Source of the DNA: Apostichopus japonicus
Taxonomy: Eukaryota; Echinodermata; Holothuroidea; Aspidochirotida; Stichopodidae
DNA length: 64,000 nucleotides
Assembly (NCBI RefSeq): GCF_037975245.1
Contig: NC_092572.1
Location: forward strand, 23,480,489 to 23,544,488
Direction: 5' to 3'
In this document: positions 1-64,000 of the stretch, one piece after another
Layout: each line of letters opens with the position of its first letter
Position numbering within the stretch: position 1 is the stretch's first letter
Notes under the pieces: generated by a model
Databases searched by the model: none
Told to the model about the DNA's origin: nothing
Seen by the model: the letters and a program-made list of their open reading frames with translations, nothing else
Made by a program: the position numbers and the translations under genes

Positions 1-514
1 TTATCAAACAGGATGGCACAATCCCTGTAACTATTGAAAGTAAGATTAGGTCATGGTAAGTATAAGCCAATTTGCAAGGAAACAGATATAGCAGTAACTG
101 TGATGGACACAAAAGTATTTCTTTCAGGTTAAATGGTTAAATAAGATGACAATTTGTTTCCTCATGAAATCCATGCCTTTGGTTTTGACCCTGTCATGTT
201 GACATTCAGTGTTAGTACCTACAATGTATGTTTAAAGGAAAATGGGAATTCTGACAGCCTCTCATATTTTCTAATATGTCACCAAGTTTAATTAAACAAC
301 TATATCTCTGGAGCTGGGGAAAAGACATTTTAGTGGAATTTTGTTTCATCTATTTTGTTGACAATCCTGCCTCATTTTCCAGCTAATGTGACACTGCGGT
401 GGGTTATAACATCCTCCCCTTCCCCCCTCCCCCTATCCCCCTCTGCCCTCCCACTACCACGACACCCTTGCTCCCTCACTTTACAAGCTTACTGATTTAT
501 TTTGTTTATTTTAG
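1..514 (+). other. TRAPPC4: TRAPPC4 intron, 3' part
   Basis: No coding sequence is visible. The stretch ends in a C/T-rich tract (about 410-510) and a TTTATTTTAG acceptor that leads into the first TRAPPC4 exon of the window. The upstream TRAPPC4 exons (start codon, N-terminal longin-like part) lie left of the window. Confidence 0.7.
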
Positions 515-618
515 TTTGTATGCCATTGGAAGCCAACTGTCACCAGAGCAGAAATCATCTGGTATACAGCTCTTAGAGACAGATGGGTTTAAGCTTCATT
601 GCTTTCAAACTTTATCAG
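515..618 (+). CDS. TRAPPC4: TRAPPC4 coding exon (first in window)
   Basis: Acceptor TTTTAG at 509-514, donor GTAGGG at 619. One base completes a Ser/Asn-type codon, then [16 protein letters not shown]. It ends in phase 1. Confidence 0.93.
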
Positions 619-2081
619 GTAGGGAACTGTCTTTGTTGATGACTTTAATTGTTTTTAAGTGAAAGTCATTTTGATGCTATGTGGTTAAAAGAGAAATGTG
701 AAAATAAAATCAAAAATGAAAGAAACGCCTGCTAGAGTCGAAACATCAGTCCATCTAACTTTTAAATAAGGGAAACACTAGTTATAATTTTAACCGCTGG
801 TTTTTCAGTTGTGATTATATTTCGGCTGCAACGATCATTTCATTGTTATTTGTTTGTTTGTATTGACGCATCTGTTTGTATTCATTTCTTTTCAGGAATC
901 AAATTAATTGTCTTGGCTGACCCTAAGCAGACAGGTATTGAGGTGGTACTGAGGAGAATCTATGAACTCTACTCGGATTATGCCCTGAAGAATCCCTTCT
1001 ACTCCATCGATATGCCAATCAGGTAAACAGCTGACTTACCTGCCTCCCCAAACTACCGCACTCTGCCATCTATTCAGCAGCTGGTAACCATTAGCGATAT
1101 CTGCTGTCCGTATCTAGACTGCTCTGATTTATTGCCCTCCTACTATTCTACCACTCAAAAGTGTCAACAGAAATTTGTTTGGGAGGAGGGGCTTGAGGGG
1201 GGGGGGGGGAGGGGAGGTTGGTGGAGAAATATTCTTATAAACTGTTTGTGACTTTCTGACATCACATGATTGTGATGCTCGGTTAAAACCCCGATTTGAT
1301 AAACTATGTGACTGTTGGATCAGTGATTGACACCACTTGATTGTGATGCTCTGTTGAAACCCTTGATCTTATAAACTGTATGTGACTCTTTGATCAGTGT
1401 TTCACATCACATGGTTGTGATGCTCTGTTGAAACCCTCGATCCAATAAATTGTATGTGACTGTTTGAAAAGTGCTTGACATATGATTGTGATGCTCGGTT
1501 GAAACCCTCGATCTTATAAACTGTATGTGATTGTTAGATCAGTGATTGATATCACATGATTGTGATGCTCTGTGGAAACCCTCGATCTTATAAACTGTAT
1601 GTGACTGTTTGATCAGTGTTTCACACCACTTGATTGTGATGCTCTGTTGAAACCCTTGATCTTATAAACTGTATGTGACTCTTTGATCAGTGTTTCACAT
1701 CACATGGTTGTGATGCTCTGTTGAAACCCTCGATCCAATAAATTGTATGTGACTGTTTGAAAAGTGCTTGACATATGATTGTGATGCTCGGTTGAAACCC
1801 TCGATCTTATAAACTGTATGTGACTGATCAGTGTTTCACATCACATGATTGTGGTGCTCTGTGGAAACCCTCGATCTTATAAACTGTATGTGACTGTTTG
1901 ATCAGTGTTTGACACACACACGATTGTGATGCTAACTGTAATTCAATTTTGGAACACATGTTTTATTATTTCATATCTTCTTGTATATTTATTTTTCTTC
2001 AGATGTGAACTTTTTGATAAAAATCTCCATGGCCTATTGGACCCTTATGAAAGGACAGGCTTCTACTCTACGAGTATGTGA
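515..2081 (+). CDS. TRAPPC4: TRAPPC4 (synbindin/Trs23), last three coding exons
   Basis: Partial gene for TRAPP subunit 4, a longin-fold subunit of the TRAPP complexes that act as tethers and Rab1 exchange factors at the ER-Golgi boundary. Three exons (515-618, 896-1022, 2003-2081) join in phases 1 and 2 and end in TGA. The joined peptide follows human TRAPPC4 closely: [18 protein letters not shown]-like [12 protein letters not shown], then [31 protein letters not shown]. The C-terminus ([16 protein letters not shown]) diverges, as is usual in this family. About 103 codons are present, roughly the C-terminal half of a ~219-residue protein; the 5' exons are outside the window. Identification is from recognisable family sequence; function is inherited from the family. 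Confidence 0.95.
896..1022 (+). CDS. TRAPPC4: TRAPPC4 coding exon (second in window)
   Basis: Acceptor TTTTCAG ends at 895, donor GTAAAC at 1023. It encodes [13 protein letters not shown] through [10 protein letters not shown] and ends in phase 2. Both phases match the neighbouring exons. Confidence 0.95.
1240..1935. repeat. 74-bp minisatellite in the last TRAPPC4 intron
   Basis: About nine tandem copies of a ~74-bp unit containing GATTGTGATGCTC, GAAACCCTCGATC and ATAAACTGTATGTGACTG. A block of several units is repeated about 293 bp apart (for example the CCAATAAATTG variants near 1437 and 1730), so the array grew partly by higher-order duplication. A G-run lies just upstream (about 1199-1210). 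Confidence 0.9.
2003..2081 (+). CDS. TRAPPC4: TRAPPC4 terminal coding exon
   Basis: Acceptor TTCTTCAG ends at 2002. A single base completes Arg, followed by [19 protein letters not shown], and TGA is at 2079-2081. The length (79 nt) fits phase 2. Confidence 0.94.
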
Positions 2082-2689
2082 TGAAACACTGATCTGATTA
2101 CTCGATATCTTACGTGAGGTAAACTTGATCTCTTCGTGACAAGTCAACGCTGTGAGCCAAGTCTCGTTCAAAGCGACCAAAAAAAGAAGTCTGTTGGTTT
2201 AGCAAATGATGCAGAAGATCAACGACCAAGTAGTGGATCCATCCTAAAGTTCACAGAAATTGAAAAATGTTCGAGAAGACTTTGAATCTTAATTTTACCA
2301 GTGGTGACATTTCCCTAAATTGGGTTCCTTTCACAGACCTCATGCTCTATTGGGAAAATGAGGAGGTCATTAAGCTACACGTCTGCTTCCATGTTATTAA
2401 TGTCATTAATTTGGTCTGCGACTTTCATCCAAAGTTCAGAACTAAGAATGGAATCACTTTAAGGAGTACATGAAGCTTTCTTGTGAATGTTAGGACAGTT
2501 TCTTGGAGCATATCAATCATGTAAGGTAAACGTTGATGACTCTTGTAACCATAATGTGTAACTTGTTCATGGCAGGACAAGAGAATTAATCAATATTGGT
2601 CAAGTCCCAGTTTCCTGTTATATGCATGCCACATCCACAGTGACAGCATTTGTACCTATTAGCCGGTCAATTGCCATCAGATATGCTAC

Positions 2690-3430
2690 TAGAGATATAT
2701 TAGACTGCCACTGTAGATATCAAACTATTGTCTGTAGTTATGTAGCTGCTACTGAGTTATATAGCTACTGTGTGGTAATGTAAATCCTTATTGGGTAATC
2801 TAGCCTGCTGATGTAGTTATGTAGCTGCTTCTGAGGTATATAGCTACTGTGTGGAAATGTAAATCCTTATTAGGTAATCTAGCCTGCTGATGTAGTTATG
2901 TAGCTGCTACTGAGTTATATAGCTACTGTGTGGTAATGTAAATCCTTATTGGGTAACTAGCCTGCTGATGTAGTTATGTAGCTGCTACTGAGGTATCTAG
3001 CTACTGTGTGGTAATGTAAATCCCTATTGGGTATTCTAGCCTGCTGTTGTAGTGATGTAGCTGCTACTGAGTTATATAGCTACTGTGTGGTAATGTAAAT
3101 CCTTATTGGGTATTCTAGCCTGCTGATGTAGTTATGTAGCTGCTACTGAGTTATATAGCTACTGTGTGGTAATGTAAATCCTTATTGGGTAATCTAGCCT
3201 GCTGCTGTAGTTATGTAGCTGCTACTGAGTTATATAGCCACTGTGTGGTAATGTAAATCCTTATTGGGTATTCTAGCCTGCTGCTGTAGTTATGTAGCTG
3301 CTACTGAGTTATATAGCTACTGTGTGGTAATGTAAATCCTTATTAGGTAATCTAGCCTGCTGCTGTAGTTATGTAGCTGCTACTGAGTTATATAGCTACT
3401 GTGTGGTAATGTAAATCCTTTGGGTAATCT
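2690..3430. repeat. ~78-bp minisatellite downstream of TRAPPC4
   Basis: About nine copies of a ~78-bp unit with the cores GTAGTTATGTAGCTGCTACT and GTGTGGTAATGTAAATCC. Units differ by a few substitutions and by ATATAG/TATCTAG variants. Confidence 0.9.
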
Positions 3431-3599
3431 GATGTATATCCTCTTCTTCACCAGTAAGGGTGAGTACCTGATGAGTTTAGTATTTAATCTTCACCAGTGA
3501 GGGTGAGTACCTGATGTATCTACTCTTTACTTGTGAGGGAGAATACATGATATGTTTACTCTACACTACTGGCAGTGTTTGAGTACATTATGTGATAAG

Positions 3600-4215
3600 T
3601 GAGTACTAGGGTGTACTCTTTGTCAGTTAGGGTATGTGTGTGTGCTTTACAGCTGAGAGTATATGTTTACCCTTTACAGTGCGGGTATGTGTGTACCCTT
3701 CAAAGTGAGGGTATATGTATACCCTTCACAGTGAGGGTATGTATGTACCCTTCACACTTCACAGTGAGGGTATGTGTGTACACTTCACATTGAGGGTATG
3801 TGTGTACCCTTCACAATGAAGGTATATGTTTACCCTTCACAGTTAGGGTATGTGTGTACCCTTCACAGTGAGGGTATGTGTGTACACTTCACATAGAGGG
3901 TATGTGTGTACCCTTAACAGTGAAGGTATATGTTTACCCTTCACAGTGAGGGTATATGTGTACCCTTCACAATGAGGGTATGTGTGTACCCTTCACAGTG
4001 AGGGTATGTGTGTATCCTTCACAGTGAGGGTATATGTTTACCCTTCACAGTGATTGTATGTGTATACCCTTGACAGTGAGGATATGTGTGTACCCTTCAC
4101 AGGGAGGGTATATGTTTACCCTTCACAGTGAGGGTATATGTGTATCCTTCACAGTGAGGGTATATGTGTACCCTTCGCAGTGAGGGTATTTGTGTACTCT
4201 TCACAACTTTGGGTA
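3600..4215. repeat. ~26-bp minisatellite
   Basis: More than 20 copies of a ~26-bp unit, core CCCTTCACAGTGAGGGTATG followed by TGTGTA or TGTTTA. Each unit contains a short palindrome-like pair (CCCTTCACAGTGAGGG), so single strands could fold. Confidence 0.9.
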
Positions 4216-4391
4216 TGGTGTGTACCTAACTTGTGGGTACCAGGGTTATTCAGGACACTGCAGTGAAGGGAACATCTATGTTATTCACAAGATGTACATG
4301 TTTTATGCAGCCTACTTTGTTTTATTCAGATTATATTATTGTAAATAATTTAGAGCCACCAGAGTGATGTGGCAAGGTTGCTCAGAATAAA

Positions 4392-5816
4392 TCATTTGAA
4401 ATTATTTAAGAATGTCTGGTTTCCTTTATGATAACTCACTACCATTGCCTGGCCTGCATGTTGGCAGATTGTTGCTCATGCTTAGTCACTTTCAAACCCC
4501 TTGAACTATTCTTCTTTCTGTGCCACAAATTTCAGATTTTGGCCTCCGGTCTTTCATCTAAATGAAGTCCACCAGTTTAAGATAATGTAATGATATAACT
4601 AGGGTTCCCAAGGTTGGTGTAATGGTTAAATCAAAGGTTCCATCAGTATTGTTTCCAGATATTCTAGAAAGCCAAGTAATTGCCACCGATACCCAAATAT
4701 CCAACACAGTGTCCAGTAGTCACTCTCTGAGTTATAGTGACCAGCAGTACCGATGTCCCAGGCCAGTCCCTGGATTCCTTGCGTCCTCCCAGGATTCACA
4801 GTTGTGGACTAATGGCCCTGAATAAACTGAATTTTTCTTGTTTGTCCTTCTCTTTTGTAGAAAGAGCATGAACTTAATCCTTTGACTGTTTACAACTACA
4901 GCCATAAAGATAACCCGTATCTGATGATTCAATAATAATGAGGCTTCCTGCACTTACCACTTTTATCCCTTCCTAATAGGGAGGGAGGTGTAGGGGGGGG
5001 GGGCATTGCCAGTTCTGTTTTAATCTTGGAAAAGAAGACTTGCTTGATAAGGTGTTCTAAACTGATGCACTGGATCATCATCCTCAAAATAAAGACCAGC
5101 CAAACCTCTGGTCTGTCCTCAAACATCCACCACTCCCTTTAATCATACAGCCTGCAGGTAACTAAATCTTGACGTCAACATCTTTAAGTCCACATCAAAA
5201 TCATGTCTGTGAATTTCCTGTAAGCTATATGGTCACCTTACTCTGAGTGACTTATTTAACATTCCCCGATGTCTGTGAATAATGTGGAGTAGTATCATTA
5301 CCTTTACACGTCAGCATTAAAGCCACTGTACTTATACAAATGGTCTATCATGATTGGTAGTGCATGGGCTGGTCTCATATGTACTAGATCCTCTTTTTGT
5401 CATTAGTGAGAGCAGAACTTTTTGAGTTGCCTTAGTATAATTTGCATAGTTTACTCGTATAAAAAGAAAGAGTGCATGAAGGGACTGACGGGAAGTTTTA
5501 AGTCGCTAAGGATCCACTTTAAGAAAACCTGAACACAGACACCTCAAATCCTGTCGCAACTATTAAAACATTTGTGAAAAGCATTCTCAGAATTTAAATG
5601 TTTGCACATCATTGTTAATATCGATACACGGCTTGAAGATGAGACTTACGTTTATGGTTATCATAACAGACGTGTTCTACCGTGCTCTGGCAATTGCGGT
5701 GATTTACTGAATCGAATCAGCGAATAGTTTTTGCCGTACAGTGTTGCGTTGACTTCAACGACCGCTATCTGTAAAACTAAAAATCTAAATAAACTTGGCA
5801 AATAATATCCAAAGCA
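4392..5816 (+). other. TRAPPC4-HMBS intergenic region and HMBS 5' flank
   Basis: No protein gene is recognised. AATAAA also occurs near 4806 and 5087. The last ~200 bases before the HMBS start codon (about 5620-5816) are unremarkable, with no convincing TATA box. The transcription start cannot be placed by eye. Confidence 0.4.
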
Positions 5817-5870
5817 ATGGCGGAATCTTCACAGATAAAGAAAGTTGTCGTTGGTTCAAGGAAAAGTGAG
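5817..5870 (+). CDS. HMBS: HMBS exon 1
   Basis: ATG at 5817 in the context AAAGCAATGG. It encodes [18 protein letters not shown] and ends in phase 0 at donor GTAAAA. An untranslated upstream exon cannot be excluded. Confidence 0.9.
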
Positions 5871-8800
5871 GTAAAAGCTAAACAGGGATAAGGCATTGCC
5901 TTGACGTTATAAAAATACTCATTCAGTCAACTGTAGTTAGGGCCTAGGCTAGGCATAGATTACTGTATTTACAATATGTAGTAAGTAAGTGTAACTCAAC
6001 TGTATCTTAGTGTAAGTATAACTTTAGGCTAGCCTGCGTTAGGCTACTGTACAGTAGCATGTTGGGGCAGTTATGGCGCAACTTCTTTTCTTCTTCTTAA
6101 TATTATCATGACGCTGCAGTCTGTTGCCCGATCACAGGAGGAATGAATCACACACAGAAGCAATCACAGGAATGAATCGCTCAGTCATAGCGTGATGAAA
6201 AGTAAGGATAAAACCCAGCGCTGGCTTTAACAAAGAAAAGTTGGCCAATATACACCTTAACAAAGGCTAGAGTAGTGTAACCTATTAGCCTGCAGTAGCG
6301 GCAGCATGGTACAGTATGCTCATATGACAATGAATAAAAATTGTCAATCCAATGATCTATTGAGACATTGGACTGACAACTTTTGTACATTGTCATATTA
6401 GCGTGTAGCGGCATGGGCTATCTAACTTCTTCTTTTCAAGGTCTGACATTGGTTAGAGCAGGCCTATATTGTTATGGATTTCCTATCATGTAATTACAAC
6501 TTTAAGAGTATGCTTAACAAAAGATATAAAAAAAATGGATTTCTATTTTGCAAGAAATCAACTTTTGGTGAAACAATTCTTACAAGTAAAGTAGTTGAAA
6601 ACATGTATCTGCAGACTGAGAAACTCCTATAAACCTGAAGGTCGTAAAAAAAATAAAGGTTGTAAAAAACATAAAAGAACTGTTGGATTGGCAGTCAAAA
6701 CCTGATAATTTACGCAACGTTCTTCAGTAAACTTTAACTCAAGATATTTCAGCGCTCTTGTATTCTATTGTGTTTACAAACATAGCCCCTTGTTATTTCT
6801 TCTGTTTACTTTGCATAGAAAATCTGTTACGTAATTGTTTTTTAGGTCTTTCATGCCAGGGATGTTTCTGGGATTGGGCGTAGGTCCTCAGTTGAGACAA
6901 CTATACTTTTTTTTTTATATATTTGTGTGTGTTTTCGTTTTGGTCGACCGGTTGACTTTTAAGGTAAACTTGAATATTATTCTATTATTCATACTATAAA
7001 TTGTTTAAATTCAAGCAAGTCCGACAGCGGCCCTCCAAGGCTCCAGACAGGGTGAGAAATTCGCGTGGGTTTTCTTTACCGATTTAAACATTTATTACAT
7101 GGGTACTGGGCCACTTTTCCAGCGGTATAGTTAAGGTATTCCGTGGGGTTGTCTCCCAGTTCCTTCTGTTGGTTGGGTTTGATGTCAGGAGGCCTGTTGT
7201 CATAAAGTTTTTATTGTTACAATAATATAAACATTTAATATGAGGTTGAAAGTACTGCCTCCAAAACTCACATTGTCTCTTATCATTGGTGTGTATGTTT
7301 TAGTAAGTCGTTAAGTTTATACTGATCAGAGTTTGGCCTTCAGGCTTTCTCCTTGTACCCACGTACAGCCCCTCCCCCCCCCCCCCCCCAGTACAGGACC
7401 TGGACATTACAATATTAAAAGTCTTAAATAAGTTATTATTTTCCTCAGCATTATATTCCTAGGCAGTATAGTTTGGCATTTAAAAAAAAAATTCTGTATC
7501 TGTTTTTTCATAACTCCAAGTAGCCTTATTCTTATGTTTATGGTTTTTGCACATGTATGACACATGGAGATCCAACCTCCAACCAAGGTGTTTATATTAA
7601 ACGTCATACCCATGGTAAGTTTGTATAATTAAACAGTCATACCCATCCATAGGTTTATACAAACACTGTGTAATTCGGCAGGTTTGAACGTGTGACCTGT
7701 GTTTAGTGAGCAAGGTCTATATCTTTTGCAAACGGCCAAACCTCATACCGTAATTTTTGTTTTTCCTTCTTTTTACCCATCCAGCTGGCCATGATTCAAA
7801 CTAACACAGTTATAGAGAATCTTCAAAAGGAATTTCCTGAGGTGGAATTTGTGATAGGTGAGTAGAAATGTCAGCTCCCCAAATTATAGACCTTGGTTAG
7901 AACTACAGTATGTATAGGCTTAAATGGAGTTTGTATTAGGTTTGTAACTTTGAAGAATCACAAACAGACAGAACCATGCAGTAAGTGGACTTACATATGC
8001 AGTAAGTGGACTTACTGGATATGAATATGCAGAGTAAAACCTAATGCATATTCATTAAGAATTCAGTAAACAATAGTGTTCTTAATCCACTTAAGCCACA
8101 CGGTTACAATTATGTTCCAAGTAGAAGGCAAAACCCTGTCTGGGTATTTATTTGTTTTGTTTTTGCAAAGCAACTCATGCCCGACAAACACAAACTTTTT
8201 GTCGGCATATAATATCACCAGTAAAGCATCCAATTTCAGTATGCAATGGAAAAATTGCCAACAGTATTTTAAAGTATTTTCAGTAATCAAAAGTGTTCTT
8301 AAGCCACTAAGAATTTTTTTTGGCCAAACAGAAGGCAAGTTTACTTTCCTTCTTATTTCTGTTTGTTTGTTGTCAGACAGTGTGTGAATGGAATGATAGA
8401 ATGCAAAGACCTATACTCATTATCTATTGCAAACAGCCTGTGTTGATAAATATATCAAAGTTGCAGTTTCAATCCTCCCAGAATAATCTTCAGAGGCTAA
8501 CTAAACTGGAGCTCAAACTCTAGCTGCACATTATGGAATCAGTCTTACTGTAATTTGTTTCAATTTAAGCAAACAGACATAATTTTTGGCAATTCATGGA
8601 AAGGCTTAATTTGTGGCAACTTATGGCAACAGTCTTAATTGGTGGCCAGTTAAGGAAGCAGTCTTAATTGGTGGCAATTTAAGGAAACAGTCTTAGTTTG
8701 TGGGTACCAAAATGCATCAATAACTATAAGTCTGCATTTCTGACATGATTTGTTTTAAGCGAGAACACACTGTTTCCTCAAGAGGTCAAGTATCACAGGT

Positions 8801-11800
8801 ATAATTATTCCACAACGGCCAAGCGGAAAACGCTTCATATGTTTTTTCTATTTTGTAAATGTTTCCATATACTATTTGCCGTTCACTAAAACAGTCAACT
8901 GTCGACAGAGAAATAGTAAAATGTTTAAAGATGGTGATGTACTCTCTGTTTATTGATTTGTTTACATCTCTGCAGAAACCATGGAAACCGTGGGAGACTT
9001 TGTTCAGGATAAGCCATTGGCTAACATTGGTCAGTCTAACCTCTTCACCAAAGAACTCGAGAGAGCCCTGGCAGCATCGAAAGTAGATATGTTGGTTCAC
9101 TCGATGAAGGATCTGCCGTCCAAACTACCAGAGGGTATGGTCATCGCTGCTATATATCAGTAAGTGTGTTATCTTTAATAGTCATTTACATATAGGAAAA
9201 CTGCATTTGACAGGTGTGAGCACTGGATGCAGACCTGTCAACCTGTTAGACCCCAAAATAGGGAGAATAACATTTTTTCAGGGCCAGAAAATAGGGAGAA
9301 CAGGTGGTAAATAGGGAGGTTGGTAATTTTCAGCTGAAATGATATAAATACTTCTAAATAAGTATAGTGTACTTATGCAATACAGTGAGAGAATCATCCA
9401 ATCTTTCTACAGGGTTTCTTTAGTAGGCTTCCATTTGAAACAGGGAACAGTGGACTCTGGGTACTGTGACTTCATGGCTAGTATGCTGTAGATAGAGTCC
9501 CATCAAGCTTGAGACTTGACCGACTGTCTGTCTTGTTCTTGCGAACTACACTGAAAAGCCTTTCCTGTTCAGCGTTACCGTGGGACTAATTGTTGGCTAT
9601 TTTCAGAAATGTCGCAAGTGATGAAACATTAAAAAACCGGGAGAATAGAATATGAAGCCGGGAGATTCGGGTAAAAACCGGGAGTCTCCCGGTAAAACCG
9701 GGAGAGTTGACGGGTCTGCGGATGGGTCATCATGACTAGTACATGAAAAAAGTAAAGTAAAGTAAAATTTATTGATATCAATCATAAAATGAAGATATAA
9801 ATGGAAGGGTCAATGTGTGGTTCCCTTTGGTCAATTATTGGGGTACAGGTCTGGTCATTTTCTTACCTGGTCTAATTAGTTTGGTTGTCTTTGGTTGATA
9901 TCCTTATCAAGCTACATTTGACATTGAAGTCATGTCTTGAGTAAATGTTGACATTACAATGTTATCAAATGGCCTTTGACATAATTCAATCTTTTCAAAT
10001 GACCTCTGACATTATTAAAATGACTGTTGACATTACAGTATTTACAGTCTCATGAAATGACCTTTGTCATGATAATGTTTATTAATAATTGACATTGTCA
10101 TCCAATCACAAAAAAACTCTTTATTATAAACTTTATTAATTACCTGAATATGTCTCATTTCCTTTTCAGACGTGATGACCCATTTGATGCCATTGTCTTG
10201 CAATCGAAGCACAGAGGAAGAACATTATCAACATTACCAGAGGGGAGGTACAGTAAGCTCCTATACTTTGGTATCATACACACTGTTCTTAGGGCTCCAT
10301 TTTGAGTCCAGACATCATTGGAGTGACATTTTAGCACCAAAGCTAACCTTAATTTAGATGCATCGGTAATACACCGATGTGTGAATTCAAATATGTGTCA
10401 AGTATTGATTAACACTTTGATGGAGAATCTTTGTTTCTCTTCCAAATTAACTGCTTTATTCATTGCGTCATTGCACTATGTATGGTTAGCTTTGAATTTT
10501 AAGGAGAGATCATACATAATACACACTAGCATATGTACAGGAATATTTAACATATTTTTATTAAATGTGCAAATAATCATCAAACAAAGTCATTTTCCTT
10601 GTATATTTAACTTTGTGCTTACATGAATATTAAACAGAGATTGTAATATATATTAGCACATGAATATTGAACAGATATCATAATGTAGGTATAGTAGCAT
10701 GTGAATATTAAACAGAGGTCATAATATATACTAGCACATGAATATCAAAGAGAGATCATAATACATACTAGTCCATGAATATTAAACAGAGGTTATATGC
10801 ATGTACATGAATATGAAACAGGTATCATATGCATGTACATGGATATTAAACAGAGGTCATATGCATGTAAATGAATGTTAAGCCGAGGTCATATACATGT
10901 ATATGAATATTAGACAGGCATAAACATGTACATGCATATTAAACAGAGGTCATATGCACTTGTACATGAATATTAAACAGGTCATGCACTTGTACATGAA
11001 TATTAAACAGTGATCATAACATACACCATTACGAGTCACAATTCTTAAATCCAACAGTGTAGATATATAAGCCACTTTTAGTTTGTAAAAGAAACTTTGT
11101 CCCTATATCCCCTCAAGCCTTCTTTTGAAGTTGTTAAATCTTTGTTATTTGCATGTTTATCAAGAGAGTCCTTATCAGAATTGTTCATCGCTTAACATTC
11201 TTCCTAGATTTGTGCATACTAGAATTCTTTTCTACTTTTGTAATTCTTTTCGTACTGTTTTCATCTATTAATTTTTGGACATAAAACCCTGTTTTTGTCC
11301 CTTCTTCTTCCGCAGTGTGTTAGGAACTAGCTCAGTCAGAAGGATTGCAACTTTAAAACATGCTCATCCTCATCTGAGATTCAAGGATGTGGTAAGATTG
11401 TCATCAAATTTACTACTGCAGGAGGAAAAGGTTTTCTACAGACAGAAAGACAAACTGAAAAATATCAATTTGTGTGACAGTGAAATCCTTTTTTTGTTCG
11501 TGCATAGAATGTGAAAATATTGGCTCTGTTTATAACACTGAATCTGATATGTTCCTGTCTCTATCTAGCAGTGTGACCATATTCCTTAACATTATGCTGT
11601 TACCAGTGATGCTTTATTCATTGGTGGCAGTAGTAGATGGCAGCAGAAAAAATGAAACTTGCATATTAATGAAATGTCATAAGCAAAATTTACATAAATA
11701 AGCATCTTTTCGCTCTTAGTTGTGTAAAAATTGCCATTCGATACCATGCTGAATGTAAACATTGTTCATGAAAATATGATTGAGGTGTAAATGTATCTAT

Positions 11801-14800
11801 GGTTCATAACATGTTGTGATTGAGGCGTAAATGTCTCCATGGCTCATAACATGTTGTGATTGAGGTGTAAATGTATCTATGGATCATAACATTTTGTGAT
11901 TGAGGTGTTAATGTATCCATGGTTCATAACATGTTGTGATTGACGTGGTTCATAATATTTTGTGATTGAGGTGGGAATAAGTGATGGATAAATTATAAAG
12001 AAAAACAAAGACACTTTCAGCTGTTGAAGTGCCCTGATGACATCCTCCATTTATTCTGTTGCCAAATGGTTGCATATTTTTTACAAAAGACTTTAAAATT
12101 TGAATCAATCATATCTTCACTATACAAAATGCTATGAAGATATGGTTTCTCCTCTAAAGAGTTGGAAACTTCTTTCTGCAATTTTAATAAAGTAATAAAC
12201 TTCGGCCAGCAGCAAAAATATTTCACAATTTGTGTTGTATTGTTCAATAGCATTTTCAATCTGTTCAGGATCGAGACTGTACTGTGAATGAAGAGGCCTG
12301 GATAGAGGTGTTCCATAGCATTCTAGGTTGTAAACATGAATTTGTGTTGGAAATTGAGATTGTTAGCTGCCTTAAATATTGTGAATTATTGTTCTGTGTA
12401 ATGTGTCGTTAGATATGTTATCATCGCTAAGTACTACGGTCTAACCGATAACTTTATTTCATCTTTCCCTCAGCGTGGCAATCTGAACACTCGTCTTCGA
12501 AAACTCGACGAGGGCAAGGTCTACGACGGATTAATTCTAGCCACAGCTGGTATGCAACGAATGGGATGGGATCATAGGATTAGCCAGGTAATAAACCGGG
12601 GGATCAGTGTGTCATTGGATTGGGATCAGAGTATCAGTCAGTGGTAACATTAATGTTAACATTTGCAGTGTTGAACGAACCATCTGACAAGTATACACCA
12701 TACATTTAACTGCCATTGGTGTGGTGCAAAGTGATTGATGCATTCAGTCTGTTGATTTTAACATTAATGTTAACAGTTTAGGTGTTGAACGAACCATGTG
12801 ACATGTATCACCATAAGTTTAACTGCCATTGGTGTGGTGCAAACTCATTGATGCATCCAGTGTGTTCATTTTAACATTAATGTTAACATTTCAGGTGTTG
12901 AATGAACCATCTGACATGTACGCTGTAAGTCAAGGTGCCTTAGGTGTGGAGGTGCTACAGTCAAATTCCGGTCTCATAGAGATGTTGAGCTCCTTGAATC
13001 ACGAAGAGACAGTCATTCAGTGTGTCTGTGAAAGGGCACTGCTTCGAACCTTGGATGGAGGCTGTAGTGCACCTGTGGCAGTTAGAACAGAGGTGACCAA
13101 AGACAAGGTAAGGAATACAGCTAAACAAATAATGCTGTTAAATTAGGACGGCATGTTCATGGATAGCTTCATTAGGGGTCAGTCCAGTTTGGGCTATCTA
13201 GGTATTTGAGAGTATGGAGTAGCTAATGCAGGATACATACAGGACTTAAAGAGTGTGTGGAGTAGTTCATGCAGGATACATACATGACTTAAGAGTGTAT
13301 GGAGTAGTTCATGCAGGATACATACAGGACTTAAGAGTGTATGAAGTAGTTCATGCAGGATACATACAGGACATAGGAGTGTGTGGAGTAGTTCATGCAG
13401 GGTACATCCAGGACTTAAGAGTGTATGGAGTAGTTCATGCAGGATACATACAGGACATAGGAGTGTGTGGAGTAGTTCATGCAGGACACATACAGGACTT
13501 AAGAGTGTATGGAGTAGTTCATGCAGGATACATACAGGACATAGGAGTGTGTGGAGTAGTTCATGCAGGATACATACATGACTTAAGAGTGTATGGAGTA
13601 GTTCATGCAGGATACATACAGGACTTAAGAGTGTATGGAGTAGTTCATGCAGGATACATACATGACTTGAGAGTGTCTGGAGTAGTTCATGCAGGATACA
13701 TACAGGACTTAAGAGTGTATGGAGTAGTTCATGCAGGATACATACAGGACATAAAGAGTGTCTGGAGTAGTTTATGCAGGATACATCCAGGACTTAGGAG
13801 TGTGTGGAGTAGTTCATGCAGGATACATACAAGGACTTAAGAGTGTGTGGAGTAGTTTATGCAGGATACATCCAGGACTTAGGAGTGTGTGGAGTAGTTC
13901 ATGCAGGATGCATACATGACTTAGGAGTGTGTGGAGTAGTTCATGCAGGATGCATACATGACTTAAGAGTGTGTGGAGTAGTTCATGCAGGACACATACA
14001 GGACATAAGAGTGTATGGAGTAGTTCATGCAGGATACATACAGGACTTGAGAGTGTCTGGAGTAGTTCATGCAGGATACATACAAGGACTTAAGAGTGTA
14101 TGGAGTAGTTCATGCAGGATACATACAGGACATAAAGAGTGTCTGGAGTAGTTTATGCAGGATACATCCAGGACTTAGGAGTGTGTGGAGTAGTTCATGC
14201 AGGATACATACAAGGACTTAAGAGTGTGTGGAGTAGTTTATGCAGGATACATCCAGGACTTAGGAGTGTGTGGAGTAGTTCATGCAGGATGCATACATGA
14301 CTTAAGAGTGTATGGAGTAGTTCATACAGGATACATACAGGACTTATGAGTGTATGGAGTAGTTCATGCAGGATACATACAGGACTTAAGAGTGTGTGGA
14401 GTAGTTCATGCAGGATGCATACATGACTTAAGAGTGTATGGAGTAGTTCATACAGGATACATCCAGGACTTAGGAGTGTGTGGAGTAGTTCATGCAGGAT
14501 GCATACATGACTTAAGAGTGTATGGAGTAGTTCATACAGGATACATACAGGACTTATGAGTGTATGGAGTAGTTCATACAGGATACATACATGACTTATG
14601 AGTGTATGGAGTAGTTCATGCAGGATACATACAGGACTTAAGAGTGTGTGGAGTAGTTCATGCAGGATACATACAGGACTTAAGAGTGTATGGAGTAGTT
14701 CATGCAGGATTCATACAGGACCAGTTCATGCAGGATACATACATGACTTAAGAGTGTATGGAGTAGTTCATGCAGGATACATACAGGACTTAAGAGTGTA

Positions 14801-17065
14801 TGGAGTAGTTTATGCAGGATACATCCAGTACTTAAGAGTGTGTGGACTAGTTCATGCAGGATACATACAGGACGTAAGAGTGTGTGGAGTAGTTATGCAG
14901 GGTACATACAGGATATAAGAGTGTGGAGTAGTTCATGCAGGATACATACAGGACTTAAGAGTGTATGGAGTAGTTCATGCATCACATTGCACTTTGCGCA
15001 GCGGGCATATGTTATCACACGTTGCCCAGTGAGCCTATGATATCACACACTGCCAAACTAACCCATCAGTTACCCACATTTATAATTTCTGTTCCTGTTT
15101 CTTCCTTACAGATAGAACTACAAGCAATCACACTTAGTTTAGATGGATCCAAGAGGATTTCAAGCTCCAAAGAAGCCATTTTAACCAAGACATCTGAGAA
15201 GGTAAGTACTTTAATTTTAGCATATAATGCTAGAGAAATGATACTTATTAACAAAAGTAATCCAAGATTGAACCTGGTCACCGAAAACCAAACAACTCAG
15301 TCCACTGTCAACATCAGTCCCGTCACATTGTGGCTGTAAACATTTAATCATGATAGGTGTAATATTATGACAGCTCCCCCTGTTATGATCTGTGAGAGTG
15401 TCTTGATGTAAAAGGGGAAGAGCGCCATCGCAGCTTGCCCCCCCCCCCCCCCCCCCCCCGAACAACCTACACGAGTGCACAACACAAAGGATACTGGTTT
15501 TGATTTGAAGTTAACTCGCTGCTTTTGTGTACATATTTTAGCATTGGTAACTCTAGTCAGATTCAGGGCATAACATAACATGGTGTTACATCAATTCAGT
15601 GCTTCAAAGAGCATCACAGCTGTGACATTGGTAAAAGACACACTATCAAGAGGAGTAGGAACAATATCTAAAGGAGTAAGGACACTACCTAAAGGAGTAG
15701 GGACAGTATATAAAGGAGTAGGGACACTATCTAAAGGAGTATGGCCACTATCTAAATGGGTAGGGACACTATCTAAAGGAGAATGGACACTACAGTATGT
15801 TAAGGAGAAGGGACACTATTTAAAGGAGTAGGGACACTATCTAAAGGAGAAGGGACACTATCTAAAGGAGAAAGGACACTCTCAAAAGAGTAGGGACACT
15901 ATATAAAGGAGTAGGGACCTATCTAAATGGGTAGGGACACTATCTTAAGGAGAAGGGACACTATCTAAAGGAGTAGGGACACTATCTAAAGGACTAAGGA
16001 TACTATCTAAAGGAGTAGGGACGCTATATAAAGGAGTAGAGACGCTATCTAAATGAGTAGGGACACTATATAAAGGAGTAGAGACACTATCTCAAGGAGT
16101 AGGAACACTATCTAAATGAGTAGGGACACTATCTAAAGGAGTAGGGACACTATCTAATTGGGTAGGGACACTATCTAAATGAGAAGGGACACTATCTAAA
16201 GGAGTAGGGACACTTTCTAAAGGAGTAGGGACACTTTCTAAAGGAGTAGGCAATAATTAACATAGAACAGTTAGCTGCAACAAACCAGTGTTGACAGAAG
16301 GAACAGCAGAGAGGACATGCACTGATATGTCTACCATTCCCACCGATCACTGATATGTCTACCATTCCTACGGTTACTGATATGTCTACTATCCCAATCG
16401 ATTACTGATAAGTCTACCATTCCCACCGATCACTGATATGTCTACCATTCCTACGGTTACTGATATGTCTACTATCCCAATCGATTACTGATAAGTCTAC
16501 CATTCCCACTGATTAATGATATGTTTACCATCCCATTAATTACTGATATGTCTACCATCCCTAAGGTTACTGATATATCTCACATCTCAACTGCTTACTA
16601 ATGTCTACTATCCCAATTGATTACTGAAATGTCTACCATTCCCACTGATTAATGATATGTTTACCATCCCATTAATTACTGATATGTCTACCATCCCTAA
16701 GGTTACTGATATATCTCACATCTCAACTGCTTACTGATATGTCTACTATCCCAATTGATTACTGAAATGTCTACCATTCCTACGCTTACTGATATGTCTA
16801 CCATTCCTAAAGTTACTGATATGTCTACCATCTCAACCTCTTATAGATATGTCTACTATCCCCACCAATTACTGATATTTCTACCATCCTCTTCCAGGAA
16901 TCCAAAGAGACTGCTGCATACTCCAGCGTAGTGGCACCAAATATCTCTGGGGTTACCATGTCGACAGCTGAGGAACTTGGTATATCACTAGCTAAGGAAC
17001 TATTAAGTATGGGTGCTGATAAGATCTTAAGAGAAGCCAAGGAAGAAATCGAGAAAAGGAGATGA
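5817..17065 (+). CDS. HMBS: HMBS, hydroxymethylbilane synthase (porphobilinogen deaminase), nine exons
   Basis: Complete gene for the third enzyme of haem synthesis. It condenses four porphobilinogens into hydroxymethylbilane in the cytosol. Nine exons (5817-5870, 7785-7857, 8976-9159, 10170-10247, 11316-11391, 12474-12587, 12895-13107, 15112-15201, 16898-17065) join in frame to 349 codons plus TGA, close to the ~344-361 residues of animal enzymes. Visible family motifs: [15 protein letters not shown] (substrate/cofactor Arg-Lys), [20 protein letters not shown] with the catalytic Asp at residue 88, [30 protein letters not shown], and [11 protein letters not shown] with Cys250, which holds the dipyrromethane cofactor. 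Both catalytic residues show the same 11-residue offset from human Asp99 and Cys261. Oddity: the usual VGQGA motif reads VSQGA (Ser205). The ATG at 5817 was chosen because it gives a short N-terminus before the conserved GSRKS motif. Confidence 0.97.
5871..7784 (+). other. HMBS: HMBS intron 1
   Basis: No coding content is seen. It contains a hairpin-forming element at 6295-6413 (listed separately), a C-run at about 7371-7390, and ends in the acceptor CCATCCAG. Confidence 0.7.
6295..6413. mobile_element. Short hairpin element (MITE-like) with 9-bp flanking repeat
   Basis: A 34-nt arm at 6321-6354 (CATATGACAATGAATAAAAA onward) is nearly the reverse complement of 6366-6399. There are about four mismatches and one G:U pair, around an 11-nt loop (6355-6365). 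The 9-bp direct repeat GTAGCGGCA flanks it at 6295-6303 and 6405-6413 and looks like a target-site duplication. It could be a tiny MITE or a source of a hairpin RNA on either strand. No transposase is present. Confidence 0.55.
7785..7857 (+). CDS. HMBS: HMBS exon 2
   Basis: Acceptor CATCCAG, donor GTGAGT. It encodes [20 protein letters not shown] plus EFVI and ends in phase 1. Confidence 0.95.
7858..8975 (+). other. HMBS: HMBS intron 2
   Basis: No gene is seen. A short degenerate tandem repeat of about four ~38-bp copies with the core AACAGTCTTAATTGGTGGC lies at about 8560-8705. Confidence 0.7.
8976..9159 (+). CDS. HMBS: HMBS exon 3 (catalytic Asp)
   Basis: Acceptor CTCTGCAG, donor GTAAGT. 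It encodes ETMETVGDF through MVIAAIY, including NLFTKELE and the KDLP catalytic aspartate, and ends in phase 2. Confidence 0.96.
9160..10169 (+). other. HMBS: HMBS intron 3
   Basis: Its left half is mainly the MITE at 9230-9718. The rest has weak short repeats such as TTGACATTA and ATGACCTTTGACAT (about 9910-10110). No coding content is seen. Confidence 0.7.
9230..9718. mobile_element. MITE, CAGACC-ended inverted repeats
   Basis: The left end reads CAGACCTGTCAAC and the right end GTTGACGGGTCTG, which is its inverse with one mismatch. The interior is non-coding, with GGGAGAA/CCGGGAG-rich segments that partly fold on themselves (GGGAGTCTCCCGG). GGATG lies directly left (9225-9229) and again one base beyond the right end (9720-9724), a possible damaged target-site duplication. 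The short length and CAG/CTG ends suggest a non-autonomous hAT-type element; the superfamily is inferred. Confidence 0.65.
10170..10247 (+). CDS. HMBS: HMBS exon 4
   Basis: Acceptor CCTTTTCAG, donor GTACAG. It encodes [19 protein letters not shown] through LPEG plus two bases of Ser. The split codon joins exon 5 to give EGSVLGTSS. Confidence 0.95.
10248..11315 (+). other. HMBS: HMBS intron 4 with ~36-bp degenerate repeat
   Basis: From about 10620 to 11020 there are some ten imperfect copies of a ~36-bp unit built on CATGAATATTAAACAGAGGT and ATATGCATGTA. No coding content is seen. The intron ends with a strong pyrimidine tract and CCGCAG. Confidence 0.8.
11316..11391 (+). CDS. HMBS: HMBS exon 5
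   Basis: Acceptor CTTCCGCAG, donor GTAAGA. It encodes [18 protein letters not shown] and HLRFKDV, which includes the conserved GTSS-RR motif, and ends in phase 0. Confidence 0.96.
11392..12473 (+). other. HMBS: HMBS intron 5 with 40-bp repeat
   Basis: At about 11772-11980 there are five imperfect copies of a 40-bp unit with the core TTGTGATTGAGGTGTAAATG. The rest has no recognisable content. Confidence 0.75.
12474..12587 (+). CDS. HMBS: HMBS exon 6
   Basis: Acceptor TCCCTCAG, donor GTAATA. It encodes [14 protein letters not shown] through [16 protein letters not shown], the cofactor and substrate binding arginine region. Both ends are in phase 0. Confidence 0.97.
12645..12929 (+). repeat. 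Triplicated acceptor-plus-exon-start unit (113-114 bp) at HMBS exon 7
   Basis: Three tandem copies start at 12645, 12759 and 12872, each with TAACATTAATGTTAACA. The third runs into the real acceptor (CAG ending at 12894) and the start of exon 7. Copies 1 and 2 repeat the acceptor-like end (TTTGCAG at 12668, TTTAG at 12781) and about 30 bases of exon sequence (TGTTGAACGAACCAT, GTGTTGAACGAACCATGTGA). Splicing to copy 2 would give a short open stretch ending at TAA (12872-12874 region) and would shift frame (113 bp). Confidence 0.85.
12895..13107 (+). CDS. HMBS: HMBS exon 7 (cofactor cysteine)
   Basis: It encodes [20 protein letters not shown] through [15 protein letters not shown] and TKDK; Cys250 carries the dipyrromethane cofactor. 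The usual Gly of VGQGA is Ser (AGT, 12928-12930), which creates GTAAGT inside the exon at 12925-12930. The acceptor is the last of three tandem copies. Confidence 0.96.
13190..14985. repeat. 42-bp minisatellite in HMBS intron 7
   Basis: About 43 copies of a 42-bp unit with the cores GGAGTAGTTCATGCAGGATA and CATACAGGACTTAAGAGTGT. Because 42 is a multiple of 3, long frames stay open (a 195-codon one repeats [14 protein letters not shown]), but none looks like a gene. Variants such as GACATA for GACTTA and GGATGCATACATG mark blocks duplicated together. Confidence 0.95.
15112..15201 (+). CDS. HMBS: HMBS exon 8
   Basis: Acceptor CTTCCTTACAG, donor GTAAGT. It encodes [20 protein letters not shown] and [10 protein letters not shown], matching the C-terminal domain (LTGGVWSLDGS-like). 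Phase 0 at both ends. Confidence 0.94.
15202..16897. repeat. HMBS intron 8: 21-bp array, ~28-bp array and C-run
   Basis: A run of about 20 C lies at about 15439-15459. From about 15640 to 16250 there are some 29 copies of a 21-bp unit, GGAGTAGGGACACTATCTAA plus A. From about 16310 to 16890 a second array of ~28-bp units with CTGATATGTCTACCATTCC runs to the end of the intron. The last unit supplies the pyrimidine tract of the exon 9 acceptor (CTACCATCCTCTTCCAG). Confidence 0.92.
16898..17065 (+). CDS. HMBS: HMBS exon 9, C-terminus
   Basis: It encodes [19 protein letters not shown], then [28 protein letters not shown] and TGA. The LGISLA-LLS-GA-IL pattern is the usual C-terminal helix of animal HMBS. 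Confidence 0.95.
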   Translation, partial: ESKETAAYSSVVAPNISGVTMSTAEELGISLAKELLSMGADKILREAKEEIEKRR

Positions 17066-18503
17066 TGAAACATGTAGGACTGTTAGCTCTTCCTTCTGTC
17101 ATCTTGCCAAACGTACTTTCACATTCTTCCGTTTTCGTCTGTCGCTCACAGTCAGGTACTTCCATGAGTAGGTGGTATGAAATGCTTGAATTTACTTATT
17201 CCTGTTGGCCTCATCCTCAACCCCCCCCCTCCCCGGCCTCCCCCATCATTCCTTGCCTCTTATGGGTCTCAACAAACAGCACAGAAAATGTTATATAATA
17301 CTCTGTCTGGGTTGTCCACCAACCCTATCCTACCCACCCACCCACCCCCTTCCATCCATCACCCAACACTCCTCTATCACCTCAACTATCACTCATCCAT
17401 ACTCTGAAAGGACAGAGATGTTGGTCATATTTGAAGTGGTTTGCGTTGGCACAGTCCGTGAGGGAAGAAATTAATCTGCTTTTTCAAACCAATATCAATA
17501 ATAATAATAACAATTTTTGGGCTGAATGAGGTTGAAGAAATGACGCAGAAGGTTCCAAACAGGTGGTCCTTATTGTTACTTAGTTATTTTAATAGTTGAG
17601 TTTTCATTTCCAGTTTACACAAAAGATACGTATAAATATACCTGTTAATTATTGTTTGAATAAGTAAGAACAAGTATGAGATAATGGTGATCGTTATGAA
17701 GTGTGCTCATCTTCAGTCATCTGCCAATAGTTGATGAGAAACTTGATAAAAGAAGAACTCTGAATCGGAACATGCATGAGAGCAGTGCCCATCAGTCAAG
17801 CCGTGTTGCAACCTCCGAGAGGTCAACTCAGGTCAAATAATTCCATCTAGCTGAAATTTTGAAATTTACTATATATTTTTTCAAATCATAATTATTTCCA
17901 ATATGTTGCCATTTGCTACGATCAGGTTGAATGTTATATGTGATCAAATCATAAGGTGGACATTACTAACGAACGTTGAATCCGAAACCATATACAGGGT
18001 TGTGACATGTGTCGTGGTGCGAAAATATAATTCGATGGGAGTATAATTTGTCCCTTTATCCCGCGTACTGACGAATATGCACATTAGTTTATTTTGTTAT
18101 ACCTAGTGACAAATGTTTTTGAAACATCTATATGCCCTTAAAATTTTTCTACATCCTTTAAATTATAGAACGGGAATTATTTACACCTTGTTGTCTGTTC
18201 ATAACTTAAAAACTAGGAGACTGTTTGAAAGATATTATTTGTGATGAAAAGTTCAGTTGCAAATTAGTTCGGAAAAGGATTTTGACCGTGATATGTTTTT
18301 GTTTAACATTCGTCAGTATGCGAAACAGGACGAATTGTTCCCTATATTAACAAGATCACAGTTTGCTTTAACTAATGGTTCCAAGTGTAGGCCTAATTTA
18401 CATTTTGAGAATGGTGTTTGGAATAACATTTTGGAAATTTAAAAGAAAGAAAGGAAAATTTAGAAAATAAAATTGGACATTGCAAAAAAAAAAAAAAAAA
18501 AAA
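17066..18503 (+). other. HMBS 3' flank, AATAAA and genomic A-run
   Basis: The only clear AATAAA is at 18466-18471, followed 12 bases later by 20 A (18484-18503). This may be the HMBS poly(A) site next to an A-rich tract, or the tail of an inserted retrocopy. A 61-codon frame (18257-18442) has no recognised match. A C-rich tract lies at 17219-17400. Confidence 0.4.
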
Positions 18504-20130
18504 GAAATTTGATCTGGTTCAGAGAGCTTTGTCGCACTCAACGATCTTCCAAAGGAAGATTCTTTTATCGGTTTCCCTGAACATATCTACTCAATTCATG
18601 GATGTCGATGTCTGGTCTATACAGGGAATAATGTACCACAATAATGCTATGTAATGCTATGTAAAATGGTCAAGTTGCTATACTAGTGTAAGTGTGTATA
18701 GCAGTGTTTTTTTAAACAGGAATTACATAGTATTGGTTTATGAGATAAAAGAACTTCGGAGCCTTCAGGTAGCATACGCCCATTAAAAGCCCCATTGACT
18801 TACACACTAAATCACAAACGTAATGTGGTCTCTAAGTCTAGATAGAAGTTTTTTTTAGCTAAACGCTACCCATCACCGGATAGCTGACAAGTTGGCCTTT
18901 CATGGCACCATCAAGTTTCCGTACCATGACCGCGCAGATTTTTTGCTATCGGAGCCGGAAGTTTTCGTCACTTGTAAACAAACGTCTTTACTCAGTAGTA
19001 AACAATTATCCTACGCTGCTCCTGGGAGGCTTAAAGGGGTCTAAAATTGCCTCAATTGACCCAATTTTCTCACCGCATGTACTTCTATTCATGCGCTTCA
19101 ACATGCAAGCCACAAAAAGAAACTAGATCATGATTGATAACAGGTCAAAAAAGATGTTCTCCTGATGCTTTTTGGCACTTTTCCTGAAGGAGAACAATCG
19201 AGCGGATGGATATGACTCTAATAGGAGTATGCCACCTTCAAGCTGCTATATAAATTTTGAAGATAAAATTCTTCCCTCCTATACCATGTAACTTAGAGAA
19301 GAGTAAAATGACTTTCACAATTACATGGTATATTTTCTTTCTTAATCTGCATTTTAAGTGGAAAAAGGTGATGGTAAATAAACAAAACAAACTGTAATTT
19401 GTGGGTAAAAATGTTACCAACAAACTAAAAAGGGGTAAAAAATTAAAATTCAACAAGTTTCTAATTGGTGAGGGTCAAATATGATATTCATTCTATATCA
19501 TTTTTTTTCTGTGATTTTTTTTTATTTTGTAATTTTATGATTATTTCCTATTTATGATTCAAAGCTTGATTCAGAAAAGACACATGAAAATATATTTTGT
19601 TCTTGTCTTCGTAATCTCTTTTAACTCCTTTAGGGCGTTTGCTGTGAAATATCCTTAAAGGTTATAAAAGTTGAAATATGCTAGAAAATATGCTAGAAAA
19701 CCAGATAATGGTGACTGATGCACATATTTCACTGGTAATTTTACTGTCACACATCAAACCAAACTTTTTTGTCTTCTGGGGACATTTTAAAAATTTCATT
19801 GGAATGTCATATTTGTCTGGAAATATTATGGAGAATAAGGTTCTCTGAGGAAGTACTTTTGAGAAGGAAAAGGAAACCCTATTTGCAACTGATCTAAATA
19901 TGTGACCCAAAACTCAGGGTTGCCAGTTTGGCTATTTTTCCTTTTGTTTATATTTTTCATGAAATTTCATTTTTGCCCGAATGAAAATGAAGGATGCTCG
20001 GTCAGATATATTTTGATGTCCTTTCTTAGAGTTGCTTTTTTAATGGCCTACTAAGAGAAATAATCGTAAAAAATTGTTGAACAACGAACCTTTTTCACCA
20101 TTATGAATATCGAACCCTTTTACCAATTAT
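18504..20130. other. Intergenic, nothing recognised
   Basis: AT-rich sequence with T-runs near 19500-19530. Short degenerate repeats of GAATAACGAACCTTATG / GAACAATGAACCTT begin near 20070 and continue into the next element. No gene is supported. Confidence 0.5.
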
Positions 20131-22313
20131 GAACAACGAACCTTTTTCTTCATTATGAATAACGAACCTTATGAACAATGAACCTTTTTGCTCATTATGA
20201 ATAGCGAACCTTATGAACAATGAACCTTATGGATAATGACCCTTATGAACAATGAACCTTATGAATATAGAACCTTATGCATATCGGGCTGTCACCGTTC
20301 AAAGCCTATAGTAGGTTATAGACATGCATAACTCAAACATAGGCTAGGCCTTGATACTTTAAATACTATAAAAAAATGATTTCACTGCTGTTTGAAGGTG
20401 TAGGATCATTTCCAAGTTAATTAAAAAAAAATATATGTCAAATTGATGCAGGTAGGCTACTAGTCCCTTACCGAAATGCCAGATCTGGCTTTATATCTGG
20501 TTTAATCTGGCCAGATCAAGTTTTATCTGGCCATATAAAGCCAGATATAACTGGATATAGAGCCGATCCAGATATGCAGATCAAGTTTTATCTGGCCATA
20601 TAAAGCCAGATATAACTGGATATAGAGTCGATCCAGATATGCAGATAAAGTTTTATCTGGCCATATAAAGCCAGATATAACTGGATATAGAGCCATATGC
20701 AGATAAAGTTTTATCTGGCCATATAAAGCCAGGTATAACTGGATATAGAGTCAATCCAGATATGCAGATCAAGTTTTATCTGGCCATATAAAGCCAGATA
20801 TAACTGGATATAGAGCCAATCCAGATATGCAGATAAAGTTTTATCTGGCCATATAAAGCCAGATATAACTGGATAAAGAGCCAATCCAGATATGCAGATC
20901 AAGTTTTATCTGGCCATATAAAGCCAGATATAACTGGATATAGAGTCGATCCAGATATGCAGATCAAGTTTTATCTGGCCATATAAAGCCAGATATGACT
21001 GGATATAGAGTCAATCCAGATATGCAGATAAAGTTTTATCTGGCCATATAAAGCCAGATATGACTGGATATAGAGTCAATCCAGATATGCAGATAAAGTT
21101 TTATCTGGCCATATAAAGCCAGATATAACTGGATATAGAGTCAATCCAGATATGCAGATAAAGTTTTATCTGTCAATATCAAGTCAGGTATAACTGGATA
21201 TAGAGTCGATCCAGATATGCAGATCAAGTTTTATCTGGCCATATAAAGCCAGATATAACTGGATATAGAGTCAATCCAGATATGCAGATAAAGTTTTATC
21301 TGTCAATATCAAGTCAGGTATAACTGGATATAGAGTCGATCCAGATATGCAGATAAAGTTTTATCTGGCCATATAAAGCCAGATATAACTGGATATAGAG
21401 ACAATCCAGATATGCAGATAAAGTTGTATCTGTCACTATAAAGTCAGGTATAACTGGATATACATCATGTTTGTCCAGTTATACTTGACTTTATATTGAC
21501 AGATAAAACTTTAAGACTGTATGCTCTTAATTTCATAGAGATTTACATTGCACTATATTGTGGTACTGCACTTTGAACAACGAACCTTTTTCTTCATTAT
21601 GAATAACGAACCTTATGAACAATGAACCTTTTTGCTCATTATGAATAGCGAACCTTATGAACAATGAACCTTATGGATAATGACCCTTATGAACAATGAA
21701 CCTTATGAATATAGAACCTTATGCATATCGGGCTGTCACCGTTCAAAGCCTATAGTAGGTTATAGACATGCATAACTCAAACATAGGCTAGGCCTTGATA
21801 CTTTAAATACTATAAAAAAATGATTTCACTGCTGTTTGAAGGTGTAGGATCATTTCCAAGTTAATTAAAAAAAAATATATGTCAAATTGATGCAGGTAGG
21901 CTACTAGTCCCTTACCGAAATGCCAGATCTGGCTTTATATCTGGTTTAATCTGGCCAGATCAAGTTTTATCTGGCCATATAAAGCCAGATATAACTGGAT
22001 ATAGAGTCAATCCAGATATGCAGATAAAGTTTTATCTGTCAATATCAAGTCAGGTATAACTGGATATAGAGTCGATCCAGATATGCAGATAAAGTTTTAT
22101 CTGGCCATATAAAGCCAGATATAACTGGATATAGAGACAATCCAGATATGCAGATAAAGTTGTATCTGTCACTATAAAGTCAGGTATAACTGGATATACA
22201 TCATGTTTGTCCAGTTATACTTGACTTTATATTGACAGATAAAACTTTAAGACTGTATGCTCTTAATTTCATAGAGATTTACATTGCACTATATTGTGGT
22301 ACTGCACTTTGCA
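20131..22313. repeat. Tandem segmental duplication (1,444 bp and ~739 bp copies)
   Basis: The block starting GAACAACGAACCTTTTTCTT at 20131 recurs at 21575 almost unchanged for more than 350 bp. The shared tail (for example TTAAGACTGTATGCTCTTAA at 21511 and 22247) shows that the second copy is shorter. The difference is about eleven 65-bp internal units. It is part of the foldback-like region. Confidence 0.9.
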
Positions 22314-23712
22314 TATATATTTCAATAGTAAATCACTTACAGTGTGTACACTAAGTCAAAGGGGGAATAACTATCTCTATCTGGGTTGCTAGGCAACCAC
22401 AGGGTCTTAGCTTGAAACAGGATGACTCAGAGGTTGATTAAGTGTGAAGGCCACTTTTGAACAATGGACATATGTGTTTTGATACTCTAGGAGTGAGATA
22501 GGAAAGGGAGCTATGTGTACACTAGTGTCCACATGGTAGGAGTAAAGAGCAGAAGGAAGTTTAACAGAAAGGATTGGTACATTAAGAAAAGGTGATGGAG
22601 ATTCATAAATAATATCCTATTGATGTCAGGACATTGGCAAAGGTTTCTATAGTGAACTGAACAGTCGGAAGTAAGGAAGAAGTTTTGGAACGGATGGCAA
22701 CAAGGAATATATCTTGGGACTGAACTTCGATACTGAATGGAACATATATCGCCCTCCTGGAACTTATTTATTAAAGCAAATATATTAAATAAAAGAATAG
22801 CACAACGCAATTTAGTATCAACATCTACAGGACCACAGAAGAATAAAGAACTGAACCTTCAAGTATTATTTTTGAAGAGCGGTCATTTTATGACCATAGC
22901 AGTCGGATTAGGTAACAGCAAGGAGCTTGCACATCACATATTTCCACTTTGTTCCAATCCAGTTGAGTTCTAGAACACAGCTGGTTATATTTTGTGTGTG
23001 TCTTGCTCTCTGTATGGGTCTCCGTACCAGAACAGAGATAACTGATCACACTGGAAAGTTAATATCAATGCTAGTCCAGTTACTTATTTCCTATTTGATT
23101 GACATTTTAGGCAGATATATTTTTTTATATCGGTCATATAAAAGTTTATCTGGATTTTCTTTATATCAACCAGATAAAGTTGTATCTGGCCCAGATATGG
23201 ATGGCAAAAAAATTAGCCAGATAAACTTTTATATGGGCCATATAAAAGTTTATCTGGATTTTCTTTATATCAACCAGATAAAGTTTTATCTGGCCCAGAT
23301 ATGGATGCAATAACATTTAGCCAGATCAAATTTTATATGGGCCATATAAAAGTTTATCTGGATTTTCTTTATATCAACCAGATAAAGTTTTATCTGGCCC
23401 AGATATGGATGCAATAAAATTTAACCAGATCAAATTTTATATGGGCCATGTAAAACTTTATCTGGATTTTCTTTATATCAACCAGATAAAATTTTATCTG
23501 GCCCAGATATGGATGCAATAAAATTTAACCAGATCAAATTTTATATGGGCCATATAAAACTTTATTTTATATCAAGTTATATCTGCCCAATTTTTTATCT
23601 GGCCACGGATATAAATTCCAGATCTGCAGCAGATCTGGCCCAGATTGAAATTCCAGATCTGGGCCAGATCTGGATTTTTATATCTGGCCCAGATCTGGGA
23701 TTTCGGTAAGGG
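20465..23712. mobile_element. Foldback-type element with tandem-repeat arms
   Basis: The left end CCCTTACCGAAAT (20465, again at 21909) and right end ATTTCGGTAAGGG (to 23712) are inverted, each followed inward by CCAGATCTGG. The left arm consists of 65-bp units (about 20520-21470, 21960-22200) and the right arm of 104-bp units (about 23105-23570). Both arms share the palindrome CCAGATAAAACTTTATCTGG or its inverse. The middle (about 22310-23100) is unrelated and has no recognisable transposase. Long arms of tandem repeats around a unique core is the foldback (FB/TU-like) layout. No convincing target-site duplication was found. Confidence 0.7.
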
Positions 23713-23819
23713 GTGAAACTCTTTAGCGATAAGACTAGTGACAGGTCAGTGTTATAGCACGTACTCGTTACACTGCATCATGTATTATGTATAGATTACA
23801 TACTTTTTAAAGAAAAAGT

Positions 23820-23993
23820 CACCCAGAAAAGGACCTGGGCAAGAAAACTACCAAACGACTGATCCGCTCTCAACCCCAGTCCCCTTGCATCGAGACTTTG
23901 ACTCTGTGATCATCGTCTGCAGTGTGTATCACCATTCCCCTCGAAAGGGAACTGATACTACACTTGATCTTAGCCAAAAGGCCGAGAAGCGAT
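23820..23993 (-). ncRNA. U2 snRNA-like sequence, 5' domain intact, 3' part divergent
   Basis: Read on the minus strand from 23993, about 45 nt match the 5' end of metazoan U2 snRNA: ATCGCTTCTCGGCCTTTTGG, GCTAAGATCAAG, and the branchpoint-pairing GTGTAGTATC. After that the canonical stem II and Sm region are replaced. GTATCA and TGATAC enclose an inner stem TTCCC...GGGGAA, and a later segment holds AGTTTTCTTG (a poor Sm-site match) before a CCCAG...CTGGG hairpin (near 23822-23838). It may be a U2-derived pseudogene, the head of a snRNA-derived SINE (SINEU type), or a divergent U2 variant. It sits between the foldback element and the transposon nest. Confidence 0.6.
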
Positions 23994-25050
23994 TGGTATA
24001 TAGATTAGATAGATACACGACTCTATTGTATCAGAGCCCGTGTCTATTTACAGCTCCGCATTGTATTATAGTTCTCTATAAAGGAACTCTATAGTGTATT
24101 TATAAACAGCGCCATGATTTTAGTTCAGCGGCACTTTTGAGGTTTTAGACTCCACATACAGGCTGCAAACTTGAAAGCTTTGGGCCAATCACAACTAGGG
24201 GCATCCACCAGGGGAACCTGCGCTACACCCTCCCAGTCCACACTGACCATGTAATAATTATAGTTCTCAGGATTCGAAGAAACAACACAAGGAGCAGAAG
24301 CGCTATAGCCTATATAGAAAAAACAGGCACGGAAGGAGCTGTGCATAGCCTACTATTCGTACCCTATCCAGGCGCGTATCCAGGATTTTCAAACCCGGGG
24401 GGCGCGAATTACTATCTAAGCGGAGCGCCACCATCGGTTGGCGCGCAGCGTACAAGAAAATTTCTTGTTTTGAAACCCCCCCAGATCACCGGAAACGGCA
24501 CTTCTCGGGCTTGAAATGACCAACCAGATGTACACTTTTTGCTTGAGAACCAGGTATTTCCTAATAGTTTTTTTTTTCCATCCATAACCTTTTTGAAGTT
24601 TGTCAACCCGGCACACATCATGTTCGACCTGATGGCATCTCCTGTGGGTCTTTGCTTTTGTAGGTGATTCTACGTCGCGGCCCACAATACCCGTCAGCCC
24701 CACTTTTCAAGGTTTTAAGCCCCATATTTGTTCAGAATTTGAAAATTCACATTTCTCGTGAATAAACTCACTTGAAAACATACCCATAATGTTGTACAAA
24801 ATTTCATCTATGGACAACCAATATAGCAAAACTTCCTTCAACCCCTAACAGACCGGTCAAAATTGCACGAGTAGAGGGAAGTGTGATGCAGAATGTTGGT
24901 CAGAAATTTTCGAAAATTCAGACACAGTTAATTTATTGGTGTAGAAACATTAAAACCTCTTATAACGGCTATTATAAAACTTGGTTGAAGGAAATGAAAA
25001 AATAGCAGATTTTTCCTTCAACCGAACACTACACACATAGGCGTAGGAGG

Positions 25051-25447
25051 CGCGGCGGCAGTGGCGGAGCTAGGGGTATTGGTCAGGAGTGGCGAGAATG
25101 GTCTGTAGGAGCGCTTTCGACACTATCTAAGCGGAGCGCCACCACTAGTTGGCGCGTAGCGTAGAGAAATTTTTTGAATAAAGATACTCCCTAGATCGCC
25201 GGAAATGACCCTTTCCGGGCCTGGCTAATTTGCAGATAAACGAAGAATAAGGTGTCATCGCCAAATTACACCAACAAAATGTGAGAAATGTCAATAAGTA
25301 GATGAGAGCGCAATAAAAAAGTTAATAATCTAAAATAAGTAAAAAGTGGTAAAGAGCTGAAAAAGGCGCCAGCAGTCCATTTGAGTCCGTCAGGGGGGGG
25401 GGGGGCATCCACCCCGACCGTATGGACGCTCCGCCACTGCGCGGCGG
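25051..25447. mobile_element. hAT-type MITE with perfect 8-bp target-site duplication
   Basis: The 381-bp element 25059-25439 begins CAGTGGCGGAGC and ends GCTCCGCCACTG, a perfect 12-bp terminal inverted repeat. The 8-bp CGCGGCGG is present on both sides (25051-25058 and 25440-25447). Eight-bp duplications with CAG ends are typical of hAT elements. Non-coding interior, nested in the larger inverted-repeat element. Confidence 0.85.
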
Positions 25448-26338
25448 GGGTGCAGCCCCTAATTCGCCATTACTAATGTAAAAGAGAGTTTTGACATAAT
25501 TGGACCTCCATGCTTTTTATACATCTACATGAGACATGTCGTTGTTTACATTAGCATCCCACGAAATACTGCGCAATTTGAACGGACCGTACGGTACATG
25601 ATGGCATGCGATGTAATAACCGATGCTTGCTTATATGATATTGACATGAACACGTTGAACGGTTATTTTTTGAGGCAAGTCGGACAGTTTTGAGGCTTTT
25701 CATCCTGGAACGCCATTTTCATGCTCACTGATATGATGTGATATCTGCTGTTTGCGTTACAAATTCGAACAGGCGCGTAGCGAGGAATTTGCCAAGGGAG
25801 GGGCGAAGCCTGTAGGCAAATTATCTAAGCGTAGCGCCACCATAGGTTGGCGCGAAGCGTACAAGAAAATTTTGGCCGAAAATGCCTCCCAGATCGCTGG
25901 AAATGGCACTACCCAGGACCATTTGTTAGCGCGAAGCGTACAAGCAAATTTTGGCCGAAAATGTCTCCCAGATCGCTGGAAATGACACTTCCCAGGCCTT
26001 GTAAGTTGCCTCTAAGCACTTTCTATTTTGAAATTACTTAGCGATATCATTTAAAAAAATGCTGAATGGGGGGGGGGGGCGGGCGGTCGCCCCCATCCCA
26101 AAATGCGTCATGTTCCCCGACGACACGGTCGAGTTCGAGACCAGCCACAGTTGGTTTCATAGCACAATTCTACACACGCGTTATGATAGACCATATATAG
26201 TACATATATAGATCATTAGTGAGAGAGGAAATGGAAACGTCAAAAAATGGAGTTGTCGGTGTAAGGGGTAGGGTGAGTCACACTTTTACGAAATCATTGA
26301 TCCGTCACTGGCTACCCTTCAGCGCTGTAATGATGTCA

Positions 26339-26510
26339 CTGTTCCTCTTTCTCTCCCCGGTGTCTTCGCGTTTTTCTTTTACTCCCTCCTTTTCTCCTTT
26401 TTCTCTTTTTCTTCTTTTTCTTTTCCCTTCCTTCCTCTCCTCCTCCTCTTTTTTCCCCTCTTTTTTCCTTTTTTCTTCTCTTTTTTTTCTCTCCTCTTTT
26501 TCTTACCCGG
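26339..26510. repeat. Polypyrimidine tract (~170 bp)
   Basis: Almost unbroken C/T on the + strand, mostly CTTTTT/CCTC. It opens frames on both strands that are not genes. Mirror-rich purine-pyrimidine tracts of this length can form triplex DNA; that is an inference. Confidence 0.8.
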
Positions 26511-26948
26511 GGGGCGCGCGCCCCCAACGCCCCCCCCTGGATACGCACCTGCTATCAGACACTCCCATCCTGAATAAACATTTACCGGTTATTTCCTTTG
26601 TATAAGGTATAACAAAGGGTGGGTTCTAGTGTCTTTAGTTATGTGTGCCGGTGTGCAATATCCTCAGTAGCACCCTTGCCCCGTTTACACACATTCCAAA
26701 GAGATAGTATCAAGAGTAAAAATCCACAAAACCTGTTAGCAAACTGCTCATAACCACTAAAGAGCCTGGTCGAAAGATAATGTACAAAAGTAAGAGTGCC
26801 TAACGTTACGATCCCGCTAGCAGGATCTTCTTCAGAGGCTTAATGACCAGGCCCACTTACTTTTACACACACTGAGTATCAACAGATTAACAAAACGTCA
26901 CTTTCGTTATGGCGCCACGAAAGTTTCTCGTTTATGAGAGAAGAATCG

Positions 26949-29509
26949 GTGTACATCAGTGGCGTCGCCAAGGGGGGCCAGGGGGGGGCACGTGCCCCCT
27001 GGAAAACCTAGTGCCCCCCCATCTGAGCTTTGGGTTGGTAAAAAATATATATATATATATTTTGTTATACTCAACTCCCATCATCTGAGTTGGTTTTTCA
27101 TAAGGACAAAGAAGCACAGTAATTCGTATTTTCTTCAAATGAGCTGCGAAAAAATGAAAAAGTTTATCCTTGACCGTCGGGTATCGAAGTCGTAACCCGC
27201 GCCATCACAGCTCGTGAATTGGATGCCTGTGAAATGCCGAAAATCCGGACCTGCTGTGAGAAGGGATGGTACTACAGTATGTTGCCTTGGTCTGAGGTTG
27301 ACAGGTTAGGAGCTGACGAAATGTGAGAATGTGAGGGTCCGCAGGCACCATACTTGCCTATATTTGTGGACCCATATATTAACCCTGTTGTGTAGGGGGT
27401 GCAGAGGTCATTTGAGGGCAGATGCTTGTAGGAACAAATGGCGAATGTTCACACCTGCATACTGAGCTATACTCGATGTGTGATCAAACTTTGGATTGCA
27501 TGGTGAGATCCCTGATAGGAGCCAATAACGATGCTGGAACCTGTTACATCTTAATAGATAATGGGAGAAAACGAGAAGGACAAGAAAGGAGTCGGGGGTC
27601 ATGCACACATTAATTCAACAAATGTAGGTTCTATTGATAGGGTTAGGCATAATATCGACAGCATGTGATTCATATCCTCTGCAAAATTCTGCTCGTTGTT
27701 TAAATCATTACCTCAAAAATAGCAATTTCTGGAGATATCTTCAGATCGAATTTAGCATCAAATGTGGCACCATTTTGCATCCAGCCCATGCTCCCCTCCC
27801 CCAGGACGGCGATCCGTATCCACCTAAGTGCCCCCCATCAAATGCTGGTGCCCCCTCAGACTGAAAAGTCTGGTGACGCCACTCATGGGCGGGATTACGG
27901 GGGGGCAAGAGGGGGCATTTGCCCCCCCACTTTTCCCCAGACCTTAGTTCACTTTTTTGTCGTTTTTACAGACAAATGTTCACAACCCTAATCAAAATTA
28001 TTCCCCCACAACAGCTCTATCATATAGGCCTGTTTGTTTCGAATCCAAGTAGAATTTGTGTTTAAAATCGTAACATGTAGCATGCAGAATAACTGGAGCT
28101 GGAGCTAGCACATGGTTCGCAGCACAGGTTACGAATCCTGGAGCTAACACACTATAGTGATTCAATTCTGCATGTGATGAATCCGCTGCATGTGCTACAG
28201 TGCTAGCTTCAGGAATTGATTTTCAAGTGCTGCTCTACTGAATGCGTTGAATAACTAAATCCAGAGAAACGATTTACGAAAGCCAGATTTGCATATTGGG
28301 TATATCAATAATTAAATTCAATACACTGACACATGACCCCCCCCCCCCGTGTCATTCAACAATATGCAATGGCAATGCCGATGTAATTTTTTACTGCTTG
28401 AAATCCTGGAATGATGCATGCAAATCGAATAATTTCAGCATTTTACCACTTTTTACTTATTCGCGATTATTGACATTTTTACTACGCTCTCATCTACCTA
28501 TTGACATTTGTCACATTTTTTTTGGTGTAATTTTCTGACAAAATGCTCTAACGGCTATTTATTCTTCGTTTATCTGCACATTAGCAAGGCCCAGAAATGG
28601 TCATTTCCGGCGATCTAGGGAGTATCTTTACTCAAAAAATGTCTGTACGCTCCGCGCCAACCTGTGGTGGCGCTCCGCTTAGATAGTGTCGAAAGCGCCC
28701 CTACAGACCATTCTCGCCCCCTCTGACCAACACCCGTAGTGGGGGGGGGGGGGTGTAAAGGTATGTTCAGTCCCCAATATTTGCCAAGTGCTCCAAGAAG
28801 TGGGGACCGCGGGGAGAATTTCGAGTTGGGTGCTGAACATATTCTTGATCGGTCCAATGCACAATATACTAATAATTTTAGGGGGAAAGAACTGTCTAGA
28901 TGGGATTTATTGTTACCAGAGGTGTCACTTTGCTGATCTAGGATTTCCTTTTTGCTTAAATTTCGACGCGCCGCCCCAACTGATGGTGGTACACCGCCTA
29001 AATAGTGACGTATAAGCTTCAGTTGTACTTCACCATATAAGTTCTTCTATCCTTCCTCCCTAAATTTACACACGTTCATTAATTGTTTAGATGCAATTTA
29101 AAGCCTATATGGGTGTTAATTTTACCGATCTAATGTACCTTTCATCGAATACTTCGACGCTCCTTGCCAACTGATGATGGCGCTCCGCTTAGATAGTGAC
29201 GTATAACAAAAGTTGTACATCACCATCTGACCATATGTGCTACTATCAATCCTCTTCAAATTTTTAAACGATAATTAACTATCTAGATACAATTGCAGAC
29301 ATGAGATCCATATTTCAAGGATGGGTACATGCAGCTTAGAGCACTCGGGAAGTGCCGTTTCCGGCCATCTGGAGGGTTTGTAAAGCCAAAAAATTTCTTG
29401 TACGCTACGCGCCAACCGATGGTGGCGCTCCGCTTAGATAGTCTTGCTGGCAGGTTTGCCCCCCCACTTTCACAACTCAAATCCCGCCCCTGACGCCACT
29501 GGTGTACAT
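26949..29509. mobile_element. Composite hAT-like element with 8-bp target-site duplication GTGTACAT
   Basis: CAGTGGCGTC begins at 26957 and GACGCCACTG ends at 29501. The 8-bp GTGTACAT lies directly outside both (26949-26956 and 29502-29509), so the whole 2,545 bp moved or was bounded as one unit. Inside, GACGCCACT at 27875-27883 followed by GGGCGGGATTACG looks like an internal end joined to a second related element. Its right-hand inverse is AATCCCGCCCC before 29491. G/C-run rich and non-coding; reverse copies of the GGAGCGCCACC module occur near 28570-28690 and 29330-29440. Confidence 0.8.
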
Positions 29510-30200
29510 ATATAGTTGCCTCGAAGCATTATGGACATGATTGGATGATTATTGTTCCGCAAATTCGTTGGTGGTTGTATCTCAAAATTACGGAATTAGG
29601 TTATATAATTTAATGTCAATAGTATCGACAGCCAATCGTTTCGAAAATGCAGTTTCCTTTTCCTTCGGTGGTGTCTGTCATATTTTTTTTTTCTTTGGGG
29701 GGGGGGGCACAAAACGTTGGAAGAGAGATTACGGATGTATCAGAGATGACACGCCTCGTTCCTTTTGCAGTAGTGTGAACAGGTTTAAGAATGCTTTGGA
29801 CTTTGTAATCGGTCCTAATTTTTTGTGTCTTAAGTTTTTTGCTCTCCTATAGGGTGTCCCTCCTGATCATTTTCGCCCCTACTTAACTAAACTACTATAT
29901 GGAGCCCCTGTTGTGGGTTAGCGGAGTCTGTAGAGTGCTGGACTTTTATTCCCGTGTAAGTATTACTAATCGCACTTATATCTACATCAGACCTGAGCTT
30001 CTCTTGACATCGAATGGAAAAGGGGCTCCTGTTCTTTGGTTAAACAATATTCCTCAGCAATGTTTCTTGTGGCGTGCGGGAGAATTGCAGCGTTTCTGAA
30101 GGGTTAGTGTTACTGTTGACCATCATGACACTGAAAAAGCTATCACCATTATTCATGTCATCAAACGAAGATCTGTTTTGCATACAACAGAGTAGTTCAT
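29510..30200. other. Intergenic, nothing recognised
   Basis: No gene is supported; a G-run lies near 29697-29707. Short open frames carry no recognisable family sequence. Confidence 0.4.
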
Positions 30201-30224
30201 TTCTAATTCATTCATAGCTATAAA

Positions 30225-30777
30225 CTAATTGCGCGTGCGCAAACCAGTTAGTTGTGCACGCTACAGCACGTACATGTGTACTCATCGCTGTATTGCAGAC
30301 ATATAAACAACGTGTGCGTACATTACGCTCTAGCAACAGGAGTTATTTTTAGCTTTTAACGTGATTGGTGAAAGAAAGTAAATGAAAAAGTAGGAGGAGC
30401 TTCACTTTGCCCGTATGAAAAGTTACGCCCTTCGTAAAAAATAGGTTTAGATGATATTAGCTGATGTAGATTTGCAGAGAAGTGGTACTATCCTGAGATT
30501 TCGTTACAACATGTCACACTTCACATGAGATACTTTTGGTGTAATTTTATTACAGCAAAAGTCGATAACAACCTTATGGTACCCAAAATGTTCATGATGT
30601 TTATTGAATATTCAGTAAAATTTCTGACCAATCATTCAGCGTAAATCACTTGCGATCGACTCATTCACCTTTTCTTAGCTCGCGAAGACATGTCAGACAG
30701 CTAACTAAGGATTTTATATCTTACTGCGCCACAGCCAAATTTCTCGAGATTTCCGAAATGAAAAGCACATGAAAGGT
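30225..30777 (+). promoter_or_regulatory. Candidate promoter / 5' non-coding exon region (possibly CIC)
   Basis: TGCGCGTGCGCA at about 30230-30241 fits the palindromic NRF1 binding consensus, common in CpG promoters, and lies in locally CpG-richer sequence. About 540 bp downstream, GAAAG|GTAAGA near 30777 is a good splice donor that could end an untranslated exon. CIC translation starts in an exon with an acceptor directly upstream (40055), so a 5' exon must lie somewhere upstream; this is one candidate only. Confidence 0.25.
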
Positions 30778-31990
30778 AAGATTGTCATAATTTGTATTGT
30801 TGGTAAATCCACCTTAAGTGCAGTAGCTTACAACAAAATGCAATCGCACGAGAACTTACGATTGATACTACTGACCGATTTTGATAATGTTAATTTCGTG
30901 TTCGGGCGTCCTAGTAATATTACGTGTAACATTAGGCTGCATTAGTAATAGTAACTTCATGGTAATAGTAGCCAACATAGGGTGTGTGTAGTCCATCCAC
31001 TAACTCTGTATTGTGGTTAACGCAATCTAGTTAGTCTAGTTAGCGTAAGATAAGCTAGCCTACAAATAGGTAGGAGATAAACCTAGGCCTACTGCCCACC
31101 ACAAGCAGTTGTATGTTTAAGAAAACGTCAGACTGATGTGATGAATGGTAATTCATTATCAGAGCTACATGATCCCAAACGGTACGAATTATACAGATAG
31201 TTCTTTCACTTCGAATTCTAGAGTAGTAGTACAGTAGTACTGTAGAAGGTTAAGTATGTTATTTTGTTCATTAACTTGTAGGCAATTGCCTCTGCAATTG
31301 ATTCTAGTTATAGGCCAGTGCATGTACAACTTATTTAATCTGTAAAGTAGCAATAATGAATGAGCTTGAGGTGTAATTAATTGTGGCTTTGTACCTAACA
31401 AGGTATAATCTTATTGCTGGACACAGACAATGCATAAATACAGTTTTTAGATAATTTGTTGTATTTCTGTTCGTTGTAATGAGGTCCACTCCTGGCTTGA
31501 CCATCCACATGCATTCATGCTCTTGCAGCCATTGCAGTCATATGGTACACTGCACCAATAGATAGCCCAAATACAGTATGTATGCTTTACTGTCACAGTT
31601 GCTGTTTAGTTCAATTGCTGTCTGGTAGATTCATCTTGAGCCCCTCTGCTCAAGAATGGAAACATCAGTCATTACGTTGTCCGGGAAAAAATCACATTGC
31701 ATCCAAGTTCAAACTGTTTGCCAATTAGCGAAAGGTTGTGAACATAATCATTAACTCACACAATGTATCAATTCAAGGTTACAAGAACATCTGGAATCTG
31801 AGCAAGGTACTAATGCAACATTGCCGACTACAAACAAAGAAAGCAGCACTGTCTTTGGTAAACTGTCCTTATTTGGACTCAGTAAACCAATCCTTAGTCC
31901 CTCTTGTGTTGTTGAATTACATAGCTTAGCAACAGAGTAATAAATAATATCCAATATGGTCCCATTCAACAGTAGTTTTCTCAGTTTAAT
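30778..31990. other. Intergenic or CIC 5' intron, nothing recognised
   Basis: AT-rich; no gene is supported. Confidence 0.4.
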
Positions 31991-33435
31991 GAAGACACAC
32001 ATCAAATCGAAGCTCACAGAGAATGGGAGGAAGACACACATTACATCAAAACTCACAGAGAATGGGAGGAAGACACACATCACATGAAAACTCACAGCGA
32101 ATGGGAGGAAAACACACATCACATGAAAACTCACAGAGAATGGGAGGAAGACACACATCACATGAAAACTCATAGAGAATGGGAGGAAGACACACATCAC
32201 ATGAAAACTCACAGAGAATGGGAGGAAGACACACATTGCATCAAAACTCACAGAGAATGGGAGGAAGACCACACATCATATGAAAACTCACAGAGAAAGG
32301 GAGGAAGACACACATCACATGAAAACTCACTGAGAATGGGAGGAAGACACACATCACATGAAAACTCACAGAGAATGGGAGGAAGACACACATCACATCA
32401 AACTCACAGATAATGGGAGGAAGACACACATCACATGAAAACTCACAGAGAATGGGAGGAAGATACACATCACATGAAAACTCACAGAGAATGGGAGGAA
32501 GACATACATTGCATCAAAACTCACAGAGAATGGGAGGAAGACCACACATCACATGAAAACTCACAGAGAATGAGAGGAAGACACACATCACATGAAAACT
32601 CACAGAGAATGGGAGGAAGACACACATCACATCAAACTCACAGATAATGGGAGGAAGACACACATCACATGAAAACTCACAGAGAATGGGAGGAAGACAC
32701 ACATCACATGGAAACTCACAGAGAAAGAGAGGAAGATACACATCACATGAAAACTCACAGAGAATGGGATGGAGACACACATCACATGAAAACTCACAGA
32801 GAATGGGAGGAAGACACACATCACATGAAAACTCACAGACAATGGGAGGAAGACACACATCATATGGAAACTCACAGAGAATGGGAGGAAGACACGCATC
32901 ACATGAAAACTCACAGAGAATGGGGGGAAGACACACATCCCATGAAAACTCACAGCGAATGGGAGGAAGACACACATCACATGAAAACTGACAGAGAGTG
33001 GGAGGAAGAGACACATCACATGAAAACTCACAGAGAATGGGAGGGAGACACACATCACATGAAAACTCACAGAGAATGGGAGGAAGACACACATCACATG
33101 AAAACTCACAGAGAATGGGAGGAAGACACACATCACATGAAATCTCACAGTATAGAGGGAAGACACACATCACATGAAAACTCACAGAGAATGGGAGGAA
33201 GACACACATCACATGAAAACTCACAGAGAACAGGAGGAAGACACACATCACATGAAAACTCACAGAGAATGGGAGGAAGACGCACATCACATGAAAACTC
33301 ACAGAGAACAGGAGGAAGACACACATCACATGAAAACTCACAGAAAATGGGAGGAAGACACATATCATGAAAACTCACAGAGAATGGGAGGAAGACACAC
33401 ATCAAATGAATCTCACAGAGGATGGGAGGAAGTCT
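31990..33435. repeat. 39-bp minisatellite
   Basis: About 36 copies of a 39-bp unit, cores ACTCACAGAGAATGGGAGGA and AGACACACATCACATGAAA. Being 13 codons long, it keeps frames open on both strands (233 codons repeating MKTHREWEEDTHH on +, 284 codons on -). There is no splice or start context and no family similarity, so these are not annotated as genes. Confidence 0.95.
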
Positions 33436-34930
33436 TTTTCCATTTTACTGTATGATTAATACGATTTTGGAAGATCATTTTACTTCGCATTATTTTTCCA
33501 TTACGGATACATCTGGTATATAAATGTATGTATAATGTAGCCCTTACTACTGTATAGGTAGGCAGAAGTTATACAAAAGGGAAAAATTGGATTGCACAAT
33601 AACTGATGACTATTACCCACCCTAATACTAGGTTATGGCAAGTGTATACAAATCCAATTAAGGTATTTAATGTTGGCCATTGGTTTACTGACATATATTG
33701 TACATAGGTTCTGGATAGTTACAGTGTTACTGTTGCTCGGCAGTTGGGAACCTACAATGCTTTAGCAGTACAGTGTCTGTGTGTAGTATACATTGGCACA
33801 AACTACTGTAGTACAACCAGCCCGGGTTAACATTTTGCAAAACAAAGTTACAGGTCTGGTAATAATTTACCAGGTATCGCATTGCAAATTGCTATGCAAA
33901 ATGGGCAAATTGCTTTGCAAAATGGGCAAATTGCTATGCAAAATGGGCAAATTGCTTTGCAAAATGGGCAAATTGCTATGCAAAATGGGCTAATTGCTAT
34001 GTACAAGAGAAAGATGAATCATGGTCCATCAGTTTTGGCACATAATATTTTGAAGAGAAAAATGCTATACAAAAATTCAAGCACTAAGTTATTCTTTGAG
34101 TAACAGTGGAAGGGGTGATTATTTCCATGGTTACAGTAATATATTAGAATACTGTACATATCCTCTGAGGCTTATATACAGTAGTAAGTGTTCTTTCTTT
34201 TATTTGCGTACAATCAGTTTTTTACATGTTTTTGTTTACTATGCCATGACTATTTTTATTACAGTGACCAAGATTGATGTACTTAAGCCTCCTTATTATG
34301 CAATAATAAATCTCTGCCAAATTTTGCCAAAATTTGGACAAAAATAAGAATTCATCATTTTGTGATTATTTACATAGATGCGCTATTTACAATAGATGAT
34401 TGTTAAGTTAGAGATGGTTTAGAACATTTTGATGATGACCTCTTAAGATGTCTTGGTGATGTACAGTATGCACAGTAATGTTCTGTATATACACTTGTAC
34501 ACCATACAGTAAAGCTGTGATATATATTCAGTTGACACTGTAGGAACAAGAGCAGTGTGGTACAAGGTATTGGTTCCAGATAATTACTTGTTTAATGTGT
34601 CAATAAATCATCCTGCCTATTTGTGGTCCTGTATTTGAAACTACTTTGTTAGTATTTCAGGAAATTATTTTAAGACAAGTAACGATTGACTAGAAAATTG
34701 AAAAAGGCCAAAAATATGGAATAGTTCCAAAAAGGGAGAAAATCAATATGTAGCATGTCTTTGATCAAAAAATGATAGTAATTTTGCCTTAAAATGTTAT
34801 TTTTTTGTCACTGTTCTTTTCTCAGTGTCCTAAATGTTTCTGACATGCAGGGTAATGGTATTATATGTGACAAGAGGAACTTATTTGTATGTTACTAAGT
34901 ACTTCAGCAATGCCAAAATTTATTCTTATT
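33436..34930. other. Intergenic or CIC 5' intron, with 21-bp array
   Basis: At about 33870-33995 six 21-bp units alternate GCTATGCAAAATGGGCAAAT and GCTTTGCAAAATGGGCAAAT, giving a cluster of octamer-like ATGCAAA motifs. Otherwise AT-rich, no gene. Confidence 0.6.
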
Positions 34931-34933
34931 TTT

Positions 34934-35458
34934 CTGGTGTGTTGATCTTTACTAATTTAATATCTGTCACACTATTTGCTACACATTTCTAATTTATGGT
35001 TTGGCTTGTCTAACAAAAGTGGAAATTCTGTGTAATTTGTCCGATTTCAAAAGCACCAGGGGTGCACTCTGTACAATCATAACATTTGGGTGATACGCCC
35101 TCATTGACAGAACTTTATTACAAAGCCAGTTTATACACTATACACACACCAGTAGAATCACTGTGGTCCAGTGTTATGGACTTCGGTCTGTGATACAAAG
35201 GTCCAGGGTTCTATTCATACCTTCCTCTGATGAGTCCAAAATGGATGAAACTGGTTGTGAAGTGGAATTTTTCTGGTGTGTTGATCTTTATTTAATTTAA
35301 TATCTGTCATACCACTTGCTACACATTCATTTCGTATTTTGGGCTTGGCTTGCCAATAAAAAGTGGTTTAGCAACTGGTGTAAATTGTCAGATTTCAAAA
35401 GCACCAGTGGTGCACTCGGTACAATCCTAACACTTGGGTAATACACCCTCATTGACAG
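34934..35458. repeat. Direct repeat pair (~180 bp) around a tRNA-like segment
   Basis: 34934-35110 and 35268-35458 are about 80% alike, sharing TTTTCTGGTGTGTTGATCTT, GATTTCAAAAGCACCAG and CCCTCATTGACAG. Between them, near 35165-35220, lies GGTCCAGTGTTATGGAC and GGTCCAGGGTTCTATTC, which resemble degraded tRNA A and B boxes. They may be two copies of one SINE-like or MITE-like element. Confidence 0.6.
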
Positions 35459-35959
35459 TTATATATATCTCATTTCAAAAGAGAAAAATTTCACTTGCTT
35501 TGCCTTGTTTCATTTTAATTTGCACAGTGTCTAAATATGACAAACTGGTCAGTATCGAAGCAGAAGTACTTCAATTACTCTTTAAGTTATCTTCATTTCG
35601 TTGAAAACTGTTTTTGTTTTCATTTGAGCAGTAGGTAAATACATTTGATAAAATACTAAATTGCAAGGTTAGTAAAATGGCAGCCAAACACTCAATACAC
35701 TCAATACACACACCGACACATCCACAGACAGGCAGACAGACAGACAGACTGTTCATAAAGGTCACCGGTAAATTTACCTTCTATTTCAAGCTGCTCAGAT
35801 TGTTGCAAGTTTGTAAGAAGAAGCTTCCTGTGAAATCTGTTGTTCTGACATATATACAGTATATCCTTGCCACTGAGAATCCACGTTATTGTGTATGTAA
35901 AGTTTGCATGTACTGTATGTATAGTTGTATACTGTATACAGTGCTACAGAGTCCGGTTT

Positions 35960-36370
35960 CTATTCCATAAGCAAGTTCCTCAAAATGACAAAGAATTTGT
36001 ATTAAGTTTTGTGCAGTTTTATGGTTTGTGTATATTCCATATCTTCCTGTTACTAAAATCTTATGTAACGTTTAAGCGCAAGCTAAAAGCCCACCTAATT
36101 GAAAACTAGATGCTGACTGAGTATTGATTATCCCATATTTATTTTTCTCTACTCTTAATTGTTACCTCGAACGTTAATTGTTACTGTACCTTCATTGTTA
36201 TTTGTTACTTTTTGGTTGCTAGCTCGATAAACTACTATTGTTTTTCTAGTGTCCTGTTTATACTACTGTATACCACTTTGTTGTATTGTTCTTATATGTA
36301 AAGATGGAATAAATGAAATGAATAAATGGAAATGAAAAATATGAAAAATGAAATGAAAATGAAAAATATA
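35960..36370 (+). mobile_element. LINE 3' end (CR1/L2-like tail)
   Basis: A frame ending SYVTFKRKLKAHLIEN and TAG (near 36055-36109) resembles the C-terminus of reverse transcriptases of CR1/L2-type LINEs. It is followed by ~200 bp of 3' UTR and a GGAATAAATGAAATGAATAA tail with degenerate GAAAT repeats. It is 5'-truncated; the clade is inferred from the tail style. Confidence 0.5.
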
Positions 36371-36599
36371 AATTGAAGTATTGGTTAAATGTGATGTCAT
36401 TTTTGGACTTGCTCAAGTCTCACACAGCTCTGTGTTTGGCTGTTAGTGGTGTGTGTGTGTGTGAACATACCTATCAGTATCACACATGATAAATTTAAAC
36501 AAATTTGATTCACTCTGACTAAGTTTGTATCTCATTAATTTAATGACATGAACAATTAATTTGGATATATGATAAATTGGAATGTATGATAAATTGGAC

Positions 36600-36715
36600 A
36601 TTAATATTAACAATTTCGAGGAAGCAGAGAACCTTGCGCAAGATCGTGATACGTGGCGGAGGTTAATCACTGAGCATGTCGGATAGACGAGACTCAACTT
36701 ACTACTACTACTATA
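36600..36715 (+). mobile_element. LINE ORF2 C-terminal remnant
   Basis: The + frame reads FEEAENLAQDRDTWRRLITE, HVG and TAG (to about 36686). The AxDRxxWR pattern is typical of the last residues of many non-LTR retrotransposon ORF2 proteins. A TACTACTACTA run follows, like a 3' tail. Only ~110 bp remain. Confidence 0.5.
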
Positions 36716-36987
36716 AATTGGAATACTTCATGAACAATTAACTTGGAAGTCTATAATCACATGAGGGAAGATTGATTATAGTTAGCCTAAAGCAATATTC
36801 TTGTACAGTTATGTGTATGTGTGCAGTTAAAAATGAAGTTGGCTTGAACCTGACTCACTGGTGGTGGTTTTCCTTGCTTGTGACCGCAGGAGCTGTTGAC
36901 ATCTCTCCATACAGTATATAATACTGTTGAGGCCATCCAAGAATGTGGCAGACAGGAAGACAATTAAATGACTGTGCAATATATATA

Positions 36988-37357
36988 CTTACTCTAGACA
37001 TCAAACATGATGCTAACCAACTCAAAATCATTTGTGATTCTTAAAGCCGGATCTTGAAAAAAGATACTTTGAACAGACTATATGTTAATGCAATGGAGGT
37101 AAACAACAAAGGCAAATGTATAAATGAAAATCGTAATGAGTTGGAAAATCAGGAACAGTGAAAAAACTTTAAGCCTCCAACGGGATTCGAACCACGGGCC
37201 TTCCGCTCTGTACGCGTACACCCTAACCATTATACTGTATATATGTATCTCATTTCATTATCGGTTCAAAGTATCACTTTCGAGATCTGGCTTTAATACA
37301 GTAGGAATCGCAAATGATTTCGAGTTGGTTAGCATCATGTTTGATCTCTAGAGTAAG
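36988..37357. mobile_element. Long-inverted-repeat element containing a tRNA-like promoter
   Basis: Arms 36988-37074 and 37264-37357 are inverted copies (CTTACTCTAGA, ATCAAACATGATGCTAACCA, TACTTTGAAC and inverses). The interior on the minus strand has an A-box-like ATGGTTAGGGTGT (about 37218-37230) and a B box GGTTCGAATCC (37183-37193), as in tRNA-derived SINEs. Confidence 0.65.
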
Positions 37358-37390
37358 GCAAAATATGTCACCAAAAACAAAACTACTGTA

Positions 37391-37560
37391 GTATTGTTCG
37401 ATACAGGTGACAAAAGCCTACAGTGGAATGACGACCTTCCTTACCGGTTTCGAACCTCTGGACATACAATCAGCGTCCATAGCCTAGTGGTTAGGGTGTC
37501 CGCGTACAGGTTCTTGATTTTCCAACTCATTACGATTTTCAATTATATATATCTAGATAT
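37391..37560. repeat. tRNA-like / SINE fragment, inverted partner of the preceding element's core
   Basis: TAGTGGTTAGGGTG (A-box-like, +, 37486-37499) runs directly into TTGATTTTCCAACTCATTAC. The latter is the inverse of 37121-37158 in the preceding element. The B box expected between them is missing on this strand; a B-box-like GGTTCGAAACC occurs on the minus strand near 37447-37457. Confidence 0.5.
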
Positions 37561-37789
37561 ATTGCACCAATATGTAAGAAATATTGTCACCCATAAAAGG
37601 CCAAAATCCGACCATGTAGAAACAAGGTTTTGACAAGATTCAGAGTCCGCTCTCTCTATATTCTTAGTTTATTTGTGTGCACATGTGAAATTACTAACTG
37701 TAACTCCATGGAATGTATATATTTGACAGTTGTATGATTGTGTTGTGCTACTTGCAGTGCTGTACACAGTACATATCTATACATTGTGC

Positions 37790-38380
37790 AGGGATGTACA
37801 GACTTAGTACAGTATACTGTATGATATAGAGCTCTGTACTGTGCTCTTTTTCAGTATACTTCTTTGTAACTTTCTGCACTGGATTGTATGTTACTGTACT
37901 ACGTAGACTGTATTGCATGTACTGTACTGTATACAGCTGCTCCACTGTACTGTAAATTGTACTCTACTACACACTACTGTATTGTCTTGTACATGAGTAC
38001 AGTATGTGTTAATGTGTATAGTTATATATAATACTATATAGTGTACACTTTCTGTACTGTGTTGATGTTCTGTCTGTATTGTACTGTGCAGTGCCATACT
38101 TCACTGTACTGTACCATACTTAACTGTACTATGTTATACTGAACTGTACTTGCTACAGTATATATTATACTGTGTACTACATTACATGTTACTGAACCGC
38201 TCTGCTGTACTGAAGGCATACTGCAGTCTTCCATCCATTGACACACTCTACGTACAGTATATACTGTAAGGTAGTTTACATTACTACCTTACAGTACTAC
38301 AGGCATGCTGCCCTTACTGTACAACTACAGTATACTGCAGCACAGTAAGGCATTGTACTGCAGCATATATGCAGCTTAAT
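37790..38380. repeat. TACTGTA/TACAGTA-rich low-complexity region
   Basis: A dense, irregular mixture of TACTGTA, GTACTGT and TACAGTA, so both strands look alike. No fixed period and no gene. Confidence 0.7.
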
Positions 38381-39535
38381 ACAGTCACTTATTTCATAAG
38401 GTTTGATCACTGGTTACCAAGGAGATCATTCTTTCTAACTTTTGGCTGACTAACTCATTTTGTTGTTTGTTTCATTATACTGAAGAAAATATTTGTACTT
38501 TTATTAAGACATGCAGTTGGATCACCTTTGGGATTACATTTAAAAATTCATAATTTTGTTGCCGTCCACAATGCTCACTCCCTATTTGTTACTCTTTCAA
38601 AAATATATATGTAGCCAACAAGCAGGATTATGACTACAACCATACTGTAGCTGACTGTACTTGTTGGTGGTAGATTGATTCAGTTCACATGTATGCAACA
38701 CCTCAGGTACATTGTCTACTGTACTTGTTAAATAACTTCATATCACATATAGTACTGTACAGTATCATGTATAGAGAGATATTTTAGTTTTCAACAAAAT
38801 CAACATATCTATATAATATGACTTTAATTTTGATTATTAAATACTTCTCAATACAGTAAATTTCATATTCACCACACAGTTTAGCTTGACAAGTTCCTGT
38901 TGCAGGTGAAATATGAATGAAAGACATTCCAAATATGAATATTTATGATGTATGTTTTTGTCATGTTGTTGACATTTCTTAATGCAATCTGTGTCTGGTT
39001 GTCAACATGTTTAGGAAGGGGGAAAAAAGGAAAGAAGAAAAGCAGGAAAAAAAGAGCCCAAAAAAATTTTGGGTGGAAAAAAATTGGTCTTGGATAAATT
39101 GGTACATGGTCAATTAAGAGTCTTTTCTCTTTAAATTAAAAGAGCAAGCTTACTGACATACTGTAAGTTAGTTCTTATTTAAGCTTATGAAGTTATCTAC
39201 TTACTCCACTCCTCTCACTTTAACCTGTGTCTGTTCTACATATATATGCACTTGAATCTACAGTACCTACTCTGTACAGTAGCCTACAAAATATATTAAC
39301 ATTTTAGCACTGCGCCAACATTGACCTATAGCAGTGCTGCAGGGTCAACGTCCACTTCCTCTCCCTTCAAAATCTACCAATTTGGAAGCTTACATTAAAA
39401 TTCTCTGTGTGATTTACATACTTTGGAATCCTGTTGGTTTGAAAGTTTAGATGTAGTATACTCTAAGATGTATTCCAAAGGAATCCTCTGGCGTTTAATA
39501 CAGACCTTTGTCACTTGCACTGCTTAATGGCTCTA
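38381..39535. other. CIC 5' region, nothing recognised
   Basis: AT-rich non-coding sequence; no gene or known element is supported. Confidence 0.4.
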
Positions 39536-39539
39536 TGGC

Positions 39540-39730
39540 TGTACTGTTGGTATATACAGATAACCGTATAGCACTGCTTCATGGCTATAGATACACAGAT
39601 AACGGTATAGCACTGCTTCATGGCTATAGATACACAGATAACCGTGTAGCACTGCTTCATGGCTATAGATACATAGATAACCGTGTAGCACTGCTTCATG
39701 GCTAAAGATACATAGATAACCGTGTAGCCA
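39540..39730. repeat. 39-bp minisatellite, five copies
   Basis: Units contain AGCACTGCTTCATGGCTATA and GATACACAGATAACCG, with little variation. Confidence 0.85.
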
Positions 39731-40055
39731 ACAGATGTGTTTATTGCGAAAGGTGATATTGGTCTATGCATAATTATCTAAACACTAGTGCACAATGCCA
39801 CATAACCCTGTCTACAGGTGGATTAAGACATACTGTACCTCCTTACAATCACTAAATCCTCAAGACATCAAAAAACACTTTAATTCTGTAAGTTTTAGTT
39901 AGACTTCGTAGCTGCTTGTCAGAAGAAGTTTAGGATATATTCACTTGTAGCCATGTCCACCATCTAATTCTCTTTATTTGTTTGTTTGTTGTTGTTAGAG
40001 AGTTTACAGTATGTTTATGGTTTATGCTGATGAAATTTGTTTCTGTCTCTTACAG

Positions 40056-41889
40056 TCCACTGGATCTATTTTGAAGAATTAAAAAATGAACCGCAAGAGT
40101 GAACGGAGCTCACGGAGAAGCCAAAAGTCATCGTCTGATGCCTCATCTCAAGAGTCGGAGGTTGATAAAATTCGTAGCCACAGATCGAGGCATCGTCATA
40201 AACACAAGAAGAGTAAAAGGGAGGAGTCGAAGGAAGCCAGCAAATCGAGGAAGGCTAGTAAGAGAAGAGATAGCGGAGGATGGGCTGCAACAAAGCAATC
40301 GAGCGAAAAGCAGAAGAGTAGACGATCGTCTAAGGTTAAAAAGGAAAGCAGCAGCGATGAAGAGACGGAGAGTGCAACCTCCGACGTAGGGGAGAAGGAG
40401 GAACCCATGCTTGTTGCTACGACGACGACGACTCAGAGTCGAGAAGAGGCCGTAAGTGCCAACAGAGACTCGACGGACACACCGTTGAAGAAGTTAGAAG
40501 CCAAAGATTGGAAGGGGAAGCGAGTGCTAGCCAAGACTAGGGACGGCCAGTTCCATCCGGGGGTCATCAAACAGGTCCGCCGGAGTAACGACGTCGGAGT
40601 CGTGTTCGACCACGACTCCCATCTGGAGGTGTACGATAACGTCTTAAATTCAGACGAGGTGAGGATCGTCCTGGACAACGTGCCGTCTGTTAACTGCGTG
40701 GGCGTTGGCAGCAGGGTGTGCGTTCAGAGGGTGCCTGTACAGGGCAAGGCCTACGTGGAGGCTGTGGTGAGGAGTGTATCCGCTAACAACCAGAGTTTAT
40801 CCGTCTGCGTGGTCCCGTCAGACGAGACCGTACAGACCCAACTGTGGAAGGTTCGTCTGTTGCAGCACCCATGGGGAAGCAGGTCACCACCTATCGCCAG
40901 GCAGCTCACGTTTAGCCCTGAGCCCATAGCTGCCAGAGTGACCAAGCAACCAAAGTCAGCAATCAGCCATCAAGTCGTCGGCCATCAAGCCGTAGTAGCA
41001 CAGACTACTGTGCATGCCACTCCAAGTTGGACCGCCTCAGTCACACCTACAGTGCAGTTGGACCACTTTACCGCAGCACTGAAGAATACGTCGGAAGAAG
41101 ATCGTCCTAAGTTATTTGTGTCGACACAATTAACTCATGATAGAATTCCAAGTAACGCTGCAAAGCCGTTGCCCGAAACGTCACCCTCTGTGGGTTTGTT
41201 GCACGAAACTTCACCCTCTGTGGGTATGTTGACCGAAACTTCACCCTCTGCGGGTTTGTTGCCCGAAACTTCACCCTCTGCGGGTGTGTTGCCCGAAAAT
41301 TCACCCTCTGCGGTCAAGCTTCAGGAGGCGGTTCCAGCGGCAGAGCCAGTGGTCAGACCAGTGGTACCTGTACAACAACAACATCACCATCATCAGCAGC
41401 AACAGCATCAGTACTACCACCACCCAACCCAACCGCCGTCCAGAGATAAATCATGGACCGCAGAGAAGAGAGGACAGGATGACGGATCGGACGACGAACT
41501 GAAGAACGAAGACATCCACTTTGACCGTAGTCATCACCTTGCCCTTCAAGGGGGGGTCTCTGGTGGATCCAATTACTCGCCTTATTCAGCTAACAGACGC
41601 AGACATATCAGCAACGCCAGCAACGCGTCCACGCTATCGGACAGATCGCCCTGCGTCACGCCGTCTCCCAAGCACGCCCACTACTCCAAGGGCGACGTCA
41701 TCTGCAACGCCAACGGCGTCCGCAAGAAGTTCAACGGGAAGCAGTGGAGGCGTCTTTGCACCATCGACGGCTGCAACAAGGAGTCCCAGCGTAAAGGGTA
41801 CTGTTCTCGGCATCTGTCCATGCAAAGCAGGGAACATGGTGAAGACGTCGACTGGGACAGCGACTCGAGGTGCTCCAGTGCAAGGACGG
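40056..41889 (+). CDS. CIC: CIC exon 1 (coding from 40086): N1/DUF4819 and Cys3His cluster
   Basis: Acceptor CTCTTACAG ends at 40055, donor GTGAGT at 41890, phase 1. Thirty untranslated bases precede ATG 40086. It encodes 601 residues plus one base, with the N1 region that is specific to long capicua isoforms, [20 protein letters not shown] (zinc-binding pattern), and coding repeats at 41170-41320. Confidence 0.95.
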
Positions 41890-44800
41890 GTGAGTTGTGT
41901 AACTCTTGCTATTTAGTTCACCTAGCAACGGATTCCTCTTCATTGCTCGCTCAGGCTAAACAACTAGAATGCTGTGTTGACTTTGCTTAGATCTATATAA
42001 GAGGAAATACCAGGTCTTAGAACAATGATGGGTTAGTCAAAGCACACCGGCAATGTTTGAACACACTGTAGGCCGAGGAACACATGCATAGAGTAGAGTT
42101 GTACCCTCGTTAAAGATGACAATGACAAAAAAAAAAAATGAAAATATGAAGGAAAAAAAAGATTGTCAACTTTAGTGTAGCGGGTATTGGCTTAAGTGTG
42201 TAAGACGAAACATTAATGCAGATTTGTGGGACGAATTTTTTTTGAATTTCTCTGAATAAGTGATGAATGAATGATTCACTTAAAATTCCGAGCAGCCCTA
42301 TGCGTAGATTTAGAGGTATCCAAATTTAATCTACTCTGCCCTACTGGTAGTGTCATAATGTTCCTACCACGCCCGATCTGTATTGTTCATACTTATGGGC
42401 TGGTTGATTCGTCAAATCAAAAACATGCTTTAATAGGTTTAATACAAAAAGAAAAACAAAACAGGTTTGGGTATTTTAAAACAGTAAAGCTTGCCTTGAA
42501 ATTTCACAAAAATGTTCCAAAGATTTTTTTTTTTTCCACTCCCAGAACTCCTTAATGTCTCATTTTGTCGTAAAAGTGTTCTTGAAAATCATTTTTTTTA
42601 GCAGTTTATGGTGTTGTATGTTAGTCTATAGTCTTACAACACTGAATGATCAAACCCTTCCAGGGTTACCTGTAGCAAAGTCTCTGAAGTAATGCATTTT
42701 TTGAGGAATGTCTGCAGAAAATTTTGTTTCCAAAGACAATCAAATTATCCACTTTAAATTAATAATTCCCTCTAGAGGCAAAACTGTTTAAACTTTGAAT
42801 ATATGGTGGCTTAACTGTAAAAAAGAAAAAGAGGAATATGTAGCATTAATGTGTAGCATTAATTTGTGGGAGTCAAAATCGTATGGATTGATTGAAAAAG
42901 CCTGATAATATACTCAATCATAGAAGCAGCTAGGCGATTTTCTAGGTCTCTTAGATTCATTTAAGGAGGGATCCAATTATGTGAGAATATTATCTGACAC
43001 TGTTTAAAGGCCATGCAGTGCAAAGCTGAGGCTTTACTTTTAAGTCGGTCTCAAAAAAGTTGGATAACTTGACACTTTTTCCGATCTTTGAAATTTAAAT
43101 TGGTTGCTTGAGCAGTGTTTGGCTTGTGACCTGTGTGGTTTCAGCCATTTTTTAAAAATAATATTCCATGATCTAGCAATTTATTCTAGCTTAAGGAATC
43201 ATCCTATTTGAACATTTATAGTGGACACATGTAATCTTGTAACTATGGGGAGGCATACCAATACCCTACTATGGAGGCAGAGGTTGTTGTTATACAATGA
43301 ATCTGTGGCCAAGCAGAGTGTTGCATGAAATGCCATACAGCAGGCTTGCCCTGCCTGACTGTGCAATCATTTGAACAGCAACTACAAGCACACACACACA
43401 CAATACAATCTGCACACAATAGCCACAGCAGCTTGTGAATGAAGAGTTGCTCAATCATTCCCAGGGAAGCACATGTTTATCTGGGAGTTGCTATAGCTCC
43501 TCCCACTCATCCCATTGTTTGTTGATGAGACTCCGCCTACTCATTGACCTTCCTTGTGACATCAGTGATGTCTGAGCCAATAGAGACACAGTGTTTATCT
43601 GTGGACTGACTCTCAGTGAGTGAACACAGGAGCTTCTGATTGGTTTCTATGTGTGATGTCATTGATGTTTCCAGGCGTGTTGTAGCAGGCAGACCGGGCT
43701 GTAGTACTAGTGACAAAATCCAGACCGACTTGGCTTGGCTTGTGTTATCAGCAGTGTACACAGTCGTAGTATACAAGGTTGGGTAGGATGTCGCAGTTTG
43801 CAACCAAGAGTAGGCTGTGTGGTTAGGGTTCCTGGATATTCTAATTCAAAGGAATAATTGAATTTGAGTACAAGTGGAACCAGTGGCAAACTAACAAACT
43901 GTATGTCAGCCAGCCCTGGATATTTCATTAGTCATGGCTGAAAATAGGACAGCCAAACCTTTTTGTCTTCATGTTCAATCTAGATGTAAAACAAGTACTA
44001 AAAGAGTAGTACAGTCCGATGCTTAATTTCAGAAAAGATACACAAGTAGACCATTTATGTATTCTTCCATTCCCACATTAAGATAAATGAGGTGTGTTGT
44101 TAGTGGTGGAGGGGGGGGGGGGGAACATAAGGGTGACTGAGCCAATTTAAAATGTATTGTCTGATAATTTATGTTAATCTCAGTATATACATTTCTTTGT
44201 TTCAGTAATTGTTTTCCGTTAGAATCTGCTTACTTAATTAGGTTTCCATTCCTTGACGGGAAAGGGCTTTACTGTATCTATTAGGCGTGGATAGAAATGC
44301 TTCATTTCAATACTGAAAAGTCACTATGGGACCCTTTTATTATTTTATTTATTGCCTACATTATTGCTTGTACCTACCCATCATACCCAGCTAGTATGTA
44401 GATCTCTGGTACTGAGGACAAAGAATCCATTTTTTTTTGGGGGGGGGGGGGTTGGGGGGTTCAATTAAGGTAATTTTAGGTCAAAAGAGGTCCACATTTT
44501 AAGGAGGAAGAAGGCAGGGTGAGAAGAGTGTCATGTATGTTATTTCATAAAGTCCACGATGCCTTCAAACTAAAGCTGATTACGATGAAGGGTTGTCTGA
44601 GAGCCCCCACGGAGAGAATCCAGATTTATAATACATGAATATTCATGTTTGTTTGTTTTTCTCTCCAAGACTCGAGGCCGCAGATCGATCCGTCCAAGTT
44701 TGACAGTGACGAAGCCGAAGCCGCAAGTATCATGATCTCTCTCGGGAATTCGAGGTCCCGCTCCACAACTCCAAGTCAAGCCAATGTGGCCAATTCACCC

Positions 44801-47800
44801 CGTTCTCATTCTAAGACTCCGTCTCCTGCGAGGTTCAAACCCGCCACCTTTCAGCCCATCTCCCCGCATCCCGGCTCCAACTTCCACCCGAGTTCCCGAA
44901 GCGGAACCCCCAACCGGCACAGTACGCCCATATCGGGCAGATCCTCCACAGAGATCGGGTCGCCTAGGGTTGCTCCTCACGGATCAAACTTTGTCACGCC
45001 TGGTAGTCCCCACAAGGGGGTCTATCGTAGTGAGAAACAGTTCCGCAGTGATAGCCAAGATTCGGGGATTGGTTCCCTGGTACAGTCACCCCAGTCTGGG
45101 CACGTAGGTGTGTCGCCTTCAAGACAAAAGTATATAGGAGGAGATAAGGGCTCAAATAGATTTCAGTTTCCTCAACCGCCTTCAGACAATAAACTGCGTG
45201 CCGCACTGATGGCTCCTAAACACCTGCCAGCCGAAACCCAAACCAGCCCAACACCGGGATCGAAGCATCCTCCCCCTACCAAGAAAGAACGATTGTCCCA
45301 CAAGGAACCGGTCAAGCAACAGTCCTTACCTAGCAAGGAGCCGGAGAAACCCAGCGTGGTGGAGTCAAACAGTCTCACGCCCCCGACAACGGCACCAGCA
45401 CCAACGATGAATACCGAGAAAGACACCGGAAGTAATGGACAAGCAGGTAGTGTATGTCTCCTAGGTTACCAGGTAGCATCATCTCCTAGGTTACTGGGGA
45501 ATGTTCTTCCTTGGGTAGTGTCCTTCCCTAGAGTAACTGGTACTGTAGTTAATTTCCCTAGGTTAAAATGTAGTGTTCTTCCAAAGGCTTACAGGTAGTG
45601 TCCTTCCCTAGTTTAGTACCATAGGTTAATTGGTAGTGTCCTAACTTGCGTTAAATGGTCATTTAATTCCCTAGTCTAGTGGGTAGTGTCCTTCCATAGG
45701 TTAACTGGTAGTTTATTTCCCTAGGTTAATATGTAGTGTTCTTCCAAAGGCTTACAGGTAGTGTACTTCCCTAGTTTATTACTCTAGGTTAATTGGTAGT
45801 GTCCTAACTTAAGTTAAATGGTCATTTAATTCCCTAGGCTAGTGGTTAGTGTCTTCCATAGGCCAACAGGTATTGTCCTTCCTTAGGTTATCGGGGAATG
45901 TTTTTCCTTAGGGTACCTGACAATGTCTTTGGCTACTGTTACCAGTTAGTTTTATTCAGTAGGTTACCGGGAAGTGTTATTTTCTGTCTCACCACTAACA
46001 GTTGCCATTCCTTGGGTTTAATACTAGTGGCTTAGACAACCTTACCTATTACTGTTGGTTTAGCACAGTAACTGCTAGTATTAGACTCAGACAACATTAC
46101 CTATATCCTGTTGGTTTAACACAGTTACTGCTAGTATTAGACTCAGACAACATTACCTATGACCTGTTGGTTTAGCACAGTGACTGCTAGTATTAGACTC
46201 AGACGACATTACCTATAACTTGTTGGTTTAGCACAGTGACTGCTAGTATTAGACTCAGACAACATTACCTATGACCTGTTGGTTTAGCACAGTGACTGCT
46301 AGTATTAGACTCAGACAACATTACCTATAACTTGTTGGTTTAGCACAGTGTCTGCTAGTATTAGACTCAGACAACAAACTTATGATCTGTTGGTTTAGCA
46401 CAGTGACTGCTAATATTAGACTCAGACAACATTACCTATTATAACCTGTTGGATTAGCACAGTGACTGCTAGTATTAGACTCAGACAACATTACCTATGA
46501 CCTGTTAGTTTAGCACAGTGACTGCTAGTATTAGACGCAGACAACATTACCTATTAACTAATGGTTTAGAACAGTGACTGCTAGTATCAGACAACATTAC
46601 CTATTACCTAATGGTTTAGCACAGTAACTGCTAGTATTAGACTCAGACATTACCTACGACCTGTTGGTTTAGCACAGTGACTGCTAGTATTAGACTCAAA
46701 CAACATTACCTATAACCTGTTGGTTTATCACAGTGACTGCTAGTATTAGACTCAAACAACATTACCTATAACCTGTTGGTTTAGCACAGTGACTGCTAGT
46801 ATTAGACTCAGACAACAAACTTATGATCTGTTGGTTTAGCACAGTGACTGCAGGTATAAGACTCAGACAACATTACCTATGACCTTTGGGTTTATTTTAT
46901 GTATATCAGCATTTTGAAATACTTTCCAAAAAGAGAAAAAAAAAAATTGTGTGTACATTTTGTAGTGAAGAAACCATAATGGCCTAATGAATACAGGATG
47001 CTGTTTCCAAATGTCAACAAAGGCCTCGATGAACAAACAGTTTTACGCAACACATTCATGGCGATGACAAGTAACAAATAACAAACTATACCATTTCGAA
47101 AATGTAGTCTAAAAATCAACTAACAATTGATGACAGAATTTTGGTTATTACTGTGTCGATTACAATCCATTAAAGTCAAAGTCAAAATCTGTTCCAAACT
47201 TTCCCAGAAGATCATATTTTAAAGGCATAAAATGGGTTTTAAGGTTAAATTCACAGCGTAACCAGATGTAAGTCTCACAGTTTCAGTCAACTTTGCCTTC
47301 TATAACTCTTGTTTTCTTGGATGTGATCAAAGCATAACTCATATAAAACTGTGCATACTGTAGCTCATTGCACCATTGGCCAAACTACTTCTGTAATATT
47401 CAGTACTTAAAATTATTCACACAAATAAATGCATTTAAGAGAGAGAGAGAGAGGTGGAGAGAGAAGAGGTTGACATGTCCTCTCCTATCATGGATGATAT
47501 AGTCATCACCCTAGATAACAAAGATCAATTTGTCAAATTATTAGTGGAAACCTTTTACAAAATTTGTCACATGAGAAATGTGGCCACATATTGTACTAGT
47601 GCATTTAATAGTAGTTCTCATTTGAAAGATAGACTGTCACCCTACTGTGATTTTAATATTTATCTGACACTAAGCCTTGGTAAGCCCTTCTTTGCATTTT
47701 CTAGTGAACTACTCCTTAGGTAGAATGACTTGCTGTAGCTATAAAAAAAAAAAAAAAATCACAGCCCTTCTTCTTTGAAATTTTATCTGTGTCACCAATT

Positions 47801-50800
47801 TATTCAAGATTCTCTCAGCTGTTGTACATATATATAAATGCAGAAGATAGATTAACTGTGTATATATTGTGCAAGTGAGCAAAAGTTCAAACTTGCATGC
47901 CTCCTCCTCAACTGGTGTAAGTTACTAAGTATAGCTGCCAACATGTTCATGGTCGTTCCACCGCCTGTACAAACTGTACTAGAGTATACTTGTGTATTGT
48001 GTGTAGTGCACAGACAGCTGTTGTGTACACACACTGGTCTGTACTCTGTATACATTATGTAGTTATATTCACAAGTAACATGTGACTTGTTCATTTTGTA
48101 AGGTATCTGAGGTTATTGAGATAGAGGGGGGGGGGGGGGGTTTGGTTGAATCTCATTCTGTAAATAAAATGTAAAATTAAAATTCATTTTGCACGTCCTA
48201 CTCCTCTTTAGTACAGGTCTCAAGTATTAATGTATTTTTTTTTTTACATTTATACTTTTACATCGCCTTCCCCAACCATGTTCGTGATTGGTCGGAGTGC
48301 ATGTTATGATATTATCTTGTATAGGTTGGTTTGGGTGTATTACCACCCCTGTCCATGTTCCCCATTGGGTTATGGGAAGGGGGGGAGGGGATGTACTAAT
48401 AATTTAATGTTATTTATTGTGTAGATTAGTTTGTGTACATCGCCTTCCCTTGGCCATATTCGTGATTGGTTGGAGTGAAGATGGTTACCTCTATTTCATG
48501 TTACTATATTCTCTCTCTTGTAGATTGGTCCTGTGCGGTTCCTCCCGGCCATGTTCCAGTATTCTTCTGGCATTCTCTGGTGCCAATCTTCAATATCAGC
48601 CATCCAAACAAACCACCAGCCAACCCAACTACTACCACAGAGAGTGAGAAAGGTATGGATCAAGTATTATTGATACCATTGGTTTCACAGAACAGTAGGA
48701 CTAGTTCACTTTACAACAGGGGTCTGTCATTCTCAGCAATGAAATAAATGATGATGATGTCTCCCATGGAATTTCATGCTTAAAGCAGCCATTTTGCATC
48801 CTTTTCTATGGTTTTTCTCAACCTCACTGATTCCAGGATGCCATAACTACATACATAACTAGCTTATCTATTCAAATCTTACTTCAAATGGTGGCATAAA
48901 AGTTGAAAGTCATTGGCCAATACGTAATTCAACACCATGCTTGATTTGTGTAGATCGTCTACTGTATGGCAGTTGTACCAGGGAGCTGTTAAGAGTCGAG
49001 CTCACTGGTTGTACCAAGTTACCAACTAGACATTTTGAATCTATTTTTAGCAATGGCTCATAAGTAAACCTGCATCTCTGATTGGTTGAATTCCAACTAG
49101 TGGGTTGGGGGAACTGTATGCGATTAATATTAAATGTGTAATTTGTCAGAGGACACTTTTCTCATTATCTACAAACATCCTTAATTACTCGCCAATTAAC
49201 GCTTTTGACAGGGAAAAACTTGGCTTATATCTGAGTTTGCTGTTTTGTGATTGGTATATGTAAAAAAAATCTATGGACTTGTCAAAAAAGTGGTAAACGC
49301 TGACAAAACGCAAAATGCTGCTTTAAAGCTGACTTTTTTTCTTTCTTTTTTGTGGTGTAGCAGCAGTCTTGGAATCCCAATCAGAGGAGCCATCAAATCC
49401 TGCATTGCCAAAGAAGACATCTGACAAGTGAGTAAAGATTCTGGTTCTTGACCAGACAACACTAAGGAGAAATACTTGACATGACTAACTTAAGTATATT
49501 GCTATGGTAGGGGGATATCTTTGAGATGTTATGAGTAAGACCAGGTGTAGTTATATAACTATATCTGTGAGATATGACTAAGTAGATATAATAATGAATA
49601 AGATCAGTTGTAGTTATATCACTATATTTGGAGGCTGTCTGTGAGATATGACTAAGTACATATAGTAAATGAATAAGATAAGTTGTAGTATTATCACTAT
49701 ATTAGGAGAATGTTTGTGAGATATGACTTAGTACATATAGTAAATGAATAAGATAAGTTGTAGTATGATCACTATATAAGGAGGATGTCTGTGAGATATG
49801 ACTAAGTACATGTAATAGTGAATAAGATCAGTCGTAGTACTATCACTATATTTGGAGGATATCTTTGAGACATGACTAAACTATATACTTGTTATTAGTA
49901 GCTTTGAGCTCAACTCAGCTGATGTTTGCATAAAATGTTCAGCCGTAGCTTGGAGATGAATCATCGTTAACACTTTTGTAGTTGTTATGCAAGAATTATC
50001 TTAAGGCTTGTTGCCAAGTGAACTCATTCCAGGTTGCTAGGGGGAAAAACTCTTATCACTTTTTGACATTGTTCTTTTTTATCTTTGCTTGTAGTAAATC
50101 TGTAGCCTATCTGCTCAATGAGAGTAGTCCATCCACTGGACCACCAAGCAAGAGGAGATCCCATTCACTCAGCTCTCTCCCGAAGGAAAATTCCCAAGAC
50201 AAAGCGCTGAGAAGTCCAAAGAAGGTATGCCTTGTAAGGTGCACGTTATGTGGAGAGGATTCCATGCTGTCTGTTTATGTATGTATGTGTTTTAGATCCT
50301 CCTGCAAGCAGGAACTCGCGAAGAAGCCTCATTGGCTTATCAAAGTCGCAAGCTGACCGAAGTCAGTCTCTTACATTCATATTTATCGTCCATGATTATG
50401 AATTGTCAACAACTCTGTAACTGGACGACATACATTAATCTGGGAGTGACTCGAACAGGGGACCTTATGATTGAATGGCACCGGCGTTAACCACTGAGCT
50501 AACACTCCAAAGTAAATTAAATGACACTTACACTTGCAACTAGCTACCACTGCTTAGTTGAGGACAATTTTATGCTATTTTTTTGTGATTCGAAAATGAG
50601 AATTTGTTGCATTGTGGTAGGAAAATATATATGCCAGAGCTGTCTCGAAAGAAGATGTTTAAAAGGCAGTAGTGAAACAAGAGATCTGGTTGCTCGGAAC
50701 GAGATGCCGAGAGCGAAAAGGTACATTAACATTGGTGACCTTTGACCTCTTCACAGATAAGAGACAAATATCATGTGGAAAGACAAATGAATGCCTTTAT

Positions 50801-53800
50801 GATCTTTAGTGAAAGGCATTAACATTGGTAACATTTAACCTCTCCACAGATAAGAGACAAAGATCATGTGAGAAGACCTATGAATGCCTTCATGATCTTT
50901 AGTAAAAGGCATCGTTCAAGAGTTCACCAAATGCACCCGAATCAGGACAACAGGACGGTCAGTAAAATCTTGGGGGAGTGGTGGTATGCACTGAAACCAA
51001 ATGAGAAGCAAGAGTACCATGCATTAGCATTCCAGGTATGTAAGATGATAAACCATGGATTCTGAGAAGAAAATAGTAATTTTGTTTAATTTTCTGTAAT
51101 AAAGATTGTCTTTTGGAATTTATCAACTGTAACCTGTTTCGTAGGTGTTCAATTAAATTTGGATGGGGAGGGGTGTGGGAGGGTTGGTTGGGGAGGGAAG
51201 GTAGGGAGGCGGGTCAGGTATGGTCCCTTCTCTGTATTGGTTCTGTGGCTTTTGACAGGCAGCCTCATCTAAGGAATGGTTGTATACGGATTACCGAAAC
51301 CAACACAGGGGTGGAAAGGTCGTTAAGAATACAGGACTCAGACATAAGAGGTCACCGGTCAGAAGTCTTCTCCAGCCAATGCATAAAGGAGAAAATGTTA
51401 TTGGATCCGTTTGACAGACTCAGGCTTCTATTTTTTAATCCCCTTGTACTGCGATTTAATCTAAGCCACTTGTGAATTTCCTCTGACTGAGTTGAATTAC
51501 ATGTGAAGTTAAATGTTTGTTTTCACGGCATGCACATGTGGCTGCGTAAAATTGTGAACTTTCTTGAATGAATACAAATTTGTTGCTAAACTTGTGGTAT
51601 GACTTTGTAATTATCCACACACACACACACCCCAACAGGTGAAAGAGGCACACTACAAGGCACACCCTGACTGGAAGTGGTGCAGCAGGGAACGAAAGAA
51701 GTCTGGTTCATCGAGCACTGCCGGTACCCCACACCCTCCATCGCCTGGTACCCCACACCCTCCGTCGCCTGGTACCCCACACCCTCCATCACCTAGTCGG
51801 CTAGAGGAGGACCCAGAGGCAAAGACAGATGGACCATTACAGTCTGGTGAGATATCACATCTCATAATTTGCTGTCATTTTTTATTTATATCAAGATCTG
51901 TCTTCAGCCTCACAAATTAGTAAAAACTGATGATCTAGTTTTTAAAAAATTTTTTTTTTACTGATATTAATTTGAATTTTATTAAACTACTGAATATGTT
52001 TACCTATCATGGAAGGTCTGTATTTGGTAGTATTAAGTTGACCGTCTTTCTGTCGATTCTTTCGGGAAGTTTATGGCTACTTTGATTGAGTTGTAGAGAC
52101 AGAATCCATAGGCAATGTTTGAGATCATGTGTAAAGACATAAAGCTCTGGATTTACTGTGCCAGAGACAGAACCAGGGCAGTCTTTGTTATCTCGTACAA
52201 AACATAAATCTCCGGTCGTACTGTCCCAGACAGAAAGACATTGAGGCTTAACATTATAACTTAACAGTTAATCTTGTTAGCAATTTTGAGGGTGATAGAG
52301 AGAGACAGAATAAGAACAAATATTTTCATTAAAAGACATAAAGCTCTGGTTTTACTGTGCCAGAGACAGAACGAGGGCAGTCTTTGATGTCTCGTACAAG
52401 ATGTAAATCTCTGGTCGTACTGTCCCAGACAGAAAGACATTGAGGCAGTGCTTAACAGTAAATCTTGTTAGCAATTTAGAGGGTGCTAGAGTGAGACAGA
52501 ATTAGGGCAAAGTCTTTTCTTGAGATTCTTGCTGTACTGTTTCATTAAAGAAGGGGGGTGGGGTGGGGGGGATGGTTTAGTCTTTTTACAAGCCTTATAT
52601 ATCCTATTGAGTATCTCTGGAAGTCATTAGCCATGTCTGTGTAAGGTATCTGTAGCTTATGTCAGTACTGAATCTTTACATTACTTTCAGTTGAAGAAGT
52701 CGAGCAGACCTCAGCATCACCTAGTGTTGCATCTTTCGCAACAAGGATGATGGTAAGTTTGGTGAAGCAATTTCCTTATCCTGCATTTGGTTGTCAATAC
52801 CCTGCATTTGGTTGTCGGTAACCTGCATTTGGTTGTCGGTAACCTGCATTTGGTTGTTGATATCCTACATTTGGTTGTCGATATCCTGCATTTGGTTGTC
52901 GATATCCTGCATTTGGTTGTCGATACCCTGCATTTGGTTGTCGATATCCTGCATTTGGTTGTCGGTAACCTGCATTTGGTTGTCAATACCCTGCATTTGG
53001 TTGTTGATATCCTACATTTGGTTGTCAATACCCTGCATTTGTCGACATCCTGCATTTGGTTGTCGTTAACCTGCATTTGGTTGTCGATATCCTGCATTTG
53101 GTTGTCGATATCCTGCATTTGTCGATACCCTGCATTTGGTTGTCGATATCCTACATTTGTCGATACCCTGCATTTGGTTGTCAACACCCTGCATTTGGTT
53201 GTCAATATCCTGCATTTGGTTGTCGGTAACCTGCATTTGGTTGTCGATATCCTGCATTTGGTTGTCGATATCCTGCATTTGGTTGTCAGTAACCTGCATT
53301 TGGTTGTCGATAACCTGCATTTGGTTGTCGATAACCTGCATTTGGTTGTCGATATCCTGCATTTGGTTGTCGATATCCTGCATTTGGTTGTCAATATCCT
53401 ACATTTGGTGGTCAACATCCTGCATTTGTCGACATCCTGCATTTGGTTGTCGTTAACCTGCATTTGGTTGTCGATATCCTGCATTTGGTTGTCGATATCC
53501 TGCATTTGTCGATACCCTGCATTTGGTTGTCGATATCCTACATTTGTCGATACCCTGCATTTGGTTGTCAACACCCTGCATTTGGTTGTCAATATCCTGC
53601 ATTTGGTTGTCGGTAACCTGCATTTGGTTGTCGATATCCTGCATTTGGTTGTCGATATCCTGCATTTGGTTGTCAGTAACCTGCATTTGGTTGTCGATAA
53701 CCTGCATTTGGTTGTCGATAACCTGCATTTGGTTGTCGATATCCTGCATTTGGTTGTCGATATCCTGCATTTGGTTGTCAATATCCTACATTTGGTGGTC

Positions 53801-56800
53801 AACATCCTGCAGGGTAGACACACTTGGACAGCAGACAGTATTTGATTTTTTTGGGGGGGGGCCACTACTTTCTTTTTTTTACATATGGAATGGCTGAAAA
53901 GTATGATTCCTGTCACTGCTTTCATCACTAAACATTCTCTATCACTCGCTAATAACAGATATTCATCCACTTTGGCTAACGATGAAAGGCATCATCTGTT
54001 TGGTTAATTAGTGGAACCTGCCTTGTTCTCACTGAGGTAATGTTTTATATTTTCAGAATAACCAGTCGTCCATTCCACCAAAGAAAAGATCTCTGAGTTT
54101 GTCCCACATCTCAGAGCAGCAACAGCTACAGCAGCAGAGTACAGAACAGAGATTAACAGCAGTGTGTTCACAGGTAAACGGCTGAAACAGTGCATTGGTA
54201 TCCTACAGTATTCAACCATGATACATACTTAGTATTGTGACAATGCATTGGTATCTTACTGTATACCATAGATACTTAGTATTGTGAGAGTACATTGGTA
54301 TTGTACTAAGTATTGTGACATTGCAATGGTATTGTACAGTATTCAACAATACATACTTAGTATTGTGACAGTGCATTGGTATCTTACTGTATCCCATAGA
54401 TACTTAGTATTGTGAGAGTGCATTGGTATAGTACAGTATTCAACCATACATACTTAGTATTGTGAGAGTGCATTGGTATTGTACTAAGTATTGTGACATT
54501 GCATTGGTATGGTACAGTATTCAACAATACATACTTAGTATTGTGACAGTGCATTGGTATCTTACTGTATCCCATAGATACTTAGTATTGTGAGAGTGCA
54601 TTGGTATAGTACAGTATTCAACCATACATACTTAGTATTGTGAGAGTGCATTGGTATTGTACTAAGTATTGTGACATTGCATTGGTATGGTACAGTATTC
54701 AACAATACATACTTAGTATTGTGACAGTGCATTGGTATCTTACTGTATACCATAGATACTGAGTATTGTGAGAGTGCATTGGTATCGTACAGTATTCAAC
54801 CATACATACTTAGTATTGTGACATTGCATTGGTATCGTACAGTATTCAACAATACATACTTAGTATTGTGACAGTGCATTGGTATCTTACTGTATCCCAT
54901 AGATACTTAGTATTGTGAGAGTGCATTGGTATAGTACAGTATTCAACCATACATACTTAGTATTGTGAGAGTGCATTGGTATTGTACTAAGTATTGTGAC
55001 ATTGCATTGGTATGGTACAGTATTCAACAATACATACTTAGTATTGTGACAGTGCATTGGTTTCTTACTGTATACCATAGATACTGAGTATTGTGAGAGT
55101 GCATTGGTATCGTACAGTATTCAACCATACATACTTAGTATTGTGAGAGTGCATTGGTATCGTACAGTATTCAACAATACATACTTAGTATTGTGACAGT
55201 GCATTGGTATTTTACTCAGTATTGTGACATTGCATTGGTATCATACAGTATTCAACCATAAATGCTTAGTATTGTGACAGTGCATTGGTATCTTACTGTA
55301 TACCATAGATACTTAGTATTGTGAGAGTGCATTGGTATCGTACAGTATTCAACCATACATACTTAGTATTGTGAGAGTGCATTGGTATTGTACTAAGTAT
55401 TGTGACATTGCATTGGTATCGTACAGTATTCAACAATACATACTTAGTATTGTGACAGTGCATTGGTATCTTACTGTATACCATAGATACTTAGTATTGT
55501 GAGAGTGCATTGGTATCGTACAGTATTCAACCATACATACTTAGTATTGTGAGAGTGCATTGGTATTGTACTAAGTACTGTGACATTGCATTGGTATCGT
55601 ACAGTATTCAACCATAATGCTTAGTATTGTGAAGAAGTGAAAACCTCAGCATGTGGATAGATGCATCCATTCGTTCACCCAGAAGGGTAAATGTGAATGC
55701 CAAAATTTGGATAAAATATTATCATGAATTTGAAGTTTTATCAGTGCTGATATTTAAGGAAGTCTACTGATTGGTGACTGGACAACCTAGTATGTTTCAA
55801 AGATTGTCACTCCAGTGGAGTTGTGTTTGCGAACAAAACATGTCAAAATGGAAGGTGTGATTGATTTACTTTGGCTATATAAATTAAATCATTTGAACTA
55901 GAACTACATGTGTCTCACATTGTGGGGAAATGAGTATATCATGTTCACCATGCTATGTTTGCAGTTATTTGCCTATATTATGTTACAATGTGTTGATTGA
56001 ATTTAAAAATTAAAAAAAAAAAAAAATCTGTTTTGGTTGGCGATAGGTTGCTCCTCCTCCTCCACGAAGAAAGAGATTGGAATCGGAAGAGACCCTTAGC
56101 GATGAAGAGAGGATGGTCATAGATGAAGATGGAGATGATGATGTCATTGGTGAGTCATTTCAAAATTTATGTGGTAAGGGGGTGGGGGGGGTAAGGGGTG
56201 GAAGGGAAGGGCCATCAAGTTATTAGAAAACTTGTATCCAGTCTTAGCGGATTTCCAAAATTCCTACTTCAGGTTACAATTTTGACTGACACTGGGGCAA
56301 AATGTGGAAATAAGTGAGAATATAAAACTGGTCTCCTGTGTTCATGTCAAAGTCCAGTTTGTAGGATGGATTGGTAGTCTGCTGCCCAAAGTGTGAACTC
56401 TGCTGTGAAAACAGCCCGGGATAGTTGTGGGTAAATTACATGCCCATATTTGGTTACAATAATTGGTTATCATTATTCTTTGACAACAAACTCAAATTCG
56501 AACTGTTGTGAAACTGTTTGTAAATGTTACTTGTTAGAGACATTGGTACAAGTTAAGTCAAGGTAGGAAAACTGGACTAGAAACTTCCAAAAAACCCAAA
56601 TTAGAAGAAATCAAATTTCAGTTAGAAAGTCTCTGCTCAATCAAGTTATTTGAAATTATGAAAGAAGGTAGGAGGGGAATACAAAACATGAAAGGACAAA
56701 AAAAAGACATAAAACAGAAGGCATTATGATGCTTGTTTTATTGCTAAACCACGCTTGGTTTTGGATAAAGATGTAACTGTTCATTATGACTTGTTAGAGG

Positions 56801-59800
56801 ATCAACAACAAGCTGACTTCATCTCAGATAACTCTCATCGCCTGTTTTTCATTTTTTTTCAAGCTGTCTTGATCTTGGAGTGTAGTGTGAAACTGGGTGA
56901 TGGCTTACTCTCTCTCTAGACATCGTTTGGATTTTTTTTTCTGATTTTGTCTTTCAGCCGACGATGTCGAAGGTCCAGCCGAGGCCATGAAACCCATCGA
57001 CGAAGAGAGAAAGGATTTGGACCTCAAGTGTACGGAAGACGTCGCCGACAGCGACTCGGAAACCGAGTCCGAAACGGAGACGATCGAAAACAAGGTCTTT
57101 CCCCAGCAACGATTTCAGTCCATCAAACCCCAAGCGGACATAACCTACAGACCGAGGGCCATAAAAGCCCTCCCCGAGACATCCTCCAGTGGCAGAGACT
57201 CGGGCAGTGACACCAGGGAAGAGCATCCGCGTCCCATCAGCTCCTTCAACCCCCAGGGGACCGTCTTCAAGGCCCACTCGCCTCGTAGGAATTACGTCAA
57301 AGCCTTTCACGAGTATCAACCCTGGAGTGATTCTGAAGCTGTCGAGGGTAACCTCTCTCCGAGGAGAACGTCCTTGGATTCTGCCAGTCAAGAAGAACAC
57401 AAACAGTCCAAACCGTCGGTTAAGGATGTTAAGCCGCTAGCGGTCCCCGTAAGTGTCAAGGAGCAACCCCGAGCCAAAGTTGAAGTTTCTTCTGGGGACC
57501 AACTGAGTGTGGGCAAGATCCAGGGAGGGGTACCTGGTAGTAAAGGAACCGTGAGGGGTGTTCAGGACGGTGTAGTTCCTAACCAAGGAATGGTCACCAT
57601 CGTACCGGTCCAGACCCTCCCCATATCCAACCAGCTTCAGTGTATTTCTATACCAGCGCAGGTGAACACCGGCAAGCCAGATCCTACCATACCATCCCAG
57701 CAGCTGACGTTTAAGACCAGCTCCAACCAGGTGACGATCATCGGTAACCAACAGCAGTTTCCTGTCATCCCCTTGGTACCCTCTGCAGCCCCTCCCCCTC
57801 CCCAACCCCATCCTCTGCCTGCCCAACTGTCAAATGGTATCACGTGCAACCCTTCATCTCACAATATCGCCGTACAGCAGTTGAACACTTCAAAAGCTGC
57901 CACCTATTCTCCAGGACAACCAGCCAATGTGGCCGCCTGCAATGTACCTGCCTCAGATGCCGCCCCACAGGTACCGGCCGCCTCGGTGGGGTTGACGATT
58001 CAGCAGGTGCATCAAGCATCTACCAGTTCCCCTCAACTATCTTCAGGGCTTTCTCTACAACAGTCAACGTCCGCTTCGGTCGGTGCTCCGTCCAGTGGCT
58101 TGACCGTACAGCATGTGCCTGCTGCGTACGTTAGCTCGGCCAGCTATCTCTCTACTTCACAGATTCAACCACTGGTCTCTACCGCTAATGGTCCCAACAA
58201 CACCGGTCTGCAGCATGCACCCTCTCGTGTCACTCTTCAGCAGAATCCTGCCTCCGGCACGCTCAGTATGGTTCCGTGCAGTTCGGTTGTAACCATAGCA
58301 ACCAATCAACCTCAGCCTACCAAATTCTACTTCCATGGTGCTCAAAGGTATCTTTTCAGCTGTTTTTTAATTTTTTTTTTTTGTTGTTGGTGGTAGGGGG
58401 AAAGGGTGGGGGAAGGGGGTGGGGCATGTACTTGTAGGGTGTAGAAGTTGCATGGGGAATCATGTTGCTGTTCAGATAAAGATCCAGACATGTATGAATT
58501 ATGAATTTTTTGTCAATAATACAAACAATGAAGGTCTGTCTGTCTGTTCTTCTTCTTCTTCGGTTTTTCTCTATGTCTTTCTTTCCCCTCTGAACGTAAT
58601 TAAAGTGGATTTTTGTTTTTTATTTCTACTTTTATCATTAGTTGATATAACAGCCTTGCTGTTTTTCTAGTGTCCTTCATATGTTAACCTTCCTACTGTA
58701 GTGTTAGTTTTGTAGTAATCTTGTACCAAACATATGAGATATAAATTTGAAATGAAAAATAAAAAATAGGAAACTTGATTGTTAGTCTCACTGTCCCACC
58801 CAGAAGTTCATTTTCAGCAAGTGCTGCTGGAAATTGGCTTCTTCAAGTGCCAGTCTTACTTTGCTATTTATATGAATTTGTCATCATCATGGGCTTTTGT
58901 TATCGCGTAGATAAACGATAATGGTCGGGCTTCACATCTCCTATGACTGGCTATTCGTTCATTATTTTGTGTTCAAAATCTTTTCAGACCGTTACTGATG
59001 CATCAAAGCGCCTCCACACCCATCATAATTCACCCGCCATTTGCACCGTCGAGCACAGGACCAACAATTTCCCACGGTAAGTCAAGAAGTCAAGAAATAT
59101 TCGGTGCAATTATGATTGTTCCTCTGGTAAGAAAGTAAAGAAGAAACGTAAAAAAAAAAAAAAAAAGGGGAAAAATTAAAAGAAAAGGGGGAAAAATGGG
59201 GGGAAGGGTGCTGCAATCTATTCACTTAAATGAAACATGAATGCATTGTGTAAATTAGCCTTATTAAACAGACGACATTGTTAACATAGCTACAGCCTAA
59301 CCCTAAATAGCTGTGTCATTTGATAGATGGATTTAGTGTGCAGAAAAGCTCGCATTTAGAATAATACATGCTCAACTGAGGAGAGCCCAGGCCTAATGTC
59401 CTCAGATCAAGCTTCGCCCAGACAGGATTGGACCAATGTTGGATCCACAAGGAATGTTTTTCTATTTTTCATCAATTTAAAGGATAGACAAGAATGAGGA
59501 TTATGTTTTGCATATGAAAGAGGAACGTATCCTTAGCATGCTGGTGAAATTTGCATTCCGTTTCTTACGCATCGTTTTTGAAACAATGTATGAAAGTTGA
59601 CATTATTATCTACCAACAGTGAACTTGAAGCAAACAGGTGTGATGTCATAATGCATACTGACAGATTTGGTCGATGTTTTCCTTGCAAATTAATTTCTTC
59701 AAAAATTCTGATCCATTAAACATTCATACTACAAGTAATTGGGGTATTTAAGTAGCTTCACTATGGAGAGCCCATGTCTACTGACCTCAGTCCAAGCTTC

Positions 59801-62800
59801 ACAGCCAGGACTGGGCCAAAGGTGGATCCATTAAACATTCATACTACAGTTATTGGGGTATTTTGGTAGCTGCACATCTCCTGAAAGAAAGTTGGAATCC
59901 TGTCCAATCCAAGACCCAAAACAAGGAGGTGGAAATTATAAACAAAAGAGAGACAGAAAAAAAAAAAAAAAAAATCCATTTTGCTGTCAGTTTGCAACTA
60001 TGACATCACACCTGTTTGCTTCAAGTTCACTTATAGGACGTACTGTGACAATTTCACTTATAAATTTTCTTGAAAGTTCCATGTAGGATTTGCTTGTAAA
60101 TTTGATCAGAATACTCAACAGTATGTCCTCCTTTCATCATTCAAGAATAAATTTCTTCTGGATGGTCCTTTAAATAACTGCTGTTGCATTCTTTTGCACA
60201 CCGGATAAGAGATACATGTTTATGTCTCTTATGAAGGCATTGCCCATCTTACGCTAGGGTATTGGATTGTGGTTTGAGCAAGTAAATGATTTTCTGTGGG
60301 TAACACACAACTGTTGTATTAAAAAGAGGACCGATCCATTTGTTTTGGTGCTCGAGTCATTTGCCTGACCGTAAATTGTCATAAGTGCTGCCGACAGAAG
60401 CAGTTGATACTCTCAGTCACAGTTAGGAGTGTTAGCTTGATTATAGAAGAGTCTCTCTTTTGAATTTTGTTGAAATAATAACATTTTTTCTTTTATGAAG
60501 CAGTTTCTTCAAGTCGATGTAATGTTTCCCGTCCTTTGTTCCTGACAGCCACAGCTGGGAGTGCTGGACAGGCTCATGTACTGCTTGCACCCAAAGAGAT
60601 AACCACTACCACCACACAGCAGTCTGCTGCCCCCATGCTGCACCAGCTCCAAGTGGCCCAAGGGACCTCATTTCCATTGTGTGTTCAACAACAGCAGACC
60701 ATTCCCACCGCCTTGGATGTACCGAGGTTGCAATCCCCTATCGGAACTATCATCTCGCCCAAACAGGTTCCGTCTCTGGGGGCGCCGATCAACGTTCAGT
60801 CGGGGCAGACGTCAACCACAACCTTTGGCACAACGATACCCATACAGACTCTTCAGCATAACCCAGTGACCCAGTCTATACCCGTGCACACATTGCAACA
60901 TCATCAGCATCATCAACAGCATCAGCAGCAGCAAGCCATACACATGTCCACCCCGTCGTTACAGGCCCTACAACAGCATCAGCAGCAACAACAACAGACT
61001 CACATGCAAGGAATGACAGCATCTCTGAGTGCGCCCGTCAGCGGTACATCGACGTTGGTAAACCAGTTAACGCAACACTTCACAGGCCAGCAGGCTCCGT
61101 TGCAGGTAGGGGGGACCGGCACCCTTATGGCGACGACAGCCCAACAGCCACCAGGACAGAGTACCTCGTTGCAGGTCGCGACCTCCGGTGCCCTGCTGCA
61201 ACAGACGCAGCCGACCCACATGCAGGTAGGGGCGGGGACCCTGGTGGCATCGTCACAACAGGCAGGGTTAACGCATCAGAACCCTGTACAGATCATGCCT
61301 GCACAGCATGCTCAGGAGGTAGCTACAGGACAGCAGTTACAAGTCATCCATGCACCCCTACAGCAGATGGCATTGCCCAACCAGCCTGTCCAGGTAGCGT
61401 CTCGACCTATGCTCTCTCTGAACCTGCAGAGCCCGTATTCGGAACAAGGACCAACCACTATTCTCATGACCGGCCAGCAGCTTCAAGGGTCACCTGTCAT
61501 GGTCGCCATTCAACCAGCGACTGCAAAGGGGTCTTTACTCGGTTCCTCACCTGTCCAGCTGATTCCATCCTCCCACAGACACAACCCAATGTTCAGTAGT
61601 GCATGTACTGGTGGTACCCACACCACCTCAGTCTATTCCACAAGTAAGTCTATTTATAGTTTAATCTTATTTCAACCACACTAGTATAAGCGATTTCATG
61701 CAGATATCTCTGCTTCTTATTGGGAAAGTAAGTTTAATCATTTCATGCTTTGGTAGGTAACTTAATACTTGGGATTCAGTAAACTTTACAGTTGACGTTA
61801 ACTGTTCATAATACATTACCATATATACCAATTTATGGCAGTCACTTCAAGGGCTAGGTATATCTGCTGTAAAAGGTTTGCATGCCCAAGATTATAAGCA
61901 TTGGTGGGTAGTGTCTTGAAAGTAGTATCGTCTGTTACTCTACGACTCCACATACTCTTTGACAGATCTCTCGTGTCCTCATGTTATTGCAAAGGCAAGC
62001 ATCACTATACATATATCAGTAGCATAAATCATTAGCAAGCAAGCATCACTATACATATATACAAGCATCACCACACATATATCATTAACAAGCATCACTG
62101 TACATATATCACTAGCAAGCATCACTATACATATATCACTACAAGCATCACTATACATATACAAGCATCACTATACATATATCACTACAAGCATCACTAT
62201 ACATATACAAGCATCACTATACATATTTCACTACAAGCATCACTATACATATATACAAGCATCACTATACATATATCACTACAAGCATCACTATACATAC
62301 ATATCACTAGCAAGCATCACTATACATGTACAAGCATCATTATACATATATCACTACAAGCATCACTATACATATACAAGCATCACTATACATATATCAC
62401 TACAAGCATCACTATACATATATCACTAGCAAGCATCACTATACATATATCACTAGCAAGCATCACTATACATATACAAGCATCACTATACATATACAAG
62501 CATCATTATACATATACAAGCATCACTATACATTTGTTACTCTCATTGTCTTGTCTTATCTTTCCTAGCTTCGTCATTTCCGGTGAAATTGGAACATCCG
62601 AGCGGATTAATTCAAGCCAAGCCGCACCCGTCTGTACCGTCTCATCATCAGGTAGCACTAGCCATTCAGCCCAAGCCTGATGTCCAGCTGCGTCCTCATG
62701 CCACGACTACCGTGCACTCGGAGACCCAGATACAGTCTCAGGCTGTAGCAGCTGCTTCACAGTCTGACTGTCACACGCATCCACCACAAGCCACTCTTGC

Positions 62801-64000
62801 TATACAATCAGATAACCAGATGCAGCCTCGTGCTACCTCTGCGACACAACCGGATAGCCGGTCACATTCACATACCACAGCTGCTGTTATCCAGCCAGAT
62901 AGCCACACTCAGACGTGTACGACTACAGCTGCCACACGACCAGAGAATCACATCCACACACACAAACCAACTGCCATACAGCCAGACAATGAAGTCAAGC
63001 CACTTGCCATCGCTGCCACACAACCCGAGATTCAGCTGCACCCTCGTAAGAAGATTCTAGCCCAGATGCAGGCGAGCCGGCGTGCCCCAAGTCCGCGCCC
63101 TCTACCGAAACTGGCACCTATCCAAAGAAAACCGACCGGTGGGGCCTTTGTGCATGTGAAGGTCGAGCAGCCATCGAAACCCAAGACGGAATGGTCACAT
63201 GACAGATCAGGTGACCTCTCCAAGCAGATGACATCGACTGGACAGGAACCATCCTGTAGAAACCCAGAAGCTGACAGCAAATCATCCAAACTTTTAGGAA
63301 AACTGTACGACAAAGTGACGAAGAGTTCGAGAAGGAATGCAAAGGTAGGCGATAAATCCTGTAATTTGACATCGTGATAGGATGCAAGACACCAGACATC
63401 ACTCCAGGGTTGAAAAAACCTGTAGAAATTTCCTGTGAACATGCTGCTGTCTTGTACTGGCCATTTTCTGCTACCATAGTCGACAGTTCTGATGTTTCCC
63501 TTCTTTTTTGTTGTTTAACAACACTGGGTTTTTCTACATTTCATGAATTTTCAGTCAACCTTTTTCAGATGGTTTACAAGATTTTGCATTGTTTGGTTTG
63601 TCTGTGAAATTGTGATCATTTCATGTTAGGTATCATTACATTTGAGTTTACAAAGTCAAAACCTGTATTGAGACAAGTGATTTTGTATGAGAACAAAGGC
63701 CATTGTAGTCTATTGTACTCTTTGCCACTGAGTTGGTAAAGCCAAAACCTGTAAGGAGACATCAGCTGATTTTGCACAAGAACAAAGGCCATTGTAGTCT
63801 ATTGTTCTCTTTGCCACTGAGCTGACAAAGCCAAAACCTGTAAAGGAGACAAAGGCCATTGTAGTCTATTGTTTTCTTTTTCATAGGGCCATGGTTCTGA
63901 TCATCAGAAACCCGATCAGAATCACAATGGCTCAGTGAAGCCGGAGAAGCCCATCCGCTCGAAACCACAACCGATTAAGGTCGAAACCAGCGGCGTTGCG
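40056..64000 (+). CDS. CIC: CIC (capicua), long isoform type; 15 exons, open at right edge
   Basis: HMG-box transcriptional repressor acting in the nucleus downstream of receptor tyrosine kinase/ERK signalling. Fifteen exons join without a frame error to 2,349 codons (human long isoform about 2,500). Order of parts, in residues: Ser/Arg/Lys-rich start (1-75); Tudor-like N1/DUF4819 region beginning [14 protein letters not shown] (~140-262); five 10-residue repeats (~362-412); His/Gln run; C-x4-C-x9-C-x2-H cluster (Cys558-His576); [13 protein letters not shown] block (615-626), as in vertebrate [17 protein letters not shown] (871-883), the ataxin-1-binding segment; [11 protein letters not shown] (945-955), like the 14-3-3 site; HMG box from [15 protein letters not shown] (976 on) to HPDWKWC (1046); Pro/Gln-rich body. 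The C1 domain should lie beyond 64000. The first ATG (40086) has an in-frame TAA at 40080. Confidence 0.97.
41170..41320 (+). repeat. CIC: Coding minisatellite, 30 bp x5, in CIC exon 1
   Basis: Five in-frame 10-residue units of the form [10 protein letters not shown] (the last is [10 protein letters not shown]). Units differ mainly at wobble and Val/Ala positions. Each has a Ser-Pro, a possible proline-directed kinase site. Copy number may vary between alleles. Confidence 0.9.
41890..44669 (+). other. CIC: CIC intron 1
   Basis: No gene is seen. It contains A-rich tracts near 42125-42165, a G-run near 44108-44121 and another near 44440-44452, and ends in TCTCTCCAAG. Confidence 0.7.
44670..45446 (+). 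CDS. CIC: CIC exon 2
   Basis: Acceptor CTCTCCAAG, donor G|GTAGTG; phase 1 to phase 1, 777 nt. It begins [20 protein letters not shown] (joined with exon 1) and is Ser/Pro-rich, with many SP/TP pairs. The opening block matches the vertebrate CIC-L DPDEADAAS region. Confidence 0.95.
45447..45935 (+). repeat. ~25-bp minisatellite starting at the exon 2 splice donor
   Basis: The array starts with the donor itself (GGTAGTGT at 45446-45453) and continues as variants of GGTAGTGTCCTTCCCTAGGT plus TAACT. Each unit therefore carries a donor-like GGTAGTG and a pyrimidine-AG (CTTCCCTAG) acceptor-like end. About 18 degenerate units. Confidence 0.85.
46020..46890. repeat. 56-bp minisatellite in CIC intron 2
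   Basis: About 15 copies; cores GGTTTAGCACAGTGACTGCT and AGTATTAGACTCAGACAACA, then TTACCTAT-ACCTGTT. Confidence 0.92.
46891..48235 (+). other. CIC: CIC intron 2, central part
   Basis: Non-coding. It contains a GAGAGA microsatellite near 47440-47465, an A-run near 47743 and a G-run near 48126-48140. An 89-codon frame at 47454 has no recognised similarity. Confidence 0.5.
48240..48570 (+). repeat. ~100-bp degenerate tandem repeat ending in CIC exon 3 start
   Basis: The exon 3 junction CTTGTAG|ATTGGT...CCATGTTCC has diverged upstream relatives: GTGTAG|ATTAGTTTGTGT...CCATATTCG (AG at 48423) and TATAG|GTTGGTTTGGGT...CCATGTTCC (AG at 48334). A partial one, TACATCGCCTTCCC...CCATGTTCG, begins near 48259. 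Spacing is about 90-100 bp. Confidence 0.65.
48524..48652 (+). CDS. CIC: CIC exon 3, ataxin-1-binding segment
   Basis: Acceptor CTCTCTTGTAG, donor GTATGG, phase 1 to 1. It encodes [20 protein letters not shown] and [15 protein letters not shown]. The WHSLVP core corresponds to the human CIC segment that binds the AXH domain of ataxin-1. In vertebrates this is also where the short isoform sequence joins, so an alternative promoter upstream is possible. Confidence 0.93.
48653..49360 (+). other. CIC: CIC intron 3
   Basis: No feature recognised; T-rich acceptor region followed by TAGCAGCAG (tandem NAGNAG acceptor). Confidence 0.7.
49361..49427 (+). CDS. CIC: CIC exon 4 (67 nt, NAGNAG acceptor)
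   Basis: It encodes [20 protein letters not shown] plus SD and ends in phase 2 at donor GTGAGT. Splicing at TAG (49360) or at the following CAG (49363) both keep frame and differ by one Ala. Confidence 0.85.
49490..49890. repeat. ~76-bp repeat in CIC intron 4
   Basis: Five imperfect copies; cores TGTGAGATATGACTAAGTAC, ATGAATAAGATAAGTTGTAG and ATCACTATAT. Confidence 0.85.
50095..50224 (+). CDS. CIC: CIC exon 5, 14-3-3-type motif
   Basis: Acceptor TTGCTTGTAG, donor GTATGC; phase 2 to 0. It encodes [20 protein letters not shown] and [25 protein letters not shown] parallels human KRRTQSLSALP, where the phosphoserine binds 14-3-3 (Ser950 here). Confidence 0.93.
50290..50512 (-). mobile_element. 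tRNA-derived SINE
   Basis: On the minus strand, TTAGCTCAGTGGTTAACGCC (A box) and TGTTCGAGTCACTCCC (B box) are spaced as in a tRNA, followed by an unrelated tail (about 50290-50440). It lies in CIC intron 5, antisense to the gene. Confidence 0.7.
50713..50911 (+). repeat. Duplicated acceptor and HMG-exon start (93-bp period)
   Basis: 50757-50819 repeats the first ~63 bases of the HMG exon (50850 on), and the acceptor (CCTCTTCACAG to 50756; CCTCTCCACAG to 50849) is repeated too. The upstream copy would read [20 protein letters not shown], His, then TAA, so it is a decayed pseudo-exon with an intact-looking acceptor. Confidence 0.92.
50850..51035 (+). CDS. CIC: CIC exon 6, HMG box
   Basis: Phase 0 to 0, 62 codons, donor [26 protein letters not shown], then [20 protein letters not shown] and [11 protein letters not shown] is nearly identical to the human capicua HMG box, which with the distant C1 domain binds TGAATGAA-type sites. 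Confidence 0.98.
51036..51638 (+). other. CIC: CIC intron 6
   Basis: G-rich stretch at about 51160-51215; ends in an ACACACAC run and CCCCAACAG. No other feature. Confidence 0.7.
51639..51846 (+). CDS. CIC: CIC exon 7, end of HMG box and Pro-rich repeats
   Basis: It begins [20 protein letters not shown], completing the HMG box. Then come three in-frame 8-residue repeats GTPHPPSP (51723-51794, 24 bp each) with TP and SP sites. Phase 0 to 1, donor GTGAGA. Confidence 0.96.
51847..52690 (+). other. CIC: CIC intron 7 with ~190-bp duplicated segment
   Basis: Two copies (about 52135-52320 and 52325-52510) share CATAAAGCTCTGG, GCCAGAGACAGAAC, GGTCGTACTGTCCCAGACAG and AATCTTGTTAGCAATTT. No gene. Confidence 0.75.
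52691..52752 (+). CDS. CIC: CIC exon 8 (62 nt)
   Basis: Acceptor ACTTTCAG, donor GTAAGT; phase 1 to 0. It encodes [20 protein letters not shown] plus Met. Short, but both splice sites and the phases fit. Confidence 0.85.
52775..53815. repeat. 21-bp minisatellite in CIC intron 8 with 387-bp higher-order copy
   Basis: About 50 units of CCTGCATTTGGTTGTCGATA plus T. A 387-bp block (from about 53038) recurs nearly unchanged from about 53425, so it duplicated recently. Being 7 codons long, it keeps frames open on both strands (352 codons on +, 417 on -); these are artefacts. Confidence 0.95.
54057..54173 (+). CDS. CIC: CIC exon 9, Gln-rich
   Basis: Acceptor TATTTTCAG, donor GTAAAC, phase 0 to 0. 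It encodes [20 protein letters not shown] then [19 protein letters not shown]; a second basic-Ser motif (KKRSLSLS) is visible. Confidence 0.9.
54185..55640. repeat. ~50-bp minisatellite in CIC intron 9 with 178-bp higher-order period
   Basis: Units of about 45-50 bp contain TACTTAGTATTGTGAGAGTG, CATTGGTATCGTACAGTATT and CAACCATACA. Groups of units repeat every ~178 bp. The array begins within 20 bp of the exon 9 donor. Confidence 0.93.
55641..56046 (+). other. CIC: CIC intron 9, right part
   Basis: Non-coding; A-run near 56010; ends GGCGATAG. Confidence 0.6.
56047..56149 (+). CDS. CIC: CIC exon 10, acidic
   Basis: It encodes [20 protein letters not shown] then [14 protein letters not shown]; phase 0 to 1, donor GTGAGT. 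Confidence 0.92.
56150..56957 (+). other. CIC: CIC intron 10
   Basis: No feature beyond a G-run near 56178-56200 and a T-run before the TTTCAG acceptor. Confidence 0.7.
56958..58347 (+). CDS. CIC: CIC exon 11, long Ser/Pro/Gln region
   Basis: 1,390 nt, phase 1 to 2, donor GTATCT. It starts with an acidic block ([14 protein letters not shown]), then has SP sites ([19 protein letters not shown]) and a Pro/Gln/Val-rich stretch. It ends TKFYFHGAQ just before the split Arg codon. Confidence 0.94.
58348..58987 (+). other. CIC: CIC intron 11
   Basis: No gene; GCTGTTTTTCTAGTGTCCTT at about 58659 and an AAATGAAAAATAAAAAA tail resemble the LINE 3' end seen near 36.2-36.4 kb. Confidence 0.5.
58988..59076 (+). 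CDS. CIC: CIC exon 12
   Basis: It encodes [20 protein letters not shown] then SSTGPTISH; phase 2 to 1, donor GTAAGT. Confidence 0.9.
59077..60548 (+). other. CIC: CIC intron 12 with inverted repeat and related direct repeats
   Basis: GTGAACTTGAAGCAAACAGG (59622 on) and its inverse (ending 60031) form ~32-bp arms about 380 bp apart, with weaker similarity beyond. Copies of ATTAAACATTCATACTACA-TTGGGGTATT lie at 59715 and 59833. AGAGCCCA...CAAGCTTC...GGTTGGATCCA variants lie near 59385 and 59768. Probably remnants of one short mobile element. No coding. Confidence 0.6.
60549..61643 (+). CDS. CIC: CIC exon 13, Gln/His-rich
   Basis: Acceptor TTCCTGACAG, donor GTAAGT; 1,095 nt, phase 1 to 1. It encodes [20 protein letters not shown] and a long low-complexity stretch with [13 protein letters not shown] and QQHQQQQQQ runs, typical of the disordered capicua body. 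Confidence 0.93.
61985..62535. repeat. Short tandem repeat CAAGCATCACTATACATATA in CIC intron 13
   Basis: About 28 units of 18-30 bp, with or without TCACTA between CATATA and CAAGCATCAC. The array ends about 35 bp before the exon 14 acceptor. Confidence 0.93.
62569..63344 (+). CDS. CIC: CIC exon 14
   Basis: Acceptor CTTTCCTAG, donor GTAGGC; phase 1 to 0. It has repetitive QPD-x-H-x-QxxATTA-type sequence (62790-63030), then [20 protein letters not shown] and [18 protein letters not shown]. Confidence 0.92.
63645..63886. repeat. ~85-bp tandem repeat at the end of CIC intron 14
   Basis: Three copies with AAAGCCAAAACCTGTAAGGA and ACAAAGGCCATTGTAGTCTA; the last abuts the exon 15 acceptor (TTTTCATAG). 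Confidence 0.88.
63887..64000 (+). CDS. CIC: CIC exon 15, cut by window edge
   Basis: It encodes [20 protein letters not shown] then [18 protein letters not shown]; 38 codons in phase 0, still open at 64000. Confidence 0.85.

Follow-up and report, generated by a model that had tools for sequence, protein, structure and literature searches.

A tandem copy of the splice acceptor and exon start of the capicua HMG-box exon in Apostichopus japonicus

In the sea cucumber Apostichopus japonicus, the exon that encodes most of the HMG box of capicua (CIC) is preceded by a second copy of its own splice acceptor, followed shortly by a stop codon. The question raised by this locus is whether the copy works as a switch for unproductive splicing or is a neutral duplication that has been tolerated. 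The window analysed was a stretch of 64,000 nucleotides, and all positions refer to it unless a contig is named.

The host gene was identified from its domains. The HMG exon matched Pfam HMG_box (E 2.2e-15), and together with the next exon its best two matches were the human CIC HMG boxes 7m5w (3e-47) and 6jrp (7e-46), which bears out the naming of gene and exon in an earlier note on this DNA. A large open frame at 40 kb matched DUF4819 (1.8e-7), which we take to be the domain at the N terminus of long-form CIC. The junctions of the CIC exon model were inferred from frames and splice consensus, and three exons of this model are needed here.

50095-50224, forward strand: inferred preceding CIC exon, with donor AAG/GTATGC, joining in phase 0 to unit A or unit B (see below)
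50850-51035, forward strand: CIC HMG-box exon, encoding the first 62 residues of the box, starting and ending in phase 0; bases 1-60 of it form the exon part of unit B
51639-51846, forward strand: next CIC exon, carrying the end of the HMG box, placed by sequence matches and phase

From the HMG exon onward, six of the seven inferred junctions were in phase. The exception, 58347 to 60549, was out of phase, so that the model probably lacks an exon or splice site at this point. A genome search, which scores only the best candidates, returned nine matches and no second CIC-like locus among them: two were CIC's own exons (98 and 96% identity), and the seven weaker ones (31-45% identity) are presumably other HMG boxes.

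Some further features of the gene were recorded. In-frame tandem arrays lie within the CIC coding sequence at 41168-41313 (30-bp unit, ETSPSxGxLP-like) and at 51723-51794 (24-bp unit, PGTPHPPS). In the intron inside the HMG box, at 51256-51414, an acceptor-like TTTTGACAG precedes an open frame of 52 codons, which is in phase with the donor of the HMG exon. This frame gave no Pfam match at E 0.01 and matched itself alone in the genome search; it could be an alternative last exon or a product of chance. Further upstream, in the intron before the duplicated units, 50400-50520 resembles by eye the end of an antisense tRNA-derived SINE.

Mitochondrial sequence was observed on two contigs. Contig C35 carries cox1 and, after it, frames that we take from their translations to be nad4L and cox2; TGA serves as a sense codon, and AAA in this cox1 stands where asparagine is usual. 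Such a gene order and code are typical of echinoderms. On contig C29 (G000:C29:14745-31219), cox1 is present as pieces at two sites, in contrast to C35 with its one cox1, and these pieces represent either nuclear mitochondrial DNA or a concatemer.

The duplication at the HMG exon consists of two 93-bp units lying head to tail as in a low-copy tandem repeat, unit A at 50724-50816 and unit B at 50817-50909. They align gap-free with 82/93 identical positions (88%), and Tandem Repeats Finder called the pair as 50724-50912 with a score of 301. The 93-bp duplication of acceptor and exon start claimed in the earlier note is thus present; the span given for it, 50713-50911, began 11 bases too early and ended 1 to 2 bases off. 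Each unit comprises 33 intron bases ending in CACAG, at 50756 in unit A and 50849 in unit B, and 60 exon bases starting with ATAAGAGAC. The CAG claimed for both acceptors is therefore retained, and the roughly 63 copied exon bases of that claim are reached only if the CAT shared by the two units is counted.

50724-50756, forward strand: intron part of unit A, a copied acceptor ending in TCTTCACAG, score 8.06, with a branch-point-like CATTAAC (by eye) at its start
50757-50816, forward strand: exon part of unit A, 20 decayed codons of the HMG-box exon, or 21 with the CAT that follows
50817-50849, forward strand: intron part of unit B, presumably the acceptor to which the HMG exon is spliced, ending in TCTCCACAG, score 7.12
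50820-50822, forward strand: TAA in frame at the joint of the duplication, directly behind the copied part, found by reading the frame

The sequence flanking the joint was still readable. CAT stands just 3' of the right ends of both units, and AAAAGG is found immediately to the left of unit A and again at the end of unit B. When the 199-bp region was used as a query against the genome, the sole match was itself, again in a search that scores only the best candidates. An older third copy upstream of unit A was considered and rejected: local alignment of 50560-50723 with unit B scored 14, a value reached by 83% of 2000 shuffles. The same segment scored 16 against unit A, a value for which the shuffles give no reference.

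Units A and B differ at 11 positions, with 4/33 in the intron part and 7/60 in the exon part, an evenness that supports neutral divergence. Six of the seven exon-part differences fall in four codons of unit A in which the amino acid is changed (D to Y, R to E, P to Q and K to E). These changes include the RRPM to ERQM noted earlier, which was read correctly together with the TAA that immediately follows. Since the four positions are identical in unit B and human CIC, the changes would probably spoil the HMG box even without the stop. The divergence also bears on whether unit A is a second allele of the HMG exon start that was misjoined during assembly. Short tandem copies are generally known as an assembly risk, but allelism with B is unlikely for a unit that is 12% different and altered at HMG-box positions identical between unit B and human CIC, and we regard such an artefact as very improbable.

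The predicted consequence of splicing to acceptor A follows from the frame. After the exon part of unit A, the first intron bases of unit B read CAT TAA, so that use of acceptor A would add 93 bases to the mRNA and bring in an in-frame TAA after 21 codons, ahead of the HMG box. The preceding exon joins in phase 0, and the earlier proposal that use of unit A would truncate CIC before the HMG box is upheld by both frame and stop. As CATTAA opens both units, the stop has most likely been present since the duplication rather than gained later. The stop also lies upstream of later junctions, as in a poison exon: seven inferred junctions follow, the first at 51035, more than 200 bases on.

Acceptor strength was scored with metazoan consensus frequencies, an approximate model. 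The scores of 8.06 for A and 7.12 for B were the top two of the AGs scored in 50260-51036, and among the 4172 AGs of the window 1.9% scored as high as A and 3.5% as high as B. The model is loose, as seen from the spread of 1.2 to 11.6 among the nine other inferred CIC acceptors. A model trained on those nine local acceptors was rejected as too sparse, one of its own sites scoring -13 when left out; under it, A scored -3.6 and B -4.1, with 35% and 38% of the window AGs as high. By its sequence, acceptor A looks no worse than B, and in the approximate model it is a competent alternative acceptor of the kind a poison exon requires. In experiments on duplicated splice sites, the upstream one can reportedly be favoured.

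Because A and B are near-equal and are the best two of the AGs scored, a poison acceptor is plausible, and a regulated one would take the following form: a splicing factor picks A over B so that a stop precedes the HMG box, and the amount of CIC, which is a transcriptional repressor, is adjusted through decay of the resulting mRNA. The competence of both acceptors in the approximate model speaks for this, as do the in-frame stop and the seven inferred junctions downstream of it, all but one fitting in phase. Nevertheless, we consider it unlikely, as the simulation described below gave no signal of selection in unit A, chance is expected to yield such a duplication in this window, and no paper in the library that was searched joins 'capicua' with 'poison exon'. 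Among the matches listed in further searches, no title concerned the CIC gene; literature mentioning capicua together with alternative splicing, HMG-box and isoform does exist.

Donor scores bear on whether unit A could form an exon of its own. The GT after 50867 (CAT/GTGAGA) scored 7.42 in an approximate donor model, compared with 9.86 for the donor of the HMG exon, and acceptor A together with this site, or with 50827 (TTG/GTAACA), could delimit a short, stop-bearing cassette exon. We think this improbable: the remaining GTs within or just after unit A were weak (1.55, 0.68 and 3.88), and 50867 is internal to the coding exon, so that splicing there would damage the normal mRNA too. For want of a good donor, we rejected the idea that unit A forms a separate exon or a newly gained intron. 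An origin of a new intron would have precedent, since introns are reported to arise by tandem duplication of sequence with splice motifs (PMC2891723), and a nascent mutually exclusive exon could be imagined in the same place. Both are extremely unlikely, as unit A runs into a stop after 21 codons and has no good donor, and the 33 bases from the end of its exon part to acceptor B are below the general minimum for an intron. In the A/B pair we found neither the open frame and own donor in each copy that mark mutually exclusive exons, nor the duplicated donor-acceptor motif restoring the frame that marks intron gain.

For the neutral expectation, 11 random changes were introduced into unit B, with three transition biases and 100,000 runs per bias. 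Survival of the AG was seen in 78% of runs, so that the CAG kept by unit A is no sign of selection. The 20 codons remained free of stops in 82-91% of the simulated copies (86% at kappa 2). Amino-acid changes averaged 5.1-5.4, and four or fewer, four being the number in unit A, occurred in 27-35% of copies (31% in one setting). Copies scoring at least as high as acceptor A made up 9-10%. Neutral copies therefore often offer a competent acceptor, and the presence of acceptor A is no evidence of a switch; that only 9-10% score so high is a weak hint that A is not simply decaying. Constraint beyond the neutral expectation, a further mark of a poison exon, was not detected under any of the three transition biases. 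The switch for unproductive splicing suggested in the earlier note thus found no positive support, as both the retained AG and the amino-acid changes fit the neutral simulation.

The repeat content of the window was also taken into account. Tandem Repeats Finder gave 107 rows, which were merged by hand into 45 arrays covering 24.9% of the window bases. Eleven of the 45 arrays have a period of at least 60, and low-copy examples are 79 bp x2.0, 89 bp x2.4 and 113 bp x2.4. With about a quarter of the window in tandem arrays, an array crossing a splice site is expected. The donors and acceptors of the inferred exon model amount to 19 CIC splice sites, of which one, the acceptor of unit B, lies inside an array, compared with 4.8 expected by random rotation; these 19 inferred sites are not enriched in arrays and, if anything, fall there less often than by chance (P of one or none 0.06). 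The count becomes 2/19 if the donor of exon 2 is at 45594 and not at 45446.

This second donor position was noted in an array of about 25-bp units at 45446-45930. The inferred exon-2 donor CAG/GTAGTG at 45446 recurs identically at 45594 and 45757, with near-copies at 45472 and 45869. Six donor-like sites scored above 3 before the stop of the frame, and only 45594 is in phase with the exon at 50095. From 45446 to 45594 the frame contains no stops, compared with six in each of the other two frames. CIC coding may therefore extend into the exon-2 array with the donor copy at 45594 in use, or else an unseen exon lies in between. If the 45594 reading is true, a donor copy from a tandem array is used in CIC, and the gene deserves a look at the RNA level.

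Taken together, the locus is in our judgement probably a tandem microduplication that is selectively neutral, with tolerance of the upstream acceptor, which is either silent or leaky with nonsense-mediated decay. In the only CIC gene found, the last 33 bases of an intron and the first 60 bases of the exon after it would have been doubled in tandem, probably through slippage during replication or through microhomology-type repair, as the CAT and AAAAGG at the unit borders suggest. Unit B would have kept the coding role since the remainder of the exon follows on directly from it, and unit A, left in the intron, appears to have drifted to its difference of about 12% from B without visible constraint. 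As acceptor A is still readable by sequence, the spliceosome would either pass over it or make low-level, noisy use of it, and any mRNA spliced to it, 93 bases longer and with TAA before the HMG box, should undergo nonsense-mediated decay. The 'silent decoy' that the earlier note gave as its alternative is close to this; the neutral reading allows leaky use with decay as well. Standing against it is the position of A as the upstream of two near-equal acceptors. Strong use of A would hurt CIC dosage, so its survival requires either silencing or a use.

The event belongs to a known type, a tandem duplication carrying a splice motif. Gene structure is known to change through such duplications, with decay acting as a safety net (PMC2891723; PMC2809761). 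As in partial internal duplication and intron gain, a short tandem copy within a gene has doubled a splice motif, and a premature stop with decay would be a possible safety net; unlike those cases, the present unit spans an existing intron-exon boundary and adds an acceptor only, with no new intron. The size range and copy number match some other arrays of the window, whereas the CIC pair differs from other low-copy intronic repeats in including a splice acceptor and conserved coding sequence. The likeness to poison exons and unproductive splicing lies in an alternative acceptor that brings an in-frame stop upstream of further junctions. In contrast to these, unit A is a putative alternative acceptor derived from a partial exon copy, and among the published cases listed most are poison exons, several of them described as conserved or ultraconserved.

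A wider proposal is that a lineage of echinoderms has recruited the copied HMG-exon acceptor as a poison acceptor to set the CIC level post-transcriptionally, with repeat growth, also at the exon-2 donor, repeatedly supplying the raw material for splicing control; we hold this to be slightly less likely even than a regulated acceptor as such. Should acceptor A be in use, it would provide a clear case of an unproductive splice site that arose in a developmental repressor through a single tandem duplication, whose joint can still be read. Should it be unused, the locus would be a natural test of how the spliceosome chooses between near-identical acceptors 93 bases apart.
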